Source: Candidatus Neomarinimicrobiota bacterium
GTDB taxonomy: Bacteria; Fidelibacterota; SORT01
Length of the DNA: 64,000 bases
Direction of reading: 5' to 3'
NCBI GenBank assembly: GCA_022573815.1
Contig: JACZTG010000004.1
Coordinates: forward strand, 62,001 to 126,000
Below the pieces are notes generated by a model. That model ran no database searches. It was not told where the DNA came from and saw only the letters and a list, made by a program, of their open reading frames with translations. This document shows, one piece after another, positions 1 through 64,000 of this stretch. Made by a program: the position numbers and the translations under genes. The stretch's first letter is position 1; each line of letters opens with the position of its first letter.

Positions 1-72
1 AAATCCGGTATCTTGTCCGGATAAAGATGGAGCGAATATTAATGATAGAAGAACTAATACGAATGTTTTCAA
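1..72 (-). CDS. N-terminus of an exported protein (cut by window edge)
   Basis: A TTG start at 72 opens a reading frame that runs off the left edge after 24 codons. A GGAG ribosome-binding site lies 7 bases upstream of the TTG. The residues form a classic signal peptide: a lysine at position 2, then a hydrophobic stretch (FVLVLLSLIFAPSLSG) and a likely cleavage site before QDTGF. It starts 53 bases after the rimO stop on the same strand, so it may be co-transcribed. The mature protein lies outside the window, so its function cannot be told. Confidence 0.6.
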   Translation of the reverse strand, partial: MKTFVLVLLSLIFAPSLSGQDTGF

Positions 73-125
73 AATAGTGCTCCGTTTGTGGTAGGATTCT
101 ACCGAAATTCTAAATTTAATAACAA

Positions 126-1427
126 CTAATCCAATTTTGCCCGCACGTCGTATGCTGATGCCGAAATTATGCGAGCGTTTACAAATGAGCCGGCAACCAA
201 CTTTTCATTTAATACGACAATGTTATCTATCTCAGGAGCGTCCTTATAAGATCTGCCGATTGACAAGCCTTCATCCTCCTTGTATTCATCGATCAACACT
301 TTATAGCTTTTTCCGATCATATCCTCATTTTTACGATGAGAGATCTCCTGCTGCAATAGCATTATCTTATCCATTCTCTCCGTCTTAAGGTCTTTGGAGA
401 CATCATCATTAAGAAAGACAGCAGGAGTATTTTCTTCGTGTGAATACGTAAATACACCCAGCCTGTCAAATTCAGCTTCTTCAATAAAGTCATAAAGTTC
501 CTGAAATTCTTCTTCACTTTCCCCCGGATAACCGACTATTATAGACGTTCTAAGGGAGATGTCCTTAATTATTTTTCGGATATCTTTCAACAGCTTTCTT
601 ATTTTTACGCCGTCAGCTCCTCTACGCATGGATTTCAATATTCTGTTATTAATATGTTGAATTGGCATATCAATATAATTACATACATTCTCAATAGAAT
701 GCACGACACTTGTTAACTCTTCACTGATATGAGATGGGTGAGCATACATCAGTCTTATCCACTCGACCCCGCTAACTTTACTGAGCTCCCGAACAAGGTC
801 ATGAATTTTAACTCCTTCACTGCCGTTATTTTGATTATCCCAGCCATAGGTCGTTAGGTCTTGTGAAATTAAAATTATTTCTTTTATACCGTTTTCCACT
901 AATTTTTCAGTCTCTTCTAACAGAGATTCAAGGCTTCTACTTTTTTGCAATCCTCTCATCATCGGAATGGCACAAAAACTGCATTCATTGTCACAACCCT
1001 CGGCAATTTTCAAATAGGCGTAAAATTTCTTATCGTTGAGTAATCTCCTTCCGGGACGGGCATAATGAGCGGCTTCGCTTCCACCGAGATGGGTAAGTAT
1101 TTTTCGGAAATCTTCTACACCGAAAAAGGCGTCAACTTCGGGAAGATCTCTCCTTAATTCAAATTCGTATCGTTGTGAAAGGCATCCTGCTACAAGAACT
1201 TCTGTTGTCTTACCAGATTCTTTCAACCTTGTCGCATCAAGAATCGTTTCTATGGAATTTTCTCGAGCGCTTTCAATAAAACCACAGGTGTTCACTATTA
1301 TGACATCAGCGTCGCTTTCGTCGTTGACTAAGTTAAAACCGGCTCGCTCAATTCCTTTACTCATTACCTCCGAGTCCACTTCGTTCTTCGGACACCCAAG
1401 AGTTACGATTTTTATATTTTTACTCAC
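126..1427 (-). CDS. rimO: Ribosomal protein S12 methylthiotransferase RimO
   Basis: Radical SAM enzyme that adds a methylthio group to an aspartate of ribosomal protein S12. From a GTG start the protein is 433 aa, close to the family length. It has the N-terminal UPF0004 domain with three cluster cysteines (about 12, 48, 82), the radical SAM motif CDNECSFC (cysteines about 145, 149, 152) and a C-terminal TRAM domain. The segment RSYKDAPEID is typical of RimO rather than MiaB. An upstream ATG at 1472 would give 15 more residues, but that extension lies inside ftsY and has no family match. The GTG at 1427 follows GGGGAAGG and overlaps the ftsY stop by 8 bases, which suggests translational coupling. 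Confidence 0.93.
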   Translation of the reverse strand: MSKNIKIVTLGCPKNEVDSEVMSKGIERAGFNLVNDESDADVIIVNTCGFIESARENSIETILDATRLKESGKTTEVLVAGCLSQRYEFELRRDLPEVDAFFGVEDFRKILTHLGGSEAAHYARPGRRLLNDKKFYAYLKIAEGCDNECSFCAIPMMRGLQKSRSLESLLEETEKLVENGIKEIILISQDLTTYGWDNQNNGSEGVKIHDLVRELSKVSGVEWIRLMYAHPSHISEELTSVVHSIENVCNYIDMPIQHINNRILKSMRRGADGVKIRKLLKDIRKIIKDISLRTSIIVGYPGESEEEFQELYDFIEEAEFDRLGVFTYSHEENTPAVFLNDDVSKDLKTERMDKIMLLQQEISHRKNEDMIGKSYKVLIDEYKEDEGLSIGRSYKDAPEIDNIVVLNEKLVAGSFVNARIISASAYDVRAKLD

Positions 1428-2352
1428 TACCTTCCCCGAAAAATAATGATGAAGCAAATGCCTCCGCTTCAAATGGCTCCAAATCTTCCAAATCTTCTCC
1501 TACACCAATATACTTAACAGGTATATTAAGTTCATGGTTAATAGACAAAGCTATGCCTCCCTTAGCTGTTCCGTCTAATTTATTAAGGACTATCCCGTTG
1601 ACGCCCACAGCTTCTTGAAATTCTTTTGCCTGAATCAGCGCATTTCTTCCGTTATTTGCATCCAATGAAAGCAATACCTCATGAGGCGCGCTTTCACAGA
1701 TACTGGCAATTACTCTTTTTATTTTTTTCAACTCTTCCATTAGATTGATACTCGTATGAAGCCTTCCTGCAGTATCAATAATTAAAACATCTATATCCCG
1801 TGAAATAGCGGCTTTCATCGCATCGTGTGCAACAGAAGCGGGATCTGCTCCCGGAGCGCTTTTTACAATCTCAGCATCAGCCCGTTTAGACCAAACCTCT
1901 AATTGTTCCACCGCAGCAGCTCTGTAAGTATCCCCGGCTGCGACAAGAACCTTTCTGCCCAATCCTCTATGTATATGGGCTAATTTACCTATTGTAGTAG
2001 TTTTACCTGATCCGTTTACACCCACCACCATAATGACATACGGCTTGGCTGAAAGTGATACATCAATATCGTTTACCCAGTCAGACTTGGATAACCTCTT
2101 TTGAACCTCACTTGCCAAAAATGAATATATCTCTTCTGAAGAAATCGGATTTTTTATTTTTGATTTCAATGCTTCCATTATTTCTTCCGCCATTTCTAAA
2201 CCCATATCAGTTTGTATCAGCGCGGCTTCGATTTCTTCGTACATTTCATCATCAAAAGAAGATTTTCTTTTAACAGCAGATTCTAATGCAGATTTCAAAT
2301 GAGATCTGGTTTTAGATAAACCTGATCTAAATTTCTGGAAAATGGTTTTCAT
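1420..2352 (-). CDS. ftsY: Signal recognition particle receptor FtsY
   Basis: SRP receptor GTPase that docks ribosome-SRP complexes at the inner membrane. 310 aa: a short N-terminal NG core without the long acidic A domain of E. coli, then the GTPase domain. G1 is GVNGSGKTT, G3 is DTAGRL and G4 is KLDGTAKGG. It lies 15 bases after a CDP-alcohol phosphatidyltransferase gene and overlaps rimO, at the end of a long minus-strand run. Its RNA partner, a large-type SRP RNA, is encoded at 61388-61660 in the same window. Confidence 0.96.
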   Translation of the reverse strand: MKTIFQKFRSGLSKTRSHLKSALESAVKRKSSFDDEMYEEIEAALIQTDMGLEMAEEIMEALKSKIKNPISSEEIYSFLASEVQKRLSKSDWVNDIDVSLSAKPYVIMVVGVNGSGKTTTIGKLAHIHRGLGRKVLVAAGDTYRAAAVEQLEVWSKRADAEIVKSAPGADPASVAHDAMKAAISRDIDVLIIDTAGRLHTSINLMEELKKIKRVIASICESAPHEVLLSLDANNGRNALIQAKEFQEAVGVNGIVLNKLDGTAKGGIALSINHELNIPVKYIGVGEDLEDLEPFEAEAFASSLFFGEGSE

Positions 2353-2367
2353 ATCTTTTTCAGCGAT

Positions 2368-2883
2368 TCATGCCTTCAGTAATATTTTTTTGTAATCGGA
2401 AAGATAAACAACTGTTGAATAAACAAAAAATACAACGCTTGACAATAATCCGAACTGCGCAAGGATATCCAAGTCCATAAATAATCCAATCACCAACAAA
2501 GCGATGGTATTCATCATAATTTTTCCGGGCACATTAGCTTGCGGCATAATACCGCTTTGACGCTTGATAAGTACTCCCAAATACAATAACACAATATCTC
2601 TCGAAATCAATATAATAAAAAACCACAAAGGAAAATCTTTGTTAAATACCAAATACATAAATAATGCGATAATTACTATTTTATCGCAAATTGGATCAAT
2701 TGCGTTTCCGAAATCGGACACGTTTTTATATTTTCGTGCAACTATGCCATCAGCGAAGTCCGTAATAATCATCAAAATCAAAATACTTAATCCCAAATAA
2801 TTCTGACCGGCGTTAAAGTAAAAAAGACATGGAATAATTAAAATTACTCTGAATAGAGAAATCATATTCGGCAAATTCATCAT
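2368..2883 (-). CDS. CDP-alcohol phosphatidyltransferase family protein
   Basis: Integral membrane enzyme of the family that joins a CDP-activated lipid to an alcohol. 171 aa with about five hydrophobic segments. The catalytic signature DG-xx-AR-x8-G-x3-D-x3-D is present: ADGIVARKY followed by FGNAIDPICDK. A second member at 58083-58700 has better context for PgsA (recR, pgpA), so this shorter paralogue may use another alcohol or lipid acceptor; the sequence does not say which. It sits 2 bases from the upstream ABC ATPase gene and 15 from ftsY, so it belongs to the same operon. Confidence 0.85.
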   Translation of the reverse strand: MMNLPNMISLFRVILIIPCLFYFNAGQNYLGLSILILMIITDFADGIVARKYKNVSDFGNAIDPICDKIVIIALFMYLVFNKDFPLWFFIILISRDIVLLYLGVLIKRQSGIMPQANVPGKIMMNTIALLVIGLFMDLDILAQFGLLSSVVFFVYSTVVYLSDYKKILLKA

Positions 2884-2885
2884 TA

Positions 2886-3722
2886 TTATACCAGACTTTC
2901 AGCATTCGTTGAATTGAGCTGCGAATCTAATAACGAGAATAAATCCGAAGTTTTCAAACTTTTAGGAATAATTTTCATTCCGTTTGCGATAATGCCATTC
3001 ACGAATTCAGCCACAGGCGGCTGCTCTATTCCATATTTATTTGTTAATTCACTATTTAAAAAGAAGTCCGGAGGCGGGCCATCATAAACAGGTAAACCTT
3101 TATCAAATACTATAAGTCTATTGCAACTCTCCGCTATAAACGCCGAGTCCTGAGATACTATAAGGACAGTTTTACCCTGCTTCGAAATATTTTCTATTAT
3201 ATCCGTCAGATTTTTTATTTCAATTCCGTCAAGCGCCGCGGTCGGTTCATCAAATATATATAAATCAGGTTTTAGCGCTATAATAGTGGCGAGGGCAGCT
3301 CTTCTTCTTTCTCCACTACTCAATGCCATATGGTTGCGAGCACCATATAAACCCGGATCTAAATTCACTAATTCTAATGCTTCATATGCGGATTTATGAG
3401 CTTCAGTGTCCGACAATCCTTTTTCTATTGCGCCAAGCATTATATCCTCAAGGATGGTGTTCATAAAAAATTGATTTTCCGGAAATTGAAAAGATAGCCC
3501 GACCGCTAAATTATCGGGATAGTTAATAATCGTTCCTGATGAGGGTTTCAATAAACCAGCTAACAGACGCGCAAATGTCGTCTTTCCCGCTCCGGATCTG
3601 CCTAATACACCGATAAGTTCGTTTGAATTTATTTGCAAACTCGGTATCCGTAGCTCGAAAGATTTTGATATAAGCGGATTATCAAGTGTAACTATCAGTT
3701 CTTTAATTTCTTGAAGAATCAT
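2886..3722 (-). CDS. ECF-type (EcfA2/CbiO-like) ABC transporter ATPase
   Basis: Nucleotide-binding subunit resembling the second ATPase of energy-coupling factor vitamin/metal importers. 278 aa. Walker A GRSGAGKTT (41-49), a Q-loop FQFPENQF typical of EcfA proteins, a signature LSSGE (134-138) and Walker B YIFDE (155-159) are intact. The switch position reads VSQDSA: glutamine replaces the usual histidine (codon CAG). It overlaps the upstream ATPase gene by 4 bases (3719-3722). No EcfT transmembrane protein or S component lies in the window, so the transported substrate is unknown. EcfA2 versus EcfA1 is assigned only by resemblance. Confidence 0.85.
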   Translation of the reverse strand: MILQEIKELIVTLDNPLISKSFELRIPSLQINSNELIGVLGRSGAGKTTFARLLAGLLKPSSGTIINYPDNLAVGLSFQFPENQFFMNTILEDIMLGAIEKGLSDTEAHKSAYEALELVNLDPGLYGARNHMALSSGERRRAALATIIALKPDLYIFDEPTAALDGIEIKNLTDIIENISKQGKTVLIVSQDSAFIAESCNRLIVFDKGLPVYDGPPPDFFLNSELTNKYGIEQPPVAEFVNGIIANGMKIIPKSLKTSDLFSLLDSQLNSTNAESLV

Positions 3723-4495
3723 ATTTTCATACTGATTATATCATTGTATCGATTTTCAAGTTCTGCTGTTTGTGGAGCATAATGCCCCGCTTTAAGTAAT
3801 ATTTCCTGGTTACCTAATATTTCGGATGGTTTGCCGTTCTCGATTAATTTACCCTTTTCCATTATATATAATTGGTCCGAGTTTATTGCTTCAGATGGAT
3901 ATTGCGTTATCAAAAGTACACCGCCACCATCATCGCTAAATTTATTCAGCATACTTAGCAGTAATTTTCTCGACTCATAATCCAAAAAAGTAGTCAACTC
4001 ATCACAAATAATATAATCCGGCTTAAGCGCCCAAACTCCGGCAAATGCCACCTTCTGCTGTTCACCCCCGGATAGCTCTCTTGGATGGCTTTCCCTAACA
4101 TCGTATAGATCAAATAGTCTCATTGACTCATCTACCCGCTGCCTAATTATTTCAGCCGGTATGCCATAATTCTCAAGTGAAAATGCGATATCAGACTCCA
4201 CGCTTCCTGAGACGAGATGCTCTAACGGGTTTTGGAACAATACTGCGATTTTTTTCTTCGACGATTCTTTTAAATTTAAATCGTCTAACTCTAATCCATC
4301 ACATTTGACGGTACCGCTAAACGGTTTAAATATTCCAGACATGACCATAGCAAGTGTTGATTTGCCGGAGCCATTTGATCCTATTAAAGAAATGAAATCA
4401 CCACTTTTAAGAGCGAGTGAAACATCATTCAGAGCTAATAACCCTTCATTATTTACGCTTTGATATTTATACGAGATATTTTTTAGTTCTATCAT
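3719..4495 (-). CDS. ECF-type (EcfA1/CbiO-like) ABC transporter ATPase
   Basis: Partner ATPase to the following gene; the two would form the EcfA-EcfA' heterodimer. 258 aa. Walker A GSNGSGKST (39-47), Q-loop FQNP (87-90), signature LSGGE (141-145) and Walker B YIICDE (161-166) are intact. At the switch, ITQYPS shows glutamine (CAA) where histidine is expected, the same change as in the partner. It overlaps the waaA stop by 4 bases and its own stop overlaps the partner start, so the pair is firmly embedded in an LPS/lipid operon. Without a T or S protein nearby the cargo cannot be named; a shared EcfT elsewhere in the genome is the simplest explanation. Confidence 0.85.
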   Translation of the reverse strand: MIELKNISYKYQSVNNEGLLALNDVSLALKSGDFISLIGSNGSGKSTLAMVMSGIFKPFSGTVKCDGLELDDLNLKESSKKKIAVLFQNPLEHLVSGSVESDIAFSLENYGIPAEIIRQRVDESMRLFDLYDVRESHPRELSGGEQQKVAFAGVWALKPDYIICDELTTFLDYESRKLLLSMLNKFSDDGGGVLLITQYPSEAINSDQLYIMEKGKLIENGKPSEILGNQEILLKAGHYAPQTAELENRYNDIISMKI

Positions 4496-5772
4496 TTCAA
4501 ATAGCTCTGGATAACCTTCACAGTCTTTTCAGTGGCTCCCGCTCTTTTGATAACCACTTTCTCTGCAGCCAAACCCGATTTCTTACGAAATTCTTCATCC
4601 TCAATAAGTTTGTGTATAATTGTATCGAATTGTTCCTCGGTCTCTATAAGATAACCGCCTCCTGATTCATCAAGAAATTCTGCTGTCTCGGAACTTTTTA
4701 AATTTGGTCCGTGGATAACAGGCACACCATATACCGCCGGTTCCATTACATTATGAACTCCAGGGCCAAATCCGCCGCCCATATAGGCTATATGAGCAAA
4801 TTTATACAGTCCCGCTAAATATCCAATCTCATCAATAACGATAGCGTTTATGTTACCTTTATCTAAAGTTAAGTTGGAAGATCTTACAAATCCGACGTTT
4901 GCTTCCGTAAATTTGGATTCGATGAGGTTAAGAATTTTATCTTCCGGCTCGTGAGGTGCGATAATAATTGAAAAATTTGCAGATCCCTTCATCCTACTTA
5001 TAATCAGGTCCAGTATCAGCGAAATATCCGTACGCCACACACTACCGAGCACAAGAACAATTTTTCCGCTAAGAATACTGGATATATTATCTTCATTTGG
5101 AACTGCTTCTCCTTTTCGTTGAATCACCTGATCATACCGTGAGTTACCAAGCACCTCTAACGCTCTCTCTTTAACTCCCAATTTTTTAAAACGATCTGAA
5201 TCTCCTTCAGAAACTGTGAGTACCTTATCAAACATACAGTAAACTGCTCTGTGCATTAGAGAAAACATTGGTTTAAGACGATGAGAGCCTGCGCGAAGTC
5301 GCGCGGACACTATTATCAAAGGGACATTTAACTTATTTGCCCATTTAATCGCATTTGGCCAAACATCATAGCCCGCCAATATAAAAACATCGGCATTAAT
5401 ACTCTTGAAAAACCTTTTCATACTATGTGGTAAATCAAATGGAAGGTAAATTTTAATATCCACAAGCTTATCCTTTGCCCTGTTATAACCGGATGGAGAA
5501 AAAAACGATAGAATTATCCGATGCTCACTATTTTCATTTTTCAACTTATTGATAAGTGGTTTTATCTGTTCATATTCTCCAAGAGAAGCACAATGAATCA
5601 GAATTACTCTACTTTCTGATAAATTTGCTTTTTCCAAAATGGACCAAGTTTCTTTTCTTCCTCTAAGCCCTTGATTTATTTTTTTGTTAAACGGGGATAT
5701 AACTTTCAGAATTAATATCAGCAATGGAATAGCAATGTAAGAATAAATAATAAATAATACTTTAGACAACAA
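4492..5772 (-). CDS. waaA: 3-deoxy-D-manno-octulosonic acid (Kdo) transferase
   Basis: Transfers Kdo from CMP-Kdo to lipid A precursor on the inner face of the inner membrane. 426 aa, the usual length. An N-terminal membrane anchor (about residues 5-25) precedes the GT-B fold. The conserved motif around the catalytic base reads HCASLGEYEQ (commonly HAASVGE), and the C-terminal domain has GGGFGPGVHNVMEPA, a hallmark of this family. It follows a GT9 gene by 8 bases and overlaps the ECF ATPase gene. Its presence shows that this organism makes Kdo-containing LPS. Confidence 0.93.
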   Translation of the reverse strand: MLSKVLFIIYSYIAIPLLILILKVISPFNKKINQGLRGRKETWSILEKANLSESRVILIHCASLGEYEQIKPLINKLKNENSEHRIILSFFSPSGYNRAKDKLVDIKIYLPFDLPHSMKRFFKSINADVFILAGYDVWPNAIKWANKLNVPLIIVSARLRAGSHRLKPMFSLMHRAVYCMFDKVLTVSEGDSDRFKKLGVKERALEVLGNSRYDQVIQRKGEAVPNEDNISSILSGKIVLVLGSVWRTDISLILDLIISRMKGSANFSIIIAPHEPEDKILNLIESKFTEANVGFVRSSNLTLDKGNINAIVIDEIGYLAGLYKFAHIAYMGGGFGPGVHNVMEPAVYGVPVIHGPNLKSSETAEFLDESGGGYLIETEEQFDTIIHKLIEDEEFRKKSGLAAEKVVIKRAGATEKTVKVIQSYLK

Positions 5773-5780
5773 TTGATCCT

Positions 5781-6791
5781 TTATAATTCAAGTAAGTCCG
5801 TCGTTGCTTTAAATGCCAGTTCCGGAGTTATATCCACCATACATTTAAAGTGTTTCTTTGGACAATTATCTCGTCCTACATGAGAACATGGCCTGCAATT
5901 GAGATTAGATACCTCCAAAACTCTGAAATTATCGCTATACGGGAAAAATCCTAATTCCTCCGTAGTTGAGCCGAAAAATGCGAGAACCGGTTTTTTCTGA
6001 GATACTGCAATATGCATCAGTCCACTGTCATTCGTCAGCACGGCATCTGACTGCTTGATTATTGCCGCTGTTTCCAGCAAAGTAAATTCACCGGTAGCAT
6101 CAGTAGCAGGTTCATTCATTTGAGATATTACAGCTTCGGAAATAGGCAAATCATCTTTAGACCCTACCAATATGATCTTTGCATCAATCTCTTTAACCAA
6201 TAAGTCAGCAAGCTTCGCATAATTATCGCTTGGCCATCGTTTTGTATGATATCCTGCCCCCGGCGCAATCACAAGATTAAGTTTAGAATCAACTTTCAGT
6301 CTTTCCTTTAAAGGGCTATCACTACTTGTATAAAGATCTAATCCAAACCCATCATCAGCTAAATTATATTTAGAACCGACTTCGAGGTAGCGGTCAGATA
6401 TAGAAGTCACATTTTTATAGAGATTTAATCCGAAATTAACCAACATATATCGCTTAAAGTACCTTTTGTTATATTTTCCGGAATTCATCCCGCCAATAAA
6501 CCTTGTCATTAACAAAGTTCTAATATTACGGTGCAGGTCAAATATAGCGTTATAGCGATTTGATTTTATCTGGTATCTCCAATTTAATATCTCACCGAAT
6601 CCGTTTTTTGTGTCAAACGCATATACGTTATTTATGTTAGGATTATTCAGCATCAGTTCCACATACTCACTCTTCGTAAGATAATTAATTAGAGAATCCG
6701 GATACTTCTTTCGGAGCGCCCTAACAAAGGGAGTTGTAAGAAGTATATCTCCAATAGAACTTAATCGTATGATAAGAAAACGTTTTTGCAC
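5781..6791 (-). CDS. ADP-heptose:LPS heptosyltransferase family (GT9)
   Basis: Family 9 glycosyltransferase, probably adding heptose to the LPS inner core. 336 aa. The N-terminal motif IIRLSSIGDILLTTP, the central PGAGYHTKRWP and the C-terminal NDSGLMHIA nucleotide-sugar pocket are all present. Four cysteines cluster near the C-terminus (CRPCSHVGRDNCPKKHFKC), as in many WaaF/RfaF relatives of this group. It is the gene before waaA, so a role next to Kdo addition fits. Whether it is heptosyltransferase I, II or another GT9 enzyme is not decidable from sequence alone. Confidence 0.88.
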   Translation of the reverse strand: MQKRFLIIRLSSIGDILLTTPFVRALRKKYPDSLINYLTKSEYVELMLNNPNINNVYAFDTKNGFGEILNWRYQIKSNRYNAIFDLHRNIRTLLMTRFIGGMNSGKYNKRYFKRYMLVNFGLNLYKNVTSISDRYLEVGSKYNLADDGFGLDLYTSSDSPLKERLKVDSKLNLVIAPGAGYHTKRWPSDNYAKLADLLVKEIDAKIILVGSKDDLPISEAVISQMNEPATDATGEFTLLETAAIIKQSDAVLTNDSGLMHIAVSQKKPVLAFFGSTTEELGFFPYSDNFRVLEVSNLNCRPCSHVGRDNCPKKHFKCMVDITPELAFKATTDLLEL

Positions 6792-6836
6792 TATAAATGT
6801 TAAGAGAAAAGATCAAATGCTCTTTCAGAGCAGGAG

Positions 6837-7853
6837 TTATCTTGTTCGATCAATGTTGAACCGAACAAATTTAATTAAGGCGTCCTTAGAATCCGAATCC
6901 TCTAATTCTGAAAGAGAATCAATTGCTTTTTGGCTGTGAAAGTTGAGTTTCTGCTCAGTGTATTCCAAGCCTCCGTGTTCTTTTACATAATTAACAGCCA
7001 TCTGAAAGTCTGATTTCCCATTCTTATTTCGTAAATTTTTAATTATTTTTCTGGCTGAGCGTTTTGAATCTTTTCCAAGTGAATGGATTACCGGCAGAGT
7101 AATTAAATTCTCCTTAACATCTCTTCCCACAGGTTTACCTGTATTAGCCTTTTTACCGACATAATCAAAAAGGTCATCTTTCAGCTGAAACGCGATTCCA
7201 AGATGCTCTCCATAAAGAGAAAGTGCTTTCCTTTTATCAACCGAGTCTGTAGTGGTCAACGCACCCATTTCACTCGCAGCGGAAAAAAGACTTGCTGTTT
7301 TATCGCTTATCATACGAAAATAAGTTTCCTCATCTAATCCATTCGACCTGTTTTTTTCAAGTTGCAGTAATTCTCCTTTACTCATTCTTTCGGCAGCCAT
7401 TGACAGCACATCTAACGAGTCAAAATTTCTGAGGCCAACAAGGTTTATTAATGCCCTGCTGAATAAAAAATCACCCATTAGCACGGCAGTTTTATTCTTC
7501 CAAATGGAGTGAATAGAGGGAATCCCTCTTCTATGTTCGGCTCTGTCCACTACATCGTCATGCATAAGAGTTGCAATATGAAGCAGTTCAATTAGAACCG
7601 CGGATGCGATAGTTTGCTCATTTATAGGCCCGAATAGTTTTGCGGAAAGCAAGACAAGCTTAGGACGAAACATCTTGCCATATCGGGATGTCATATAACC
7701 TGATATCCTGTTAATCAAGAACACATTTGTCCTCATAGAATTTTTATAAGCTTTTTTGAAATCTTTAAATTCTGTATCAATTGGCGCGGTAATACGATTT
7801 AAATCGGCATTATATGAACTAAACGGTAGGGATAATTTTAATGTTTTCAGCAC
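6837..7853 (-). CDS. Long-chain polyprenyl diphosphate synthase
   Basis: Trans-prenyltransferase that extends allylic diphosphates with IPP. 338 aa. The first aspartate-rich motif is DDVVD followed by RAEHRRG, and the second is DDLFD; both are complete. The resemblance is to octaprenyl/heptaprenyl synthases (IspB type) that make the menaquinone or ubiquinone side chain. Chain length is set by residues upstream of the first motif (LIELLHIATLMH) and cannot be read reliably. It lies between tatC and the GT9/waaA genes. A geranylgeranyl-reductase-like enzyme at 31587-32765 could act on isoprenoid products. Confidence 0.9.
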   Translation of the reverse strand: MLKTLKLSLPFSSYNADLNRITAPIDTEFKDFKKAYKNSMRTNVFLINRISGYMTSRYGKMFRPKLVLLSAKLFGPINEQTIASAVLIELLHIATLMHDDVVDRAEHRRGIPSIHSIWKNKTAVLMGDFLFSRALINLVGLRNFDSLDVLSMAAERMSKGELLQLEKNRSNGLDEETYFRMISDKTASLFSAASEMGALTTTDSVDKRKALSLYGEHLGIAFQLKDDLFDYVGKKANTGKPVGRDVKENLITLPVIHSLGKDSKRSARKIIKNLRNKNGKSDFQMAVNYVKEHGGLEYTEQKLNFHSQKAIDSLSELEDSDSKDALIKFVRFNIDRTR

Positions 7854-7923
7854 TTCATAGCTCTATTTTTCAAGCGATTAACATACTATTATTGCGGAGG
7901 AAGGTCAAGAATTAAAGTAAATC

Positions 7924-8706
7924 TTAAGAATCATTTGTGCCTATTGTTCGTTTTTTTGAGGCTATGCCGGAAATGAAAATACTTATTTCATATAAAATAA
8001 ATAATGGAACCGACAACAATAATTGACTGAGTGGATCGGGCGGAGTCAATATCGCAGAGGTTATGATAATACCAACTAAGGCATGTTTTCTGTAATGCCT
8101 CATAAATGCCGGCGTAAGTAGTCCGATTCTTCCCAAAAAATATGCTAAGATAGGCATTTCGAAAACTATGCCACTTGCAAGTATCATCTGAATTACGAAA
8201 CTGAAGTAATAATTTATGGATATATTATTCTCGACTCCCGGAACGCCAAATGAGAGAAGAGTTGGAATTATTAATGGTATGATAATATAATAGGCAAAAC
8301 TGGCTCCACCTAAAAAAGAAAAAAATGTAACTACTATCAGAATCGGAAGATTTTTCTTTTCATTTACATATAAACCGGGGGCAATAAAGTGCCATATATG
8401 ATAAACGATGAATGGCAATCCAAGAATTAATCCGCCGACAAAAGCGATCCACATTTTTACAATAAGCATACCTTGCACCCTTAGTACCTGTAGGGTCAAA
8501 GGAGGATCTATAGAAAGTGTTGGTTTAATCAGAAAATTTACAAAATAATCAGAAAATGCAAAAGAGAACACCGAAAATATTACGACTGCTACCAGCGATT
8601 TGAGGATTCTCCATCTTAACTCCTCAAGATGATCAAGAAATCCCATTTCACTTGAAGAGATATCCTTATCATCTTTATCTCCGTTGTTGGAAACAGCTTC
8701 GGACAT
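7924..8706 (-). CDS. tatC: Twin-arginine translocase subunit TatC
   Basis: Core receptor subunit of the Tat pathway, which exports folded proteins carrying twin-arginine signals. 260 aa with six predicted membrane segments. The N-terminal cytoplasmic motif GFLDHLEELRWR is the TatC hallmark and contains the signal-peptide-binding glutamate region; the loop after the second segment has the conserved FIAPGLYVNEKK. No tatA or tatB is seen in the window. It follows the PEGA-protein gene by 22 bases and is 70 bases from the polyprenyl synthase gene. Confidence 0.95.
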   Translation of the reverse strand: MSEAVSNNGDKDDKDISSSEMGFLDHLEELRWRILKSLVAVVIFSVFSFAFSDYFVNFLIKPTLSIDPPLTLQVLRVQGMLIVKMWIAFVGGLILGLPFIVYHIWHFIAPGLYVNEKKNLPILIVVTFFSFLGGASFAYYIIIPLIIPTLLSFGVPGVENNISINYYFSFVIQMILASGIVFEMPILAYFLGRIGLLTPAFMRHYRKHALVGIIITSAILTPPDPLSQLLLSVPLFILYEISIFISGIASKKRTIGTNDS

Positions 8707-8728
8707 TTGTGTTTATATTCCCGATTCT

Positions 8729-9523
8729 TTATCTGTGACGTATAACTCGATAAATGGAATATAAGAATCCCGCCTGAAAAGTTGCAAAAGATATTCCTGC
8801 CAGGTTATCGAATTTATCGATTCGATCAGTAAGATATTGTATATCTGCCGGATCAACAGCATCTGATAGGTTATTGAAAGCTTTGTCGGCTTCGAATTTA
8901 AAATAAACCGCCGCAACTCCCGATATAGCGGTAAGGGCATAAGTTGACCGGCTAATCAATTTATCTCTATCGTACCCCATTTTAGCGAAATTCGGAGTAA
9001 TTTCAGTTTCTATTACTGGAGATTCAACAACCAAATTAACACTTATCAATGTTTTTTGATTCATCTCTTCAGGTTCGATTCGTACCGGCATATAATTTCT
9101 CTTAATTAATTCCACAGCTTTGTCGGTTGATTGAAGAACGTAGGGTGTAGTCCCCATAAATTCACCGTTGATGATAACATCCGCACCATACGGAACACTA
9201 TTTAATATTACGAATCGCGTAGGTGTAACCTCAAAATAGTAGGTAGAGTCAGCTGCCAACTCTCCTTTCCAAGTCCAATCTACCGCCGACCATAAGTCAG
9301 ATTCAGAATTCGATGCTCTCAATGAGTGATATCCTGCCGTAACAGATAGAGTATCGACGCGCTGCCGGCTGTATAATGAATCATCAATATAAAATAAAAT
9401 GTCAGATGATTTAGATTTGAATATCAGAGTTGAAAACCCTATAGCTGCGCTTTCGGGGGGATTTGCATATAAATAGCTCTGGCTTACAACAAAAATAAAT
9501 AGTAGCAGGAAATATTTATTCAC
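8729..9523 (-). CDS. PEGA-domain exported protein
   Basis: 264 aa, function unknown. An N-terminal signal peptide (KYFLLLFIFVVSQSYLYA) suggests export. A PEGA-type beta-sandwich is clear around residues 105-155 (VPYGADVIINGEFMGTTPY), and the region before it (IDDSLYSRQRVDTLSVTAGYHSL) looks like a second, diverged copy. A hydrophobic segment follows at about 195-210. The start overlaps the stop of the PQQ-repeat gene by 8 bases, so the two are translationally coupled. PEGA domains are found in surface and envelope proteins. Its place next to an Omp85-type fusion protein suggests an envelope role. Confidence 0.75.
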   Translation of the reverse strand: MNKYFLLLFIFVVSQSYLYANPPESAAIGFSTLIFKSKSSDILFYIDDSLYSRQRVDTLSVTAGYHSLRASNSESDLWSAVDWTWKGELAADSTYYFEVTPTRFVILNSVPYGADVIINGEFMGTTPYVLQSTDKAVELIKRNYMPVRIEPEEMNQKTLISVNLVVESPVIETEITPNFAKMGYDRDKLISRSTYALTAISGVAAVYFKFEADKAFNNLSDAVDPADIQYLTDRIDKFDNLAGISFATFQAGFLYSIYRVIRHR

Positions 9524-10682
9524 TTATTGCACCTGCTTCTGAAAACGCATATACGAATTTATCTTCCGTTCCGATGAATATATTACCATTATATTCTAAC
9601 GGTGATGTTCTGATTCTTCCGTCAAGCAATACGGACCATATTACTTCGCCGGTATCTTTATTTATAGAGTAAAATTTTCGATTCAGAGACCCGATATAGA
9701 TATATTGCCCTGACACAAGCATTCCTATACTTAGAGGGTCCAATAAATCTTGCTCCCAAATTCCGACTCCATCAGTAATTGAAATCTTATAAAGCATACC
9801 GCTAGCTGTTGCGGAATATACCGCATCATCATCAACCGACGCAGTAGCATAAAAACTTCCTTTTCCGGAAAATGACCAATTTAATTTACCGGATTCTGCA
9901 TTAATCGAGAAAAATTGTCCGAGCAAATTACCAACATAAACATTACCATTATAAACTACCGGTGTTGACATAATGGCTTTGCCTGTTTCATATTTCCATT
10001 TGAGTTCCCCTGTGGAAGCTGAGAGTCCATACACATTGCCGGAGTCATTTGCGGCGATTATGAGTCCCTCCCATCTTACAGGCGTGCCGCGAAACGGCCT
10101 GTTACTTCTGAATCTCCACTTCTCGGTGCCTGTTTCCAAATCAAGGCAATATAGATTTCCATTAACAGAAGTGACATAAAGCAAGCCCCCTGAAACCAAC
10201 GGCATAGATTCCACAGGACCGATATTTTTTTTCCAGGCATATCTCCCTTTATCCAATTGATAACCAAAGATCGAATTATCGTTTGAAATGCTGCCGAAAT
10301 ATCCGTTATTGCCGTCTAATGCCATTCCGTATCCAATGGAATGGTCTAATTTAATAGAACTTATTTTAATTCCCGTAGAATAGTTAAGCACAATGATTTT
10401 ACCTGCCATTGTTGTAACGAATATATTCCCCATTGCGGCTGTCATATAGCCGGTAGGCGTTCTCTCAACACCGGTCTTCCACAATTGTTTTAACGGAGGT
10501 GTCACTTCCTTGATAGCGTTTTGATTGTGCTGAGCATTACCTCCAAGTTGAGTCCATTCAGATTTCTTAAATTTTGAAGAAACATCAAAAATCTTAATAT
10601 TTCCGGAACAGCTAAATATTATGACCAACGACAGTAGTAAGAAGATTATAAATTTACGATACAATTTAGAAATCCCAACCAA
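9516..10682 (-). CDS. PQQ-repeat beta-propeller lipoprotein (BamB-like fold)
   Basis: 388 aa. A hydrophobic leader ending in IIFSC (Cys25) looks like a lipoprotein signal, though Phe at -2 is not textbook. The rest is a series of about seven blades with the PQQ pattern: repeated GxLYCLDxETGxxxWxF-like elements such as YCLDLETGTEKWRF and YGLSASTGELKWKY. This fold is shared by BamB, the lipoprotein of the outer-membrane assembly machine, and by quinoprotein dehydrogenases. No dehydrogenase residues are evident. The gene overlaps the Omp85-fusion gene by 17 bases upstream and the PEGA gene by 8 bases downstream. A scaffolding role for the neighbouring barrel protein is a reasonable guess, not shown. 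Confidence 0.78.
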   Translation of the reverse strand: MVGISKLYRKFIIFLLLSLVIIFSCSGNIKIFDVSSKFKKSEWTQLGGNAQHNQNAIKEVTPPLKQLWKTGVERTPTGYMTAAMGNIFVTTMAGKIIVLNYSTGIKISSIKLDHSIGYGMALDGNNGYFGSISNDNSIFGYQLDKGRYAWKKNIGPVESMPLVSGGLLYVTSVNGNLYCLDLETGTEKWRFRSNRPFRGTPVRWEGLIIAANDSGNVYGLSASTGELKWKYETGKAIMSTPVVYNGNVYVGNLLGQFFSINAESGKLNWSFSGKGSFYATASVDDDAVYSATASGMLYKISITDGVGIWEQDLLDPLSIGMLVSGQYIYIGSLNRKFYSINKDTGEVIWSVLLDGRIRTSPLEYNGNIFIGTEDKFVYAFSEAGAISE

Positions 10683-13566
10683 AGAAAAATTGTTTATAGA
10701 TAGTATCAGGCCATTTTCTAAAACTGGTTCTTCTTCCTATATCGTAGCGGAGAACGAGAAAGCCGCCTATTCTCATTCTAAATCCGATTCCATAACTTCC
10801 TTTTGTTTCTTCCCATTCTTTTCTAAATAATTCACCGTTATAAACATTCCCAACATCAAAGAACAGCGCTCCTCTAATTCCTCTAAATCCAATAGTGCCG
10901 AACGGAAACTTTACTGCCATCTGATCAATAAACGGAAAGCGATATTCATTGTTTATCACATATGCACGGGTACCCCAAATCCTGAACCGTGGATAAAGAC
11001 GGAGAGTCCATGAACCTCCAATATAAAATCGTCGTATTTCTCTGTCAGGATTTCCTTCGCTGTGCATATACATGAATCGAACAGCAAAAGAAGTGCTATT
11101 TGACAATCGATAATATTTCCTATAATCTGCCACCAAAGAGTAATAGTTCAGGTTACTGAATCTTACATCATTTGTGTACGCAATTGACAGGCTAATTCTC
11201 TGGCCGTCCAATGGACCGGAAGGTCCCCAAAGCGAATTATCCTTAACGTATCTGACAGAATTCACCGCTAACCAAGCCTCTCTGCTGTCACCGTCGAACC
11301 TGTCTTTTAAGGAATAACTTAAGCTTGTGGAAGCCTCTATTCTTTGAAAGAATGAAAGCGGGTAAGATACTGATAGAAAGCCGCCTATACGCTTTTCATC
11401 AAAAAACCCTTCATGTAAATTAAATAGCCTGTTGTTGAGGTTGAAACCTCCGTAAGCAATATTTGTTCTTCCTGCTAATGATATTTTTGTAATGGCAACA
11501 TTGAAGCTGTTTAGGAAATCACTCGATGTACGAGCATTATTATATATAACTATGTAATACTGGTTATTTCCCAAGATATCCGAAAACGCAAGAGCTGCTC
11601 CGCCGCTTGTCCCAAATATTGGATCCTGCGATACCTGACTTTGAGCGATGTCTAAAGAATAACCGCTTTTATATTTTTTGGATATCTTTGTTATATCTTT
11701 TTCAATTTTATGATGATTCCACAAATTGACTCGACTGAATTTCATATTTTGTTTATCAATCGATGTGGGAAATGTTGAGAAATTAGCAATTTTCATAATT
11801 TTGAAACTGAAATCTTCAAATGCCGCAAAGACTAACGAATTTTCATCTGACCAGACCGGATCCATCGCGGAAGTAGTAAAGTTTGTTACCCGAACTGCCT
11901 GATAATCCTTTAAATTATTTTTTGATTCATAAGTATTATCTACACTTTTCAGAGAAACGTTAGTCAGGTCATAATTATCATTACTCTTCGTTTCTTTTAG
12001 TAGCCAGATATTATTCATTCCGCCACGATCAGAAAAGAAAACAATTTTGCCGTCATTAGAATATTTGGGCGCGCGATCGTTAAAATTACCATATGTCAGA
12101 TATCGTACATTCAGAGTTTGAATCTCAATCTTAAATAGATTATACTTTCCGTGGTCACCCGTCATTGTTCTGTCAGACGAAAATGCGATATATTTACTAT
12201 CAGGAGACCACGAGGGATCCCTATCATCATAAACATCATTTGTCAATTTCAGAAGATTTTCAGTAGTTGTGTCATATACATATATATCATTAAATCCCAT
12301 CCGTGAAAGGCCGGTAAATGCTATTCTCTCTCCGTCCGGAGACCAGGAAGGCGAGGAAATAGTAACCAATTCTTTGAAGGATATAGTCGGCAGAAGTTCT
12401 TTATTGTCCAAGTTCAGCCTATGAATAACGTCTGTCTCGCCGCTTTTGGTAACAAATGTGAGAATCCTATTATCATTGACATCAATTGAAGATCTGAAAA
12501 GGTGAAATGTTTCGAAATCACTGGTTTTTTCTCCAACGAGTATCTCTTCAGATTCCATTTTTGCTTTACTATCAAACGGTTTCTGATAAATCCCTGAATA
12601 ACCTTTCTTATTACTTACATAAATTATGTTTTTTCTTCCGTCTTTGTCTGTATATACGGCGGGTTTAGAATTAAAGCCTTTCTGATCGACGATCGAAGAT
12701 GCCATCTGGGGTTTGTCTTTATCCTCTAATAGGGGATAATACTTTTTCTTAAGAGAATATAGCCACTGCTTACTCAGTTCCGTATAGCTCACGCCCAATA
12801 CGTATTCAGCTACTTGTGAAAACCTGGGATATACCCATATATTTTCCAATATAAGTAAGATTTTCTCATCGCCGTATCTTTCTGCGATAAACGAAAGTAA
12901 ATTCTCACCCTCTTTGTACATCAAATAACTTCCGGCTATAGTATAAAGCCTTTCAACAGGAACGATATAATTGTTAAGCACGGCATCCCTGATAACCATT
13001 TCAGCCTGAGTATCCGAGTCACCGGACCAATATTCTGCTAAACCCTCTGAAAACCATAATGGAGGAAAACGTGGATTGAATATCTTATGATTTTTATTAA
13101 CGCGATTGACCTTTCCATGCATAAATACATGATTAAGCTCGTGGCGAATTACCCTTTTGAATTGACTGATAGAGCCATCGCTCGGAATAACAACCCGTCC
13201 CTTGAAAAATTCGAAAAACCCTCCCACTCCTTCAGGCAGTAAGTTCGGGATTACATTAGTTTGCTGGAAATATAGATGAGAGCTGTAAAATATTAGCGGC
13301 ACTTTATAATTAAGAGAATGATTATACCTATTCTTCAGGACATCGTAAGATTCTTCAGCATACTGCGCTCCTATGAGAGCAAGATCCTCCATTTCCGCAT
13401 TATAATAAATATCGAAATGATCTGTTGACATTACCTGCCAATCAAATTCGGTATATTGTATTTTGTTTCTGCCGAATGAATGGTATTGAGCAAAAGCGGT
13501 TGCACTGCTCAGCATTAAAACGCAAAGAACGATGACCAAATTTATCTTATTAAAGTGAAATATCAA
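10666..13566 (-). CDS. Metallopeptidase / TolB-like propeller / Omp85 barrel fusion
   Basis: 966 aa, three modules in one chain. After a signal peptide (cleavage near residue 26) comes a gluzincin-type peptidase domain with HELNH at 142-146 and the downstream glutamate in WFSEGLAEYW (Glu174), as in peptidase MA families. Residues about 400-620 hold PD40/TolB-type propeller repeats (PSWSPDGERIAF, PSWSPDSKYIAF, APKYSNDGKIVFF). The last ~290 residues look like an Omp85/surface-antigen beta-barrel, with a GGSWTLRLYP...NNEYRFPF pattern and a C-terminal phenylalanine, the usual outer-membrane insertion signal. It should sit in the outer membrane with the peptidase and propeller in the periplasm. 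Substrate unknown. First of three overlapping genes. Confidence 0.82.
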   Translation of the reverse strand: MIFHFNKINLVIVLCVLMLSSATAFAQYHSFGRNKIQYTEFDWQVMSTDHFDIYYNAEMEDLALIGAQYAEESYDVLKNRYNHSLNYKVPLIFYSSHLYFQQTNVIPNLLPEGVGGFFEFFKGRVVIPSDGSISQFKRVIRHELNHVFMHGKVNRVNKNHKIFNPRFPPLWFSEGLAEYWSGDSDTQAEMVIRDAVLNNYIVPVERLYTIAGSYLMYKEGENLLSFIAERYGDEKILLILENIWVYPRFSQVAEYVLGVSYTELSKQWLYSLKKKYYPLLEDKDKPQMASSIVDQKGFNSKPAVYTDKDGRKNIIYVSNKKGYSGIYQKPFDSKAKMESEEILVGEKTSDFETFHLFRSSIDVNDNRILTFVTKSGETDVIHRLNLDNKELLPTISFKELVTISSPSWSPDGERIAFTGLSRMGFNDIYVYDTTTENLLKLTNDVYDDRDPSWSPDSKYIAFSSDRTMTGDHGKYNLFKIEIQTLNVRYLTYGNFNDRAPKYSNDGKIVFFSDRGGMNNIWLLKETKSNDNYDLTNVSLKSVDNTYESKNNLKDYQAVRVTNFTTSAMDPVWSDENSLVFAAFEDFSFKIMKIANFSTFPTSIDKQNMKFSRVNLWNHHKIEKDITKISKKYKSGYSLDIAQSQVSQDPIFGTSGGAALAFSDILGNNQYYIVIYNNARTSSDFLNSFNVAITKISLAGRTNIAYGGFNLNNRLFNLHEGFFDEKRIGGFLSVSYPLSFFQRIEASTSLSYSLKDRFDGDSREAWLAVNSVRYVKDNSLWGPSGPLDGQRISLSIAYTNDVRFSNLNYYSLVADYRKYYRLSNSTSFAVRFMYMHSEGNPDREIRRFYIGGSWTLRLYPRFRIWGTRAYVINNEYRFPFIDQMAVKFPFGTIGFRGIRGALFFDVGNVYNGELFRKEWEETKGSYGIGFRMRIGGFLVLRYDIGRRTSFRKWPDTIYKQFFFGWDF

Positions 13567-13581
13567 ATTAATTCATTCGGA

Positions 13582-14511
13582 TTATTTTAAATTCTTTAAT
13601 TCTTCAACTAAAGTATAGGGGGTAATAGTTCCATTTTCTGATTCATTTATTTTATTATAAAGGAATTTTAATTTATCTTTGGTCCAAAATTTCTTATCCA
13701 AATCATCTGCAATAATATCTTTTACCCGTTCATTGAGCCTATGTTTTCTTCTTTCCGAAAGTCTGTTCTCCGATTTCAACCAATCTTCATGCTCATGAAT
13801 TGCTTTCATTAAATCATCTATTCCTTCATTCTTAAGAGCGCTTGTCTTAATAATTAACGGTGTCCATGCATTTTCTTCTCTAAGTTGAAGCATCGCTTGA
13901 AGACCTGAATATGCTATATCTGCCCCATAATGGTCTGACTTGTTCAAAACAAAAATATCCGCGATTTCCATCAATCCAGCTTTCATAGCCTGAATTTCAT
14001 CTCCTGAATCCGGGACTATGACAACTAAAGTAGTATCCGAAGCTTCAGCCACATCCAGTTCAGATTGTCCTACACCCACTGTTTCAATCATAATTACTTC
14101 TTTACCTGATGAATCGAGAATATCAACAACTTCATTAGTAGTTTTTGAAATGCCTCCGGTACTTCCACGGCTTGCCACACTTCTGAAAAAGACTTCTTTA
14201 TTTAGACTTAACTCCTGAAGTCTCAGCCTATCGCCTAAAAGCGCACCGCCGGTAAATGGACTTGTGGGGTCCACTGCAACCACCCCTACACTTTTGCCAT
14301 CTTCCCGGAACAATCTTGTTAAGTTATCGACAAGAGTGCTCTTTCCCGCTCCCGGAGGACCTGTGATGCCCAAACGATAAGCGCCTCCGGTATGCGAATA
14401 CAGCTCTGCAAGTAACGAATCAGCTTCATCATTGTCATTTTCAACAATAGATATAGCCCTCGCAATTGCTCTGTTATCTCCGTTATATATCTCTTTTACT
14501 TTAAGCAGCAT
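13582..14511 (-). CDS. meaB: MeaB/ArgK-family G3E GTPase (methylmalonyl-CoA mutase chaperone)
   Basis: P-loop GTPase of the group that protects and loads adenosylcobalamin-dependent acyl-CoA mutases. Walker A is GITGPPGAGKSTL, followed by VAVDPTSPFTGGALLGDR and the Mg-binding IETVGVGQSE, all diagnostic. The ATG at 14511 gives 309 aa beginning MLLKVKEIYNGD, which matches where the family starts; an upstream start at 14589 would add 26 hydrophobic residues with no family support. No mutase subunit is in the window, so its partner must lie elsewhere. It ends 15 bases before the peptidase-Omp85 gene. Confidence 0.9.
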   Translation of the reverse strand: MLLKVKEIYNGDNRAIARAISIVENDNDEADSLLAELYSHTGGAYRLGITGPPGAGKSTLVDNLTRLFREDGKSVGVVAVDPTSPFTGGALLGDRLRLQELSLNKEVFFRSVASRGSTGGISKTTNEVVDILDSSGKEVIMIETVGVGQSELDVAEASDTTLVVIVPDSGDEIQAMKAGLMEIADIFVLNKSDHYGADIAYSGLQAMLQLREENAWTPLIIKTSALKNEGIDDLMKAIHEHEDWLKSENRLSERRKHRLNERVKDIIADDLDKKFWTKDKLKFLYNKINESENGTITPYTLVEELKNLK

Positions 14512-14616
14512 AGTAAGTATAAAAATACTCTGTATGAGAATGCGACGCAAGCCGAATTCAATACAATATTTCCTATATACGTTCGCCATTATTAGGATAA
14601 ATAATTTTTGTGATTA

Positions 14617-16935
14617 CTATTTCGAGTTATCCATCAGTAATGAGACAAAAATTTCAATATCGTTGGTGGGTAATTTACAGGCATAATTTTCGCAGACATA
14701 AGCCGTCGCAATGCCGCCGATTGGCCGCATAGACTTTATGATTTCCAAATTATCGCTAAGGAAATTGTCACTGTTCCTGGAATCAGCCAATAACACGACT
14801 TTATTAGGGATAAACATAGAGTGAAGTCTTCCTAAGAGTTTTTTCGTATCATCTCCTTCTGCTTCACCGGCAATTATAATCTGTTTTGGTTTAACCAAAC
14901 TGAATTCGATGGCAGACAACATTTGAGGCAATGCATGCGGAGCCCGCTCAAGCGTTGAAGAAAAGTATTCGAAGGTTTTATCTGCTTTCTCGCGTAGTTC
15001 CTTTTTATCAAGCATCTGCGAGAGACGAAGTAGGTTCATCACCGCAATTGAATTTCCTGTTGGTTCCGCGCCGTCATAATCATCTCTCATTCGCACAATG
15101 AGATTTTGACTTCCTTCAGGAGTATCAAAAAACGCTCCATCCTTTGAATCGTAAAAAAGGTCAATTGTCCTGTCATTCAGTTCTGATGCTAACTCTAACC
15201 ACTTGATATTGAATGATGCTTCATATAAATCAATTAGGGCGGCAGTCAACAACGCATAGTCGGACAAATTCCCCTCTATCCCCGCCTCACCGTCTCGATA
15301 ACGTCTCAATAAGTTTTTTGTCTTTTGGTCATACATATTATCAATAATAAAATTAGCAGCATTTTCCGCAGCAGTCAGATACGTTTCTTCCCCATATATC
15401 TGATATGCTTTGGCTAAAGCGGAAATCATATATCCATTCCACGAGACGAGTATTTTATCGTCCAGATGAGGGTTTACTCTCTCCTCTCTTGCGAGGAAGA
15501 GCTTTTGGCGGGATTCTGTTAGCCTGTTGATTGTGCTTTTGAGGGAAAGTCCGAAATTATCCGCAGTTTCAATAAAATTATGGGAAACGAATAAAACGTT
15601 CTTATTTTCAAAGTCTCCATGTGGGTCTTGAAGGACATTACCATCCACCTTTACATTGTAATGATAGGAAAATAATTCGGCATCCTCTTCGCCTAAAACC
15701 TCATTTATATCAACGGAAGTCCAAGCATAAAATGCGCCTTCCACTTTTTCTTCAGGATGAGCCGCATCAGGAGCGCTTTCAGCGTCTTCCGCCGAATAAA
15801 ACCCTCCGTTGGTGTCGGTCATACTTCTAAGAACATAATTAATCGCCTCTTTTGCCACAGATGAATAAACATCGTCTCCTGTCAGCTGATAGGCTTCTAA
15901 ATAAGAAATTATTAACTGACCTTGATCGTATAGCATTTTTTCGAAATGCGGAACGTGCCAGCGTTCATCAGTAGAATAGCGATGAAAACCTCCTCCCAGG
16001 TGATCATGAATTCCACCCTCCGATATTTTCCTAAGAGTATGCAACGTCATATCTTTTGCAGATTCATTCCCTGTTCTTTCAGCGTATCTGAACATAAAAC
16101 TAAATGTCGATGTCCGTGGGAATTTTGGCGCTTGCCCGAATCCCCCGTATTGAGCATCATAGGAGTTCTTAAAAATATCGAATGCGGCGTCAAGGAAAAT
16201 GTGGTATGGCTGAGTTGAAGATTTATCAGTTGAAGCTCTTTTTGACAAAATCTCAAAAAGTTTATCTGCGCTTCGCGTTAATTGTCCCCTGTCTTCATTC
16301 CAAAGGTCATTGATTCTTGTCATGATGTCAATGAAACCAGGACGACCATATTGCGATTCCGGCGGTAAATAAGTCCCGCCCCAAAACGGTTTGAGGTCAG
16401 GCGTCATAAATATTGACATAGGCCAGCCTCCACTCCCTGTCATCATCTGTAATGCCTGCATATATATTCTATCAACATCAGGACGCTCTTCACGATCAAC
16501 TTTTATCGAAATAAACATATCATTCATAATGGCAGCAATATCATCAACTTCAAAAACTTCTCTCTCCATAACGTGGCACCAATAGCAGGTAGAATATCCG
16601 ATTGACAGAAATATCGGTTTGTTTTCTTTTCGCGCTTTTTCAAATGCCTCGTCACCCCAAGGATACCAATCAACAGGATTGAACGCATGTTGAAGCAGAT
16701 ATGGACTTTTTTCATTTATCAGTCTGTTAGGTGTATGTCCTTCATCCAACATTCGCTTAATGAACGTTTTTATGTTTCCCTCATAATCCTCTTTATCCAC
16801 CGATAAATTTACTGGAATGTTTTTGACCGACATAAAACCCTGTCCTTTCTCACTGAAATTGTTTCCTGTTTCGCCTGAACAACTAATTAGTTGAAATGAT
16901 AATAAAATATAAACTGATAAGAGATTTTTTCTCAC
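14617..16935 (-). CDS. SSP411/DUF255 thioredoxin-domain protein with lipoprotein signal
   Basis: 772 aa from a GTG start. It belongs to the SSP411 (YyaL) family: an N-terminal thioredoxin-like DUF255 domain with [20 protein letters not shown] and a CYWC redox pair (117-120), then an (alpha/alpha)6-type glycosidase-like region (motifs such as [20 protein letters not shown]). Its function is not established. Unusually it starts with a hydrophobic leader and a lipobox LIS-Cys19, so it would be an exported lipoprotein, whereas most relatives I know of lack a signal. It has its own upstream region with a likely promoter and two copies of a palindrome. Confidence 0.88.
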
Positions 16936-16979
16936 GCGGGTTTTATTTCCACCTTCCTAACCGGCTAATTTAAGTCTAT

Positions 16980-17008
16980 AATCTATATTGAAGATATGTT
17001 AATGTCAA
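16980..17008 (-). promoter_or_regulatory. Putative sigma-70-type promoter for the SSP411 lipoprotein gene
   Basis: On the minus strand TTGACA (17008-17003) is followed after 17 bases by TAGATT (16985-16980). Transcription would begin near 16973, about 38 bases before the GTG start at 16935. The -35 is perfect, the -10 matches four of six. It is supported by position and by similar 17-base spacing in other candidates here. Confidence 0.45.
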
Positions 17009-17040
17009 TTCAGTGGAACTGTTATTGAGATATTTTAATA

Positions 17041-17068
17041 AATGTTAGTTTATATATAAACTAACATT
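17041..17068. repeat. Perfect 28-bp palindrome, candidate operator
   Basis: All 28 bases read the same on both strands: 14-base arms AATGTTAGTTTATA and complement with no spacer. It is centred about 82 bases upstream of the predicted start site of the SSP411 gene, a usual place for an activator. It has no run of T after it and is pure AT in the core, so it does not look like a terminator. A near copy lies at 17193-17210. Confidence 0.55.
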
Positions 17069-17192
17069 GTTAATTTACGACTATATCATCAGCGCATATT
17101 TCGCAACGACTATAAGCTGTTTTTAAAAATAATGTTTTTTTGAATATCTTCATAATTTAATAATATAATAGTTATCAACATTTTCATTCATA

Positions 17193-17210
17193 TAGTTTAT
17201 ATCTAAACTA
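17193..17210. repeat. Second copy of the TAGTTTATAT-TAAACTA palindrome
   Basis: The 18 bases here differ from bases 17046-17063 at a single position (C for A in the centre). Arms ATAGTTTA and TAAACTAT flank TATC. The copies are exactly 147 bp apart. This one sits 4-6 bases from the stop codon of the GT4 gene, so a role in transcript ending is also possible. The rest of the 16936-17213 intergenic stretch is AT-rich with no other feature seen. Confidence 0.45.
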
Positions 17211-17213
17211 TTA

Positions 17214-18335
17214 TTACTTATCTCCGCTTATCATTCTCTCTATGCTTTTTACGAATGCCTCATACGTAAATGAATCATTAGCTTTTTTCTTACCTTCGGC
17301 TCCATATTGTTTGCGTAAACCTTCATTATCCGCTAATTCTAACATCGCAACGGAAAGTGAATAAGCATCACCGGCGGGAACGATAATTCCGGTAACATTA
17401 TTGCTGACTAACTCAGGTAGTACATTTATATCGGTTGAAATAACAGGTTTACCTGCCGCCATATACTCCATTGCGATTCTGCATATCACTTCCGATGAAG
17501 TTGAGCTTATAACTCCCACATCTATCATTGTAATGGGGATTGACGGATGCGAATAAATACTTTTAAATATAACATTGTCAGAAATTCCTAACTCATTGGC
17601 GAGTGAAATTAGATCCGTTCTCTTAACCTGAGAATCCTCTCCGGAAATGAGAAATTTAAGGTCGCTATTTTTACTCAGAGCCATTGCAGCGGCTTTTAAA
17701 AAAATAGTATGCCCCTTCACCGGCGATAATCTGGCAATCAACCCAAAAGTAATAACATTATCATTTCCCTTTTCAGCTTCATTTTCAAAATGAAGATTAA
17801 ATGCGTTCAGATCGAAAGGACCGATTGCCAACGCAAATTTATTACCGGGCAGTTTAAATGCTTCTGAGTATAGCTTTATTAAAGCGGTGCTCGATGCTAT
17901 AAAACCGTCAGTCCATTTTGAGTAAATCTTTTTGCTAATAAAGTTCACTTTGGGTTTTCTGTCATCGCTCAGAGCTCTTATGATACGAATCGATGCACCC
18001 AATTTCTTTTTTACTCTGCTTGCCCAATAATGTGATTGCGCTCCATGGGGTATTATACATTTATAATCGCCTTTCTTAATTATCTCAAGTAAGGATTTTA
18101 GTTCAGTCAGATACTTTATAGGATTCGAAGGCTTCGGACTAAATCCTCCTACAGCATCCAAGCCCTCTTTTGAGGCAATCTTCATCGCCGGTTTATCTAA
18201 ATCGCCAACGATTGCTGTGCGGTAGCCTCTCTCTTTCAATGCTTTTGTAGTATATACAGCAAAATGGGCGCTACCACTCCACCATCGATTGTCCACGATG
18301 TTCAAAACAGATATTTTATCTTCTTGTATCATCAT
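17214..18335 (-). CDS. Family 4 glycosyltransferase
   Basis: 373 aa GT-B-fold retaining glycosyltransferase. The N-terminal acceptor domain has NIVDNRWWSGSAHFAVYTTK; the C-terminal GT4 domain has GLIARLSPVKGH and the E-x7-E donor-binding motif in EVICRIAMEYMAAGKPVIS. Donor and acceptor sugars cannot be inferred. It is divergent from the GT2 gene at 18390, with 54 bases between the starts. It most likely acts on the inner face of the inner membrane in making LPS outer core, O-antigen or another surface glycan, with the nearby GT and MsbA-like genes. Confidence 0.88.
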   Translation of the reverse strand: MMIQEDKISVLNIVDNRWWSGSAHFAVYTTKALKERGYRTAIVGDLDKPAMKIASKEGLDAVGGFSPKPSNPIKYLTELKSLLEIIKKGDYKCIIPHGAQSHYWASRVKKKLGASIRIIRALSDDRKPKVNFISKKIYSKWTDGFIASSTALIKLYSEAFKLPGNKFALAIGPFDLNAFNLHFENEAEKGNDNVITFGLIARLSPVKGHTIFLKAAAMALSKNSDLKFLISGEDSQVKRTDLISLANELGISDNVIFKSIYSHPSIPITMIDVGVISSTSSEVICRIAMEYMAAGKPVISTDINVLPELVSNNVTGIIVPAGDAYSLSVAMLELADNEGLRKQYGAEGKKKANDSFTYEAFVKSIERMISGDK

Positions 18336-18389
18336 TTCAAAGCCTATAAATTATGCCGCAAGTGAAATGATACAGTAGAGACTCAAATT

Positions 18390-19274
18390 ATGCAAGTAAG
18401 TGGTTTTTCATTTGTTAGAAATGGAATTAAACTTGGATACCCGATAAAAGAAGCGATAGCATCCATTCTACCAATTTGTGATGAATTCGTAATCGCCATC
18501 GGTAAATCTGAGGATGATACGTTGGAACAGGTGCAATCCATTCAAGATTCCCGGATTAAAATCATAGAAACGGATTGGGATGAAAAACATTTTGTTCATG
18601 GTAAGGTCAATGCCGTGCAATCGAATATTGCGCTTAATGAATGCGAAGGCGATTGGTGCTTTTATGTTCAGGCAGATGAAGTTATTCACGAAAAGTATTT
18701 GCCCATAGTAATGGAACGGATGAAGAATCTTTTGGATAACGATGACGTTCAGGGATTATTGTTCGATTATCTTCATTTTTGGGGTTCATTCGATTATTTC
18801 CAAAAATCCCGTAGATGGTATCGCCGGGAAGTCAGAGTGATCCGCAATAATATTGGCATTGAATCATGGAAAAGCGCTCAGAGTTTTCGTTTAAACGGGG
18901 AAAAACTCCGCGTGGCACACTCAAACGCCTCTGTGTACCATTACGGATGGGTTAGACCGCCAAAAGTGATGAAAGATAAGCAAATAGCGCTTGATTCAGT
19001 CCACCACGATAAAGAATGGGTAAAAAAGAAACACGAAGGAACCGCAACATCATTTGACTATGGTGATCCCAGGTATTTAACACGCTTTACTGACTCGCAT
19101 CCGAAAATTATGGAAGAACGAATTGCGCTTTATAACTGGGATTTTAACAGCGGCAATAAAGCCGGACATCCTCACGAAAAAATATTTGATAGAGCGCGGA
19201 CTTTTCTTGAGGACAGGGTATTGCATTATAGGATTGGTGAATATAAGAACTATATTTTGCTTAGTAATAAGTAA
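18390..19274 (+). CDS. Family 2-like glycosyltransferase
   Basis: 294 aa, GT-A-like. The start FSFVRNGIKLGYPIKEAI with AICDEFVI-like spacing, the acidic IETDWDE region and the DxD-like QADEVIHE (about residue 93) fit the family of GT2 enzymes found in LPS and capsule loci. The long C-terminal part (WGSFDYFQKSRRWYRREVRVI) is typical of a subgroup of these. It is the only plus-strand gene in the glycan locus and converges on the frameshifted GT4 gene, with 1 base between the stop codons. Confidence 0.8.
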   Translation: MQVSGFSFVRNGIKLGYPIKEAIASILPICDEFVIAIGKSEDDTLEQVQSIQDSRIKIIETDWDEKHFVHGKVNAVQSNIALNECEGDWCFYVQADEVIHEKYLPIVMERMKNLLDNDDVQGLLFDYLHFWGSFDYFQKSRRWYRREVRVIRNNIGIESWKSAQSFRLNGEKLRVAHSNASVYHYGWVRPPKVMKDKQIALDSVHHDKEWVKKKHEGTATSFDYGDPRYLTRFTDSHPKIMEERIALYNWDFNSGNKAGHPHEKIFDRARTFLEDRVLHYRIGEYKNYILLSNK

Positions 19275-19275
19275 C

Positions 19276-20288
19276 TTAGCCTAATCTATCTAAATAAATC
19301 CTTTCAACTCTATCTCCCCAACTTTCTACCGAATAATATTCTTTTATCTTTATTCGAGCAGTATTACCCATCTTTTTGCGGAGATTAGCAGAGCCGATTA
19401 AAGTATTTAATTTTTCGATCCATTCTTTATCAGACTTTACCAAATACCCATTCTCTGCGTTTGTAATAACAGAAGCATTAGCCCCACGTCGGAAGCAATA
19501 ACAGGTAATCCCGCTGCCATATATTGAATTATCTTAATAGCACATTTCCCTTTGCTCCATTCGTCATCTTTCAACGGCATTATTCCTATATCCATCTGAT
19601 AGAGATGACTCTTATAGTCATTAATATCCCACTTTATATTGACTATATTAATTCCCTTTGTTTCATAAGGTTTATCTGATATTACTTTAAGTATTACTTC
19701 GGGGCTATTTGTAGATATTTCAATGAATACTTTTTGCAATTCCTCTAAATATACCTGGTTATTCGATTGACCTATCCAGCCGATAGTAATAACTTCTTTA
19801 TCGTTTTTTCTTTGATAATCGTAATCTGAAAATTTTACTGTTGTTGGAACCACTCTGACATTATTGTTAAATTTTGTTGCGAATTTTGCGAAATGTTCAT
19901 TACCGGCTATCACTGTTTTCGCGGATCTAAGTACATATTTTAGTCGCCTTACGGTTTTAGGAGAGCCATTGCCAATCGCAGATAATTTCTTTGAAAACGA
20001 ATCTCTGGCGTAAAGCGCATCATTAAAATCGTAAATAATGTTTTTATTCAGACTTTTAATCATAAATAGAAACGGTCTTGAGAATAATTTTTTTTGTATA
20101 TGCACAATTTTTACAGAAAGAACTTTTTTCAATATAGAAACGAATTTTTTAAATCGAATGTGTCTCGCATAAATCCATTCTGCTTTCCATCCGTTGTCAT
20201 TTAAATAATTCACCCATTGCATGCGCGATATCGAGTGCTTGCGCCATCTCTCTTCATCTGAGTGATGATCTTTGATTATACGTTTCAA
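19276..20288 (-). pseudogene. GT4-type glycosyltransferase with a 1-base frameshift
   Basis: The open frame from 20288 ends at 19437 with a non-family tail (LMLLLLQTQRMGIW) just after the donor-site motif YMAAGLPVIASDVG. Adding one G to the GGGG run (CCCC at 19482-19485 on plus) restores GANASVITNAENGYLV and a normal C-terminus that runs to a TAA at 19276-19278, for a full protein of about 337 aa. So the gene is either truly broken or there is a homopolymer sequencing error. Otherwise it is a normal GT4-like enzyme (IGWIGQSNNQVYLEEL). It overlaps the upstream GT4 gene by 35 bases. Without the last 70 residues, activity is doubtful. Confidence 0.8.
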
Positions 20289-21384
20289 TAAATGCTTCCT
20301 CTGTCCTTCTTAGCATTTTATCAAGAGAAAAGTTATTTTCCGCGTGTTCTTTCCCCCGAACAGAAAGAGATTCTCTTTTGTTTAAATCAGATTTTAGTTC
20401 TATAAACTTCTTAGCTAAAGCGCTTACATCGTTCAGCGGCACAAGTTCAATGACATCATCTCCTTCCTTTGCAATCTCATCGACACCCGGAATATCGGTC
20501 GCAAGTACAGGGGTTCCTTGTGCCAGCGCTTCAAGAATCAAATTGGGCATTCCTTCATACAATGATGGATGAACCAATAAATCCGCGTCAGTTAGGATAT
20601 TAGGTACGTCCCACCGATGACTGATAAACTTGACTATTTCAGATAAACCTAAATTTTTCACTTCATTTCGTAATTCATTTTCTTCTTCACCATCACCAAT
20701 AATCACAACCTGTGTATTATTTAACTCATCTTTAACGAGAGACAAAGCTTTGAGGAAAAAGTTTTGCCCCTTTTGGTCTGATAACCTTCCTATAATAACA
20801 GCCAGGAACGTTTTATCAGAAATAGACAATTCTTTCCGGAACAATCCCTTTTCAATTTTGTCTGGAATGGCAACGCCATTATTTATTACATGTATTCTAT
20901 CACCATTAAGCCAGGGCAAAAGACCGAGTAAATGATTTTTCAATGCGGAGGATGGAGTAATAATCAGATCAACGAAATGCTCATAAACAATTTTAAACCT
21001 CCATCTATTCTTAATAAGAGCCAGTCCTTTTCTCATTATGACAGTAGGTCTTTGTCCAATAATATATGCTAATGACAGGAGTCGAAGATCCTTTTCTCTA
21101 CCTACGCATATCAGATCTATCTTCTCCTTAGTTGCGATATTTCTCAATTTATAACTTACAAAAGGGTTAAAATCCGAAGTGAATTTGACAGTATAATATT
21201 TAAAGGATTTAATATTACTCATTTCAATGAATTTGCTACCGGGTCTTCCGCAGTAAATCACCTTATAACCATTATCAGATAGTCCATTCCCCACCTCGAA
21301 CATCCATTTTTCAACCCCACCCCATTTATTCTTAGCGATTGAGCTGATGAACATTACGTTCTTTAATTTTAGATTGCTTGGCAT
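20254..21384 (-). CDS. Family 4 glycosyltransferase
   Basis: 376 aa GT-B enzyme. N-terminal GGVEKWMFEVGNGL is the acceptor-loop motif; the C-terminal domain has VIIGRLSDQKGQNFFLKAL and the E-x7-E motif in LYEGMPNLILEALAQGTPVL. It shares one base with the preceding GT9 gene (TAATG type junction) and overlaps the next GT gene by 35 bases, so the order MsbA-like, GT9, GT4, GT4 is one operon. Sugar specificity is unknown. Confidence 0.9.
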   Translation of the reverse strand: MPSNLKLKNVMFISSIAKNKWGGVEKWMFEVGNGLSDNGYKVIYCGRPGSKFIEMSNIKSFKYYTVKFTSDFNPFVSYKLRNIATKEKIDLICVGREKDLRLLSLAYIIGQRPTVIMRKGLALIKNRWRFKIVYEHFVDLIITPSSALKNHLLGLLPWLNGDRIHVINNGVAIPDKIEKGLFRKELSISDKTFLAVIIGRLSDQKGQNFFLKALSLVKDELNNTQVVIIGDGEEENELRNEVKNLGLSEIVKFISHRWDVPNILTDADLLVHPSLYEGMPNLILEALAQGTPVLATDIPGVDEIAKEGDDVIELVPLNDVSALAKKFIELKSDLNKRESLSVRGKEHAENNFSLDKMLRRTEEAFIETYNQRSSLR

Positions 21385-22445
21385 TAAATGAGCATTTTTA
21401 ACGCGGATATTACGTTTTCATAAGACGGGTTTAACGGCTCCACAACCTTATGAGGAGAATTGGTATAACCGTATCTGTTATAATTATCAACTTTAAAGAG
21501 CTGTACACACGGAATATTCATAGCCGCAGCTAGATGAAGAGGACCTGTATCCCCTGTGATAAAAAGTGTGCATTTTGATATTAAACCGATAAGCAGTCCC
21601 ATCGGCGGTGAATCGAAGTTGAATATATTTTTAGTGCGGATTTTATAGATTTTTTCAACCAAATCAACCTCGTCAGGGCCGCTGAATATAAAGATTTTCA
21701 TTCCTTTATTCTGTAGATGGGATATTAGTTTCAAATAATTTTCAATGTCCCACCTTTTATCGTATCGTCCACCGATATTTATGCCTATTATTTTATCTTC
21801 CTGATGTATCCCGAGTTTTTGAATCATTTCTTGCGCTTCTGCTATTTCCCCGGTAGTTGGAGTGAGTGAAGGGTAATTAACACGTTTTTTTTCTGATAGA
21901 TAATCCGCAAGATATAAGAATTTCCGGGATTCGTGCGAGTTTTCATCCATTATCGGTACGGATAGATTTAGAAATGATGATGATTCTTTCCGGTCATATC
22001 CTACAAACGCTTTGGAACGGGCAGATGCGCCTAAAAGAATATTGTTTACAGACAATGATGTCATACTACCTGCATCAATTACAAGATCATATTCTGCTTT
22101 TTTTAGCCGTTTCCTGAACTTAAAATAGTAAAATGGATTTTTAGCAGCCCGCTTTTGGTAAAATGGAATTATCTCATCTACTTCTTTAATATGTGATAGT
22201 ATTTCTCCATATTTATAACCTGTTATCAGATGTAACTCACAATCAGGATAGTCCTCTTTCAAAGCTTTTATCAGTGGAATTATAAAAATTAGGTTTCCAA
22301 TTCGATTATCCTGTCGAACTACTGCAATTTTTTTGATATTTAATTTTCTGAAATCCTGGAGGCTAATTTTGGTTGGGCTTGAAAAAGCCGAGAGGATTTT
22401 AATAATACCTCTTTTAATTTTCCTTTCGAGAAATTTAAAAAACAC
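21384..22445 (-). CDS. Family 9 glycosyltransferase (heptosyltransferase-like)
   Basis: 353 aa. AVVRQDNRIGNLIFIIPLIKAL at the N-terminus and GDTGPLHLAAAMNIPCVQLF near the C-terminus are the two GT9 signature regions. It is a distinct paralogue of the GT9 protein at 5781-6791. The start shares one base with the stop of the MsbA-like gene, and the stop shares one base with the next GT start. It probably adds a heptose or related sugar to the LPS core. Confidence 0.87.
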   Translation of the reverse strand: MFFKFLERKIKRGIIKILSAFSSPTKISLQDFRKLNIKKIAVVRQDNRIGNLIFIIPLIKALKEDYPDCELHLITGYKYGEILSHIKEVDEIIPFYQKRAAKNPFYYFKFRKRLKKAEYDLVIDAGSMTSLSVNNILLGASARSKAFVGYDRKESSSFLNLSVPIMDENSHESRKFLYLADYLSEKKRVNYPSLTPTTGEIAEAQEMIQKLGIHQEDKIIGINIGGRYDKRWDIENYLKLISHLQNKGMKIFIFSGPDEVDLVEKIYKIRTKNIFNFDSPPMGLLIGLISKCTLFITGDTGPLHLAAAMNIPCVQLFKVDNYNRYGYTNSPHKVVEPLNPSYENVISALKMLI

Positions 22446-24292
22446 TATACCTGGAATTGAAGATTGTACAGCTTGGCGTAGAGACCATCTTCTTCGATTA
22501 ATTCTTTATGAGTTCCCTCTTGAACTAATGACCCGTTATCGAGTACGATGATCTTGTCCGCTTTCTTCACTGTAGAAAGGCGATGCGCTATCATTATAAC
22601 GGTTCGGTTTGCCATTAAATTTTCGATTGCTTGCTGGACTTTCATTTCCGATTCCAAGTCGAGTGAAGAAGTTGCTTCATCAAATATTAAAATTGGTGGA
22701 TCATTTAAAATCGCTCTGGCAATTGCGACTCTTTGCTGCTGCCCTCCCGATAATCTTGTTCCTCTATCACCCAAGAATGTGCTATAGCCATCCGGAAGAT
22801 TAGTGATGAAGTCGTGAGCATTAGCAGTTTTAGCTGCCTGGATTATCGCCTCTTTACTCTTGTCCTCTCTTCCATACGCAATATTGTTTCTCACAGTATC
22901 GTTAAAAAGTATTACTTCCTGCGTTACATAGCCTGTTAATTTTCTCAGGTCTTCCAAGTTAATGTCTTTTAGATTTATGCCGTCAATGGTGATTTCGCCG
23001 GATGTGGTATCATAAAACCGGGGTATTAAATTGGCGAAAGTCGATTTCCCGGCACCGCTTGGACCGACTATCGCGAGTATTTCTCCTGATTTAATGCTGA
23101 TATTAATATCCTTTAATATAGCACCATCCCCGTAATTAAAATTTACGCTTTTAAAATCTATGGATTGTTCGATGCCTGTAATCCCGATAGGATTTGGAGG
23201 ATTCACAATTTTTGGTACTATATCTATGATTTCAAATAACCGTTCTCCGGCAGAAAGTCCTTCCTGTATGCGAATATAATGAGTTCCAATCGCTTTTAAC
23301 GGCTGCATCATACTGAATAGTGCGAATAGGTAAACTATAAAATCATTGGCTTCAATTGATTTGGCAAATATAACTTGTTTTCCTCCGAACCAAAGCACCA
23401 CTGTAATTGCAGCGATACCGACAATTTCAGAAACAGGAGAGGAAGTTTTCCTCCAAACAAACACTTTTCTCATTACGTCGTGGTACTCCTTCGACTTGCG
23501 GGAGAACTTATCAACCTCAAATTTCTCCATTCCAAATGCCTTAACCAACCGCATACCTGACAGTGTCTCCTGAATAATAGAAATTATATTTGCCATTAAC
23601 TTTTGAGATAGAAGAGCCTGACTTCTTAACATTTTTCCGATAAAATACATCAGTATTACAGATACTGATGTAACAGACAAAGCAATAACGGTGAGTTTCC
23701 AGGAAATCATTAATACGATTGCCAGATATAAGACTAATAGAAGTAAGTCTCGAATCATATTCAAGAATGTAGCCACAATGGCGGTATTTACTACTTGAAC
23801 ATCATTGGTCAGACGGGATATTAGCGTTCCTACTTTTGATTTATTAAAGTAGTCAAATGATAGATTTACCATATGACTATAAAGAATATTTCTTATGTCT
23901 CTGATAACACCCAGTTCGATGAGCGAAGCCATATAGAGATTTATGTAAAACGCGATATTCTTGATAAGAAAAACCACTATAATCGCTATACAGATAGTCG
24001 CAAGAGTTTCAAGTTTTGTATCCTGTATGATAAATCCGTTTACAAGATCGGTTACTTGAGTTTTTAATCCTTTTGTCATATCTATCTCGGAAAAATCAGC
24101 GAGTTCCCCTAATTTCGAAGAAGTAGTTACTTCAGTCATTTTATCAGGATAAAATATTATGTTAAATAAAGGGCCTATCATCCATATTGATGCGCTGCTG
24201 AATAATGCAAAAACTATCAGAGCAGCTACTGAGACGCCTAAATTACGAATATATGGCTTTAGGTAAGATAGTAATCTGATGTATAGATGCAT
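22445..24292 (-). CDS. MsbA-like lipid/glycolipid ABC exporter
   Basis: 615 aa half-transporter with an N-terminal six-helix exporter domain (about 1-320) and a C-terminal ATPase: Walker A GPSGAGKST, signature LSGGQQQR, Walker B LIFDEATSS and a normal switch histidine (IAHRLSTV). It resembles MsbA, the lipid A-core flippase. As it heads an operon with GT9 and GT4 genes, flipping of LPS core or a similar glycolipid fits well. Other exporters of this family move drugs or peptides, so the substrate is an inference. Confidence 0.85.
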   Translation of the reverse strand: MHLYIRLLSYLKPYIRNLGVSVAALIVFALFSSASIWMIGPLFNIIFYPDKMTEVTTSSKLGELADFSEIDMTKGLKTQVTDLVNGFIIQDTKLETLATICIAIIVVFLIKNIAFYINLYMASLIELGVIRDIRNILYSHMVNLSFDYFNKSKVGTLISRLTNDVQVVNTAIVATFLNMIRDLLLLVLYLAIVLMISWKLTVIALSVTSVSVILMYFIGKMLRSQALLSQKLMANIISIIQETLSGMRLVKAFGMEKFEVDKFSRKSKEYHDVMRKVFVWRKTSSPVSEIVGIAAITVVLWFGGKQVIFAKSIEANDFIVYLFALFSMMQPLKAIGTHYIRIQEGLSAGERLFEIIDIVPKIVNPPNPIGITGIEQSIDFKSVNFNYGDGAILKDINISIKSGEILAIVGPSGAGKSTFANLIPRFYDTTSGEITIDGINLKDINLEDLRKLTGYVTQEVILFNDTVRNNIAYGREDKSKEAIIQAAKTANAHDFITNLPDGYSTFLGDRGTRLSGGQQQRVAIARAILNDPPILIFDEATSSLDLESEMKVQQAIENLMANRTVIMIAHRLSTVKKADKIIVLDNGSLVQEGTHKELIEEDGLYAKLYNLQFQV

Positions 24293-24384
24293 GTCGGTTT
24301 TTATGACAAACTATGCGGTACGATTATAGTATTTAGGTAAGAAGCAATCAATTGAGAGCGATCATTACTGCAAAATGAATGTAA

Positions 24385-25071
24385 TTAAATTCTCTTGGTA
24401 AACTCTAAGCGAAACTTGTCATAATCAAGGATAATTAATTTTTTCCCTTGTCTGTCGATATATTTCCTGTCTTTGAAATCACTCAGCATCCTTGATATTG
24501 TTTCTCTTGAAGTACCGGACATATTTGCCATATCCTGCTGCATCGGAAGCTCTTCTATAGTCACTTGCCCCATTTTGAACGTACCGGACTCTTCTGCAAT
24601 TCGGAGTAATGTCAGAGCGACTCGATTTTCAGCATCTGACAATGAAAGAAATTCAATTTGTTGATCGGACTTTCTGATTCTACGAGCCAGTTCCTCCAAC
24701 AAAGAAATAGCAATTTGCGGGTTATCTTTCAATATCGTTAGAAAATCTTCTCTTTTTAGTATAAACACTTCTGAATCCGAGAGAGCAATTACATTTGCGG
24801 AACGAGCCTCTCCATCCAAAAGTGACATCTCCCCGAAAAATTCACCTTCTGCCAATATTGATAATATTACTTCTTTGCCTTCTTCACTTAATCTCGTGAT
24901 TTTTACCTTACCTTCATTAATTATAAACAGTGAATCACCGGGATCTTCCTCAAAAAGTATGATATTACCCTTTTTATAGGAGCGAGTGTGAACATGCCCC
25001 CATATTGCTTTCATCTCATTCTCTTCTAATTCACCAAATAAAGGCAGATTACTAAGAAGTTGATAACTCAT
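24385..25071 (-). CDS. Crp/Fnr-family transcription regulator
   Basis: 228 aa. An N-terminal cyclic-nucleotide-binding-like jelly roll with the phosphate-cassette sequence FGEMSLLDGEARSANV (Arg-Ser-Ala retained, so binding of cAMP or another cyclic nucleotide is possible), the long dimer helix, and a C-terminal winged helix with MANMSGTSRETISRMLSDF. There are no cysteines placed as in Fnr, so an iron-sulfur oxygen sensor is unlikely. Upstream lies a 253-base region shared with the divergent rpsT. The targets are unknown; the palindromes at 17041 and 17193 do not look like the usual Crp TGTGA-type site. Confidence 0.9.
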   Translation of the reverse strand: MSYQLLSNLPLFGELEENEMKAIWGHVHTRSYKKGNIILFEEDPGDSLFIINEGKVKITRLSEEGKEVILSILAEGEFFGEMSLLDGEARSANVIALSDSEVFILKREDFLTILKDNPQIAISLLEELARRIRKSDQQIEFLSLSDAENRVALTLLRIAEESGTFKMGQVTIEELPMQQDMANMSGTSRETISRMLSDFKDRKYIDRQGKKLIILDYDKFRLEFTKRI

Positions 25072-25216
25072 TTAACAGGCTCCGCAAAAATATTGATATC
25101 AACTCTAAAGGATGTATTTTTCATAAGCTTTAAGTTATTTGGGTTTAACTGTTAATTGCAAGTATTTTGTAAGGAATATGTGACTGTATAAACCTGGAAG
25201 AATGGTTCTGACGCAG

Positions 25217-25232
25217 CAAACAGAGATTCAGT
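25217..25232. repeat. 16-bp direct repeat, copy upstream of rpsT
   Basis: CAAACAGAGATTCAGT occurs here and again, identical, at 25599-25614 just after the rpsT stop. The copies are 382 bp apart and bracket the gene and its promoter. The flanking bases differ at once on both sides. Confidence 0.5.
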
Positions 25233-25262
25233 ATTACCTTTTCCCATAATATTAAAAAAGGT

Positions 25263-25291
25263 TTGACATCCTATGATAAGAAATATATATT
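25263..25291 (+). promoter_or_regulatory. Sigma-70-type promoter of rpsT
   Basis: TTGACA (25263-25268), a 17-base spacer and TATATT (25286-25291). Start of transcription would be near 25298. The ribosome-binding GGAG at 25307-25310 lies 14 bases before the ATG at 25325, longer than usual. The leader is only about 27 bases. Confidence 0.7.
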
Positions 25292-25324
25292 ACGTCGCTT
25301 GAAAGAGGAGATATAAAAAAACCA

Positions 25325-25579
25325 ATGGCAAACCATAAATCGACAATAAAAAGAATCAAGACCGATGCAAAGCGTCGCCTTAGAAATAATAGTCATAAAT
25401 CTATGATGAAAACTCATATTAAAAACGTCCTGAGCACTACTGATAAAGAACAAGCGGAAGTTCTATTTAGAAAAACCATGAAAATTATAGATAAGATAGC
25501 AGCTAAGAAAATAATTCATGCTAATAGAGCAAGTTCTTACAAATCAAGACTCGCTACTTATGTCAATTCGCTCGGATAA
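25325..25579 (+). CDS. rpsT: 30S ribosomal protein S20
   Basis: 84 aa, basic and helical, the normal S20 length. MANHKSTIKRIKTDAKRRLRN at the start and the C-terminal KIIHANRASSYKSRLA are characteristic. S20 binds 16S rRNA early in 30S assembly. Single-gene unit with its own near-consensus promoter. It converges on guaB; the 55 bases between the stops hold a weak AGAGA/TCTCT hairpin (25604-25619) within and after the direct-repeat copy, not a strong terminator. Confidence 0.97.
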   Translation: MANHKSTIKRIKTDAKRRLRNNSHKSMMKTHIKNVLSTTDKEQAEVLFRKTMKIIDKIAAKKIIHANRASSYKSRLATYVNSLG

Positions 25580-25598
25580 ATAACAGCTCTACCCTTTT

Positions 25599-25614
25599 CA
25601 AACAGAGATTCAGT
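25599..25614. repeat. 16-bp direct repeat, copy downstream of rpsT
   Basis: Second identical copy of the 16-mer at 25217-25232. It begins 20 bases after the rpsT stop and ends 20 bases before the guaB stop. Here its AGAGA can pair with the following TCTCT to form a five-pair stem. Confidence 0.5.
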
Positions 25615-25634
25615 TCTCTCAACTTCTAAGTAAG

Positions 25635-27107
25635 TTATACCTGTCCGCTTGACTGATAGTTAGGCGCTTCTCTTGATATTATAAGGTCGTGAGGATGACT
25701 TTCCCTAATACCCGATGAGGTAACCCTTGAAAATTTTGCGTTATTCCTAAAAGATTCAATATCCGGAGCGCCACAGTAGCCCATAGCGGCACGCACTCCT
25801 CCTAAAAATTGATGCACAGAATCTCTCACATGCCCGCGGTAAGGAACTCTTCCTTCAATTCCCTCCGGTACTAGCTTAGATGACTCTTCGTCTTCCTGAA
25901 AATACCTGTCGCTCCCTCCCTTTTGCATCGCTCCTATTGACCCCATTCCTCTATAAGTCTTAAACCACCTACCGTCAAGAAGTATCATTTCTCCGGGACT
26001 TTCTTCCATTCCTGCGAGAACGCTGCCCATCATCACAGATGATGCTCCTGAAGCAAGCGCTTTTGCTATATCTCCGGAATATCTGATTCCGCCATCCGCA
26101 ATTATGGGGATATTATGATCTTTTGCCGCTTTATAACAATTCATAACAGCCGTAAGCTGAGGCATTCCAACACCCGTAACCACACGCGTCGTGCAAGAAG
26201 CTCCGGGTCCTATACCAACCTTCACCGCATCAGCACCACTCTTAATAAGAGCCGCTGTTCCTTCTTCCGTTACAACATTACCCGCAATAATTTCTTGTTC
26301 GGGATAAAGTGATTTTATTTTCTCCACGAGTTTTAACACCCCTTCGGAGTGTCCGTGGGCAGAATCAATAACCAACACATCAACTTGAGAATTAATTAAT
26401 TGCTCTGCTCTATCTAATGAATCTTTTGCAACCCCGATTGCTGCACCTACTCTCAATCTACCCTTCGAATCCTTTGAAGCGTCCGGGAATTTGCGTGATT
26501 TCTCAATATCCTTGACGGTTAATAGTCCTGTAAGCTTCTCAGCGTCATTAACTAAAGGTAATTTTTCTATTCTGTTATCAGCTAAGATTTTTAAAGCGTC
26601 TTCGAATGATGTGTCATATGGCGCGGTGATTAATTTGTCTCCGGAAGTCATAACTTCTGAAATAGGAGTAGAGAAATCGGTTACATTCCATATGTCCCGA
26701 TGCGTAACAATACCCCGAATAAATCCGTCCTCAACCACAGGAAATCCTGAAATAGATCTCAATTTTAAAAGTTTTAGTGCGTCACCCACATTACTATTTA
26801 ATGAAATAGTTACAGGGTCTTGAATAATTGTGCTCTCCGCTCTTTTGACTCTGTCCACCGCTTCAGACTGTTCTTTTATTGCTTGATTTCTGTGTAAAAT
26901 ACCAATGCCGCCTATTATTGCCATCTCAATTGCCATTTTCGAACCGGTTACAGTATCCATTGCTGCGGATACAAGTGGCGCCGAGAGTGCAAGTTTTTTT
27001 GTTAATTGAGTATTCAGATTAACATCTCTCGGTAAAACCTTTGAGTGAGCGGGAATTAATAATACGTCGTCGAATGTCAGCGCTTCGTATTCTATTTTAT
27101 CTGTCAT
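25635..27107 (-). CDS. guaB: Inosine-5'-monophosphate dehydrogenase
   Basis: Oxidises IMP to XMP with NAD, the committed step to GTP. 490 aa, full length. The TIM-barrel is split by two CBS domains (about residues 95-205). The catalytic loop [13 protein letters not shown] carries Cys305, and the flap region has [13 protein letters not shown]. It has its own 89-base upstream gap from the alanine symporter gene. Confidence 0.97.
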
Positions 27108-27196
27108 ATTGTTAATTTAAATTTCAATTAGTCTATCTAAGTTGTTAGTTAGAGTGCAACTAAGAATATACCGAATACAAAATTAGATTGATAATT

Positions 27197-28570
27197 CTAT
27201 TTTCCATCTTCGTCTTCGTAAACGAAATCTTTCTCTTCACGCTTATCATTACCGGTAGCTAATCTCACTACAACCCCGCCAAGCGCAACTAATGCAATTA
27301 AATTTGGTACTACCATCATACCGTTCATTACATCTGCTAATATCCAGATAGCTTCAACTTCGTTCACCGTGCCCGCAAGCAGGGCAAAGCAAAATAACCA
27401 CCTGAATGGTATTCTGATTTTATCACCGAATAAATATGCGAAGCCTTGTTCACCATAATAGGGCCATGCGATCAGAGTTGAAAATCCGAATAGAACTGAA
27501 GCAGCTCCTACAACCCAACCGCCAATTGTTCCAATTCCAATTTCAAATGAACTCGCAACAAGCACTGTGCTTGTATTACCGGTAGTCCATAACGCAGCTG
27601 ACAGAATCACAAGAGCTGTAATGGTATTAATGACTATAGTATCAATAAACACGCCTATCATACTCACTCTACCTTGCGAGCGAGGTGAGCTCACCTTTGC
27701 CACCCCGTGTATTACAGGAGCGACGCCTGCTCCGGCTTCGCTTGAAAACGTTCCTCTCGCCACACCGTATCGCATCGCCATCATTACAGAAGCGCCAGCA
27801 AAACCACCCGTCGCACTTTGCGGAGTAAATGCAGAATGGACTATAAGAGATAACAATGATGGAATTTCCGCTATGTTGAGCAGGATTATGAAAATTCCCA
27901 CTCCTAAATATGCTATAACCATAAACGGTGTCAATTTTATCGCAACTGCGGCGATACCCTTGATTCCTTTTATTATAACTAACCAGATAAGTATTGCGAT
28001 AACAATTCCGCTGAGCAGCATTGGAATGCCAAGCAATTTATTGATGACCAACGTCATTGAGTTTATTTGAATCGTAGAAGTGGTAATAAGAGTCCTGAGA
28101 CCCATAAAAAATGCAAAAATAAAAGCAAGCCATTTCCACCCTAATCCATATTTAATGTAATACATTGGGCCGGCCAAAATACTACCATCTTTTCTAACGC
28201 GCCTGTAATAAACTCCAAGGGACGATTCGGCAAAAGAATTTGCCATTCCGAGCAGAGCGGATATCCACATCCAGAATATTGCTCCGGGTCCTCCAATTGC
28301 AATCGCTGTAGCGACACCGGCAATATTTCCGTTTCCTACTACTCCTCCCAATGAAGTCATTAAAGCTTCATAGGAGGTCAAATCCCCTTTCTCCTTTTCG
28401 CTGGTACTACTTAACCTATATTTGCTAAGGAGAAACTTTAATGCGTCTGTGAATCCAAACAGCTGAATAAATTTCAATCTTATTGTAAAATATATTCCTA
28501 TCCCCAGAAGAAATATCAACATATGAGGACCCCATACAATTGTGCCGATAAGTTTTATAAAATCTACCAT
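27197..28570 (-). CDS. Alanine/glycine:cation symporter (AGCS family)
   Basis: 457 aa, about ten to eleven membrane segments. The conserved motifs GGVVGNGNIAGVATAIAIGG and the region GTFSSEAGAGVAPVIHG are those of the sodium:alanine symporters. It would take up alanine or glycine with Na+ (or H+). The start is 18 bases after the dinG stop, so the two may be co-transcribed. The acidic, charged C-terminus (KREEKDFVYEDEDGK) is cytoplasmic. Confidence 0.93.
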   Translation of the reverse strand: MVDFIKLIGTIVWGPHMLIFLLGIGIYFTIRLKFIQLFGFTDALKFLLSKYRLSSTSEKEKGDLTSYEALMTSLGGVVGNGNIAGVATAIAIGGPGAIFWMWISALLGMANSFAESSLGVYYRRVRKDGSILAGPMYYIKYGLGWKWLAFIFAFFMGLRTLITTSTIQINSMTLVINKLLGIPMLLSGIVIAILIWLVIIKGIKGIAAVAIKLTPFMVIAYLGVGIFIILLNIAEIPSLLSLIVHSAFTPQSATGGFAGASVMMAMRYGVARGTFSSEAGAGVAPVIHGVAKVSSPRSQGRVSMIGVFIDTIVINTITALVILSAALWTTGNTSTVLVASSFEIGIGTIGGWVVGAASVLFGFSTLIAWPYYGEQGFAYLFGDKIRIPFRWLFCFALLAGTVNEVEAIWILADVMNGMMVVPNLIALVALGGVVVRLATGNDKREEKDFVYEDEDGK

Positions 28571-28588
28571 AAGGTTGCCGGAGTACTG

Positions 28589-31501
28589 TTATTTAAATTC
28601 TTCCATCCACGATATGACCTCGTCAACTGAATTAAGGACCGAGACATTTGTCGGAAGGGATTTTACGAATAAATTACCATATTGTTTTTTAGCCACACGG
28701 TTATCCAGGATCAAGACTATTCCTTTGTCCGTCTTGGATCTAATAAGCCTACCGACACCCTGCCTGAATTTTATAATTGATTCCGGCAGCGAATAACTTA
28801 CAAAAGCGTTTTTTCCTTCAGATTTCAGTTTGTCTTCAATGGCTAACACAATAGGTTCTGTTGGTACTACAAACGGAAGCTTGGTTATAACTAAAAATTC
28901 GAGGGCGCTGCCCTGAACATCGATCCCCTCCCAAAATGAATCAGTGCCAAGCAACGTCCCATTTCCGTCGTTTTTTAACTTTTCCTGCAAAGCATATCTT
29001 GAACCGTCCTTTCCCTGTCCAAGCAGCAAAAGTCCCATATCTTTATATATTGGTTCTAAATCATCATAAAACTTGTTCATCATACTGTAGGACGTAAATA
29101 GCATCAAAGTTCCCATTCGGAACTTTCTGTTTACCTCAGAAATCAAATTGACAGCCTTTTCATTAAAATCGTTGTCATTCGGGAGAGGTAGAAATGAGGC
29201 AATTCCTATCCTGGATTGATTTTCATAATCAAACGGAGAGCCGACTTCGAGGGTTACCAGCCTATCGTAATCATTTAACCCTACGCCGCTCCTTTCGAGA
29301 AAGTAATCAAAAGTGCCAGTGGTCGTCAATGTTGCGGATGTAAAAATACCACATCTTAAATTCGCATAAAGATATTCATTAAGTGTCTCTGCCATATTTA
29401 TCGGAACTGAAAACAGCCTTACATCGAGGCTATCGGATTTTTTGGGTAGTTCTACCCAATAAACCTTATCCTCTTCCGGAGCGGAGAACAAATTCTCAGC
29501 TGTTAAAATAAGATCGTTTATGCCTTCTGCTCCATTTAAAAGATCAACTAACGCTTCTTCTGCTTTAACCATACCGCCGAATGGAATATCCCGAACGATT
29601 TCTAACAACTCTCTCATAATTTTTTTAAGTGAATAGAGAGATTGAAAAAATTTATCAGTTCTTCCGGATACATCCTTAAAAAAATCGTCTCCGTCTTTAT
29701 AACGAATTTTGGAGGTATAATTACTTCTCTCTTTAGGTACCCATTCGGAGCTGTTATTTAGATCAGAAAATAATTCTGTGGCTAAGACCCCACTTTCCGA
29801 TGCTCTCCCAATCGCTGTTTCCAACAATCTTGATATAGTCTCCGACTCTGAACTGTTTTTTATGAGATGCAATACAGAGGCAAATTTTTCAAGAGCGCCC
29901 CCGTTAAGCGAATCCTTTTCGTGAAGTGTAGAAAGAGTTTTCCTGATTTTCCATATTGAAAGTTCTTCGCCAAGAAATTGCCAGGCATCTTTTTCAAGAT
30001 TATGTGCTTCATCTATTACGAGGTTCTGATAGTCGTTCAAAACTTGATTATTTGATGCCGCATCAGCCAGTAAGAGTGAATGATTTACCACTATCAAATC
30101 TGCACTGCCGGCGGCTTCCCGCACTTTACCCAAATAACAGCCATTATACTGCTTACATCGAATCCGACTGCATTTTCCCGATTCAGCGGATAATTTCCCC
30201 CAGAGTGTATATGCGCGGTTTCGGTTAAAACCATAATTTTCTTCTATATCGCCGGTATTTGTATGCATAATCCAAGGAACAATCGGAGCTAGCTGTATTC
30301 TTTCCTCTGCCGTAAGCCATTTATTCGGTTCAATCAAAGATTGATGATACCTGGTAAGACAGATATAATTATTTCTTCCTTTTAACAGGACCGCTTTAAA
30401 CGGCAGTTCCAGCGATTGGTGTAAGAATGGCAGATCTTTGTAAAACAGCTGATCCTGCAAATTTTTCGTTCTTGTGGAAATTACAACTCTTTGAGCTGCC
30501 GACCGATTATTATAAGACCATAATATACTGGGAACCAAATACGCGAGTGTTTTTCCCACACCCGTTCCGGCCTCTACCGCTAACATTTCTCCCTTATTTA
30601 GAGCTTCCGCCACTGCGAACGCCATATTTTCTTGTTGAGGTCTTTCCTCATATCCTTCTAATCTAAAGGATAATTCTCCCCCTGTCTCAAATTTTGCTTT
30701 AACTTCCTTCGGATCAATTAAATTCAGAAGAGGCGCTGCTTCTATCTGAACGGATGCTGATCTGCCAATGACGTTATTTTGGGGGATTTTGACATTTGGT
30801 GGCAGCAATTCTTCCCCTTCAGCTATTTCACCTGATTGTATCAATTCTGAAAAACGACTGAATAATTTCTTTGATGAGTTCTTAGTTCCTTCAAAAAGAT
30901 TCGAAAGAGTGCTGATTGTTTGGTATTTAGATTCCAACAATCGGTCAATAACCTTTAAAAATACCTGACCCGCACGTTCTGCATCAGCATAAGCGCGATG
31001 TGCGTTCGCCGGGTCAAAGTCAAAGTAATCTGCAAGAGTCACCAATTTATGATTTGTAATCCACCAGAAAAAGATTCTTGAAAGCAGCGCAGTATCATAT
31101 ACATCGTTGGTGAAATATGAATCCGGGGTTTTTGACGACTCCGATGAAGAGGCATCTATTTTAGCAGCCCAAGCCCGAAGAAAACCCATATCAAAAGGAG
31201 AATTATGAGCGACTAAGGGATAGTCGCCACAGTAATCCATAAACTCAGGTAATACTTTATCAATATCAGGTGAATCGCTTACGTCGTCGTTAGATATACC
31301 GGTCAGACCTGTAATAAATTTTGGTATGCTAATGGGAGGCTTAACTAATGATTCATAACTTTCAACAGGTTTACCGTCTATAAATTTCATAGCTCCTATC
31401 TCTATGATAAATTCCGTAGAAGAGCTAAGACCTGTTGTCTCCAAATCAAGAGCGATGAACTCAGACAGGTTTAATTTATTGAGTGTTTCTTTATCTGGCA
31501 T
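28589..31501 (-). CDS. dinG: DinG-family helicase with N-terminal DnaQ-like exonuclease
   Basis: 970 aa. Residues about 10-195 are a DEDD 3'-5' exonuclease domain (FIALDLETTG, VAHNSPFDMGFL, HRAYADAERAG). The rest is an XPD/DinG superfamily 2 helicase: Walker A AGTGVGKTLAYL, DEAH box in VIDEAHNLEKD, and the C-terminal GVGRLIRS. Four cysteines suited to a 4Fe-4S cluster are present: one in NYICLTRY, then C-x4-C-x5-C in GKCSRIRCKQYNGCY, the same last spacing as in E. coli DinG. It probably unwinds DNA or R-loops during repair. The fusion with an exonuclease is common in Bacillota forms, which lack the cluster. Confidence 0.9.
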   Translation of the reverse strand: MPDKETLNKLNLSEFIALDLETTGLSSSTEFIIEIGAMKFIDGKPVESYESLVKPPISIPKFITGLTGISNDDVSDSPDIDKVLPEFMDYCGDYPLVAHNSPFDMGFLRAWAAKIDASSSESSKTPDSYFTNDVYDTALLSRIFFWWITNHKLVTLADYFDFDPANAHRAYADAERAGQVFLKVIDRLLESKYQTISTLSNLFEGTKNSSKKLFSRFSELIQSGEIAEGEELLPPNVKIPQNNVIGRSASVQIEAAPLLNLIDPKEVKAKFETGGELSFRLEGYEERPQQENMAFAVAEALNKGEMLAVEAGTGVGKTLAYLVPSILWSYNNRSAAQRVVISTRTKNLQDQLFYKDLPFLHQSLELPFKAVLLKGRNNYICLTRYHQSLIEPNKWLTAEERIQLAPIVPWIMHTNTGDIEENYGFNRNRAYTLWGKLSAESGKCSRIRCKQYNGCYLGKVREAAGSADLIVVNHSLLLADAASNNQVLNDYQNLVIDEAHNLEKDAWQFLGEELSIWKIRKTLSTLHEKDSLNGGALEKFASVLHLIKNSSESETISRLLETAIGRASESGVLATELFSDLNNSSEWVPKERSNYTSKIRYKDGDDFFKDVSGRTDKFFQSLYSLKKIMRELLEIVRDIPFGGMVKAEEALVDLLNGAEGINDLILTAENLFSAPEEDKVYWVELPKKSDSLDVRLFSVPINMAETLNEYLYANLRCGIFTSATLTTTGTFDYFLERSGVGLNDYDRLVTLEVGSPFDYENQSRIGIASFLPLPNDNDFNEKAVNLISEVNRKFRMGTLMLFTSYSMMNKFYDDLEPIYKDMGLLLLGQGKDGSRYALQEKLKNDGNGTLLGTDSFWEGIDVQGSALEFLVITKLPFVVPTEPIVLAIEDKLKSEGKNAFVSYSLPESIIKFRQGVGRLIRSKTDKGIVLILDNRVAKKQYGNLFVKSLPTNVSVLNSVDEVISWMEEFK

Positions 31502-31586
31502 ACAGAAACACCATATCTATTTCATATTAAGATTAGAATGGATAGCTGAAAAATAACATATTGAAAGAAATATTCTAATTTGAATT

Positions 31587-32765
31587 TTAAATTCCCGCAA
31601 ATGCTCTGGCAACACTTATTAATAGCTTTGGATGCCTTAATAATGCAGTTGTAAAGACCTTTTTAAGACTCCTCTCGGACGGTGAAAGCCCGCCGATAAT
31701 ATCAGCGGTTCTATTCAGGTCATCATCTGTTAATTTGACCACTGCTGATTTTATCTTATACATCCTTTCATAATTTTTCCCTAAAAGTTTATGCCAGTCC
31801 TTTTCGTACTTCTTCAAAAAACTGTAGGAGTAATTCCCGGCAATCACCGCTTCCGCTGCTATTATACCCGCTAATTTCCCTCCCTGCATTCCCGATATTA
31901 TGCCGCCTCCAGTTACAGGATTTACCATGTGAGCTGCATCTCCGCAAATCATAAGGTTGTCTGTGGCAATATTTGGGAGCGTGTGGGCGCAAGGAACGCC
32001 TCCAACCACGGTAGTTAAAATAGCGGCATCAGGATAATAACTTTCCATAAATTCTTCCAAATATTTTCTCGCAGATTTTTTCTTATTATGAATACCCCCC
32101 ACCCCAATTCCGATATTAGCGAATTTATCACCTTTTGGAAAAACCCAAAGATAACCGCCGGGAGCTTTATTCGCTCCTAAATAAAAGTCCAGGCGGTTAC
32201 TTACGCAACTAATATTGGAAACCGACATTTGAACAGCTGCTTCAATATCTTTGATTTTTATAGTTGTTTTCAATCCAGCCCATCTGCCAACCCGGGATTC
32301 AACTCCATCCGCGGCAATGATTATTTTAGCTCTGAACTCGATTTCTTCCGAAAGGTGGGTAGCTTTTACTCCTATGATCTCGTCGCCATTTTTCACGAGA
32401 TCATATACGTACGCTTTTGTAAGGATAGCGACTCCCGTGTTACCCGCTAAGAGCGCCAATTCATAATCAAACATCCTTCTGTCTAATACATATCCCGCCT
32501 CTGCAAGATTTTCTATATCAACATACTTCCCGGAAGGCGCAACAAGACGGAATGCATCAATCGTGGAGGCAATCCATTTCGGATTAGGTTCTATAAAGTT
32601 TTTAAGCCCTTCAGCGCCAACAGCCTCACCGCATCGGACAGGCATCCCGATATCTCTATCTTTTTCGAGCATAAGAACTGATGCTCCGCCTTCGGCAGCG
32701 AATCGGGCGGCTGTGCTTCCGGCAGGTCCGCCACCAACAACTATTACATCAAATTCATCTTTCAT
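31587..32765 (-). CDS. Geranylgeranyl reductase-family flavoprotein
   Basis: 392 aa. FAD-binding GGGPAGSTAA (11-20), the ribose-binding acidic residue in LMLEKDRDIG, the RCGEAVG segment and GDAAHMVNPVTGGGI near residue 280 identify the GGR family, which saturates double bonds of geranylgeranyl chains in archaeal lipids, chlorophyll or menaquinone. The gene overlaps a ferredoxin gene by 4 bases, so a low-potential ferredoxin is the likely electron donor, as proposed for archaeal relatives. In this organism the substrate could be a menaquinone side chain or isoprenoid lipid; sequence alone does not decide. Confidence 0.88.
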   Translation of the reverse strand: MKDEFDVIVVGGGPAGSTAARFAAEGGASVLMLEKDRDIGMPVRCGEAVGAEGLKNFIEPNPKWIASTIDAFRLVAPSGKYVDIENLAEAGYVLDRRMFDYELALLAGNTGVAILTKAYVYDLVKNGDEIIGVKATHLSEEIEFRAKIIIAADGVESRVGRWAGLKTTIKIKDIEAAVQMSVSNISCVSNRLDFYLGANKAPGGYLWVFPKGDKFANIGIGVGGIHNKKKSARKYLEEFMESYYPDAAILTTVVGGVPCAHTLPNIATDNLMICGDAAHMVNPVTGGGIISGMQGGKLAGIIAAEAVIAGNYSYSFLKKYEKDWHKLLGKNYERMYKIKSAVVKLTDDDLNRTADIIGGLSPSERSLKKVFTTALLRHPKLLISVARAFAGI

Positions 32766-32953
32766 GCGCTGATCATTTCTGTTTTATCCGTATGGAGCAC
32801 TTCAATCGGACAAATCCAAACGCACAGATCGCAATCTATGCATCTATCATGCAAAATGACGATATTTGCTTCAAATAATTCAATAGCATCAACAGGACAA
32901 ACAGCAACACACGTCCCGCAAAAATCGCATTTATTTTCTTCAACACTGATCAA
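32762..32953 (-). CDS. 2[4Fe-4S] ferredoxin
   Basis: 63 aa, with two complete CxxCxxCxxxCP motifs (Cys9, 12, 15, 19 and Cys38, 41, 44, 48), so it should carry two 4Fe-4S clusters. The start is TTG; the frame has no ATG or GTG before the first motif. Four bases overlap the GGR gene, which argues that it feeds electrons to that reductase. A plausible promoter lies at 33003-33031. Between it and purF (32954-33077) I see nothing else. Confidence 0.9.
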   Translation of the reverse strand: MISVEENKCDFCGTCVAVCPVDAIELFEANIVILHDRCIDCDLCVWICPIEVLHTDKTEMISA

Positions 32954-33002
32954 TGTTATCTCATTTCATGGTAAATAATTATTACTGCTCTTTGTGTGAT
33001 GC

Positions 33003-33031
33003 AATATAATGAATACGTTTAGATTTAACAA
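33003..33031 (-). promoter_or_regulatory. Putative promoter of the ferredoxin-GGR pair
   Basis: On the minus strand TTGTTA (33031-33026), a 17-base spacer, then TATATT (33008-33003). The start of transcription would be near 32996, about 43 bases before the TTG start. The -35 matches four of six consensus bases and the -10 matches five of six. Confidence 0.4.
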
Positions 33032-33077
33032 TCTGCACTGATGAAATATTTACTTTATCCAAAGGATGTACGAAAAA

Positions 33078-34475
33078 CTAATTTTCAAATATCTCTTTAT
33101 CCTGTTTTTCATTTACTTTTATTGGATACTCGCCGGTAAAACAGGCGCTGCAAAATTCGGAAGGGTCCTTACTTGTGGCGCCGAGCATATTTTCCGTGGA
33201 TAGATAATGAAGAGAATCTACTCCTAAATATTCTTTTATTTCATCCACACTCATTTTTCCCGCAATTAACTCTTCTGTGGATGGGAAATCAAGACCATAA
33301 TAGCATGGATGCTTAATTGGAGGGCTGGAGATTCGCACATGAATTTCTTTACAGCCTGCATTCTTTAGTAATTTCGTTAATTTCTTTAAAGTCGTGCCCC
33401 TGACGATTGAATCATCCACAACAATAACTTTCTTATCTTTCAGCACGCCTCCAACAGTGTTAAACTTTATTTTTACTCCAAAGTCTCTTTGGTCCTGTCT
33501 TGGATTAATAAAAGTTCTTCCGACATAATGGTTTCTTATCAATCCGATTTCAAACTTTTTGCCGGATCTTGATGCATAACCTAATGCCGTGGTGTTACTG
33601 CTATCAGGCACTGATATAACTATGTCCGCATCTTCCACATCCGCTTCATCAGCAAGATTTCTACCTAATTGTCTCCGTGTCTTATCAACAAATTCTCCAA
33701 ATACGCGACTGTCCGGGCGAGAGAAATAAACATATTCAAAAATACAGTATTTTGGAGTGCATTCACCTTCGAATGAATGAAGTCCATCTTCGTCAATGAT
33801 GATAATTTCGCCCGGTTTCACATCACGGATGTATTCCGCCTCAATCAGATCAAATGCACAAGATTCAGAGGCAAATACATAACAATCACCCAGCTTGCCT
33901 ACACATAACGGTCTGAATCCGTGCGGATCTCTAACCGCAATTAGATATTTTTCTGTCATAAGGACCATTGAATATGCTCCCGTAACAATGTTTAGAGCGT
34001 CTCTAATTTTATCTTCAATTTTATTGGATTTGCTCTTTGCCATGAGGTGAATAATCAGTTCGGTATCTGTAGTTGTTTGAAAAATAGTCCCTTCTTCCAT
34101 AAGTTTTTTTCGAAGAGACGCCGTGTTCACTAAATTACCATTATGTGATATGGCTATCTGGTAATCAAACAAGTTGAAGACCAATGGCTGGATATTCGCA
34201 ATCTTGGATGCTCCTGTAGTGGAATATCTGTTATGCCCGATCGCAATATGTCCTTTAAGCTCTTCTAATACTTTTGGTTCCGAAAAAATATCCGCGACAA
34301 GACCCATTCCAAGATGTTTATACGACAACTTGCCGTCAGTTGAAACGATTCCGGACGATTCCTGACCACGATGTTGCAAGGCAAATAGCCCGTGGTATGT
34401 GATTGTGGACGCTTCGTCGTGTCCGTATATTCCGAATACTCCGCATTTTTCATTTATACTTTTTTTACGCTGCAT
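33078..34475 (-). CDS. purF: Amidophosphoribosyltransferase
   Basis: First committed enzyme of purine synthesis: PRPP plus glutamine to phosphoribosylamine. 465 aa. After a ten-residue propeptide the chain should begin at Cys11 (KCGVFGIYG), the nucleophile of the glutaminase domain. The PRPP motif VIVVDDSIVRGTT is intact. Cysteines in KYCIFEY, HPCYYG and CSACF fit the 4Fe-4S type (as in B. subtilis). The start overlaps the PHP gene stop by 11 bases. It ends a run beginning at ridA. Confidence 0.96.
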   Translation of the reverse strand: MQRKKSINEKCGVFGIYGHDEASTITYHGLFALQHRGQESSGIVSTDGKLSYKHLGMGLVADIFSEPKVLEELKGHIAIGHNRYSTTGASKIANIQPLVFNLFDYQIAISHNGNLVNTASLRKKLMEEGTIFQTTTDTELIIHLMAKSKSNKIEDKIRDALNIVTGAYSMVLMTEKYLIAVRDPHGFRPLCVGKLGDCYVFASESCAFDLIEAEYIRDVKPGEIIIIDEDGLHSFEGECTPKYCIFEYVYFSRPDSRVFGEFVDKTRRQLGRNLADEADVEDADIVISVPDSSNTTALGYASRSGKKFEIGLIRNHYVGRTFINPRQDQRDFGVKIKFNTVGGVLKDKKVIVVDDSIVRGTTLKKLTKLLKNAGCKEIHVRISSPPIKHPCYYGLDFPSTEELIAGKMSVDEIKEYLGVDSLHYLSTENMLGATSKDPSEFCSACFTGEYPIKVNEKQDKEIFEN

Positions 34476-35532
34476 TATTTCCTAGCTTTCTAATTCTGAT
34501 ATGATTTGAGTAAATCCATCCCTTTCCGCCCTGATAGACTTCTACTCTGTATACACCTGCTTCACCAACTATTCTGGTGGCCTCTTCGCTAAATATTCGA
34601 CCTGCCCTTTTACCGTTGTGAACAAATCGAATCGCCGCCTTTTCCGGAATAGCGACATTCAGGATTACTTCTCCTTCGACCAGGTCAATTTCCTGACCCA
34701 TATTATAATCTTTCCCATTATACTCTGCCCAAAATCTGAATCCGCGCGCATCACCAAGTTTGTAATTGCTGATGAAACATCTTGCGCTTCTAATGGCATT
34801 TATAAACCGATTCTTTGTATCAACTACATGGTCTCCTGATTTTATCGGTTCATAAAAAAGCAAGTGAGTTCGAATGGTATTAAACAAAACTTTATAAGGA
34901 AATATCTTTACTTTTATTCCAATCGGAAGTCGGTGCATATGCTGATGGGCATCAACTCCTCCAATTCCGCTTATCCTTCTTTTCAGACTCAGAGAATCCC
35001 ACATTTCAAGTATTCTGTCCGTGGGAGTTACCATCGAAGAGCGGGGATGCAGCCATCTCCAGATCTTATTCCATTTAGTTAAACCCTCAATCCAATGAGA
35101 CATTTGATTCCAAATTTCAATCGAATCAAATCCATCGAGTTCCCAATGAGTCCATGGATAAGGAGGGTAGGATTCAAGATGACGGCGAATCTCGTCAGGA
35201 TGCGCTATGATACCGAGGGCCCCTTTTTGAGAGGCGAGTTCCACATACTCTTTAGCCGAGAGATCATTCGGCATTACTTCATCTATGCCAAATAACATAT
35301 AATGATTTTCATCATTTACGTCGTTATGCTCATATCCGATTACAGTCAATAAATCATTATTCCATCCCTCGTAACCGTCTTTAATCGGTTGTAGAGTGAA
35401 ATGATCCGTAAACATTAAATAGTCTAATTTTGCGGATTGACCTGCTTTGATAATCTCTTCAAACGTACCGGAACCGTCGGAGTAAACCGAATGCATATGG
35501 ATGCAGCCTACTTTCTCGTACATGTTAATCAT
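34465..35532 (-). CDS. PHP-domain metal-dependent phosphoesterase
   Basis: 355 aa. The PHP motifs are clear: HMHSVYSDGSG (the H-x-H pair at 12 and 14), MFTDH, GYEHND, IIAHPDE and GGVDAHQHMH. Proteins of this kind bind two or three metals and hydrolyse phosphoesters; the substrate is unknown. The C-terminal ~110 residues form a beta-rich domain (GEVILNVAIPEKAAIRFVHN) seen in several PHP relatives. It ends 5 bases after the NSS transporter gene and overlaps purF, but the co-transcription need not imply purine chemistry. A start at Met4 is equally possible. Confidence 0.85.
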   Translation of the reverse strand: MINMYEKVGCIHMHSVYSDGSGTFEEIIKAGQSAKLDYLMFTDHFTLQPIKDGYEGWNNDLLTVIGYEHNDVNDENHYMLFGIDEVMPNDLSAKEYVELASQKGALGIIAHPDEIRRHLESYPPYPWTHWELDGFDSIEIWNQMSHWIEGLTKWNKIWRWLHPRSSMVTPTDRILEMWDSLSLKRRISGIGGVDAHQHMHRLPIGIKVKIFPYKVLFNTIRTHLLFYEPIKSGDHVVDTKNRFINAIRSARCFISNYKLGDARGFRFWAEYNGKDYNMGQEIDLVEGEVILNVAIPEKAAIRFVHNGKRAGRIFSEEATRIVGEAGVYRVEVYQGGKGWIYSNHIRIRKLGNNAA

Positions 35533-35537
35533 GCTGT

Positions 35538-36917
35538 TTATTGAAATTCTTTGCCAAGTAAAACTGCAATTATTATGGAACCAACTGCCAGCGGAGCTAA
35601 GTATTTAATAGCTTTATCCCATAGCGGATAACTGAAGAACCTGCTCGACTGGAGCCCGAATTCTTCTTTTTTAATAGTCTTGGATAATATCCATCCGGTA
35701 AACACTGCTATGAAAAATCCACCTATCGGCAATAAGAAATTAGATGCGAGATAATCAAACGTGTTGAAAAATCCAGCTGTATTTTCTCTGCCGATTATAT
35801 TGAAGTTTGAAAGCCACCCCACCGCACCGTTTGACAAGGCGGAAAATATACCAAATGTAAAGATTGCAGAGCCGGTGATTATTGTTGCCTTTTTCCGTGT
35901 CCATCTTAACTGGTCAATAAGATACGATGCAACTACTTCTAATAGTGAAATCGCGGATGTGAGCGCAGCGAATGCAACAAGTGTGAAAAATAAAATCGAA
36001 AATATATTACCACCCGGCAACTTCATAAAGACAACTGGTAGGGTAGTAAATAATATTCCGGCGCTTTTCGTCGGTACCAGATCAAAAGTCATTATGATAG
36101 GAAATATCATTAAACAAGCAAGTATAGCTATCATCGTGTCAAGTCCGGTTACAATAAGAGCGGCTTTCGGAATAGAGCTTTTCTTATCCATATATGAGCC
36201 GTATGTAATCATTGCGCCCATTCCTAAGCTTAAAGAGAAAAATGCATGACCTAAAGCTTCTAAAAATCCTGCGCCTGATAATTCTGAGAAGTTAGGGCGA
36301 AAAAGAAACCTAATCGCTCTTCCGGCGCCTTCGGTGGTCAGCGCAAGACCTACCAATATTAAAATTATAATAAACAATATAGGCATAAGTATTCGGGCAG
36401 ATCGCTCGATTCCGCGACTTACTCCACCTGTTACCACAAATACCGTAATTCCCATGAATAACGCATGCCAAAATATCTGTCTGTATGGGTCAGAAACAAA
36501 ATCTACAAACTGTTGAGTAACCTGGTCTGTTGTTTGGTTATTAAACGCACCGGAAACAGATTTCACAACATATTCCAAGGTCCAGCCTGCGACCACACTA
36601 TAGTAAGAAAGAATTATGAAGCCCGTTGCAACGCCAAGCCAACCAAGCCAAGTCCAATTTTTCCCACCTAATGCAGCCATCGCTCCCACAGGACTCAGCT
36701 GAGTTCTTCTTCCAATAATAATTTCAGCTATCATTATCGGCAATCCAATCAAAAGGATAGAAATAAGATACATCAGCACAAATGCTCCGCCATCATTGGT
36801 ATAGGTCATATAAGGAAATTTCCATATATTCCCTAATCCAATCGCAGAACCTGCTGCCGCTAAAATAAAACCGATTTTAGATCCCCATTTTTCCCTTTCT
36901 GCTGTGTTAGAATTCAT
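35538..36917 (-). CDS. Neurotransmitter:sodium symporter (NSS/SNF) family transporter
   Basis: 459 aa, about eleven to twelve membrane helices. The N-terminal motif GFILAAAGSAIGLGNIWKFP, with the unwound first helix that binds Na+ and substrate, is the family hallmark, as is GSYMDKKSSIPKAA later. Bacterial members such as LeuT and MhsT import amino acids with sodium. The substrate here is unknown. Second sodium-coupled amino-acid carrier type in the window, in keeping with a marine or saline life style. Confidence 0.93.
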   Translation of the reverse strand: MNSNTAEREKWGSKIGFILAAAGSAIGLGNIWKFPYMTYTNDGGAFVLMYLISILLIGLPIMIAEIIIGRRTQLSPVGAMAALGGKNWTWLGWLGVATGFIILSYYSVVAGWTLEYVVKSVSGAFNNQTTDQVTQQFVDFVSDPYRQIFWHALFMGITVFVVTGGVSRGIERSARILMPILFIIILILVGLALTTEGAGRAIRFLFRPNFSELSGAGFLEALGHAFFSLSLGMGAMITYGSYMDKKSSIPKAALIVTGLDTMIAILACLMIFPIIMTFDLVPTKSAGILFTTLPVVFMKLPGGNIFSILFFTLVAFAALTSAISLLEVVASYLIDQLRWTRKKATIITGSAIFTFGIFSALSNGAVGWLSNFNIIGRENTAGFFNTFDYLASNFLLPIGGFFIAVFTGWILSKTIKKEEFGLQSSRFFSYPLWDKAIKYLAPLAVGSIIIAVLLGKEFQ

Positions 36918-36932
36918 TCTTGTTCCTATAGT

Positions 36933-37463
36933 TTAGAAATTAAACTGTAATTGCATTGATAGATCACTCTTACGGTTGTTACTTATTAGTTTAACTGAGA
37001 ATTCATCATCAATGGATATTCCGTCTAAATGGGCATCTACAAATGCATCACCCATTGCAAGCAAATATCCGGCACCAAATAACCATCCCCAGCCATTTCT
37101 TCCCTGTTCTTTGTCCTCAATATCTAAAGCACTTATACCTGTGATAGTGTTGCTCGCCAAGCCGGCATTATAAGTATCTTCAAGAGTTTTCAATTCATCG
37201 TCTAATTTCAAATAGCGGGACATAAAGTAAAATTCTCCTCCAAGAAATACGAGTGCTTTAATAAACTTCCTGTTATATACCTGTCCCCAACCCGGTAAAA
37301 TCAGAGAGCGTATCAAAGCGCCTTTTGGCGATTTCGAAGTATAGCTATCGTTGAGATCAGCATCATCTGAAATTGCGAAATTCCTGGTTGTGATTTGAGC
37401 GTTATTGATTTCAGGTATACTGAAGAATAAAACAAAAAATATGAGGGGATGATATAGTCGCAT
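36933..37463 (-). CDS. DUF5683 membrane protein
   Basis: 176 aa, function unknown. A signal peptide or first helix (LIFFVLFFSIPEINNAQ) is followed by the DUF5683 pattern KGALIRSLILPGWGQVYNRKFIKALVFL and a second hydrophobic stretch (WGWLFGAGYLLAMGDAFVDAHLDG). Such proteins are frequent in Bacteroidota-like genomes. The C-terminal module of the protein at 51513-52910 is a related domain. Tight spacing (5 and 15 bases) to the DAG-kinase-like and NSS genes indicates co-transcription. Confidence 0.75.
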   Translation of the reverse strand: MRLYHPLIFFVLFFSIPEINNAQITTRNFAISDDADLNDSYTSKSPKGALIRSLILPGWGQVYNRKFIKALVFLGGEFYFMSRYLKLDDELKTLEDTYNAGLASNTITGISALDIEDKEQGRNGWGWLFGAGYLLAMGDAFVDAHLDGISIDDEFSVKLISNNRKSDLSMQLQFNF

Positions 37464-37468
37464 TTATT

Positions 37469-38341
37469 TCAATTGGATAGGACTTTAAGCGCTGCTTTAA
37501 GTATTGAAGCAGAAATTTTACCGGAGGAGTTTGATACAACCTCGCCATCCACATGCAATGGCATAGGAAAATCACTTTCTATTGTTATATTTTCACCTCG
37601 AATAGTATCAACTTCATCCAATTTATTTAGATTACCATTCATTGCACTCCTAATGTTCAGCAGCAACTTAAACAAAGAAGCGTCGCGCATGATAGTAACA
37701 TCCAATATTCCATCGTCAATTTCCGCATCAGGCGCTACAATAAAGCCGCCGCCTTCACTTTTCGAATTGCATACTGACACCATGAATATAATATCTTCAA
37801 CTACCTTATCATCAACAGTTATTTTTAAGGGAATGGCTTTATAACGAATGGCGGTTTTTACAACACTGTAAATATATAACGGTAGTCCTCTAAGGAATTT
37901 GACCTTTCCGGTCACATCGCTTACCACCCCGTTGAAACCTACCCCTGCTGTATTTAAACTAATTCGGTCGTTTACTCGTATAACGTCAATATTACGAACT
38001 TTGCCATTTATAATTGTATCAATTGATTCGTGTATATTAGAAGAAATATTCAGCATTTTTGCAAAATCATTTCCCGAACCTAACGGTATCAGACCTAAAA
38101 TAGCTTCAGTTCCTACGACGCCCTCTCCTACTTCGTTCACTGTCCCGTCACCTCCAAGCGCTATCACTTTTTCGAATGATTTTGATGCCTCTTTTGCGAT
38201 GCTGACACCGTGGCGCGGATAGTTGGTATATTCGACGTCAAATTTAACATCTCGGCGATTTAGCTCCGCTATTACCTTTTTACTTTTCTTTAACGCCGAA
38301 CCCTTTCCCGCAGCCGGGTTAACAATTAACTTGATACTCAT
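37469..38341 (-). CDS. Diacylglycerol kinase-family lipid kinase (YegS/DagK-like)
   Basis: 290 aa. NPAAGKGSA near the N-terminus, the nucleotide loop LGGDGTVNEVGEG and PLGSGNDFAKM are the catalytic-domain signature of the family. Members phosphorylate diacylglycerol, sphingosine-like lipids or phosphatidylglycerol. In an LPS-producing cell recycling of diacylglycerol is the common role. It lies between ridA (12 bases) and the DUF5683 gene (5 bases). Confidence 0.9.
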   Translation of the reverse strand: MSIKLIVNPAAGKGSALKKSKKVIAELNRRDVKFDVEYTNYPRHGVSIAKEASKSFEKVIALGGDGTVNEVGEGVVGTEAILGLIPLGSGNDFAKMLNISSNIHESIDTIINGKVRNIDVIRVNDRISLNTAGVGFNGVVSDVTGKVKFLRGLPLYIYSVVKTAIRYKAIPLKITVDDKVVEDIIFMVSVCNSKSEGGGFIVAPDAEIDDGILDVTIMRDASLFKLLLNIRSAMNGNLNKLDEVDTIRGENITIESDFPMPLHVDGEVVSNSSGKISASILKAALKVLSN

Positions 38342-38353
38342 AATATAAATATT

Positions 38354-38734
38354 TTATAGTTCTGCAATACATTCAATTTCTATATCAACGCCTAACGGTA
38401 ATTTTGATACTTCTACCGCCGCTCGAGCAGGAGGATCGTATTTGAAAAATTCAGCATACGTTTCGTTTACCTCCGAAAAATTAGATAGATCAGTTAGATA
38501 AACATTAGTCTTTACAATTTTATCAATACTTGATCCGGCAGATTCTACGATCGCTTTCAGATTCTCTAATACCCTATTACAGCGCGCCTTAAAATCTCCG
38601 TCGATCAATTCACCGGTATCAGGGTCCAAAGGGATTTGACCAGATACAAAAATCAGATTACCTGTGACTATAGCCTGATTATATGCCCCAACAGGGGCGG
38701 GCGCATTTTGCGTACTTATAACAATTTTAGTCAT
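38354..38734 (-). CDS. ridA: RidA family enamine/imine deaminase
   Basis: 126 aa, the usual length. APVGAYNQAIV, FVSGQIPLDPDTGEL and PPARAAVEVSKLPLG with the substrate-binding arginine, and a final EIECIA, are all canonical RidA. It hydrolyses reactive 2-aminoacrylate that escapes from PLP enzymes. First gene of the run ridA-dagK-DUF5683-NSS-PHP-purF. Confidence 0.95.
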   Translation of the reverse strand: MTKIVISTQNAPAPVGAYNQAIVTGNLIFVSGQIPLDPDTGELIDGDFKARCNRVLENLKAIVESAGSSIDKIVKTNVYLTDLSNFSEVNETYAEFFKYDPPARAAVEVSKLPLGVDIEIECIAEL

Positions 38735-39012
38735 TATTGGGCCTTAGTTAATAACATCGTTAGATTTAATTTCAGATTTTTCCATACAAATATAATAGGG
38801 GATTTTTAAACACATTAAATTGCTATTGGAGAAGTTAATAAAAGGCATATTTTCAGCAAATAAATATTGCCTGATAGAATAGAATTTTTCAGTTTATATT
38901 CTTTGTTGTTTCGGCTTCTGAATCATATAATTAGTTCATTCATATTAATTCAGATTGTATAAAATGTCAAATTCTTTTTCCTTCAGAATAATAATTATTT
39001 GTAACTTTAACT
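38735..39012. other. Divergent intergenic region between ridA and glnE
   Basis: 278 bases with no gene visible. It should hold promoters for both directions. A -10-like TATAAAAT lies near 38957 ahead of glnE without a good -35, and ATTATA-like boxes lie ahead of ridA. I found no riboswitch, no sigma-54 GG-GC pair and no terminator. Confidence 0.4.
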
Positions 39013-41961
39013 ATGTCGTATAAAAAGGAACCATCTGAAGAGTTCTTATCACCCTTCAGAGACCGAAAATCTGCCGTAAAGAACCTGACCGCACTCGCAG
39101 GCCATTTAAAAAATAACGCATCTTTTGAAAATCTGCGGAATATGTTTATTGATAATCCCAATCCTGATCAAGCATTAAATATTCTTTTACGTTTTATTGA
39201 TGCAGGCTGTTACTCGGATATCGGTAAAAGTATTGACTCCATCACAAATATAAGTCTCTTAATTAAATTATTTGGTTATAGCGAGTATTACGCAGATGTG
39301 ATAATTCGCCGTTCGGATATGTTTTCTGATTTTATATTAAAAAATAATATTCATGATGAATTTCTGATTCTTCCCAAAAGCGAATATTTTCTGCCTACCT
39401 CAGCTGTTACTTTAACTGATGCCTTGCACCAATTACGTTTATATAAGGAAAAGGCCTATTTTCATATAGGTGTACGTAACATTATCAAATTGACTAACCT
39501 TGAAACGACTATTGCAAATCTTTCACTTCTCGCAGACTTTGTAATCCAAAATTCATTGATTCTTGCAGAATTTTCGTTAAGTAAGAAATACGAAATTGAT
39601 AATAATTCGTTTTGTATTATCAGCGTCGGAAAATTAGGTGGACAAGAGTTAAATTATAGCTCGGATATAGATTTGTTATATCTATACCAGGATGATTATT
39701 CAAATTCTGATTCGTTCGATAAGACAGAAGTTTACTCTTACTGTTCTGAGTTAGCATCCCTTCTCTCACTATATTTAACAGATAAAACTGATGACTTACA
39801 GATGTATCGAGTCGATTTAAGACTTCGCCCCCACGGAGAAGCCGGCCCAATAGTCCGGGATATTTCAAGCTATCTTCGATATTATGAGCAGAGCGGACAA
39901 ACTTGGGAACGACAAATGCTTATCAAGGCAAGGATCAGCGCCGGGAATGCCGATACCGGTGAACACTTTTTGCAGATGATTAAACCATGGGTATACGCTC
40001 GGTCTCCCGAAATCAACTATATTAAAGATATATATAAAATAAAAGTCAGATCAGAAAGGATCCCAAATGCATCAAACAATATTAAACTTTTTTCGGGCGG
40101 AATTAGAGATATAGAATCTATTTGCCAAACATTGCAGCATTTATACGGTGGAATTGACAAATCACTACGCGGGAATGGAACTATCGAGTCCATAAAACTT
40201 TTGAAAAGTAAAGGTAAACTATCTTCAAGCGAATCTCAATTATTATATGATTCATATGTGTTTTTTCGCAATCTTGAACATTCGTTACAATATCCTCATA
40301 ACCGTCAAACACATTCATTGCCGTCGGATACTAATAGCAAACATAGCCTTGCAAAGAGAATGTCACTTAATAAATGGGAAGACTTAGAAAAGGAAATCAG
40401 CAGGACACGAAAAAACGTTAGAGCAATCTTCAATGATATCTTCAAAACAGAATCCGAAGAGATCAATACCGATTTGATTTTTAACTCCGAAGACACAGAT
40501 GAAGTGGCGCTTGATGTAGTGGCAACTATGGGATTTAACGACAGAAAGTCTTCATTGAGGAATCTTAGATTTCTTTCCAAGGGTCACCCTCCCAATATCT
40601 TCCCTGAATCTGTTCAACTGAAGTTCAGGAAGGTTTGGAATTTATTGTATCATAATTTATACAGATCCGCAAATATGGATATTGCTCTTAATAACCTTGA
40701 AAAAATCGTTCACTCTTATGCTGCACCGGGCGCTTTATACGATCTTTTTATAGAAAGACCCGATTTCCTTAAGCTTTTGATATTTTTAACCGGTAGTTCA
40801 TCAAAATTAGTAGATCAGTTAGCTTCAAAACCTGAAATTTTTGATTCTATATTCCAACCCGGTGATTTATTAAATCAATCAAACCTACGAAAATCTTTTA
40901 TATTTGAAACAAGAAATAAGAAAAACTTTTCAGATTTCGCTAATTCATCTTATTCCTTTATGATCAAGCAGCAAATAGTAGTCTATCTTTGGTATTTACT
41001 CGGGAATCGCTCATTAGAATCAATTGAAAATGCTTTGACCAATATAGCAGATCTGATTCTTAAAGAATCAATTGAACTAATATACTCCACTAATGGATTG
41101 AATATTCCGTTATCCCTTCTCACCTTAGGTAATTTGGGAAGGAAAGAAATCGGCTTTGCAAGCGATGTTGATTTGATATTCGTTTTAGCTCCACAGGATA
41201 ATCAAAAGGTAAACACAAGAGATATTGAAACCGGTACTAAATTCGCGCAGCTATTTAGTGACCTGATTTCCGGAAGTAATGGCTCTCCCACGCTTTATAA
41301 AATAGATTATCGGATGCGCCCTGAAGGTAGGAATGCTATGCTTATAGCTACTTTACCTGATCTATTACATTACCTGGACGATCGTGCTGCTCCATGGGAA
41401 ATATTAGCGTACATGAATACGCGTAGTATCTGGAACAGTCATAATGCCAATGATAATGTCGGTGGATTGATTAGGGCCGCCGTTCACCAACGGGGTTTAA
41501 TTAAAAACGATAAGAAATCGCTGCAAGATCTAACACAAAAAACCCGAAAAGAAAAACATATCTCAGGAGAATTCAATTTGAAATGGAATGAAGGAGGTAT
41601 GCATGATATTCAAAATATAGTGTGGTTATATCAATTACGCTATAGCTCTAAATATCATATTCTTACATCATACCATTCGACAATCGGTTTACTGGAGCAG
41701 CTAGAGATTGCCGGAGTTATAAATTCAAATGATAGTAATGAACTTTCTACAGCATATAAATTTTACCGCTTTGTAGATCAACATTTATATATGTCGCTGA
41801 ATAAATCCAATGGAATATTACCTGATAAATCGGCTGATATACAATATCTTTCTGAAGTAATTGGTTTAACTCAGAGCAATAATTTAACTGAAATGCTGAA
41901 AGAATATGCTGATTTAGTTAAAGAGATAGTAGAGAGGTTAAATCAGGCTTTGGAAAATTGA
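39013..41961 (+). CDS. glnE: Bifunctional glutamine synthetase adenylyltransferase/deadenylylase
   Basis: 982 aa, close to E. coli GlnE (946). Two nucleotidyltransferase domains are visible: the N-terminal one with GKLGGQELNYSSDIDLLYLY near residue 210 and the C-terminal one with GNLGRKEIGFASDVDLIFVL near 715. Each is followed by the second-half motif (RVDLRLRPHGEAG and KIDYRMRPEGRNA). They remove and add AMP on glutamine synthetase, in response to PII signals. The gene stands alone on the plus strand and ends at 41961, where glnD ends on the other strand at 41962. Confidence 0.96.
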   Translation: MSYKKEPSEEFLSPFRDRKSAVKNLTALAGHLKNNASFENLRNMFIDNPNPDQALNILLRFIDAGCYSDIGKSIDSITNISLLIKLFGYSEYYADVIIRRSDMFSDFILKNNIHDEFLILPKSEYFLPTSAVTLTDALHQLRLYKEKAYFHIGVRNIIKLTNLETTIANLSLLADFVIQNSLILAEFSLSKKYEIDNNSFCIISVGKLGGQELNYSSDIDLLYLYQDDYSNSDSFDKTEVYSYCSELASLLSLYLTDKTDDLQMYRVDLRLRPHGEAGPIVRDISSYLRYYEQSGQTWERQMLIKARISAGNADTGEHFLQMIKPWVYARSPEINYIKDIYKIKVRSERIPNASNNIKLFSGGIRDIESICQTLQHLYGGIDKSLRGNGTIESIKLLKSKGKLSSSESQLLYDSYVFFRNLEHSLQYPHNRQTHSLPSDTNSKHSLAKRMSLNKWEDLEKEISRTRKNVRAIFNDIFKTESEEINTDLIFNSEDTDEVALDVVATMGFNDRKSSLRNLRFLSKGHPPNIFPESVQLKFRKVWNLLYHNLYRSANMDIALNNLEKIVHSYAAPGALYDLFIERPDFLKLLIFLTGSSSKLVDQLASKPEIFDSIFQPGDLLNQSNLRKSFIFETRNKKNFSDFANSSYSFMIKQQIVVYLWYLLGNRSLESIENALTNIADLILKESIELIYSTNGLNIPLSLLTLGNLGRKEIGFASDVDLIFVLAPQDNQKVNTRDIETGTKFAQLFSDLISGSNGSPTLYKIDYRMRPEGRNAMLIATLPDLLHYLDDRAAPWEILAYMNTRSIWNSHNANDNVGGLIRAAVHQRGLIKNDKKSLQDLTQKTRKEKHISGEFNLKWNEGGMHDIQNIVWLYQLRYSSKYHILTSYHSTIGLLEQLEIAGVINSNDSNELSTAYKFYRFVDQHLYMSLNKSNGILPDKSADIQYLSEVIGLTQSNNLTEMLKEYADLVKEIVERLNQALEN

Positions 41962-44556
41962 TCATAAAACATCTTTCTCTATTTCACTAATTATAGCTTC
42001 TCTGATTTCGTCTTCGCTTACATTTATCCCTACTTTGTTGCCCTTTTCATCAAGTAAATAAAAGGAATCTATTAAACCATCTACCTTTGTGGAGATTTTA
42101 GCGGAATAGATTATTAGTCCCATTTTTGATAGAGCTCTTGTAAAAGAATAAAGTAACCCTGGTTTATCACCACCGGTAATATCGATAATAGAAAACTTCT
42201 TTGTTTCTTCAAATTCTATGCGAATTGGAATTCTGACTTTTTCAGTTTTTTTCCATTTCCAACGTTTCATGTGATTCTTAAACAAGTCATCTGTACTTAT
42301 CTGATTATTCAGTACCTTTATCATCTCTTGTTCAAGCTTTACTATTAGTTCACTTTCCAAGGGACCGCCATGTTCAGAGGATACTACATGGAAATTATCG
42401 ATAATGATTCCATCCTCCCTCGTATATATTTTTGCTTCAAATACGCTCACATCATTTACAGCAAATACTCCGCAAATATCGGATAACAGAAATGGCCTAT
42501 CACCTGTAACTACCGTAACTCCGCTGAAATTGTAATAACTTTTACTCTCCAAGCATACTGATTTGTTTCCAACATTATCAGCCATCTTAAAATGTTCTAT
42601 TATTTGGCGGCTGTCGAAATCTCTTTGATATGATGCCGGAAGCATTTTAAGAATTTTTCGTATCTTATCAACTTTGTACACTTCACTCAGCTCTTTTATT
42701 AATGCTTCATCAAATTCTTGCACATCTGTCAGGCGCAATCCGCTATAATAATCCACTGTATTTCTATGGAGCTGACTGAGCAATGATTTTTTCCATTCTG
42801 ACCACACGTTGGGATTAACAGCGTATAGGTCTGCATACGTCAATAGATACAAACAATCCAATATTGATTTCTTATTTATTAAACTAACAAATTTTTCAAT
42901 TGTCTCATGAAGCATCAAATCACGTCTAAATGCAACGTGCTCCATCAGCAGGTGGTTCTTAATTAAGGTTTTTACCAATTCAACATCGCCCTTGAAATTC
43001 ATCTTTATAAGGATTAATTCAGTTTTATTCGCTCCTTCGACTACGTGTTGCGCTTCTGTTTTTTCAAAGGGCTTTGCCATATCGTGAAACAGGACAGCCA
43101 ATAGCAATTCTTCCATATTCCCAATATTTCTCATCAACTCATTCAGTTCTCCAAAACCCTGCAAATCAGCCAATTCCTCTAATACCTCTAAGGCTCTCAT
43201 TGTATGCTCATCCGTAGTGTAGTAATGATATTTACTCTTCGGAGCATAGCAGTATATATCATCAAGTTCGGGAATAAGTAATTGTAACAGCCCTGACTCA
43301 AAAAGCTGTCTTAATATTGAGGCAAGATTGGAGACATCGCTGAACAGCGAAAAGAATATATCAGCGGATTTCTGTTTATCCTCCGAAGAATATTTTTGGC
43401 CAATTATCTGATGTTCTATTTTATAGAGAAGTCCTGAGGATAATCTTAGGTCGCTTATCTTAGAATATCGAAACAAGTCCATTATTTTTTCAATTTTATT
43501 TTCAAGTAAGATAGAATCGTAATTTGTTAAATAGAGTCGGTTCCCATCAGAGAATATATTTGAAAATATTTCTTTGTGCTTTTCTTTATGTGATAATGCG
43601 GGTGCGGAAGAATCATTTGTATATTCCTCCGAAAGCCTTAACGCTCTTGAAATATTTCGCGAAGCTCTGTAATAATTTCTTAAAAAAGTTTGTACATCTT
43701 CATTTGCTATCGACAAATTATTTGCGACTTGGTCGCGAATATCAAACGTCAGATAGTTGTTATTACTCTTTTTTAAATAGTGGATTTCGTGCCTCACTCG
43801 CAGCATCAAGTCTGTTGCCTCTAAAAGTCGCTCGGTCAGAGCATTATGCCATCCATGTTTTTTTGATAACTTATTTATAATTTCATCATGCCGCGGATAA
43901 AGAGAAACATCCTCAAGAGGGTGAAGCAAATCGGAAGTAAGATATAGCCATATGAGCGAATGCACGTCCCTGAGACCGCCTGCGCTCTCCTTTATATTCG
44001 GCTCTAACATTCTACTCGTCAAGCCAAATTTTTTATGGCGAGAATGGATTTCCTTTAGTTTAAGAAATGGAAAAGTCTTAAAACGCGAAGGGAATATTTC
44101 ACTCTGCAAAACATTTATTAGAGCTGCCAGTACTTCAGTTTCTGATTGAATAATTCTAAGATCCAGTAAAGAAGAAAAGAAATGCAAGTCCGACAACGCT
44201 TGATCTTTTAATTCAATCATATTTACAAAGTTGTGCGATACAGTCCATCCTAAATCCCATAAAGTACGAACCAATTTAGCGATCGATTCTTTTTCTGTCT
44301 TAGACTCTTCTATATAAACCGTAAGTAAATCAATATCAGAGTATGGTGATAATTGACATCTTCCGAATCCGCCCATAGCGCAGATAGCCACTCCTTTTAT
44401 TCCCAAAGATTTTGATATTGAGATGACGGCCGAATTTGCAAGTTGTGTTAGTTTTAATGATGTATCTCGACCGGAATTCCCTTCATCGTGAGATTTTCGT
44501 ATATCGGCAAATGCTTTTGCTACAGAATCAGAGGTGTATTCAGAAAGTTTAGTCAT
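41962..44556 (-). CDS. glnD: [Protein-PII] uridylyltransferase/uridylyl-removing enzyme
   Basis: 864 aa. In order: nucleotidyltransferase domain (GGFGRCQLSPYSDIDLLTVY near 80-100), a PII-UTase helical domain (LKESAGGLRDVHSLIW), an HD hydrolase domain (LLAVLFHDMAKPFE near residue 490), and two C-terminal ACT domains (VTGDRPFLLSDICGVF and ITGGDKPGLLYSFTRA) that sense glutamine. It uridylylates PII when nitrogen is scarce. The pairing with glnE places both enzymes of the GS covalent cascade side by side, but convergently. 80 bases separate it from the PPC-domain gene upstream. Confidence 0.95.
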   Translation of the reverse strand: MTKLSEYTSDSVAKAFADIRKSHDEGNSGRDTSLKLTQLANSAVISISKSLGIKGVAICAMGGFGRCQLSPYSDIDLLTVYIEESKTEKESIAKLVRTLWDLGWTVSHNFVNMIELKDQALSDLHFFSSLLDLRIIQSETEVLAALINVLQSEIFPSRFKTFPFLKLKEIHSRHKKFGLTSRMLEPNIKESAGGLRDVHSLIWLYLTSDLLHPLEDVSLYPRHDEIINKLSKKHGWHNALTERLLEATDLMLRVRHEIHYLKKSNNNYLTFDIRDQVANNLSIANEDVQTFLRNYYRASRNISRALRLSEEYTNDSSAPALSHKEKHKEIFSNIFSDGNRLYLTNYDSILLENKIEKIMDLFRYSKISDLRLSSGLLYKIEHQIIGQKYSSEDKQKSADIFFSLFSDVSNLASILRQLFESGLLQLLIPELDDIYCYAPKSKYHYYTTDEHTMRALEVLEELADLQGFGELNELMRNIGNMEELLLAVLFHDMAKPFEKTEAQHVVEGANKTELILIKMNFKGDVELVKTLIKNHLLMEHVAFRRDLMLHETIEKFVSLINKKSILDCLYLLTYADLYAVNPNVWSEWKKSLLSQLHRNTVDYYSGLRLTDVQEFDEALIKELSEVYKVDKIRKILKMLPASYQRDFDSRQIIEHFKMADNVGNKSVCLESKSYYNFSGVTVVTGDRPFLLSDICGVFAVNDVSVFEAKIYTREDGIIIDNFHVVSSEHGGPLESELIVKLEQEMIKVLNNQISTDDLFKNHMKRWKWKKTEKVRIPIRIEFEETKKFSIIDITGGDKPGLLYSFTRALSKMGLIIYSAKISTKVDGLIDSFYLLDEKGNKVGINVSEDEIREAIISEIEKDVL

Positions 44557-44636
44557 GAGATTATCTATCGAAAAAGATAATATGAATATTCAGTAAAGGT
44601 AAAGAGCGAAGTTGATGTATTACTTTAGATATGCAC

Positions 44637-45062
44637 TTATTTATCGGTGAGATTTAGCAGAGGTAATGCCGCATCACTGTCGAGTCTGTTCATCCTTACT
44701 TTTGAATCTATTAGTGAAAATTCACCGGTTGCGGAAATAATCCCCTCAAACAGATGTCCACCTCGAGTTTCCATATTAACATTTGATATTATTGCATGAA
44801 GATGAGCAATTTTCTTTTCGCCCTTATGTGCCATATTCCCAATGCAAGATAACAGTTCTACGTTTTCATTATAATCTTTGCGTATATATTCTTTTTTATG
44901 AATGTCATAATAGCCGAGTGAATAGGAGGACAATGCTCCAATTCCCATTACAACACCGCCTTGTAAATTCAGATTATCCATTAATTCTGAAAGAGTCCTT
45001 TGAATTTCCTCTCCCGTTTCCATGCGAACCTGATAACCATATGCTGTTTTGAGATATTCCAT
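44637..45062 (-). CDS. PPC/DUF296-domain protein
   Basis: 141 aa, a single PPC (plant and prokaryote conserved) domain. Metal-binding histidines are seen in IAHLHAIISN and RGGHLFEG. Bacterial stand-alone members form trimers and some bind DNA or small molecules. The family does not fix the role. It follows gcvPB by 3 bases, so it is probably the last gene of the thpR-recA-recX-alaS-gcvPB transcript. Confidence 0.83.
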   Translation of the reverse strand: MEYLKTAYGYQVRMETGEEIQRTLSELMDNLNLQGGVVMGIGALSSYSLGYYDIHKKEYIRKDYNENVELLSCIGNMAHKGEKKIAHLHAIISNVNMETRGGHLFEGIISATGEFSLIDSKVRMNRLDSDAALPLLNLTDK

Positions 45063-45065
45063 ATT

Positions 45066-46514
45066 TTATTCTACAGCATCCCAGGTTAAGCGTAAATGAC
45101 GAACTGCCGTCGCCTCATCCAATTTTCTAACAGGTGTATCGAAAGGTGCATCTAAAACTTTTTGGGGATCGGAGTCTATCTCTTCATCAATCTGTTTGAG
45201 TATGGAAGCAAAATCTTCAAGCGTTGCTTTTGATTCTGATTCAGTGGGTTCTATCATCAATGCTTCTTTAACTATCAGTGGGAAATACACGGTTGGCGCA
45301 TGTACCCCGAAATCGAGTAATCTTTTAGCTATATCTCCCGCTTTCACTCCACGTTTCTTTTGAGCTTCAGCGCTTGCAACAAATTCGTGCATACAATGCT
45401 GAGCAAACGGAATATCATATTTGTCTTTAACAAGTGACTTTAAGTAATTTGCATTGATAATTGCGTTAGTTGACGCTGATTTGAATCCATCCACACCCAT
45501 TAACTTTATATAGGTAAAAGCCCGGACTAAAACACCGAAATTCCCATAAAATCCGTGAATACGTCCAATGCTATCAGGATAATCATAACTTAATGTATAA
45601 CTTTCAGTATTCTTTTGCACCTTTGGTATAGGTAGGTACTTATCAAGTTTTGAAACTACTCCCACCGGACCTGAACCAGGTCCGCCGCCGCCGTGGGGAG
45701 TACTGAAAGTTTTATGCAAATTAAGATGGATAATATCAAATCCCATTTCAGCAGGTTTCATCTGAGAAATTAGCGCATTAAAATTTGCCCCATCAATATA
45801 AAGCAGAGCGCCGACATCGTGAATCATCCTTGAAATTTCAAGAATCCGTTCTTCAAACAAACCAAGCGTATTTGGATTAGTAATCATCATCCCCGCTACA
45901 TTCTCATCAAGCTTGGATTTCAAATCATTTACATCAACAAGCCCCCTATCGTCCGATTTTACTGGCATAGATTCATATCCGCTAATTACAACGCTTGCCG
46001 GATTTGTGCCATGCGCAGAATCAGGTATTAATACCTTTGTTCTCGGATTTCCATTATCCGTATGATATTTTCTCATCATCATTATTCCGGTCAGTTCGCC
46101 TTGTGATCCGGCTGCGGGCTGAAGAGTAAACGAGTCCAATCCTGTAAAACCACATAACATCTGTTCGAGTTCGTAAAGCATTTGAAGCGCGCTCTGAACA
46201 GTGGACAAAGGCTGATGAGGATGAATATTTGCAAAACCAGATAACCTTGCCACCGCTTCATTTATCTTCGGATTATACTTCATCGTGCATGATCCAAGTG
46301 GATAAAACCCTTTATCGATGTGGTGATTTGTCACACTTATATTTATAAAATGCCGCGCTACTTCAGGTTCGCTAACTTCAGGAAGAGAAGGTTTTGTGTC
46401 TGATAAGTACTTGTCCGGAATTAGATCATTCAAATGTCTCTCTTCTATATCTAACCCGGGAAGAGAATAACCTATTCTTCCCGGAACGCTTATTTCATTT
46501 AACAGTTTCTCCAA
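45066..46514 (-). CDS. gcvPB: Glycine dehydrogenase (decarboxylating) subunit 2
   Basis: 482 aa, the PLP-carrying half of the split P-protein of the glycine cleavage system. The lysine that binds PLP sits in HLNLHKTFSTPHGGGGPG. GSCTMKYNPKINE and PAAGSQGELTGIMMMRKYH are typical of this subunit. Subunit 1 (gcvPA), gcvH and gcvT are not in the window, so they are encoded elsewhere. It follows alaS by 13 bases in a DNA-repair/translation operon, an unusual place. Confidence 0.95.
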   Translation of the reverse strand: MEKLLNEISVPGRIGYSLPGLDIEERHLNDLIPDKYLSDTKPSLPEVSEPEVARHFINISVTNHHIDKGFYPLGSCTMKYNPKINEAVARLSGFANIHPHQPLSTVQSALQMLYELEQMLCGFTGLDSFTLQPAAGSQGELTGIMMMRKYHTDNGNPRTKVLIPDSAHGTNPASVVISGYESMPVKSDDRGLVDVNDLKSKLDENVAGMMITNPNTLGLFEERILEISRMIHDVGALLYIDGANFNALISQMKPAEMGFDIIHLNLHKTFSTPHGGGGPGSGPVGVVSKLDKYLPIPKVQKNTESYTLSYDYPDSIGRIHGFYGNFGVLVRAFTYIKLMGVDGFKSASTNAIINANYLKSLVKDKYDIPFAQHCMHEFVASAEAQKKRGVKAGDIAKRLLDFGVHAPTVYFPLIVKEALMIEPTESESKATLEDFASILKQIDEEIDSDPQKVLDAPFDTPVRKLDEATAVRHLRLTWDAVE

Positions 46515-46527
46515 TACTAATTTCCCT

Positions 46528-49143
46528 TTACTTCTTCTTTATTAATTTAGCCAACACGAATTTAGCCTGTTTTATAGATTTATCAAGTAATTCAGGTCGT
46601 TTCCCACCGGCGGTTGCCATATGGTCGCTTCCACCCCCGCCGCCTTCTATCATTGAGCTAAGTTCTTTTACAATGGAATTTGCGCTCACACCATATTTCT
46701 TAATTACATCTTTTGAGGCAATGACCACAAGCTGCGCTTTACCTTTTATCTCTGCCCCGAGAACCCCAACTCCGCTATCCATTTTATCTCTTAGTTTATC
46801 GGCGATCTGTTTCATCTCTTCTATAGAGGATGATTTAATTATTTTTGCCACAAGTTTGATACCGTCTACCTCTATGGCAGACTTAAGCCATGCATCCAAT
46901 TCAAGAGATTTAGAAGAAACCGCGGAAGTCTTCAGTTTTTTCTCTAATTTTTTGTTCGCATCGGAAAGTACTTTAACTCTCGCAGGTATCGAATCTCCTT
47001 TGACTGACAGAAGTTCTTCAATTTCGGATAAAACTGATTGATTATTCTGAAAATACTTTATCGCTCCTTCACCTGTAACTGCCTCTAATCTTCGGACTCC
47101 TGATGACACACTTGATTCCTGCGTTATAGCAAATAGACCGATATCGCCGGTTCTGTTAACATGCGTACCTCCGCATAGTTCTTTGCTAAAATCGCCCACC
47201 TCAACCATTCGAACTTCATCACCGTATTTTTCACCGAACAGTGCCATGGCACCGGCTTTTTTTGCTTCATTAAATGTTGTGATGGTCGTATTCAATTTGA
47301 TATTCTCTCTGATTTTATCATTGACAATCTTTTCTATTTCCTTCAATTGTTTTATAGTCGGTTTTTCAAAATGTGTATAATCAAACCTTAATCTGTCAGC
47401 ATCAACAAGAGAACCGGCTTGCCGCACGTGATCTCCTAATACCTCTCTTAATGCGGCATGCATAAGATGAGTAGCAGTATGATTCGGAAGGATGTTTTTC
47501 CTACGCTCACTCGTGACGGAAGCCTTAATATTCATACCTACTTTGGGTTTACCTTTTATAACTTTACCTATATGAAGATAGTGGGATCCTCCGATTTTTT
47601 GTGTATCCGTAACACTAATTTCCAGAGTATCATTGGTAAGCAGTCCGGTATCGCCTATCTGACCGCCTGATTCCGCATAGTAAGGTGTTGCTTTAAGTAA
47701 AAGACTTATGCTTTTGTTTTTATTGGTAATAATCTGAGTTATCTCACTATCAGCTTCAAGTGTTTCATAACCTAAAAACTGTGTTGCTTCGACTTTAATT
47801 TCTACACCTTCAGGAATGAGACTGTCCACGCTAAATTTTTTCCCGGATCGGCTTCTTTTTCTCTGAACATCCATCTCTTTCTCGAAGGCGTTTATGTCAA
47901 CGCTAAATCCTTTCTCCCTTGCCATTAGTTCAGTAAGGTCTAATGGAAATCCATACGTGTCATACAACTTAAAGGCATCTTCACCGGAAATCAGTGATTT
48001 ATTTTCTTTTTTGGCTTTTTTTAGCGTCTGATTGAAAATTTCGATTCCTCTGTCCACTGTTTCACCAAAACTCTCTTCTTCAGAATGAATCACCTTTTCA
48101 ATGTGTTTAAGATTTTCAGGAAGCTCGGGAAATGTATTTCCCATCATATCGGATAGAGTTGACACTAATTTATAAATAAACGGCGAGTGCATATCGAGAT
48201 TTCTGCCGAACCGTGCTGCTCTCCGTAGTAATCGTCTGAGGACATATCCTCTTCCTTCGTTTGAAGGGAGAACCCCGTCGGCAATGGAAAAACTTAAGGA
48301 ACGTAAGTGGTCGGCTATGACTCTAAAGGATACTTGATCGTCCCCCTCATATTTTTTGCCTGTGAGCGATTCAATCTTTTTAATAATCGGGGTAAAGATA
48401 TCAGTATCATAATTTGATTTCTTCCCCTGAATGAGAGATACAACGCGTTCTAAACCCATTCCGGTATCAACATGTTTTGAGGGCAGTTCCTTCTTTTCTC
48501 CTTTTGAATTCCGATTATACTGAATAAAAACCAAATTCCATATTTCCAGGTAATCAGGATCATCAGAGTTAATCTTATCGGCAGATTGATTATTGATATC
48601 CTCGCCAATATAGTAGTGTATCTCCGAACAAGGTCCGCACGGACCGGTATCTCCCATCTCCCAAAAATTATCCTTGTCGCCAAACATTAAAACCTTTTCG
48701 GCTTTGATTGGAGTAACCTCAGTCCATAATTTTTTTGCCTCATCATCACTGTCATGAACTGTTGCCCATATCCGCTCCCCATCCAATCCCCAAATCTTCG
48801 TGAGGAGTTCCCAAGCCCATTCGATCGCTTCCTTCTTATAGTAGTCACCAAATGACCAATTCCCGAGCATTTCAAAAAAAGTATGATGTGATGTATCAAC
48901 TCCTACATCTTCAAGGTCGTTATGCTTTCCGCTTACCCTGATGCATTTTTGGGTGTCAACTACCCGAATATATTTGGATTTTTCCGTACCAATAAAGATA
49001 TTTTTAAACTGGTTCATTCCCGCGTTGATGAACAATAATGTCGGATCGTCAGCCGGTACTACAGGAGTCGAAGGAACAATTTCATGTTCCTTATCTTTGA
49101 AATATTGTAGAAATTCCTCTCTTATTTCGTTTGCCGTTTTCAT
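46528..49143 (-). CDS. alaS: Alanyl-tRNA synthetase
   Basis: 871 aa, full length. Class II motifs at the N-terminus (VVPADDPTLLFINAGMNQF, GRGYVLRRLLRRAARFGR), the editing domain with HTATHLMHAAL and CGGTHVNRTGDIG (zinc ligands), and the C-terminal DHH-associated C-Ala domain ending in GGGGGSDHMATAGGK. It charges tRNA-Ala; the tRNA-Ala(CGC) gene at 61666-61738 has the G3:U70 pair it recognises. Directly abuts recX (stop 49144). Confidence 0.97.
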   Translation of the reverse strand: MKTANEIREEFLQYFKDKEHEIVPSTPVVPADDPTLLFINAGMNQFKNIFIGTEKSKYIRVVDTQKCIRVSGKHNDLEDVGVDTSHHTFFEMLGNWSFGDYYKKEAIEWAWELLTKIWGLDGERIWATVHDSDDEAKKLWTEVTPIKAEKVLMFGDKDNFWEMGDTGPCGPCSEIHYYIGEDINNQSADKINSDDPDYLEIWNLVFIQYNRNSKGEKKELPSKHVDTGMGLERVVSLIQGKKSNYDTDIFTPIIKKIESLTGKKYEGDDQVSFRVIADHLRSLSFSIADGVLPSNEGRGYVLRRLLRRAARFGRNLDMHSPFIYKLVSTLSDMMGNTFPELPENLKHIEKVIHSEEESFGETVDRGIEIFNQTLKKAKKENKSLISGEDAFKLYDTYGFPLDLTELMAREKGFSVDINAFEKEMDVQRKRSRSGKKFSVDSLIPEGVEIKVEATQFLGYETLEADSEITQIITNKNKSISLLLKATPYYAESGGQIGDTGLLTNDTLEISVTDTQKIGGSHYLHIGKVIKGKPKVGMNIKASVTSERRKNILPNHTATHLMHAALREVLGDHVRQAGSLVDADRLRFDYTHFEKPTIKQLKEIEKIVNDKIRENIKLNTTITTFNEAKKAGAMALFGEKYGDEVRMVEVGDFSKELCGGTHVNRTGDIGLFAITQESSVSSGVRRLEAVTGEGAIKYFQNNQSVLSEIEELLSVKGDSIPARVKVLSDANKKLEKKLKTSAVSSKSLELDAWLKSAIEVDGIKLVAKIIKSSSIEEMKQIADKLRDKMDSGVGVLGAEIKGKAQLVVIASKDVIKKYGVSANSIVKELSSMIEGGGGGSDHMATAGGKRPELLDKSIKQAKFVLAKLIKKK

Positions 49144-49677
49144 CTAATCAATTGATAATGTTTCAATATCTGCGATAGCTTCCCGAATAACGTCCCATCT
49201 GTATCCCCGTCTTTTCAGAAAATCGACATGCTTTTTCGTTTCTTTTGCGTTCACTTCAGAATCGCTTTTTATTCTCTTTGAGAGCAAAGTCCTTATTAAG
49301 TCATATTGACTGTATTTTTCATATATCTTGTCAATAGTTATCTCAAGTATTTCTTTATCTATACCCTTTAAAGTAAGCTCATACCGTAATTTATCAGGTC
49401 CCCACGATCTTGCTTCTACCTTACTTCTCGAAAAAAGCATTGCGAATTTTTCATCGTCCAAGAGATCTGATTGCAAAAGGATATGAATTACCTTTTTAAT
49501 AATTTCAGGCTCATACCCTTTTTTGTGCAATTTATCTATCATCTCTTTAACAGAACGGTCGCGATGGCTTAGAAATACCAAAGCACTATCCTTCGCCTTA
49601 GCAAGAGGATTAAAATTCAGATTTGATTGATTTGTATATTTCACAGTTTGGTACGATTCACCGGTCTTAGTTGGCAA
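49144..49677 (-). CDS. recX: Regulatory protein RecX
   Basis: 177 aa, three-helix repeats of the RecX type (ALVFLSHRDRSVKEMIDKLHKKG, DDEKFAMLFSRSKVEARSWG, KHVDFLKRRGYRWDVIREAI). It inhibits RecA filaments. Directly follows recA with no gap and is followed by alaS with no gap, an order (recA-recX-alaS) also found in E. coli and many others. Confidence 0.93.
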   Translation of the reverse strand: MPTKTGESYQTVKYTNQSNLNFNPLAKAKDSALVFLSHRDRSVKEMIDKLHKKGYEPEIIKKVIHILLQSDLLDDEKFAMLFSRSKVEARSWGPDKLRYELTLKGIDKEILEITIDKIYEKYSQYDLIRTLLSKRIKSDSEVNAKETKKHVDFLKRRGYRWDVIREAIADIETLSID

Positions 49678-50748
49678 TTATTCTTTCTCGGCATCTTCTT
49701 TCGTGTCAACTTCTTTGGAATTATCTTTTTTATCCGGCTCAGCACCAGGAATAATTCCAAGATGAACTTTAACTTTTTGTTCTAACTCTTTCATCACATC
49801 TTTATTGTCATGTAAGTATATTTTGGTGTTCTCTCTACCCTGACCGAGTCTTTCGTCACCATATGAATACCAGCTGCCCATTTTGTTAATAAATCCGGCT
49901 TCTAAAGCCAAATCAAGAATATCCGCTTCATATGAAATTCCTAAGCCGTACATAATATCAAGCTCTACCTCCCTGAATGGAGGCGCCATTTTATTCTTCA
50001 CGATTTTCACTCTAACTCTATTACCTACAGAAACCGAGCCTTCTTTTATGGCGCCTATTCGCCTTATATCCATCCTTACCGAAGCATAAAATTTTAACGC
50101 ACGACCGCCTGTAGTCGTCTCCGGGTTTCCGAACATAACACCGATTTTCTCTCGTATTTGGTTGATAAAGATAACACAAGTGTTAGATTTTTTTATGACG
50201 GCAGCCAGTTTTCTCAGTGCCTGAGACATAAGGCGGGCTTGAAGTCCCATATGAGACATTCCCATTTCCCCCTCAAGTTCGGCACGTGGAACCAGCGCTG
50301 CCACAGAGTCTATGACGATGGTATCAATCGCGTTGCTTCTAACAAGCGTTTCTGTAATTTCCAAAGCCTGTTCACCCGAATCAGGCTGTGAAAGCAAAAG
50401 TTCATCGGTTACAACACCCAATTTTCGGGCATAACGAGCGTCTAATGCATGTTCGGCATCAATAAACGCTACTTTACCGCCCAACTTTTGTGACTCCGCT
50501 AATATATGAAGGCTTAACGTAGTTTTACCCGATGCTTCCGGTCCATATATTTCCACGACTCTTCCCCGAGGTACGCCGCCGATTCCCAAAGCGGCATCAA
50601 GAGAAAGTGCTCCGGTTGGAATAGAATCTACTTTAAACATTGCGGCATCATCACCAAGTAACATTATAGAACCTTTACCAAATTGTTTATCTATGTGAGC
50701 CATTGCCAGCTCGACTGCTTTCGCTTTAGCCTCATCTGATTTTGCCAT
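49678..50748 (-). CDS. recA: Recombinase RecA
   Basis: 356 aa. Walker [10 protein letters not shown] (69-77), the MAW-like [22 protein letters not shown] loop and the acidic C-terminal tail ([20 protein letters not shown]) are normal RecA. It forms filaments on single-stranded DNA, drives recombination and promotes LexA cleavage. It lies 9 bases after thpR, without a separate promoter region; I see no LexA box of a known type upstream of thpR. Confidence 0.98.
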
Positions 50749-50757
50749 TAAAATCTC

Positions 50758-51321
50758 CTAATTATAAAAATGGACAGTGTGTAAATTCGTATAGTTAGCC
50801 CCTGTGGGCTTTAAATCACTTTTTACTACATTCAGTTTTTTTATCTTAAATGCTGTTTGGTCTATTTTTATTCCATTTACTTCTGAAATAAATAGTTTTT
50901 TATCTGTCAATTTCTTTATGCGGCCAATAGTAATATGCGGTTTGAAATATCTTTTCTCAATCTCAAACCCGCTGGCCGTGAGGTAATAATCACATCTCTC
51001 AGCCACCTGTCTTAATTCTTCAACTTCACCACCAATTCCGACCCAAATAACAGTTGGATTATATTTATCAGAAAACATCCCCAATTCTGTCAGGGATAAA
51101 TTGAGACAACGCGCATTCTCGGCTACTTTATTCATCGCTTCAAATATTTTATTATGATTATTATCATCAATCTCACCTAAGAACCGTAGAGTAAGATGAA
51201 TATTTTCATTTTTTATCCAGTTCAGTTCAGCACCTTTATTTGTAAGCTGTTTTTGAATAATAGTGATTTGGTTCCTTATGACATCCGAAATTTCAAGGGC
51301 TATAAATGTCCTAATATTCAT
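50758..51321 (-). CDS. thpR: RNA 2',3'-cyclic phosphodiesterase (2H family)
   Basis: 2H-phosphoesterase of the LigT/ThpR family, acting on cyclic phosphate ends of RNA. The two HxTx motifs are HLTLRF and HITIGR. ATG at 51321 gives 187 aa beginning MNIRTFIALEIS, the normal family start; an in-frame start at 51417 would add 32 hydrophobic residues with no family support. In several groups thpR accompanies cinA-recA; here cinA is at 56392-57630 instead. Confidence 0.9.
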   Translation of the reverse strand: MNIRTFIALEISDVIRNQITIIQKQLTNKGAELNWIKNENIHLTLRFLGEIDDNNHNKIFEAMNKVAENARCLNLSLTELGMFSDKYNPTVIWVGIGGEVEELRQVAERCDYYLTASGFEIEKRYFKPHITIGRIKKLTDKKLFISEVNGIKIDQTAFKIKKLNVVKSDLKPTGANYTNLHTVHFYN

Positions 51322-51392
51322 ATCAATACAAACCTTTAATCTATATAAAATCGTTCTGTTAAGCAAAAGAAAACGGTGATAGAAAGTTATTA

Positions 51393-51414
51393 TTTTATAT
51401 AGTAAGATATAAAA
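51393..51414. repeat. Inverted repeat in the thpR/CsgG-PEGA intergenic region
   Basis: TTTTATAT (51393-51400) and ATATAAAA (51407-51414) flank AGTAAG in the 191-base divergent intergenic region (51322-51512). It could be part of a promoter or operator, but AT-rich inverted repeats of 8 bases are common by chance. A TTGACA at 51457-51462 points toward the 51513 gene but has no good -10. Confidence 0.3.
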
Positions 51415-51512
51415 CACCGGAATCAGAATAAACGTTTGATGACTTGACTTTGCATGTTGACAAAAATAACTTTTTCGCTAAACCACTATTGATTGGATAG
51501 CAGATTAAAATA

Positions 51513-52910
51513 ATGTTAAGAATCGTTACAATGTCGGTCATTCTCATTTCACTTGTAGCCGGGAATTTAACCGCACAACAAAAAAGTAGTAATCCTCAAG
51601 AGGTAACAATAATATCGAGCACTCAACGATTGGCGGTATATCCGTTGAGTATGGATGAAATCAGCCGGAGAAACCGTTCTCGAATCAGAACTAAATTTCA
51701 AACTATACTTAGAAAGAGGAGTAATTATTATGTCCTGGGACCCGATCAGGTCAAGATAATACTGCAAAGTCAGGGTCTAAACACCAAATCAACTTGTGTG
51801 AATATTGAATGTCTTGCTAATTTTGGAAAAAACGTCGAAGTGGATTTTGCTATTGGTGGAGAAATCAAGATCGTCCCAAATGGTTTAAGTATTTACTTGA
51901 TTCTTGTAAGTTCGAGTCAATCCAAACAAATGAATTCGATTTCTAAAACGATTAGAGGAGATTTAACTCATTTAATAAATAATGAAATTCCTCCTCTGAT
52001 CGATGACCTGCTTGATGAAGCAAAAAACCAACAGTCCGCCTCGCTTACAGTGAAAAGTGATGCGGACAGCTCTGCCGTCTATGTGGACGGTATTTTAGTC
52101 GGCAAGACTCCATTTTCCACGTCAAATATCAGCTTTGGCAGACATTCAATCAGAGTGGTAAACAGAAAAGAATTTAAGGAGAGAGTTGAGAAAATCTACA
52201 TTACTTTGAACGAACCCGAAGCTATAGTAGTTGTTAATTTTAGATTTAAATTGGGCAAGCTTTACATTTCCGGCTTACCATACGGCGCTCATTTGACTAT
52301 CAACGATATTTCTCTTGGAGAGATTCCCTATAAGGATACCAGAGTATTTTGGGGCGAATATAATGTTACCGCCGGTCATATCGGCTACTATGATAAAACT
52401 GTCATAACAGATGTTGCCAGTTATGATCCAATGCATATCGAAATAGTGCTTGAGCGTAAATCAAAATATCTCGCAGCCTTTTACTCATTTGTAATACCCG
52501 GTATGGGTCAGACATATTCCGAACATTGGAAAAGAGCGGCATTTTTCCCTATAGCCACATCTTCCGCAATTGTAGCAAGCGTCTATATGGACCGCCTATA
52601 TGCCGGCGCTCTTAAAAAATATGAGTTCAGAAGAGACAAGTATATTGAATCACTGAATGTTGATAGTCAAATTGACATTAACAGGACACGCATGGATGCA
52701 GCACTCGATGATGCGAACAACAAAAGAAGAATTGGTTTTATTGCGATGGGAGTAACAAGCGCGTTATGGTTTATTAGTGTCGCTGACGCATTCCTTACTT
52801 TTCCACCCGCTATTAGAGACCCTTGGGAATCCGAGAAGGCAAAATTTCCTTCATTAAGTTATTCTCCACAGAGCGAAGCGTTATTATTATCTTGGGATGC
52901 TCGGTTTTAG
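51513..52910 (+). CDS. CsgG-like/PEGA/DUF5683 envelope protein
   Basis: 465 aa. A signal peptide (MLRIVTMSVILISLVAGNLTAQ) is followed by a CsgG/TolB-N-like domain (RLAVYPLSMDEISRRN, VLGPDQVKIILQSQGL, about 30-170), then two PEGA repeats (about 180-320: SAVYVDGILVGKTPF, AHLTINDISLGEIPY), and a DUF5683 C-terminal module with two membrane segments (FYSFVIPGMGQTYSEHWKRA). The architecture suggests a periplasmic domain tethered to a membrane. No function is assigned. It heads a plus-strand cluster with a cohesin-like lipoprotein and a T9SS-tagged protein. Confidence 0.78.
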   Translation: MLRIVTMSVILISLVAGNLTAQQKSSNPQEVTIISSTQRLAVYPLSMDEISRRNRSRIRTKFQTILRKRSNYYVLGPDQVKIILQSQGLNTKSTCVNIECLANFGKNVEVDFAIGGEIKIVPNGLSIYLILVSSSQSKQMNSISKTIRGDLTHLINNEIPPLIDDLLDEAKNQQSASLTVKSDADSSAVYVDGILVGKTPFSTSNISFGRHSIRVVNRKEFKERVEKIYITLNEPEAIVVVNFRFKLGKLYISGLPYGAHLTINDISLGEIPYKDTRVFWGEYNVTAGHIGYYDKTVITDVASYDPMHIEIVLERKSKYLAAFYSFVIPGMGQTYSEHWKRAAFFPIATSSAIVASVYMDRLYAGALKKYEFRRDKYIESLNVDSQIDINRTRMDAALDDANNKRRIGFIAMGVTSALWFISVADAFLTFPPAIRDPWESEKAKFPSLSYSPQSEALLLSWDARF

Positions 52911-52912
52911 TT

Positions 52913-53779
52913 ATGAAAAAGTCTATTATTTTCATTTTAATGGCATTGTTTATCAGTTGTTCGTTAGTAGAAGATGCGCCTGACGCTACCGATTATGCAA
53001 ACGTTTGGGACCCAAGTTCACAATTCTATAAACCGCCAAAAACACTGTTTATCCAAAAACCGGCATTGATAATAAATGAGCATACCACAACTTTCAGCTG
53101 GAGCTCCACCCGTTCCGGCTCGCCGAAAGGTACTGCCATTGATACCTCTGAATATGTTAATATCGCCTGGTCGTTTAAATTAAACAACCAAGAGTTCAGC
53201 GCCGTATCTACTTCCCGGGAAACAACGTTTACCTTTCTCACTGATACGCTTAATATCTTTGAGATTAAAACCCATTATCCAAATGGTGAAGTCGAGAATC
53301 CTTCTACAATTTATGAATTTCGAGTAGATGAAATTGATGGTTCCTCTTTGCGATTTCACCCAAGAAAAAAAACTAATGTCAGTGTAGGAATTGCTTTTGA
53401 AATGGAAATTTATGCCGAAGAGGTCAAAAACCTCACCGGCGCAAAAATTGTCCTTCAATATGATCCCGATTCGCTAAGTATCGAAAGCGTATCAGCTCCC
53501 TTGGACTCTGAATTCATAATGGCCGAAAATGGCGGAACGATACTGTTTATGACTCCTGAAATCTCAAATAGTCTTGGAATTGTTACACTGAATATGGCAG
53601 TCGCCGGAGGTACGCCTTTTAGCGTTGATGGTACCGGTAAATTAGCCATAATCAGAGTTGTTCCGCTTCTACCGGGATTATCTACAATCAAATTCACCGA
53701 TGGATCTATTTTCAGGAATTCTGATAATAATAATGTCGCCATATCCCGTAGAGTGGATGGAATAATCATTGCTGAATAA
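52913..53779 (+). CDS. Cohesin-like lipoprotein
   Basis: 288 aa from ATG at 52913 (3 bases after the previous stop); the frame is open from 52823 but that part lies inside the previous gene. A signal peptide with FIS-Cys16 suggests a lipoprotein. Residues about 35-130 look like an Ig/FN3-type region (WSSTRSGSPKGTAIDT, WSFKLNNQEFSAVS). About 140-285 match the cohesin fold by pattern: SVGIAFEMEIYAEEVKNLTGAKIVLQYDPDSLSI followed by ...GGTPFSVDGTGKLAIIRVVPL. Cohesins bind dockerins. The next gene encodes a dockerin-like segment. The cohesin call is by eye, not search. Confidence 0.72.
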   Translation: MKKSIIFILMALFISCSLVEDAPDATDYANVWDPSSQFYKPPKTLFIQKPALIINEHTTTFSWSSTRSGSPKGTAIDTSEYVNIAWSFKLNNQEFSAVSTSRETTFTFLTDTLNIFEIKTHYPNGEVENPSTIYEFRVDEIDGSSLRFHPRKKTNVSVGIAFEMEIYAEEVKNLTGAKIVLQYDPDSLSIESVSAPLDSEFIMAENGGTILFMTPEISNSLGIVTLNMAVAGGTPFSVDGTGKLAIIRVVPLLPGLSTIKFTDGSIFRNSDNNNVAISRRVDGIIIAE

Positions 53780-56390
53780 AACTAATATCATTCACCTGTT
53801 TTCAGTTTTAGGAATAGTTTTCACATTTAATTCTTTTGCCTTTTCTGTTACTCCCTCAATAATCATAAATTTGGTCGGCGGTGGAGAGTTATCTGGCGAT
53901 GTATCATTTAATTTTATCATTAGTGACGCAGAAAATATCGCTGTTGATTTGAAAGTGGAATATAACATCGGCGGTGATTGGGTGACGGCGACTACAACCG
54001 GTGACATATCAGCGCTATTGCCTCCTGCGTATTCAGGCACTTTTAGTTGGATTTCTCTCACGGACGCCGATGGCATTGACTCCCCTAACACCTTAATTCG
54101 TGTCACTCCATCCGATTCTAGTGGGACAGGAGCTCCGGGTGTGAGTTCTTTTTTCCTTCTTGATAATAACCTCACTCCGAAACTGACTATAGAAACTCCA
54201 TCCGGCGAAAGTTCGGGAGATGTAATTATAACTTATGCGCTTTCTGATCCTGAAGGAGATGATCTTAATATCATCGGAGAATATAATGTTGACGGTACAT
54301 GGCAATTTGCCCTTTCTATACCAAATATAACATCAGCTAATTATTCAGGCGAATTAACGTGGTCGTCTCTCAACGATATTCCCGGTATAGACGAAACTAA
54401 CACATTCTTTAAAATCATTGTGTCCGATAACGATATTGGAGATGCGGCAGCTACTAATGCATTTCATTTAGATAATAATGATATACCCTCCATATTTATC
54501 TCAGGGCCGGTAAACGAATTTCGCGGCGATGCTATTATCAGCTATAATATTTCTGACAATGAAGATGACACATATGGGATAAGAGTGGAATATTCAACCA
54601 ACAACGGTTCTTCCTGGTCCCTGGCGGATGTTACCGGGGATACATCCGGATTAACGTTAAAATCCGGAAATATAACCTGGAATTCATTGCGGGATATTCC
54701 AAGATTTGTAGGCGGTGCATTATTACGACTAATTCCGCACGATAATGACGCAGGTAATCCCGGATCGGTTTCCCTGCTTATGGATAACATCGGCGCACCC
54801 GCGGTTTTTATCAACACCGGATTTCCGTCAGAACTTCAAGGCGATTTTATATTTCAATATCAGATAATAGACGAAGAATCCGATTCCGTTTTTCTTGACG
54901 TTGAATTTAGAAGAAACCCGAATTCGCCCTGGATTGATGCAGACATCACCGGACAATTGGACGAGCTGTTTCCCGGCGGATATAGCGGAACTCTTACCTG
55001 GCATTCCGATTCAATCGGGCAGCTTTCACACGAAGATCGCTTACATGCAGGTTTTAGAATTATGGCAAGAGATAAGAATCCCGGAGGATGGTTCGAGTGG
55101 CCCGATGTCCACGTAGACAACAATGAAATACCCGAAGTAATTTCGGTCAGTTCAATACCAAACACTATCACGGGAAAAATAACAATCCCGATGGAAATAG
55201 CTGACGTAGAAGGCGATACGCTTTCTATTGATGTGCAAATCAGCCGAGACGGGGGTATTACATGGAAATTCGGATCGTCCAATGGAGAATCTTCAGGCCT
55301 CTTACCGACGAATTATACACCGGATTTTATTTGGGATTCTGTGATTGATTTGGGATTTCATCTCGCCGCCGATGTCAGACTTAGATTAGCAGCAAGAGAT
55401 AATGATAGAAGCCCCTTCATAGAAACAAATGATTTTATAGTACATAACAAAGTGGGAGACTTTTCGGGGGATTTGCGTATCGATTTCGATGATATCGCCG
55501 GGTTTCAAAACAGCTGGCTCGCGCAGGACACCATCAGGGAGACCGGCCCCACAACCGGCACTGTTCCAAATTTAGTTGTTCAGAGAGACGGTGTTGTGGA
55601 TTTTGAGGATTTACTCCCCTTTATACAAATGTGGAATTGGTCGTTAGAGGCCAATGGAGGTTCAAGTTCAAAGCCTATTACAGAATTTTCCGGCTCGAAC
55701 GGCTCTCCTGCCCTTCTAATCGAATCAAGAGAGAACGAAGACAGCAGTATTGATGTTTACATCGCTATTCCTGAAACAGAAAATGTCTGGTCGGGACGGA
55801 TACAGTTTTTTTATGATAGCAAAATTAAAATTGCAGACCTATCGCTTACAGATTCTTACGCAGATAACAGGCAGAGTATTTACATAGAACGCATTGAAAA
55901 CTCTATTGGCACAGCAGAGGTCGTTATTGCTCCCATAGACGGATATTCGCTCAGCGACTGGAGAGATCAATTGATCAAATTAAATATTCAATCCAATGCT
56001 TCCGGTTATTCGGGGACATTGACAGTCGCCTATGACTTTAGAGGAAAAGATGGAGAGAAGATAGAATCAGCTGTTCAAGAATTTGAGTTTGAAATCAGGT
56101 CAAACATTCCAAAAGAATATCAACTGCTTAACAATTACCCTAATCCATTTAATCCTTCAACAACTATTGAATTCGATTTAACCGTTCAAGGAGACATTCG
56201 ACTCACAATTTACAATTTATTAGGAGAGGTGGTAAAAACATTCGCTGACCAGGCGCTGGAACCCGGAAGGCACACCATTGTATGGAAAGGTGACTCAAAT
56301 TCAGGTGTTGCAGTTTCTTCGGGTATCTATTTTTATTCGCTTAGAACTGGAAATTTTCATTCGGTCAAGAAGATGCTTCTCGTACGCTAA
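53769..56390 (+). CDS. Secreted multidomain protein with dockerin-like and T9SS sorting domains
   Basis: 873 aa from a TTG start that overlaps the upstream gene by 11 bases; GGA lies 7 bases before it. After a signal peptide come five tandem ~100-residue Ig/FN3-like repeats (each with a DNN-xx-P linker), a dockerin-like pair near 563-625 (GDFSGDLRIDFDDIAGFQNSW and DGVVDFEDLLPFIQMW), a second cohesin-like region at about 640-780, and a C-terminal T9SS type A sorting domain (784-873) with NNYPNPFNPSTTIEF and a final KMLLVR. It should cross the outer membrane by type IX secretion and be anchored or released at the surface. Function unknown. Confidence 0.82.
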   Translation: MLNKTNIIHLFSVLGIVFTFNSFAFSVTPSIIINLVGGGELSGDVSFNFIISDAENIAVDLKVEYNIGGDWVTATTTGDISALLPPAYSGTFSWISLTDADGIDSPNTLIRVTPSDSSGTGAPGVSSFFLLDNNLTPKLTIETPSGESSGDVIITYALSDPEGDDLNIIGEYNVDGTWQFALSIPNITSANYSGELTWSSLNDIPGIDETNTFFKIIVSDNDIGDAAATNAFHLDNNDIPSIFISGPVNEFRGDAIISYNISDNEDDTYGIRVEYSTNNGSSWSLADVTGDTSGLTLKSGNITWNSLRDIPRFVGGALLRLIPHDNDAGNPGSVSLLMDNIGAPAVFINTGFPSELQGDFIFQYQIIDEESDSVFLDVEFRRNPNSPWIDADITGQLDELFPGGYSGTLTWHSDSIGQLSHEDRLHAGFRIMARDKNPGGWFEWPDVHVDNNEIPEVISVSSIPNTITGKITIPMEIADVEGDTLSIDVQISRDGGITWKFGSSNGESSGLLPTNYTPDFIWDSVIDLGFHLAADVRLRLAARDNDRSPFIETNDFIVHNKVGDFSGDLRIDFDDIAGFQNSWLAQDTIRETGPTTGTVPNLVVQRDGVVDFEDLLPFIQMWNWSLEANGGSSSKPITEFSGSNGSPALLIESRENEDSSIDVYIAIPETENVWSGRIQFFYDSKIKIADLSLTDSYADNRQSIYIERIENSIGTAEVVIAPIDGYSLSDWRDQLIKLNIQSNASGYSGTLTVAYDFRGKDGEKIESAVQEFEFEIRSNIPKEYQLLNNYPNPFNPSTTIEFDLTVQGDIRLTIYNLLGEVVKTFADQALEPGRHTIVWKGDSNSGVAVSSGIYFYSLRTGNFHSVKKMLLVR

Positions 56391-56391
56391 C

Positions 56392-57630
56392 TTATTTATC
56401 CTTTAGCTTTTTCAATAGAAAAAATAGAGCGGCAGCAGCGCTTCTATGCTTATTTATATTTCGTGAATCCCCAAACTGGAATTTCCGATATTCACTTCCG
56501 GCGGAATCTGAATATCCAACGTAAACCAGACCAACAGGTTTATCTTCTGTACCTCCGTCCGGTCCTGCTATTCCGGTAACAGAAAGCCCAATATCGCTAT
56601 TCATTTTTTTTCTGATTCCTTCCGCCATTTCAATAGCGGTCCGGGAGCTCACCGCTCCTTTAATTTCAATTGTTTCTTTATTTACTCCGAGTAAATCGAT
56701 TTTGACTTCATTGCTGTATGATACGACTCCCCCTAAAAAGTAGAGTGACGAACCGGGTATATCGGTTAGATTATCCTGTATTAGTCCGCCCGTACATGAT
56801 TCTGCTACAGCGACTGTGAGGTCTTTCTCTCTGAGTTTTTTACCGACAACTTCCGGCATCGTTTCTCCATCTGTAGAATAAATATAATCGGGCAGATTTT
56901 GCGAAATTAAATGAACGGAGTTTTCCAATCTTGCGCTAACTTCTTTTTCGTCAGTTCCTGTTGCCGTAAACCGAATCCGTGTGCCGCCGTAACCGGGAAG
57001 ATACGCTATAGAAATATCACCTAAATCAGGACGCAGAGGCTCAATCAGTTCCGAAATCCCCGATTCGCTGATTCCCGCAGTGCAAAGGGTTCTAAATTTT
57101 ATCTTGCGCTTTTTACTGTTTCTAATGATGCGAGGTATAACACACTCCGTAAGCAGAGATTCCATTTCGTGCGGAACGCCCGGCATTGAATAAAAAATCG
57201 AGTTTCCCTTCTTGAAAATCATTCCCTGCGCTGAGCCTAATTCATTCGGAATTATTTCACAACTGTCAGGATATTCCGCCTGCCCAATATTAGATTTATG
57301 AAATATCCATCCTCTGCTCTCAAATCGCTCTTTTAGATTCAAAAGCAAATCCTGATGTAGTTTTAACTTCCCTCCAAAATATTCTAAGAAAACCTTTTTT
57401 GTAATATCGTCTTTAGTCGGTCCTAAGCCGCCGGTTACAAATATATGATCATAGTTTCCTGTTGTAACTTTAAGAGCATTCATAATCGCATCTTTATCAT
57501 CACCCACTGTGAGAATAGAGTTCAAAGTTATCCCTGCTTCTACGAGAGCATTTGCAATATATTTTGAATTAGTATCCTGCACCTGACCAATTAATATTTC
57601 GTCTCCGATTATAATAATTGCTGCTGTCAT
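56392..57630 (-). CDS. cinA: CinA: competence/damage-inducible, NMN deamidase domain
   Basis: 412 aa. The N-terminal molybdopterin-binding-like COG1058 domain (IIGDEILIGQVQDTNS, GGLGPTKDDITKKV) is followed by the C-terminal PncC-type amidohydrolase (AESCTGGLIQDNLTDIPGSS, LSVTGIAGPDGGTEDKPVGLV). Together they hydrolyse ADP-ribose and NMN in pyridine nucleotide recycling. It overlaps pgpA by 4 bases. It converges on the T9SS-protein gene with one base between stops. Confidence 0.95.
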   Translation of the reverse strand: MTAAIIIIGDEILIGQVQDTNSKYIANALVEAGITLNSILTVGDDKDAIMNALKVTTGNYDHIFVTGGLGPTKDDITKKVFLEYFGGKLKLHQDLLLNLKERFESRGWIFHKSNIGQAEYPDSCEIIPNELGSAQGMIFKKGNSIFYSMPGVPHEMESLLTECVIPRIIRNSKKRKIKFRTLCTAGISESGISELIEPLRPDLGDISIAYLPGYGGTRIRFTATGTDEKEVSARLENSVHLISQNLPDYIYSTDGETMPEVVGKKLREKDLTVAVAESCTGGLIQDNLTDIPGSSLYFLGGVVSYSNEVKIDLLGVNKETIEIKGAVSSRTAIEMAEGIRKKMNSDIGLSVTGIAGPDGGTEDKPVGLVYVGYSDSAGSEYRKFQFGDSRNINKHRSAAAALFFLLKKLKDK

Positions 57631-58076
57631 AAAATAAATCTTTCAACCAAAAGCAATATGACCCCGGCGTAAACACCGGCAAGGATGTCGTCAAGCATTA
57701 CACCGTATCCGCTTTTAACGGATTCGAGATTTTTAATTGGAAAGGGCTTTGATATATCCATTATCCGAAACACTGTCAGAGCGGCCGCTATCCACCATAT
57801 TCCTTCAGGAGCAATCAACAAAGTGACCCATACACCGGCTATTTCGTCTATCACAATAATTTGATTATCTTCAGTTCCCGATTGCCTTTCTATTTTAGCG
57901 GCTGCTATCGCACCGAAAATAAACATAAATACGAGAATAATAATTTTAATTTGAAATGAGACGGATGTTAACAATACGAATAACAGAACGCCAAGTATGC
58001 TTCCATAAGTCCCGGACATTCCCGGTAAATATCCGACCCCTAAGCCGGTGGCAAAAAGATAAATTATTTTCGACAA
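57627..58076 (-). CDS. pgpA: Phosphatidylglycerophosphatase A
   Basis: 149 aa membrane protein. GLGVGYLPGMSGTYGSILG and IVIDEIAGVWVTL, with the acidic DDILAGVYAGV near the C-terminus, are PgpA hallmarks. It removes the phosphate from PGP to give phosphatidylglycerol. It is 6 bases after pgsA, whose product it uses. Confidence 0.94.
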   Translation of the reverse strand: MSKIIYLFATGLGVGYLPGMSGTYGSILGVLLFVLLTSVSFQIKIIILVFMFIFGAIAAAKIERQSGTEDNQIIVIDEIAGVWVTLLIAPEGIWWIAAALTVFRIMDISKPFPIKNLESVKSGYGVMLDDILAGVYAGVILLLVERFIL

Positions 58077-58082
58077 AATAAT

Positions 58083-58700
58083 TTATGAATTGAGTAAGGA
58101 GCGATAGATACCTATAGCCATCTGCCTAACAACCTTTCGGTTACCGAAATAATATCTGAAACCGGAAAACAATGTAATCAGTACAATAACAAACATTCCC
58201 GCGTTTGTAAAGCCGCTTTCATTTATATATCTCACAATTGCAGGATTTAGAGTATACCCGAAAGGATTGTTCACTAAATTATGATAAATCAAAATGAAGG
58301 CGATTAGAAGAAATTGAAATGTAGTTTTCCATTTAGCAAAAATTTCGGTTCTTAAGGGTTTGTTCTTACGAAGACTATATAAACGTAAAAGGGTAACTAC
58401 TATATCTCGCGCAACGACTATCAAAACCATCCAAAGGCTTAAATAACCGTTTATTACGAATCCGATTAACGCCGAACCTGTAATCAATTTATCGGCGAGC
58501 GGATCTACAAATGTTCCCCATTTCGTAACAGTGCCGTATTTACGTGCAATATAGCCATCGTAAAGATCTGTTAATGACGCCATTGCAAATATCAGTGTGG
58601 CAATAAAATAATTATATGACAGATCACCATATACTAATAGGATAAAAAAAGCAGGTGTCAGCGCAATCCGCAAAACGGTAAGTTGATTAGGAAGTATCAA
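58083..58700 (-). CDS. pgsA: CDP-diacylglycerol-glycerol-3-phosphate phosphatidyltransferase
   Basis: 205 aa, with four to six membrane helices. The signature is TDLYDGYIARKYG followed by GTFVDPLADK. It starts MILPNQLTVLRIALTP, as most PgsA proteins do. It makes PGP from CDP-DAG and glycerol-3-phosphate. The neighbouring pgpA supports the specific call over the paralogue at 2368-2883. It overlaps recR by 4 bases. Confidence 0.93.
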   Translation of the reverse strand: MILPNQLTVLRIALTPAFFILLVYGDLSYNYFIATLIFAMASLTDLYDGYIARKYGTVTKWGTFVDPLADKLITGSALIGFVINGYLSLWMVLIVVARDIVVTLLRLYSLRKNKPLRTEIFAKWKTTFQFLLIAFILIYHNLVNNPFGYTLNPAIVRYINESGFTNAGMFVIVLITLFSGFRYYFGNRKVVRQMAIGIYRSLLNS

Positions 58701-59308
58701 TCGGAGCCACTCGTCTTTACTTCCATCCTACCCTCGAAGGCGCGTATTAAAGTCACTGCATCAGCATGCTCCAACGCACTACCCATTGGAATTCCACGCG
58801 CAATCCTTGTAACTTTTATACCGAGCGCTCCTAATTCTTTTTGCAAATATAATGTGGTTGTTTCCCCTTCTATGCTCGGATTAGTCGCTATAATAACTTC
58901 CTCTACTTTATCAACTCTTGATAAAAGTTCTTTAATATGAAGATCTTCAGGTCCAACTCCGTCAAGAGGAGATATTACTCCTCCTAATACATGATAAAGT
59001 CCTCTATATTCGCCGCTCCTTTCAATAGCCATAATATCTGTCGCTTCTTCCACAACACAGATAATGGATTTATCGCGACGCTGACTGCTGCAGATTGAAC
59101 AGAGAGAATTTTCAGTGAGATTAAAACATACCTCACATTCTTTGATTTTATTTTTTGTTTCCACAAGTGCGCTTGCAAGCCGCTCTACCGTAGAGTTACT
59201 CTGTTTTAACAGATGTATTACCAATCGCAGAGCAGACTTTCTGCCGATTCCGGGAAGCTTTGACAACTCGGAGATAAGCTTTTCAATAAGCGGTATGGAT
59301 TCAGCCAT
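58697..59308 (-). CDS. recR: Recombination protein RecR
   Basis: 203 aa. The helix-hairpin-helix LPGIGRKSALRLV, the four-cysteine zinc finger (CEVCFNLTENSLCSIC) and the Toprim domain (CVVEEATDIMAIERSGEY) are in the normal order. It acts with RecF/RecO to load RecA on gapped DNA. Twelve bases after ybaB, overlapping pgsA by 4 bases. Confidence 0.97.
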   Translation of the reverse strand: MAESIPLIEKLISELSKLPGIGRKSALRLVIHLLKQSNSTVERLASALVETKNKIKECEVCFNLTENSLCSICSSQRRDKSIICVVEEATDIMAIERSGEYRGLYHVLGGVISPLDGVGPEDLHIKELLSRVDKVEEVIIATNPSIEGETTTLYLQKELGALGIKVTRIARGIPMGSALEHADAVTLIRAFEGRMEVKTSGSD

Positions 59309-59320
59309 AAATTATTTAAA

Positions 59321-59674
59321 TCACATTCCTGAAAACGGCATTTTCATTCCGCCCGGTAAGTTGCCCATCATACCACCGGTGGCTTTCTGCATCTGCTCGG
59401 CTGCAGCTTCCTGCGCCCGGTTTAGAGCCTGATTAACAGCAGCAAGCACTAAATCCTCAAGCATTTCAACATCTTCGGACATTACTTCCGGCTCAATTTT
59501 TATCGAGAGAACTTCTTGTTTTCCATTGGCTTTGACAGTTACCATTCCGCCGCCCGAGCTTCCTTCTACTTCAAGCTTCTCTAATTCCTTCTGCACACTT
59601 TCTATCCTACTCTGAACCTTTTGCGCTTGTTGCAAAATGCTGTTCATATCGAATTTCAAACTACTACCTCCCAT
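59321..59674 (-). CDS. YbaB/EbfC nucleoid-associated protein
   Basis: 117 aa, directly abutting dnaX. KFDMNSILQQAQKVQSRIESVQ and the charged KLEVEGSSGGGMVTVKANGKQEV region are the YbaB/EbfC pattern, followed by a methionine- and glycine-rich tail (MGNLPGGMKMPFSGM). Small dimeric DNA-binding protein of wide occurrence. dnaX-ybaB-recR is a conserved trio. A start at Met10 rather than Met1 is possible. Confidence 0.93.
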   Translation of the reverse strand: MGGSSLKFDMNSILQQAQKVQSRIESVQKELEKLEVEGSSGGGMVTVKANGKQEVLSIKIEPEVMSEDVEMLEDLVLAAVNQALNRAQEAAAEQMQKATGGMMGNLPGGMKMPFSGM

Positions 59675-61366
59675 TTAAATCGTTAATTTACCATTGAATT
59701 TTTCTATAATCTTTTCAACCGTCGGATGTTTAAGAAAATCATCATCATTTACACTTTCATCTTTGGATGAAGTACCCTCTATATCTTCCTGTGTGGCAAA
59801 ATCCCCAAGCGATGTCTTAATACTGAGGTCTCTTCCGGTTTTAGTTTTAATGAAATCTCTGATATATTTGGAATTGTGCTCTACAGAGCCTTTTTCATAA
59901 GCATTACTGGTATCGAAAGATAATTCAACATAATTACCGTTGATAACGGTTGGAATAGCTTTTCGTAATGAGCTTCCCAGATTACTTCGTTTTTCCGTGA
60001 TTTCATTCACTATAGTTTTCCATTCATCCATAAAAGTTTCCAAGTTTGAAAATGAATTATCTGTGTCTTTGGTATCATTATCAGATGAGGCAGCTTCAGG
60101 TTTTTCTTCTATTACTGTCTCATTCTTAACTGAGATTGACTCATTTTTCTCACTTTCAGGTTCTGCCTTTTCATTCTGATTGGCAGAGCTCGCAGCTGAT
60201 TCTTCTTTTTGTTTATTATTATTCTCTATTTCACCCGAATAGCCAATCTCTTTTAAAACTGATTGTATATCTATACTCTTATCCATATTGGTAATGTTCA
60301 ATAATAGTAGCTCAAAAATCGTACCGGGCATTGAACTTCTGGATATAGAAAGAGAAGTATCCTGCGTCATTTTCAGCAATCTAAGAATCTCTGATTCGCT
60401 GATTTTCTCCATTTTAGAGAGAAATAAATCTTTTATTGCTTGAGTTGTTTCCAATAATTCAGCAGAACCGGTTGCTTTTGTTATGAGTAATGATCTTAGA
60501 TGCTCCATTAATCCGGCGACGAGAGTTTGAGGGTCATACCCCTCTTCCATTAGCTCATTTGCCAGCGCCATCGCTGCTGATGAATTCCCCGTCATAGCAA
60601 GATCAGTGATGGAAAAATATATTTCATCATCAATGATTCCCATGACCGATCGCAAATTGGTGTACTCTATATCGCCATCCGAAAATGATATTGCCTGATC
60701 TAAAAGGCTCAGCGCATCTCTCATTCCTCCATCCGCTTTCCGTGCGATTAATTTTAGTGAATCTTCATCAATCTTTATTTTTTCTTTATCAGTCAATTTT
60801 CTAATTGATTCAATAATTACCGAACTCGGTATCCTTCGGAAATCAAACCGTTGACATCTTGAAAGAATAGTAGGGGGAACTTTATTTGGCTGCGTAGTAG
60901 CAAAAATAAAAACCACATTAGGGGGCGGCTCTTCAAGAGTTTTTAGAAGAGAATTGAAAGCCTCTCTCGTGAGCATATGTACTTCATCAATGATTACGAC
61001 TTTATATTGGGATTTCAGCGGTGGATGACGAAGATAGTCCTGTAGGTCATCTCTGATCTTATCCAGTCCGCGATAGGTAGCGCCGTCAATTTCAAGAACA
61101 TCAAAACTACGACCTTCGGTTATTTCCACGCAAATATCGCATTGACCGCAAGGCTCGGATTTTTTCCCCTCAAGACAGTTCAGCGCTTTTGCAAGAATCC
61201 TGGCTGTCGTTGTTTTTCCTACTCCTCTTGGACCGGTAAGTATATAGGCATGGGACATCCTATCAGAGCTTAAAGCGTTTTGAAGGGTCTGCGTTACATG
61301 ATTCTGTCCGATAACATCTTTAAATACTTGTGGTCGATATTTCCTTGATAATACTAAGTAAGACAA
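59675..61366 (-). CDS. dnaX: DNA polymerase III subunits tau/gamma
   Basis: 563 aa from a TTG start with AGGAG 7 bases before it. Walker A GPRGVGKTTTARILA, the zinc site with cysteines in CLEGKKSEPCGQCDIC, VVIIDEVHMLT and sensor 2 region DGGMRDALSLLD are those of the clamp loader ATPase. The C-terminal half includes an acidic linker (about 380-440) and the tau tail. An A-rich stretch near CAAAAAGAA is not in the A-AAA-AAG frame, so I see no support for programmed frameshifting. It lies 21 bases after the SRP RNA. Confidence 0.96.
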   Translation of the reverse strand: MSYLVLSRKYRPQVFKDVIGQNHVTQTLQNALSSDRMSHAYILTGPRGVGKTTTARILAKALNCLEGKKSEPCGQCDICVEITEGRSFDVLEIDGATYRGLDKIRDDLQDYLRHPPLKSQYKVVIIDEVHMLTREAFNSLLKTLEEPPPNVVFIFATTQPNKVPPTILSRCQRFDFRRIPSSVIIESIRKLTDKEKIKIDEDSLKLIARKADGGMRDALSLLDQAISFSDGDIEYTNLRSVMGIIDDEIYFSITDLAMTGNSSAAMALANELMEEGYDPQTLVAGLMEHLRSLLITKATGSAELLETTQAIKDLFLSKMEKISESEILRLLKMTQDTSLSISRSSMPGTIFELLLLNITNMDKSIDIQSVLKEIGYSGEIENNNKQKEESAASSANQNEKAEPESEKNESISVKNETVIEEKPEAASSDNDTKDTDNSFSNLETFMDEWKTIVNEITEKRSNLGSSLRKAIPTVINGNYVELSFDTSNAYEKGSVEHNSKYIRDFIKTKTGRDLSIKTSLGDFATQEDIEGTSSKDESVNDDDFLKHPTVEKIIEKFNGKLTI

Positions 61367-61387
61367 ATACTCTCCTTCTAAATTATG

Positions 61388-61660
61388 GGCTGCGCACCAT
61401 AACTCTGTGTAACCTTTCTTGCAACTTCTATACTAATTCAGGCTCCACCTAAGCTAACTACGGCACACAAGTTGTTAGCATACCGCTGCTACCTTCCGGT
61501 CCTGACGGGATTCAGCAACTTCCCGTTGCGTAGGGCTTAGAGCATCAACACTTGTCTCAGTAAGTAACTGTAAAATCAGTGTACCCTCGGTAATGGTATC
61601 GACCCGGCTTTAGCGGATTGCCGGTTACAGGGCACCGCTACCTCCCCATCGTGCACAGCC
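61388..61660 (-). ncRNA. ffs: SRP RNA, bacterial large type (Alu plus S domain)
   Basis: About 273 nt on the minus strand. The S-domain hairpin has CAGGACCGGAAGGTAGCAGC, with the GGAA tetraloop at 61494-61497, almost identical to other bacterial SRP RNAs. The 5' half carries the Alu-type sequence GGGGAGGTAGCGGTGCCCTG and TGTAAC (61624-61629), which is found in the B. subtilis-type large RNA and not in the 4.5S RNA of E. coli. The two ends pair: GGCTGTGCAC (61660-61651) with GTGCGCAGCC (61397-61388), ten pairs. It lies 5 bases after tRNA-Ala and 21 before dnaX. Confidence 0.9.
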
Positions 61661-61665
61661 TCTCG

Positions 61666-61738
61666 TGGAGCCGAAGGGAGTCGAACCCTCGACCTCTGCG
61701 TTGCGAACGCAGCGCTCTCCCAACTGAGCTACGGCCCC
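61666..61738 (-). tRNA. tRNA-Ala (anticodon CGC)
   Basis: 73 nt. A full cloverleaf: acceptor GGGGCCG with CGGCTCC, D stem GCTC/GAGC, anticodon stem CTGCG/CGCAG around TTCGCAA (anticodon CGC at 61703-61705) and T stem around TTCGACT. The G3:U70 pair that marks tRNA-Ala is present and the discriminator is A. CCA is not encoded; the next bases are CGA. It reads GCG codons. Confidence 0.95.
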
Positions 61739-61752
61739 ATTTATATCATTTA

Positions 61753-61781
61753 ATAATAATTCCATTAATCGAAGATGTCAA
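61753..61781 (-). promoter_or_regulatory. Promoter of tRNA-Ala / SRP RNA / dnaX
   Basis: TTGACA (61781-61776), 17-base spacer and TATTAT (61758-61753) on the minus strand. Start near 61745, only about 7 bases ahead of the tRNA. It is the strongest candidate for the whole run. No separate promoter for dnaX is seen between SRP RNA and its TTG start. Confidence 0.7.
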
Positions 61782-61827
61782 TAAAGGTTTGCTTGGAACA
61801 ATAAACTTTTAGAACTGTTTTCTGAAA

Positions 61828-62376
61828 TTATGCTTGAGAGGGAATCATAAATGCGGACTTCAAATTCTGTGCTTTTTCTTTAAGGGAATCTATCGAAGAA
61901 TATTTCATAATCGCTTCAATCAATGAATTCAGATGTGCCTCTTCAGATTCAATAAGATGATCAATAACAGCGCGAAACGGCTCTTTGGGACTTTCGATAA
62001 TCCTATCATAAATCTCATTTATTTCTAAAGTTTCTAATTCAAACGCCTCATTCAGGGCATCATCAAGGCTAAAGTCATCGTTTTTCAGCTTCGCCTCAGA
62101 AGTTAAAATAAAATTTTCCATCTTTAATATCGTTGAATAATCAATTTCTACGATATGACTAAACATATTCGGATTATTTCGATACATATTAGTTAATGTT
62201 GAGATAATCGTAGCGTGTATTGATTCTTGCTGTGCAAGGGAATCCCAAAAAACTCTTATGTCATCAGGTTGGGGGAATTTTTCCGCTACTTTTAGATAAA
62301 ATTGCTGCATTCTGAGCTCGAGTCCGCCCATTATGTTTAACAATTCTGAAGTAGAGTATGTGCTCGTATCATTCAT
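61828..62376 (-). CDS. Ferritin-like / rubrerythrin-type four-helix protein
   Basis: 182 aa, almost all helix. Two halves each carry an E and an E-x-x-H: LELRMQQFYLKVAEKF with QQESIHATI, and ELETLEINEIYDRII with ESEEAHLNSLI. That is the carboxylate-rich di-iron site of the rubrerythrin/ferritin-like group. It has no rubredoxin domain. It may store or oxidise iron or protect against oxidants; the exact reaction is unknown. 40 bases separate it from the radical SAM gene upstream. Confidence 0.78.
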   Translation of the reverse strand: MNDTSTYSTSELLNIMGGLELRMQQFYLKVAEKFPQPDDIRVFWDSLAQQESIHATIISTLTNMYRNNPNMFSHIVEIDYSTILKMENFILTSEAKLKNDDFSLDDALNEAFELETLEINEIYDRIIESPKEPFRAVIDHLIESEEAHLNSLIEAIMKYSSIDSLKEKAQNLKSAFMIPSQA

Positions 62377-62416
62377 AATTAGTTATTTGGAAAGATAGTC
62401 AGCCAGATTTTATCAG

Positions 62417-63466
62417 TCAAGAACTAATCGGAGTCAATTTGTCCGAATTAAAAAAACCGGGTACTTTCGTTCCGCAAGTAGGGCAGCTTCCTTCAGGTAT
62501 TTCATCAATCAAGACAGCGTGCCAATCTCTTCTGATTAGCTCTCTGTTGCAATTCGAGCAATATGTAGTTGAAGCTTCGATATCTTTTACATTTCCCAGA
62601 TAACAATACTTTAGTCCTGCACTCAATGCAATTTTTCTCGCCATCTTCAATGTTGAATGCTCCGTACGCGGCAGATCCTTCAACTTAAAATCAGGATGAA
62701 ATGCGCTGAAATGCAAAGGCGAGTCCGTACCGATATTTTCAACGATCCAATCAACCATCCTTTTGAACTCGTCTTCTTCATCATTGAGAGTTGGAATTAC
62801 CAGATTTGTGATTTCAATCCACACATCTGTTTCATTCTTCAACCAGCGAATTGTATCCAAAACAGGTTCAAGTTGCGATAGTGTTATCTTACCGTAAAAC
62901 TCCTGTGAAAAAGCTTTTAGATCGATATTGGCAGCGTCCACATGTTTATAGGCTTCTATTCTCGCTTCAGGTGTTATATATCCGGCTGTAACCCATACAC
63001 TTTTTATACCTTCTTCCCGAGCTAATTTGGAAATGTCCATCGCGTATTCCGCCCATATTGTGGGATCATTATATGTGAAGGCTATCGAAGGACAATCATT
63101 TTTTATTGCCAGACTAACAACGTTTTCGGGCGATGCTTCCAAACTTTGCGCTTCATCAATTTTTGCTTTGGATATATGCCAATTCTGGCAAAATTTGCAG
63201 CCGAGATTGCATCCTGCGGTACCAAAACTCAGCACGTTCGTTCCCGGAAGAAAATGGAATAACGGCTTTTTCTCAATCGGATCTATAGCGAAGCCTGTCG
63301 GTCTGCCATATGCCATATTATGTATTTTGCCGTCTATGTTCTTCCGAACGTAGCAAAAACCTGCTTTCCCCAATGGAATCTTACAATAACGGGGACAAAG
63401 GTTGCACTTAACCCTATCGTTCTCAATCGGTTCTTGCCAGAGTCCTATATGCGTGTTGTTACGCAT
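62417..63466 (-). CDS. AmmeMemoRadiSam-type radical SAM enzyme (AmrS-like)
   Basis: 349 aa. An N-terminal zinc-like cysteine set (CNLCPRYCKIPLGKAGFC), the radical SAM motif CNLGCKFC (Cys86, 90, 93), and a C-terminal rubredoxin-like knuckle (CSNCNRELI, CPTCGTKV) match the PflA-related AmrS family. It usually works with AMMECR1 and Memo-like proteins; neither is in the window. The reaction is still unknown. The following gene on the transcript is the ferritin-like protein; the preceding one is the partial gene with a PqqD-like tail. Confidence 0.87.
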   Translation of the reverse strand: MRNNTHIGLWQEPIENDRVKCNLCPRYCKIPLGKAGFCYVRKNIDGKIHNMAYGRPTGFAIDPIEKKPLFHFLPGTNVLSFGTAGCNLGCKFCQNWHISKAKIDEAQSLEASPENVVSLAIKNDCPSIAFTYNDPTIWAEYAMDISKLAREEGIKSVWVTAGYITPEARIEAYKHVDAANIDLKAFSQEFYGKITLSQLEPVLDTIRWLKNETDVWIEITNLVIPTLNDEEDEFKRMVDWIVENIGTDSPLHFSAFHPDFKLKDLPRTEHSTLKMARKIALSAGLKYCYLGNVKDIEASTTYCSNCNRELIRRDWHAVLIDEIPEGSCPTCGTKVPGFFNSDKLTPISS

Positions 63467-63496
63467 TATATGACGTATATCCGAAGTATAACATCA

Positions 63497-64000
63497 TCAT
63501 ATTTTAGTCCATTCAACTAACTTTAATTTTTCAAGATCTTCGATAATCCGCTCTGTGTTATCAATATCATATGGACCGTATAATGCGCTTACAATCTTAT
63601 GAATTTGCGCTATTGTCCGCGCTCCATCCATAAAATTAACAATTTCATATCGGATTAAGTCAAAATCAGTTAACGAGTTATCGCTGTACCATTCATAATC
63701 AGCGCCTAATTGAGTCGAAAACCAAATGTCTGCGTAAGAATCCGAAACCGGTCCGATAAAATTTCTTTTCGGAATGCGCGCCGACGAACCTGATTTTCCT
63801 GGAATCGTTGGAGGTAAAGATAATCCAAGTCGACTCAACATCAGATTTTTCTCCGATTTGCCAAGTTCTTCCAAAGCGACGCTATACATTTCTCCGACTG
63901 CACTCCAGCCGCTATTCAATAACTGAATTGATTTCAATGCTTCTTTATCAATATCTGTTTGAAGGTCAATTTTATCCAGCAGATGCTGCTGATAGTATTC
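63497..64000 (-). CDS. C-terminal part of a protein with a PqqD-like domain (cut by window edge)
   Basis: The reading frame is open to the window edge; 167 codons are visible and no start is seen here (the TTG at 63937 is internal). The last ~50 residues (NFMDGARTIAQIHKIVSALYG ... ERIIEDLEKLKLVEW) have the PqqD/winged-helix pattern. The part before (IPKRNFIGPVSDSYADIW) resembles the tail of some M28-family peptidases, so that is the first guess. A role linked to the radical SAM enzyme next door (30 bases away) is an alternative, as PqqD-like domains serve as RiPP recognition elements. I cannot decide. Confidence 0.45.
   Translation of the reverse strand, partial: EYYQQHLLDKIDLQTDIDKEALKSIQLLNSGWSAVGEMYSVALEELGKSEKNLMLSRLGLSLPPTIPGKSGSSARIPKRNFIGPVSDSYADIWFSTQLGADYEWYSDNSLTDFDLIRYEIVNFMDGARTIAQIHKIVSALYGPYDIDNTERIIEDLEKLKLVEWTKI

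Follow-up and report, generated by a model that had tools for sequence, protein, structure and literature searches.

Whether a zinc protease, a TolB-like propeller and an Omp85 barrel can belong to one protein, and what such a protein would do in the cell envelope, are the questions raised by a long open reading frame in the window analysed here (the whole stretch of 64,000 nucleotides from contig JACZTG010000004.1 of a Candidatus Neomarinimicrobiota bacterium). A previous sequence-only reading of this DNA had proposed that the three parts, normally found on separate envelope proteins, are joined in a single chain acting as an outer-membrane protease/assembly factor, which would select, cut or insert its substrate as one unit.

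One chain with three domains

The gene (Table 1) is a minus-strand ORF running from 13566 to 10666, with 966 codons, a TTG start and no internal stops, and its orthologues in independent genomes are full-length and collinear, with 37-74% identity; one orthologue copy (L018) is damaged by a stop and Ns. Two genes, or a frameshift, are ruled out by this single open frame and by the collinear orthologues. Thus, the single chain is borne out, and the coordinates and the numbering of His142, His146 and Glu174 previously given match the ORF exactly. Reading of the N-terminus indicates a Sec-type signal peptide without a lipobox, and in the alignment the hydrophobic stretch ending in A-Q is kept in most orthologues. 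At the other end, the C-terminal Phe noted earlier is present in a GWDF terminus compatible with the C-terminal signal of outer-membrane proteins; among the complete rows of clade A (the clade of the window protein, see below) and clade B in the alignment, all but one finish with F, Y or W.

Table 1. Position of the gene, of the parts of its product and of the neighbouring gene in the window
Feature	Position	Strand	Basis or remark
Protease-propeller-Omp85 gene, clade A, 966 aa	10666..13566	-	Open frame and family alignment
Sec-type signal peptide, residues 1-26, ...ATAFA/QYHSFG (slash, cleavage), Gln at +1	13489..13566	-	Sequence reading
Peptidase MA (gluzincin) domain, residues 43-278	12733..13440	-	PF13485, AF2, Foldseek
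HELNH zinc motif, residues 142-146	13129..13143	-	Invariant H142, E143, H146
Glu174, predicted third zinc ligand, in WFSEGLAE	13045..13047	-	28 residues after H146
TolB-like PD40 beta-propeller, residues 290-596	11779..12699	-	PD40 profile; TolB by sequence and fold
Omp85 barrel, residues 630-966	10669..11679	-	PF01103 and Foldseek to BamA barrels
L6 position, residues 856-858 RLY; clade A relatives RG(Y/W)	10993..11001	-	Alignment
BamB-like PQQ propeller lipoprotein, next gene, predicted partner	9516..10664	-	PF13360, BamB folds, conserved adjacency

When the chain was scanned in three thirds by hmmscan against curated Pfam cut-offs, the three proposed domains were all recovered: Peptidase_MA_2 (PF13485) in the N-terminal third (37.2 bits, cut-off 32.4), PD40 in the middle third (77.9 bits, cut-off 20.9) and Omp85 (PF01103) in the C-terminal third (40.9 bits, cut-off 24; 41.1 bits in a genome-wide PF01103 search). 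The Pfam scan of the whole chain had missed Omp85, which was probably a filter effect, reversed by the scan of the C-terminal third. Neither POTRA domains nor PF00149, a calcineurin-type metallophosphatase family, were matched by Pfam in the whole chain or in its thirds, and the propeller and the barrel lie too close together to leave room for a POTRA. In NCBIfam, the protein gives partial matches to TolB and to an Omp85 family, far under the equivalog or subfamily cut-offs, and no dedicated Pfam or NCBIfam model was found for the protease-propeller-Omp85 family.

Structural models agree with these assignments, matching gluzincin proteases, TolB and BamA barrels, respectively. The protease domain modelled alone with AF2 reaches a pLDDT of 79, above that of the full-chain model, and matches by Foldseek the peptidase domains of M9 collagenases and M1 aminopeptidases (best E 1.5e-4, TM-score 0.62 to the query), so that on this model the domain is of gluzincin fold; a PDB sequence search with the protease profile returned weak collagenase matches only. 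Both M9 and M1 enzymes share with the window protease the gluzincin fold and an HExxH motif with a downstream Glu, whereas identity is about 10-15% and their additional domains are different. Collagenase G has the same 28-residue spacing. The propeller is related to TolB by sequence (7e-12) and by fold (1e-12, Foldseek), and the barrel to BamA barrels (Foldseek on the full-chain model, from 9e-10). About 15 strand segments, against the 16 expected for Omp85, are seen between residues 657 and 964, a region in which the pLDDT is near 60. Confidence in the full-chain AlphaFold model is modest (pLDDT 64, pTM 0.51), and the packing of the domains against each other is therefore not readable from it.

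Distribution and conservation of the family

Relatives of the protein were found in 61/61 genomes of the window's phylum, in 99/99 genomes of the phylum to which a Zixibacteria genome belongs, and in 171/297 genomes of a Bacteroidota/Ignavibacteria sample (the phylum of an Ignavibacteria genome). These surveys rule out a lineage-specific oddity and, carried out among FCB genomes as had been suggested, reveal a widespread architecture; the idea that the parts normally reside on separate proteins finds no support, since the fused form, usually in two copies, is the normal one in the window's phylum, in Zixibacteria and in much of the Bacteroidota/Ignavibacteria sample. A housekeeping role in the envelope would agree with its occurrence in all the genomes sampled from two phyla. 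The family comprises two old paralogues, A (the window protein) and B, each with the three domains and often both present in a surveyed genome; in the genome under study, the clade B paralogue has 1045 aa. Trees built separately from protease, propeller and barrel all split A from B with 99-100% support, and the domain fusion is therefore older than the A/B duplication. This duplication would predate the surveyed phyla or, alternatively, would have spread early.

The same genome encodes a more distant relative of 988 aa (type C), with a weak protease score and no Omp85 match. Proteins of this type, of about 1000 aa, combine an HEFTH/HEFSH protease-like region with PD40 (G000:C1, about 119000-128500, L074). 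In six genomes, the type C gene follows a PorV-family gene and/or a gene whose product has a T9SS tail and looks like an inactivated M6 protease; it lies two genes before BamD, with NadD next (L074, L144, L147, L149, L151, L152); in L147, a short contig, PorV falls outside. This setting hints at a connection of these proteins with both type IX secretion and BAM. The genome also encodes a free-standing peptidase MA protein of about 305 aa (68.6 bits; G000:C2:82296-83210, L082), and the gene that follows appears to encode a PorV-type protein.

Conservation was analysed in an alignment of 46 sequences, 25 from clade A and 21 from clade B, in which H142, E143, H146, W171, E174 and G175 are invariant (46/46). 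Just 53 columns are invariant (22 in the protease, 25 in the barrel and 6 in the PD40 region, the least conserved part), and since all four catalytic or ligand positions are among them, conservation of the zinc site is not attributable to chance. The single intact zinc site recognised in the window protein is shared by the 46 aligned sequences. Had the enzyme been lost, scatter should be visible at the zinc-site positions; none is seen, which favours a working enzyme, as do the invariant ligands and catalytic Glu of both clades. The same data bear on the proposal that the protease fold serves as a binding module, with propeller and barrel tethering envelope parts in Tol-Pal-like or BAM-BAM contacts. 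The TolB-like nature of the propeller and the low conservation of its PD40 region would suit such a scaffold, as would the gene beside type C, whose resemblance to a family of inactivated M6 proteases suggests that dead proteases may occur in related loci. However, an HExxH motif and Glu174 unvaried in two old paralogues are not expected of a dead enzyme, and we regard the scaffold as improbable, the least probable of the explanations considered here.

The barrel has changed at one diagnostic place. At L6, the Arg is present in 46/46 sequences and the Gly in 42/46, Leu appearing solely in the four genomes of the window's own family, so that the signature (V/I)RG(F/Y) becomes LRLY in the window protein and three close relatives. 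Taking into account this replacement and the missing POTRA, insertase activity should not be assumed for the window's barrel. That the L6 Gly has been lost while the protease site is invariant suggests that the barrel can lose insertase features, as would be the case if it were an anchor only for a maturation protease that, at the outer membrane, cleaves exported lipoproteins or secreted proteins at specific sites. The location of type C, at several loci, between BamD and a T9SS-type protein with PorV would also agree with this explanation. Nevertheless, no substrate gene travels with clade A, whose constant neighbour is BamB-like, and the barrel is conserved like the protease (25 vs 22 invariant columns), and a maturation protease is therefore considered unlikely.

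Genomic setting and other Omp85 proteins

The gene following the window's protease-propeller-Omp85 gene has a likely TTG start one base past the upstream stop and a lipobox (IIFS-C), and its product matches PF13360 (PQQ_2) with 136.6 bits and BamB structures with 1e-22; its score against the BamB equivalog TIGR03300 (167 bits) is under the cut-off of 285. It is the sole protein of the genome above the PQQ_2 cut-off and so its one BamB candidate. A BamB-like gene follows clade A in 49/53 loci, usually without a gap (25/26 loci in a first set, two of which run into a contig end, and 24/27 in the second), and was found at 0/11 clade B loci. Because the common family is nearly always encoded beside this BamB-like lipoprotein, the protein probably helps to build or quality-check the outer membrane, although conserved adjacency by itself is not proof of contact.

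The remaining flanks of clade A vary by phylum, with MeaB and TatC in the window's family and phosphoglucose isomerase and a Crp regulator in Ignavibacteria. A link to LolD or another ABC system through the recurrent Ignavibacteria neighbour was discarded, this gene encoding the Crp-type regulator. A PEGA-domain protein is encoded after the BamB-like gene (window 8729-9523), similar short proteins lie at this place in several relatives, and it is a possible third member of the unit. In three Ignavibacteria loci (L100, L101, L105), clade B is preceded by a putative RNase R gene and by a gene for a large protein; this protein matches TamB with 76.8 bits in L105 and stays under the cut-off in L101. 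Elsewhere in the window (about 19437-19560, minus strand), the ORF of a group 1 glycosyltransferase stops prematurely, and the part that should come next can be read in a different frame, apparently because of a frameshift or an assembly error.

Other Omp85 proteins are encoded in this genome. A canonical BamA, with four POTRA hits, is located in a skp-lpx cluster (G000:C7), TamA adjoins a TamB-sized gene, and a separate gene of G000:C2, named from its sequence, encodes a PlpD-like protein of 820 aa. The canonical BamA rules out the 966-aa protein as the BamA of the cell, and a TIGR02800 score of 96 bits against a cut-off of 343 rules it out as TolB. Thus, the likeness of propeller to TolB, of barrel to BamA and of the downstream product to BamB does not mean orthology of the 966-aa protein to TolB or BamA, the several POTRA and the skp-lpx setting of BamA being features of the G000:C7 gene and not of the window gene.

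Comparison with known systems and proposed role

Fusions of a propeller to an Omp85 barrel were named WD40-Omp85 by Heinz and Lithgow in 2014 and likened to a BamA-BamB fusion; like the window protein, they have a TolB-like propeller, then the barrel, and no POTRA (PMC4104836), and subfamilies lacking POTRA were already recognised there. The text of that paper describes for WD40-Omp85 neither a protease or peptidase MA domain nor a conserved BamB-like neighbour. Its 'Metallo' subfamily also has an enzyme fused to the barrel but is defined by PF00149 and has no propeller (PMC4104836), in contrast to the peptidase MA domain and propeller found here. The WD40-like and metalloprotease Omp85 subfamilies were still considered not well characterised in 2024 (PMC11116518). 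A literature search combining peptidase MA, PD40 and outer membrane returned nothing, and the papers searched yielded neither a description of the added protease nor a tested function for the protease-propeller-Omp85 family. To the known picture, this analysis adds an intact, strictly conserved protease domain, two old paralogues and a BamB-like partner gene.

In well-studied cases, the soluble N-terminal domains of Omp85 barrels are periplasmic. PlpD, a patatin-Omp85 protein with a lipase domain, one POTRA and no propeller, resembles the window protein in having an N-terminal enzyme and a C-terminal barrel, and its enzyme domain, once thought to be exported, has been shown to stay in the periplasm (PMC11116518). 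This precedent and Omp85 topology favour placing the window protease on the periplasmic side. The alternative is an autotransporter-like protein whose barrel carries protease and propeller outside, to digest or process external or surface proteins, an arrangement like that originally suggested for PlpD (type Vd) and agreeing with the secreted nature of the M9 collagenases, the nearest fold. However, transport would have to begin without a POTRA, a folded propeller is bulky and unlikely to pass through a pore of 16 strands, the known counterparts of the BamB-like neighbour are periplasmic and PlpD itself keeps its enzyme in the periplasm (PMC11116518), so that we give the surface protease little credit.

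POTRA domains are used by the BAM and TAM barrels for clients and partners. The explanation that we prefer, at roughly even odds, is an outer-membrane factor without POTRA, which would use its protease and propeller in the periplasm to check or cut outer-membrane clients together with the BamB-like partner. The 966-aa protein would be exported by Sec and its signal peptide cleaved, the C-terminal barrel would be placed in the outer membrane, and protease and propeller, judging from Omp85 topology, would be periplasmic. Propeller and BamB-like lipoprotein would then form a docking surface in the usual place of the POTRA, and the zinc protease, beside the mouth of the barrel, would cut outer-membrane clients that have folded wrongly or require trimming, much as BepA, a free protein, does at the BAM complex of E. 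coli; the barrel would anchor the unit and may help insertion. In this scheme, we infer topology, protease activity, client type and contact with BamB or BAM.

A functional analogue is BepA, an M48 metallopeptidase of E. coli which acts as a periplasmic zinc protease on clients at BAM, where it directs LptD (PMC8423444); unlike the window protein, it is a separate soluble protein of another peptidase family, with no barrel. This precedent and the BamB-like partner favour a factor for outer-membrane quality control or assembly. Several observations count against it. POTRA is absent from the window protein; E. coli BamB binds POTRA-3 (PMC13067283), a mode of binding that would not account for the predicted BamB contact. 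The window's lineage no longer has the Gly of L6, the peptidase is nearest to M9/M1 and not to the M48 BepA, and clade B is without the BamB neighbour. Of the earlier proposal of an outer-membrane protease/assembly factor, the link to assembly is thus strengthened by the conserved BamB-like neighbour, whereas a full BamA-type insertase is argued against by the lack of POTRA and the changed L6 signature of this lineage.

All the genomes sampled from two phyla, and over half of a large Bacteroidota sample, carry the family. Its conserved partner gene provides a lead, by which binding of a BamB-like lipoprotein to a POTRA-less Omp85 protein becomes testable, as does the possibility that an Omp85 protein has a protease-based quality control for outer-membrane proteins built into it. 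More tentatively, many FCB bacteria may possess, beside BAM and TAM, a further outer-membrane machine based on Omp85, with a zinc protease and a propeller in place of the POTRA and a BamB of its own, and which would unite proteolytic checking and insertion in one chain.
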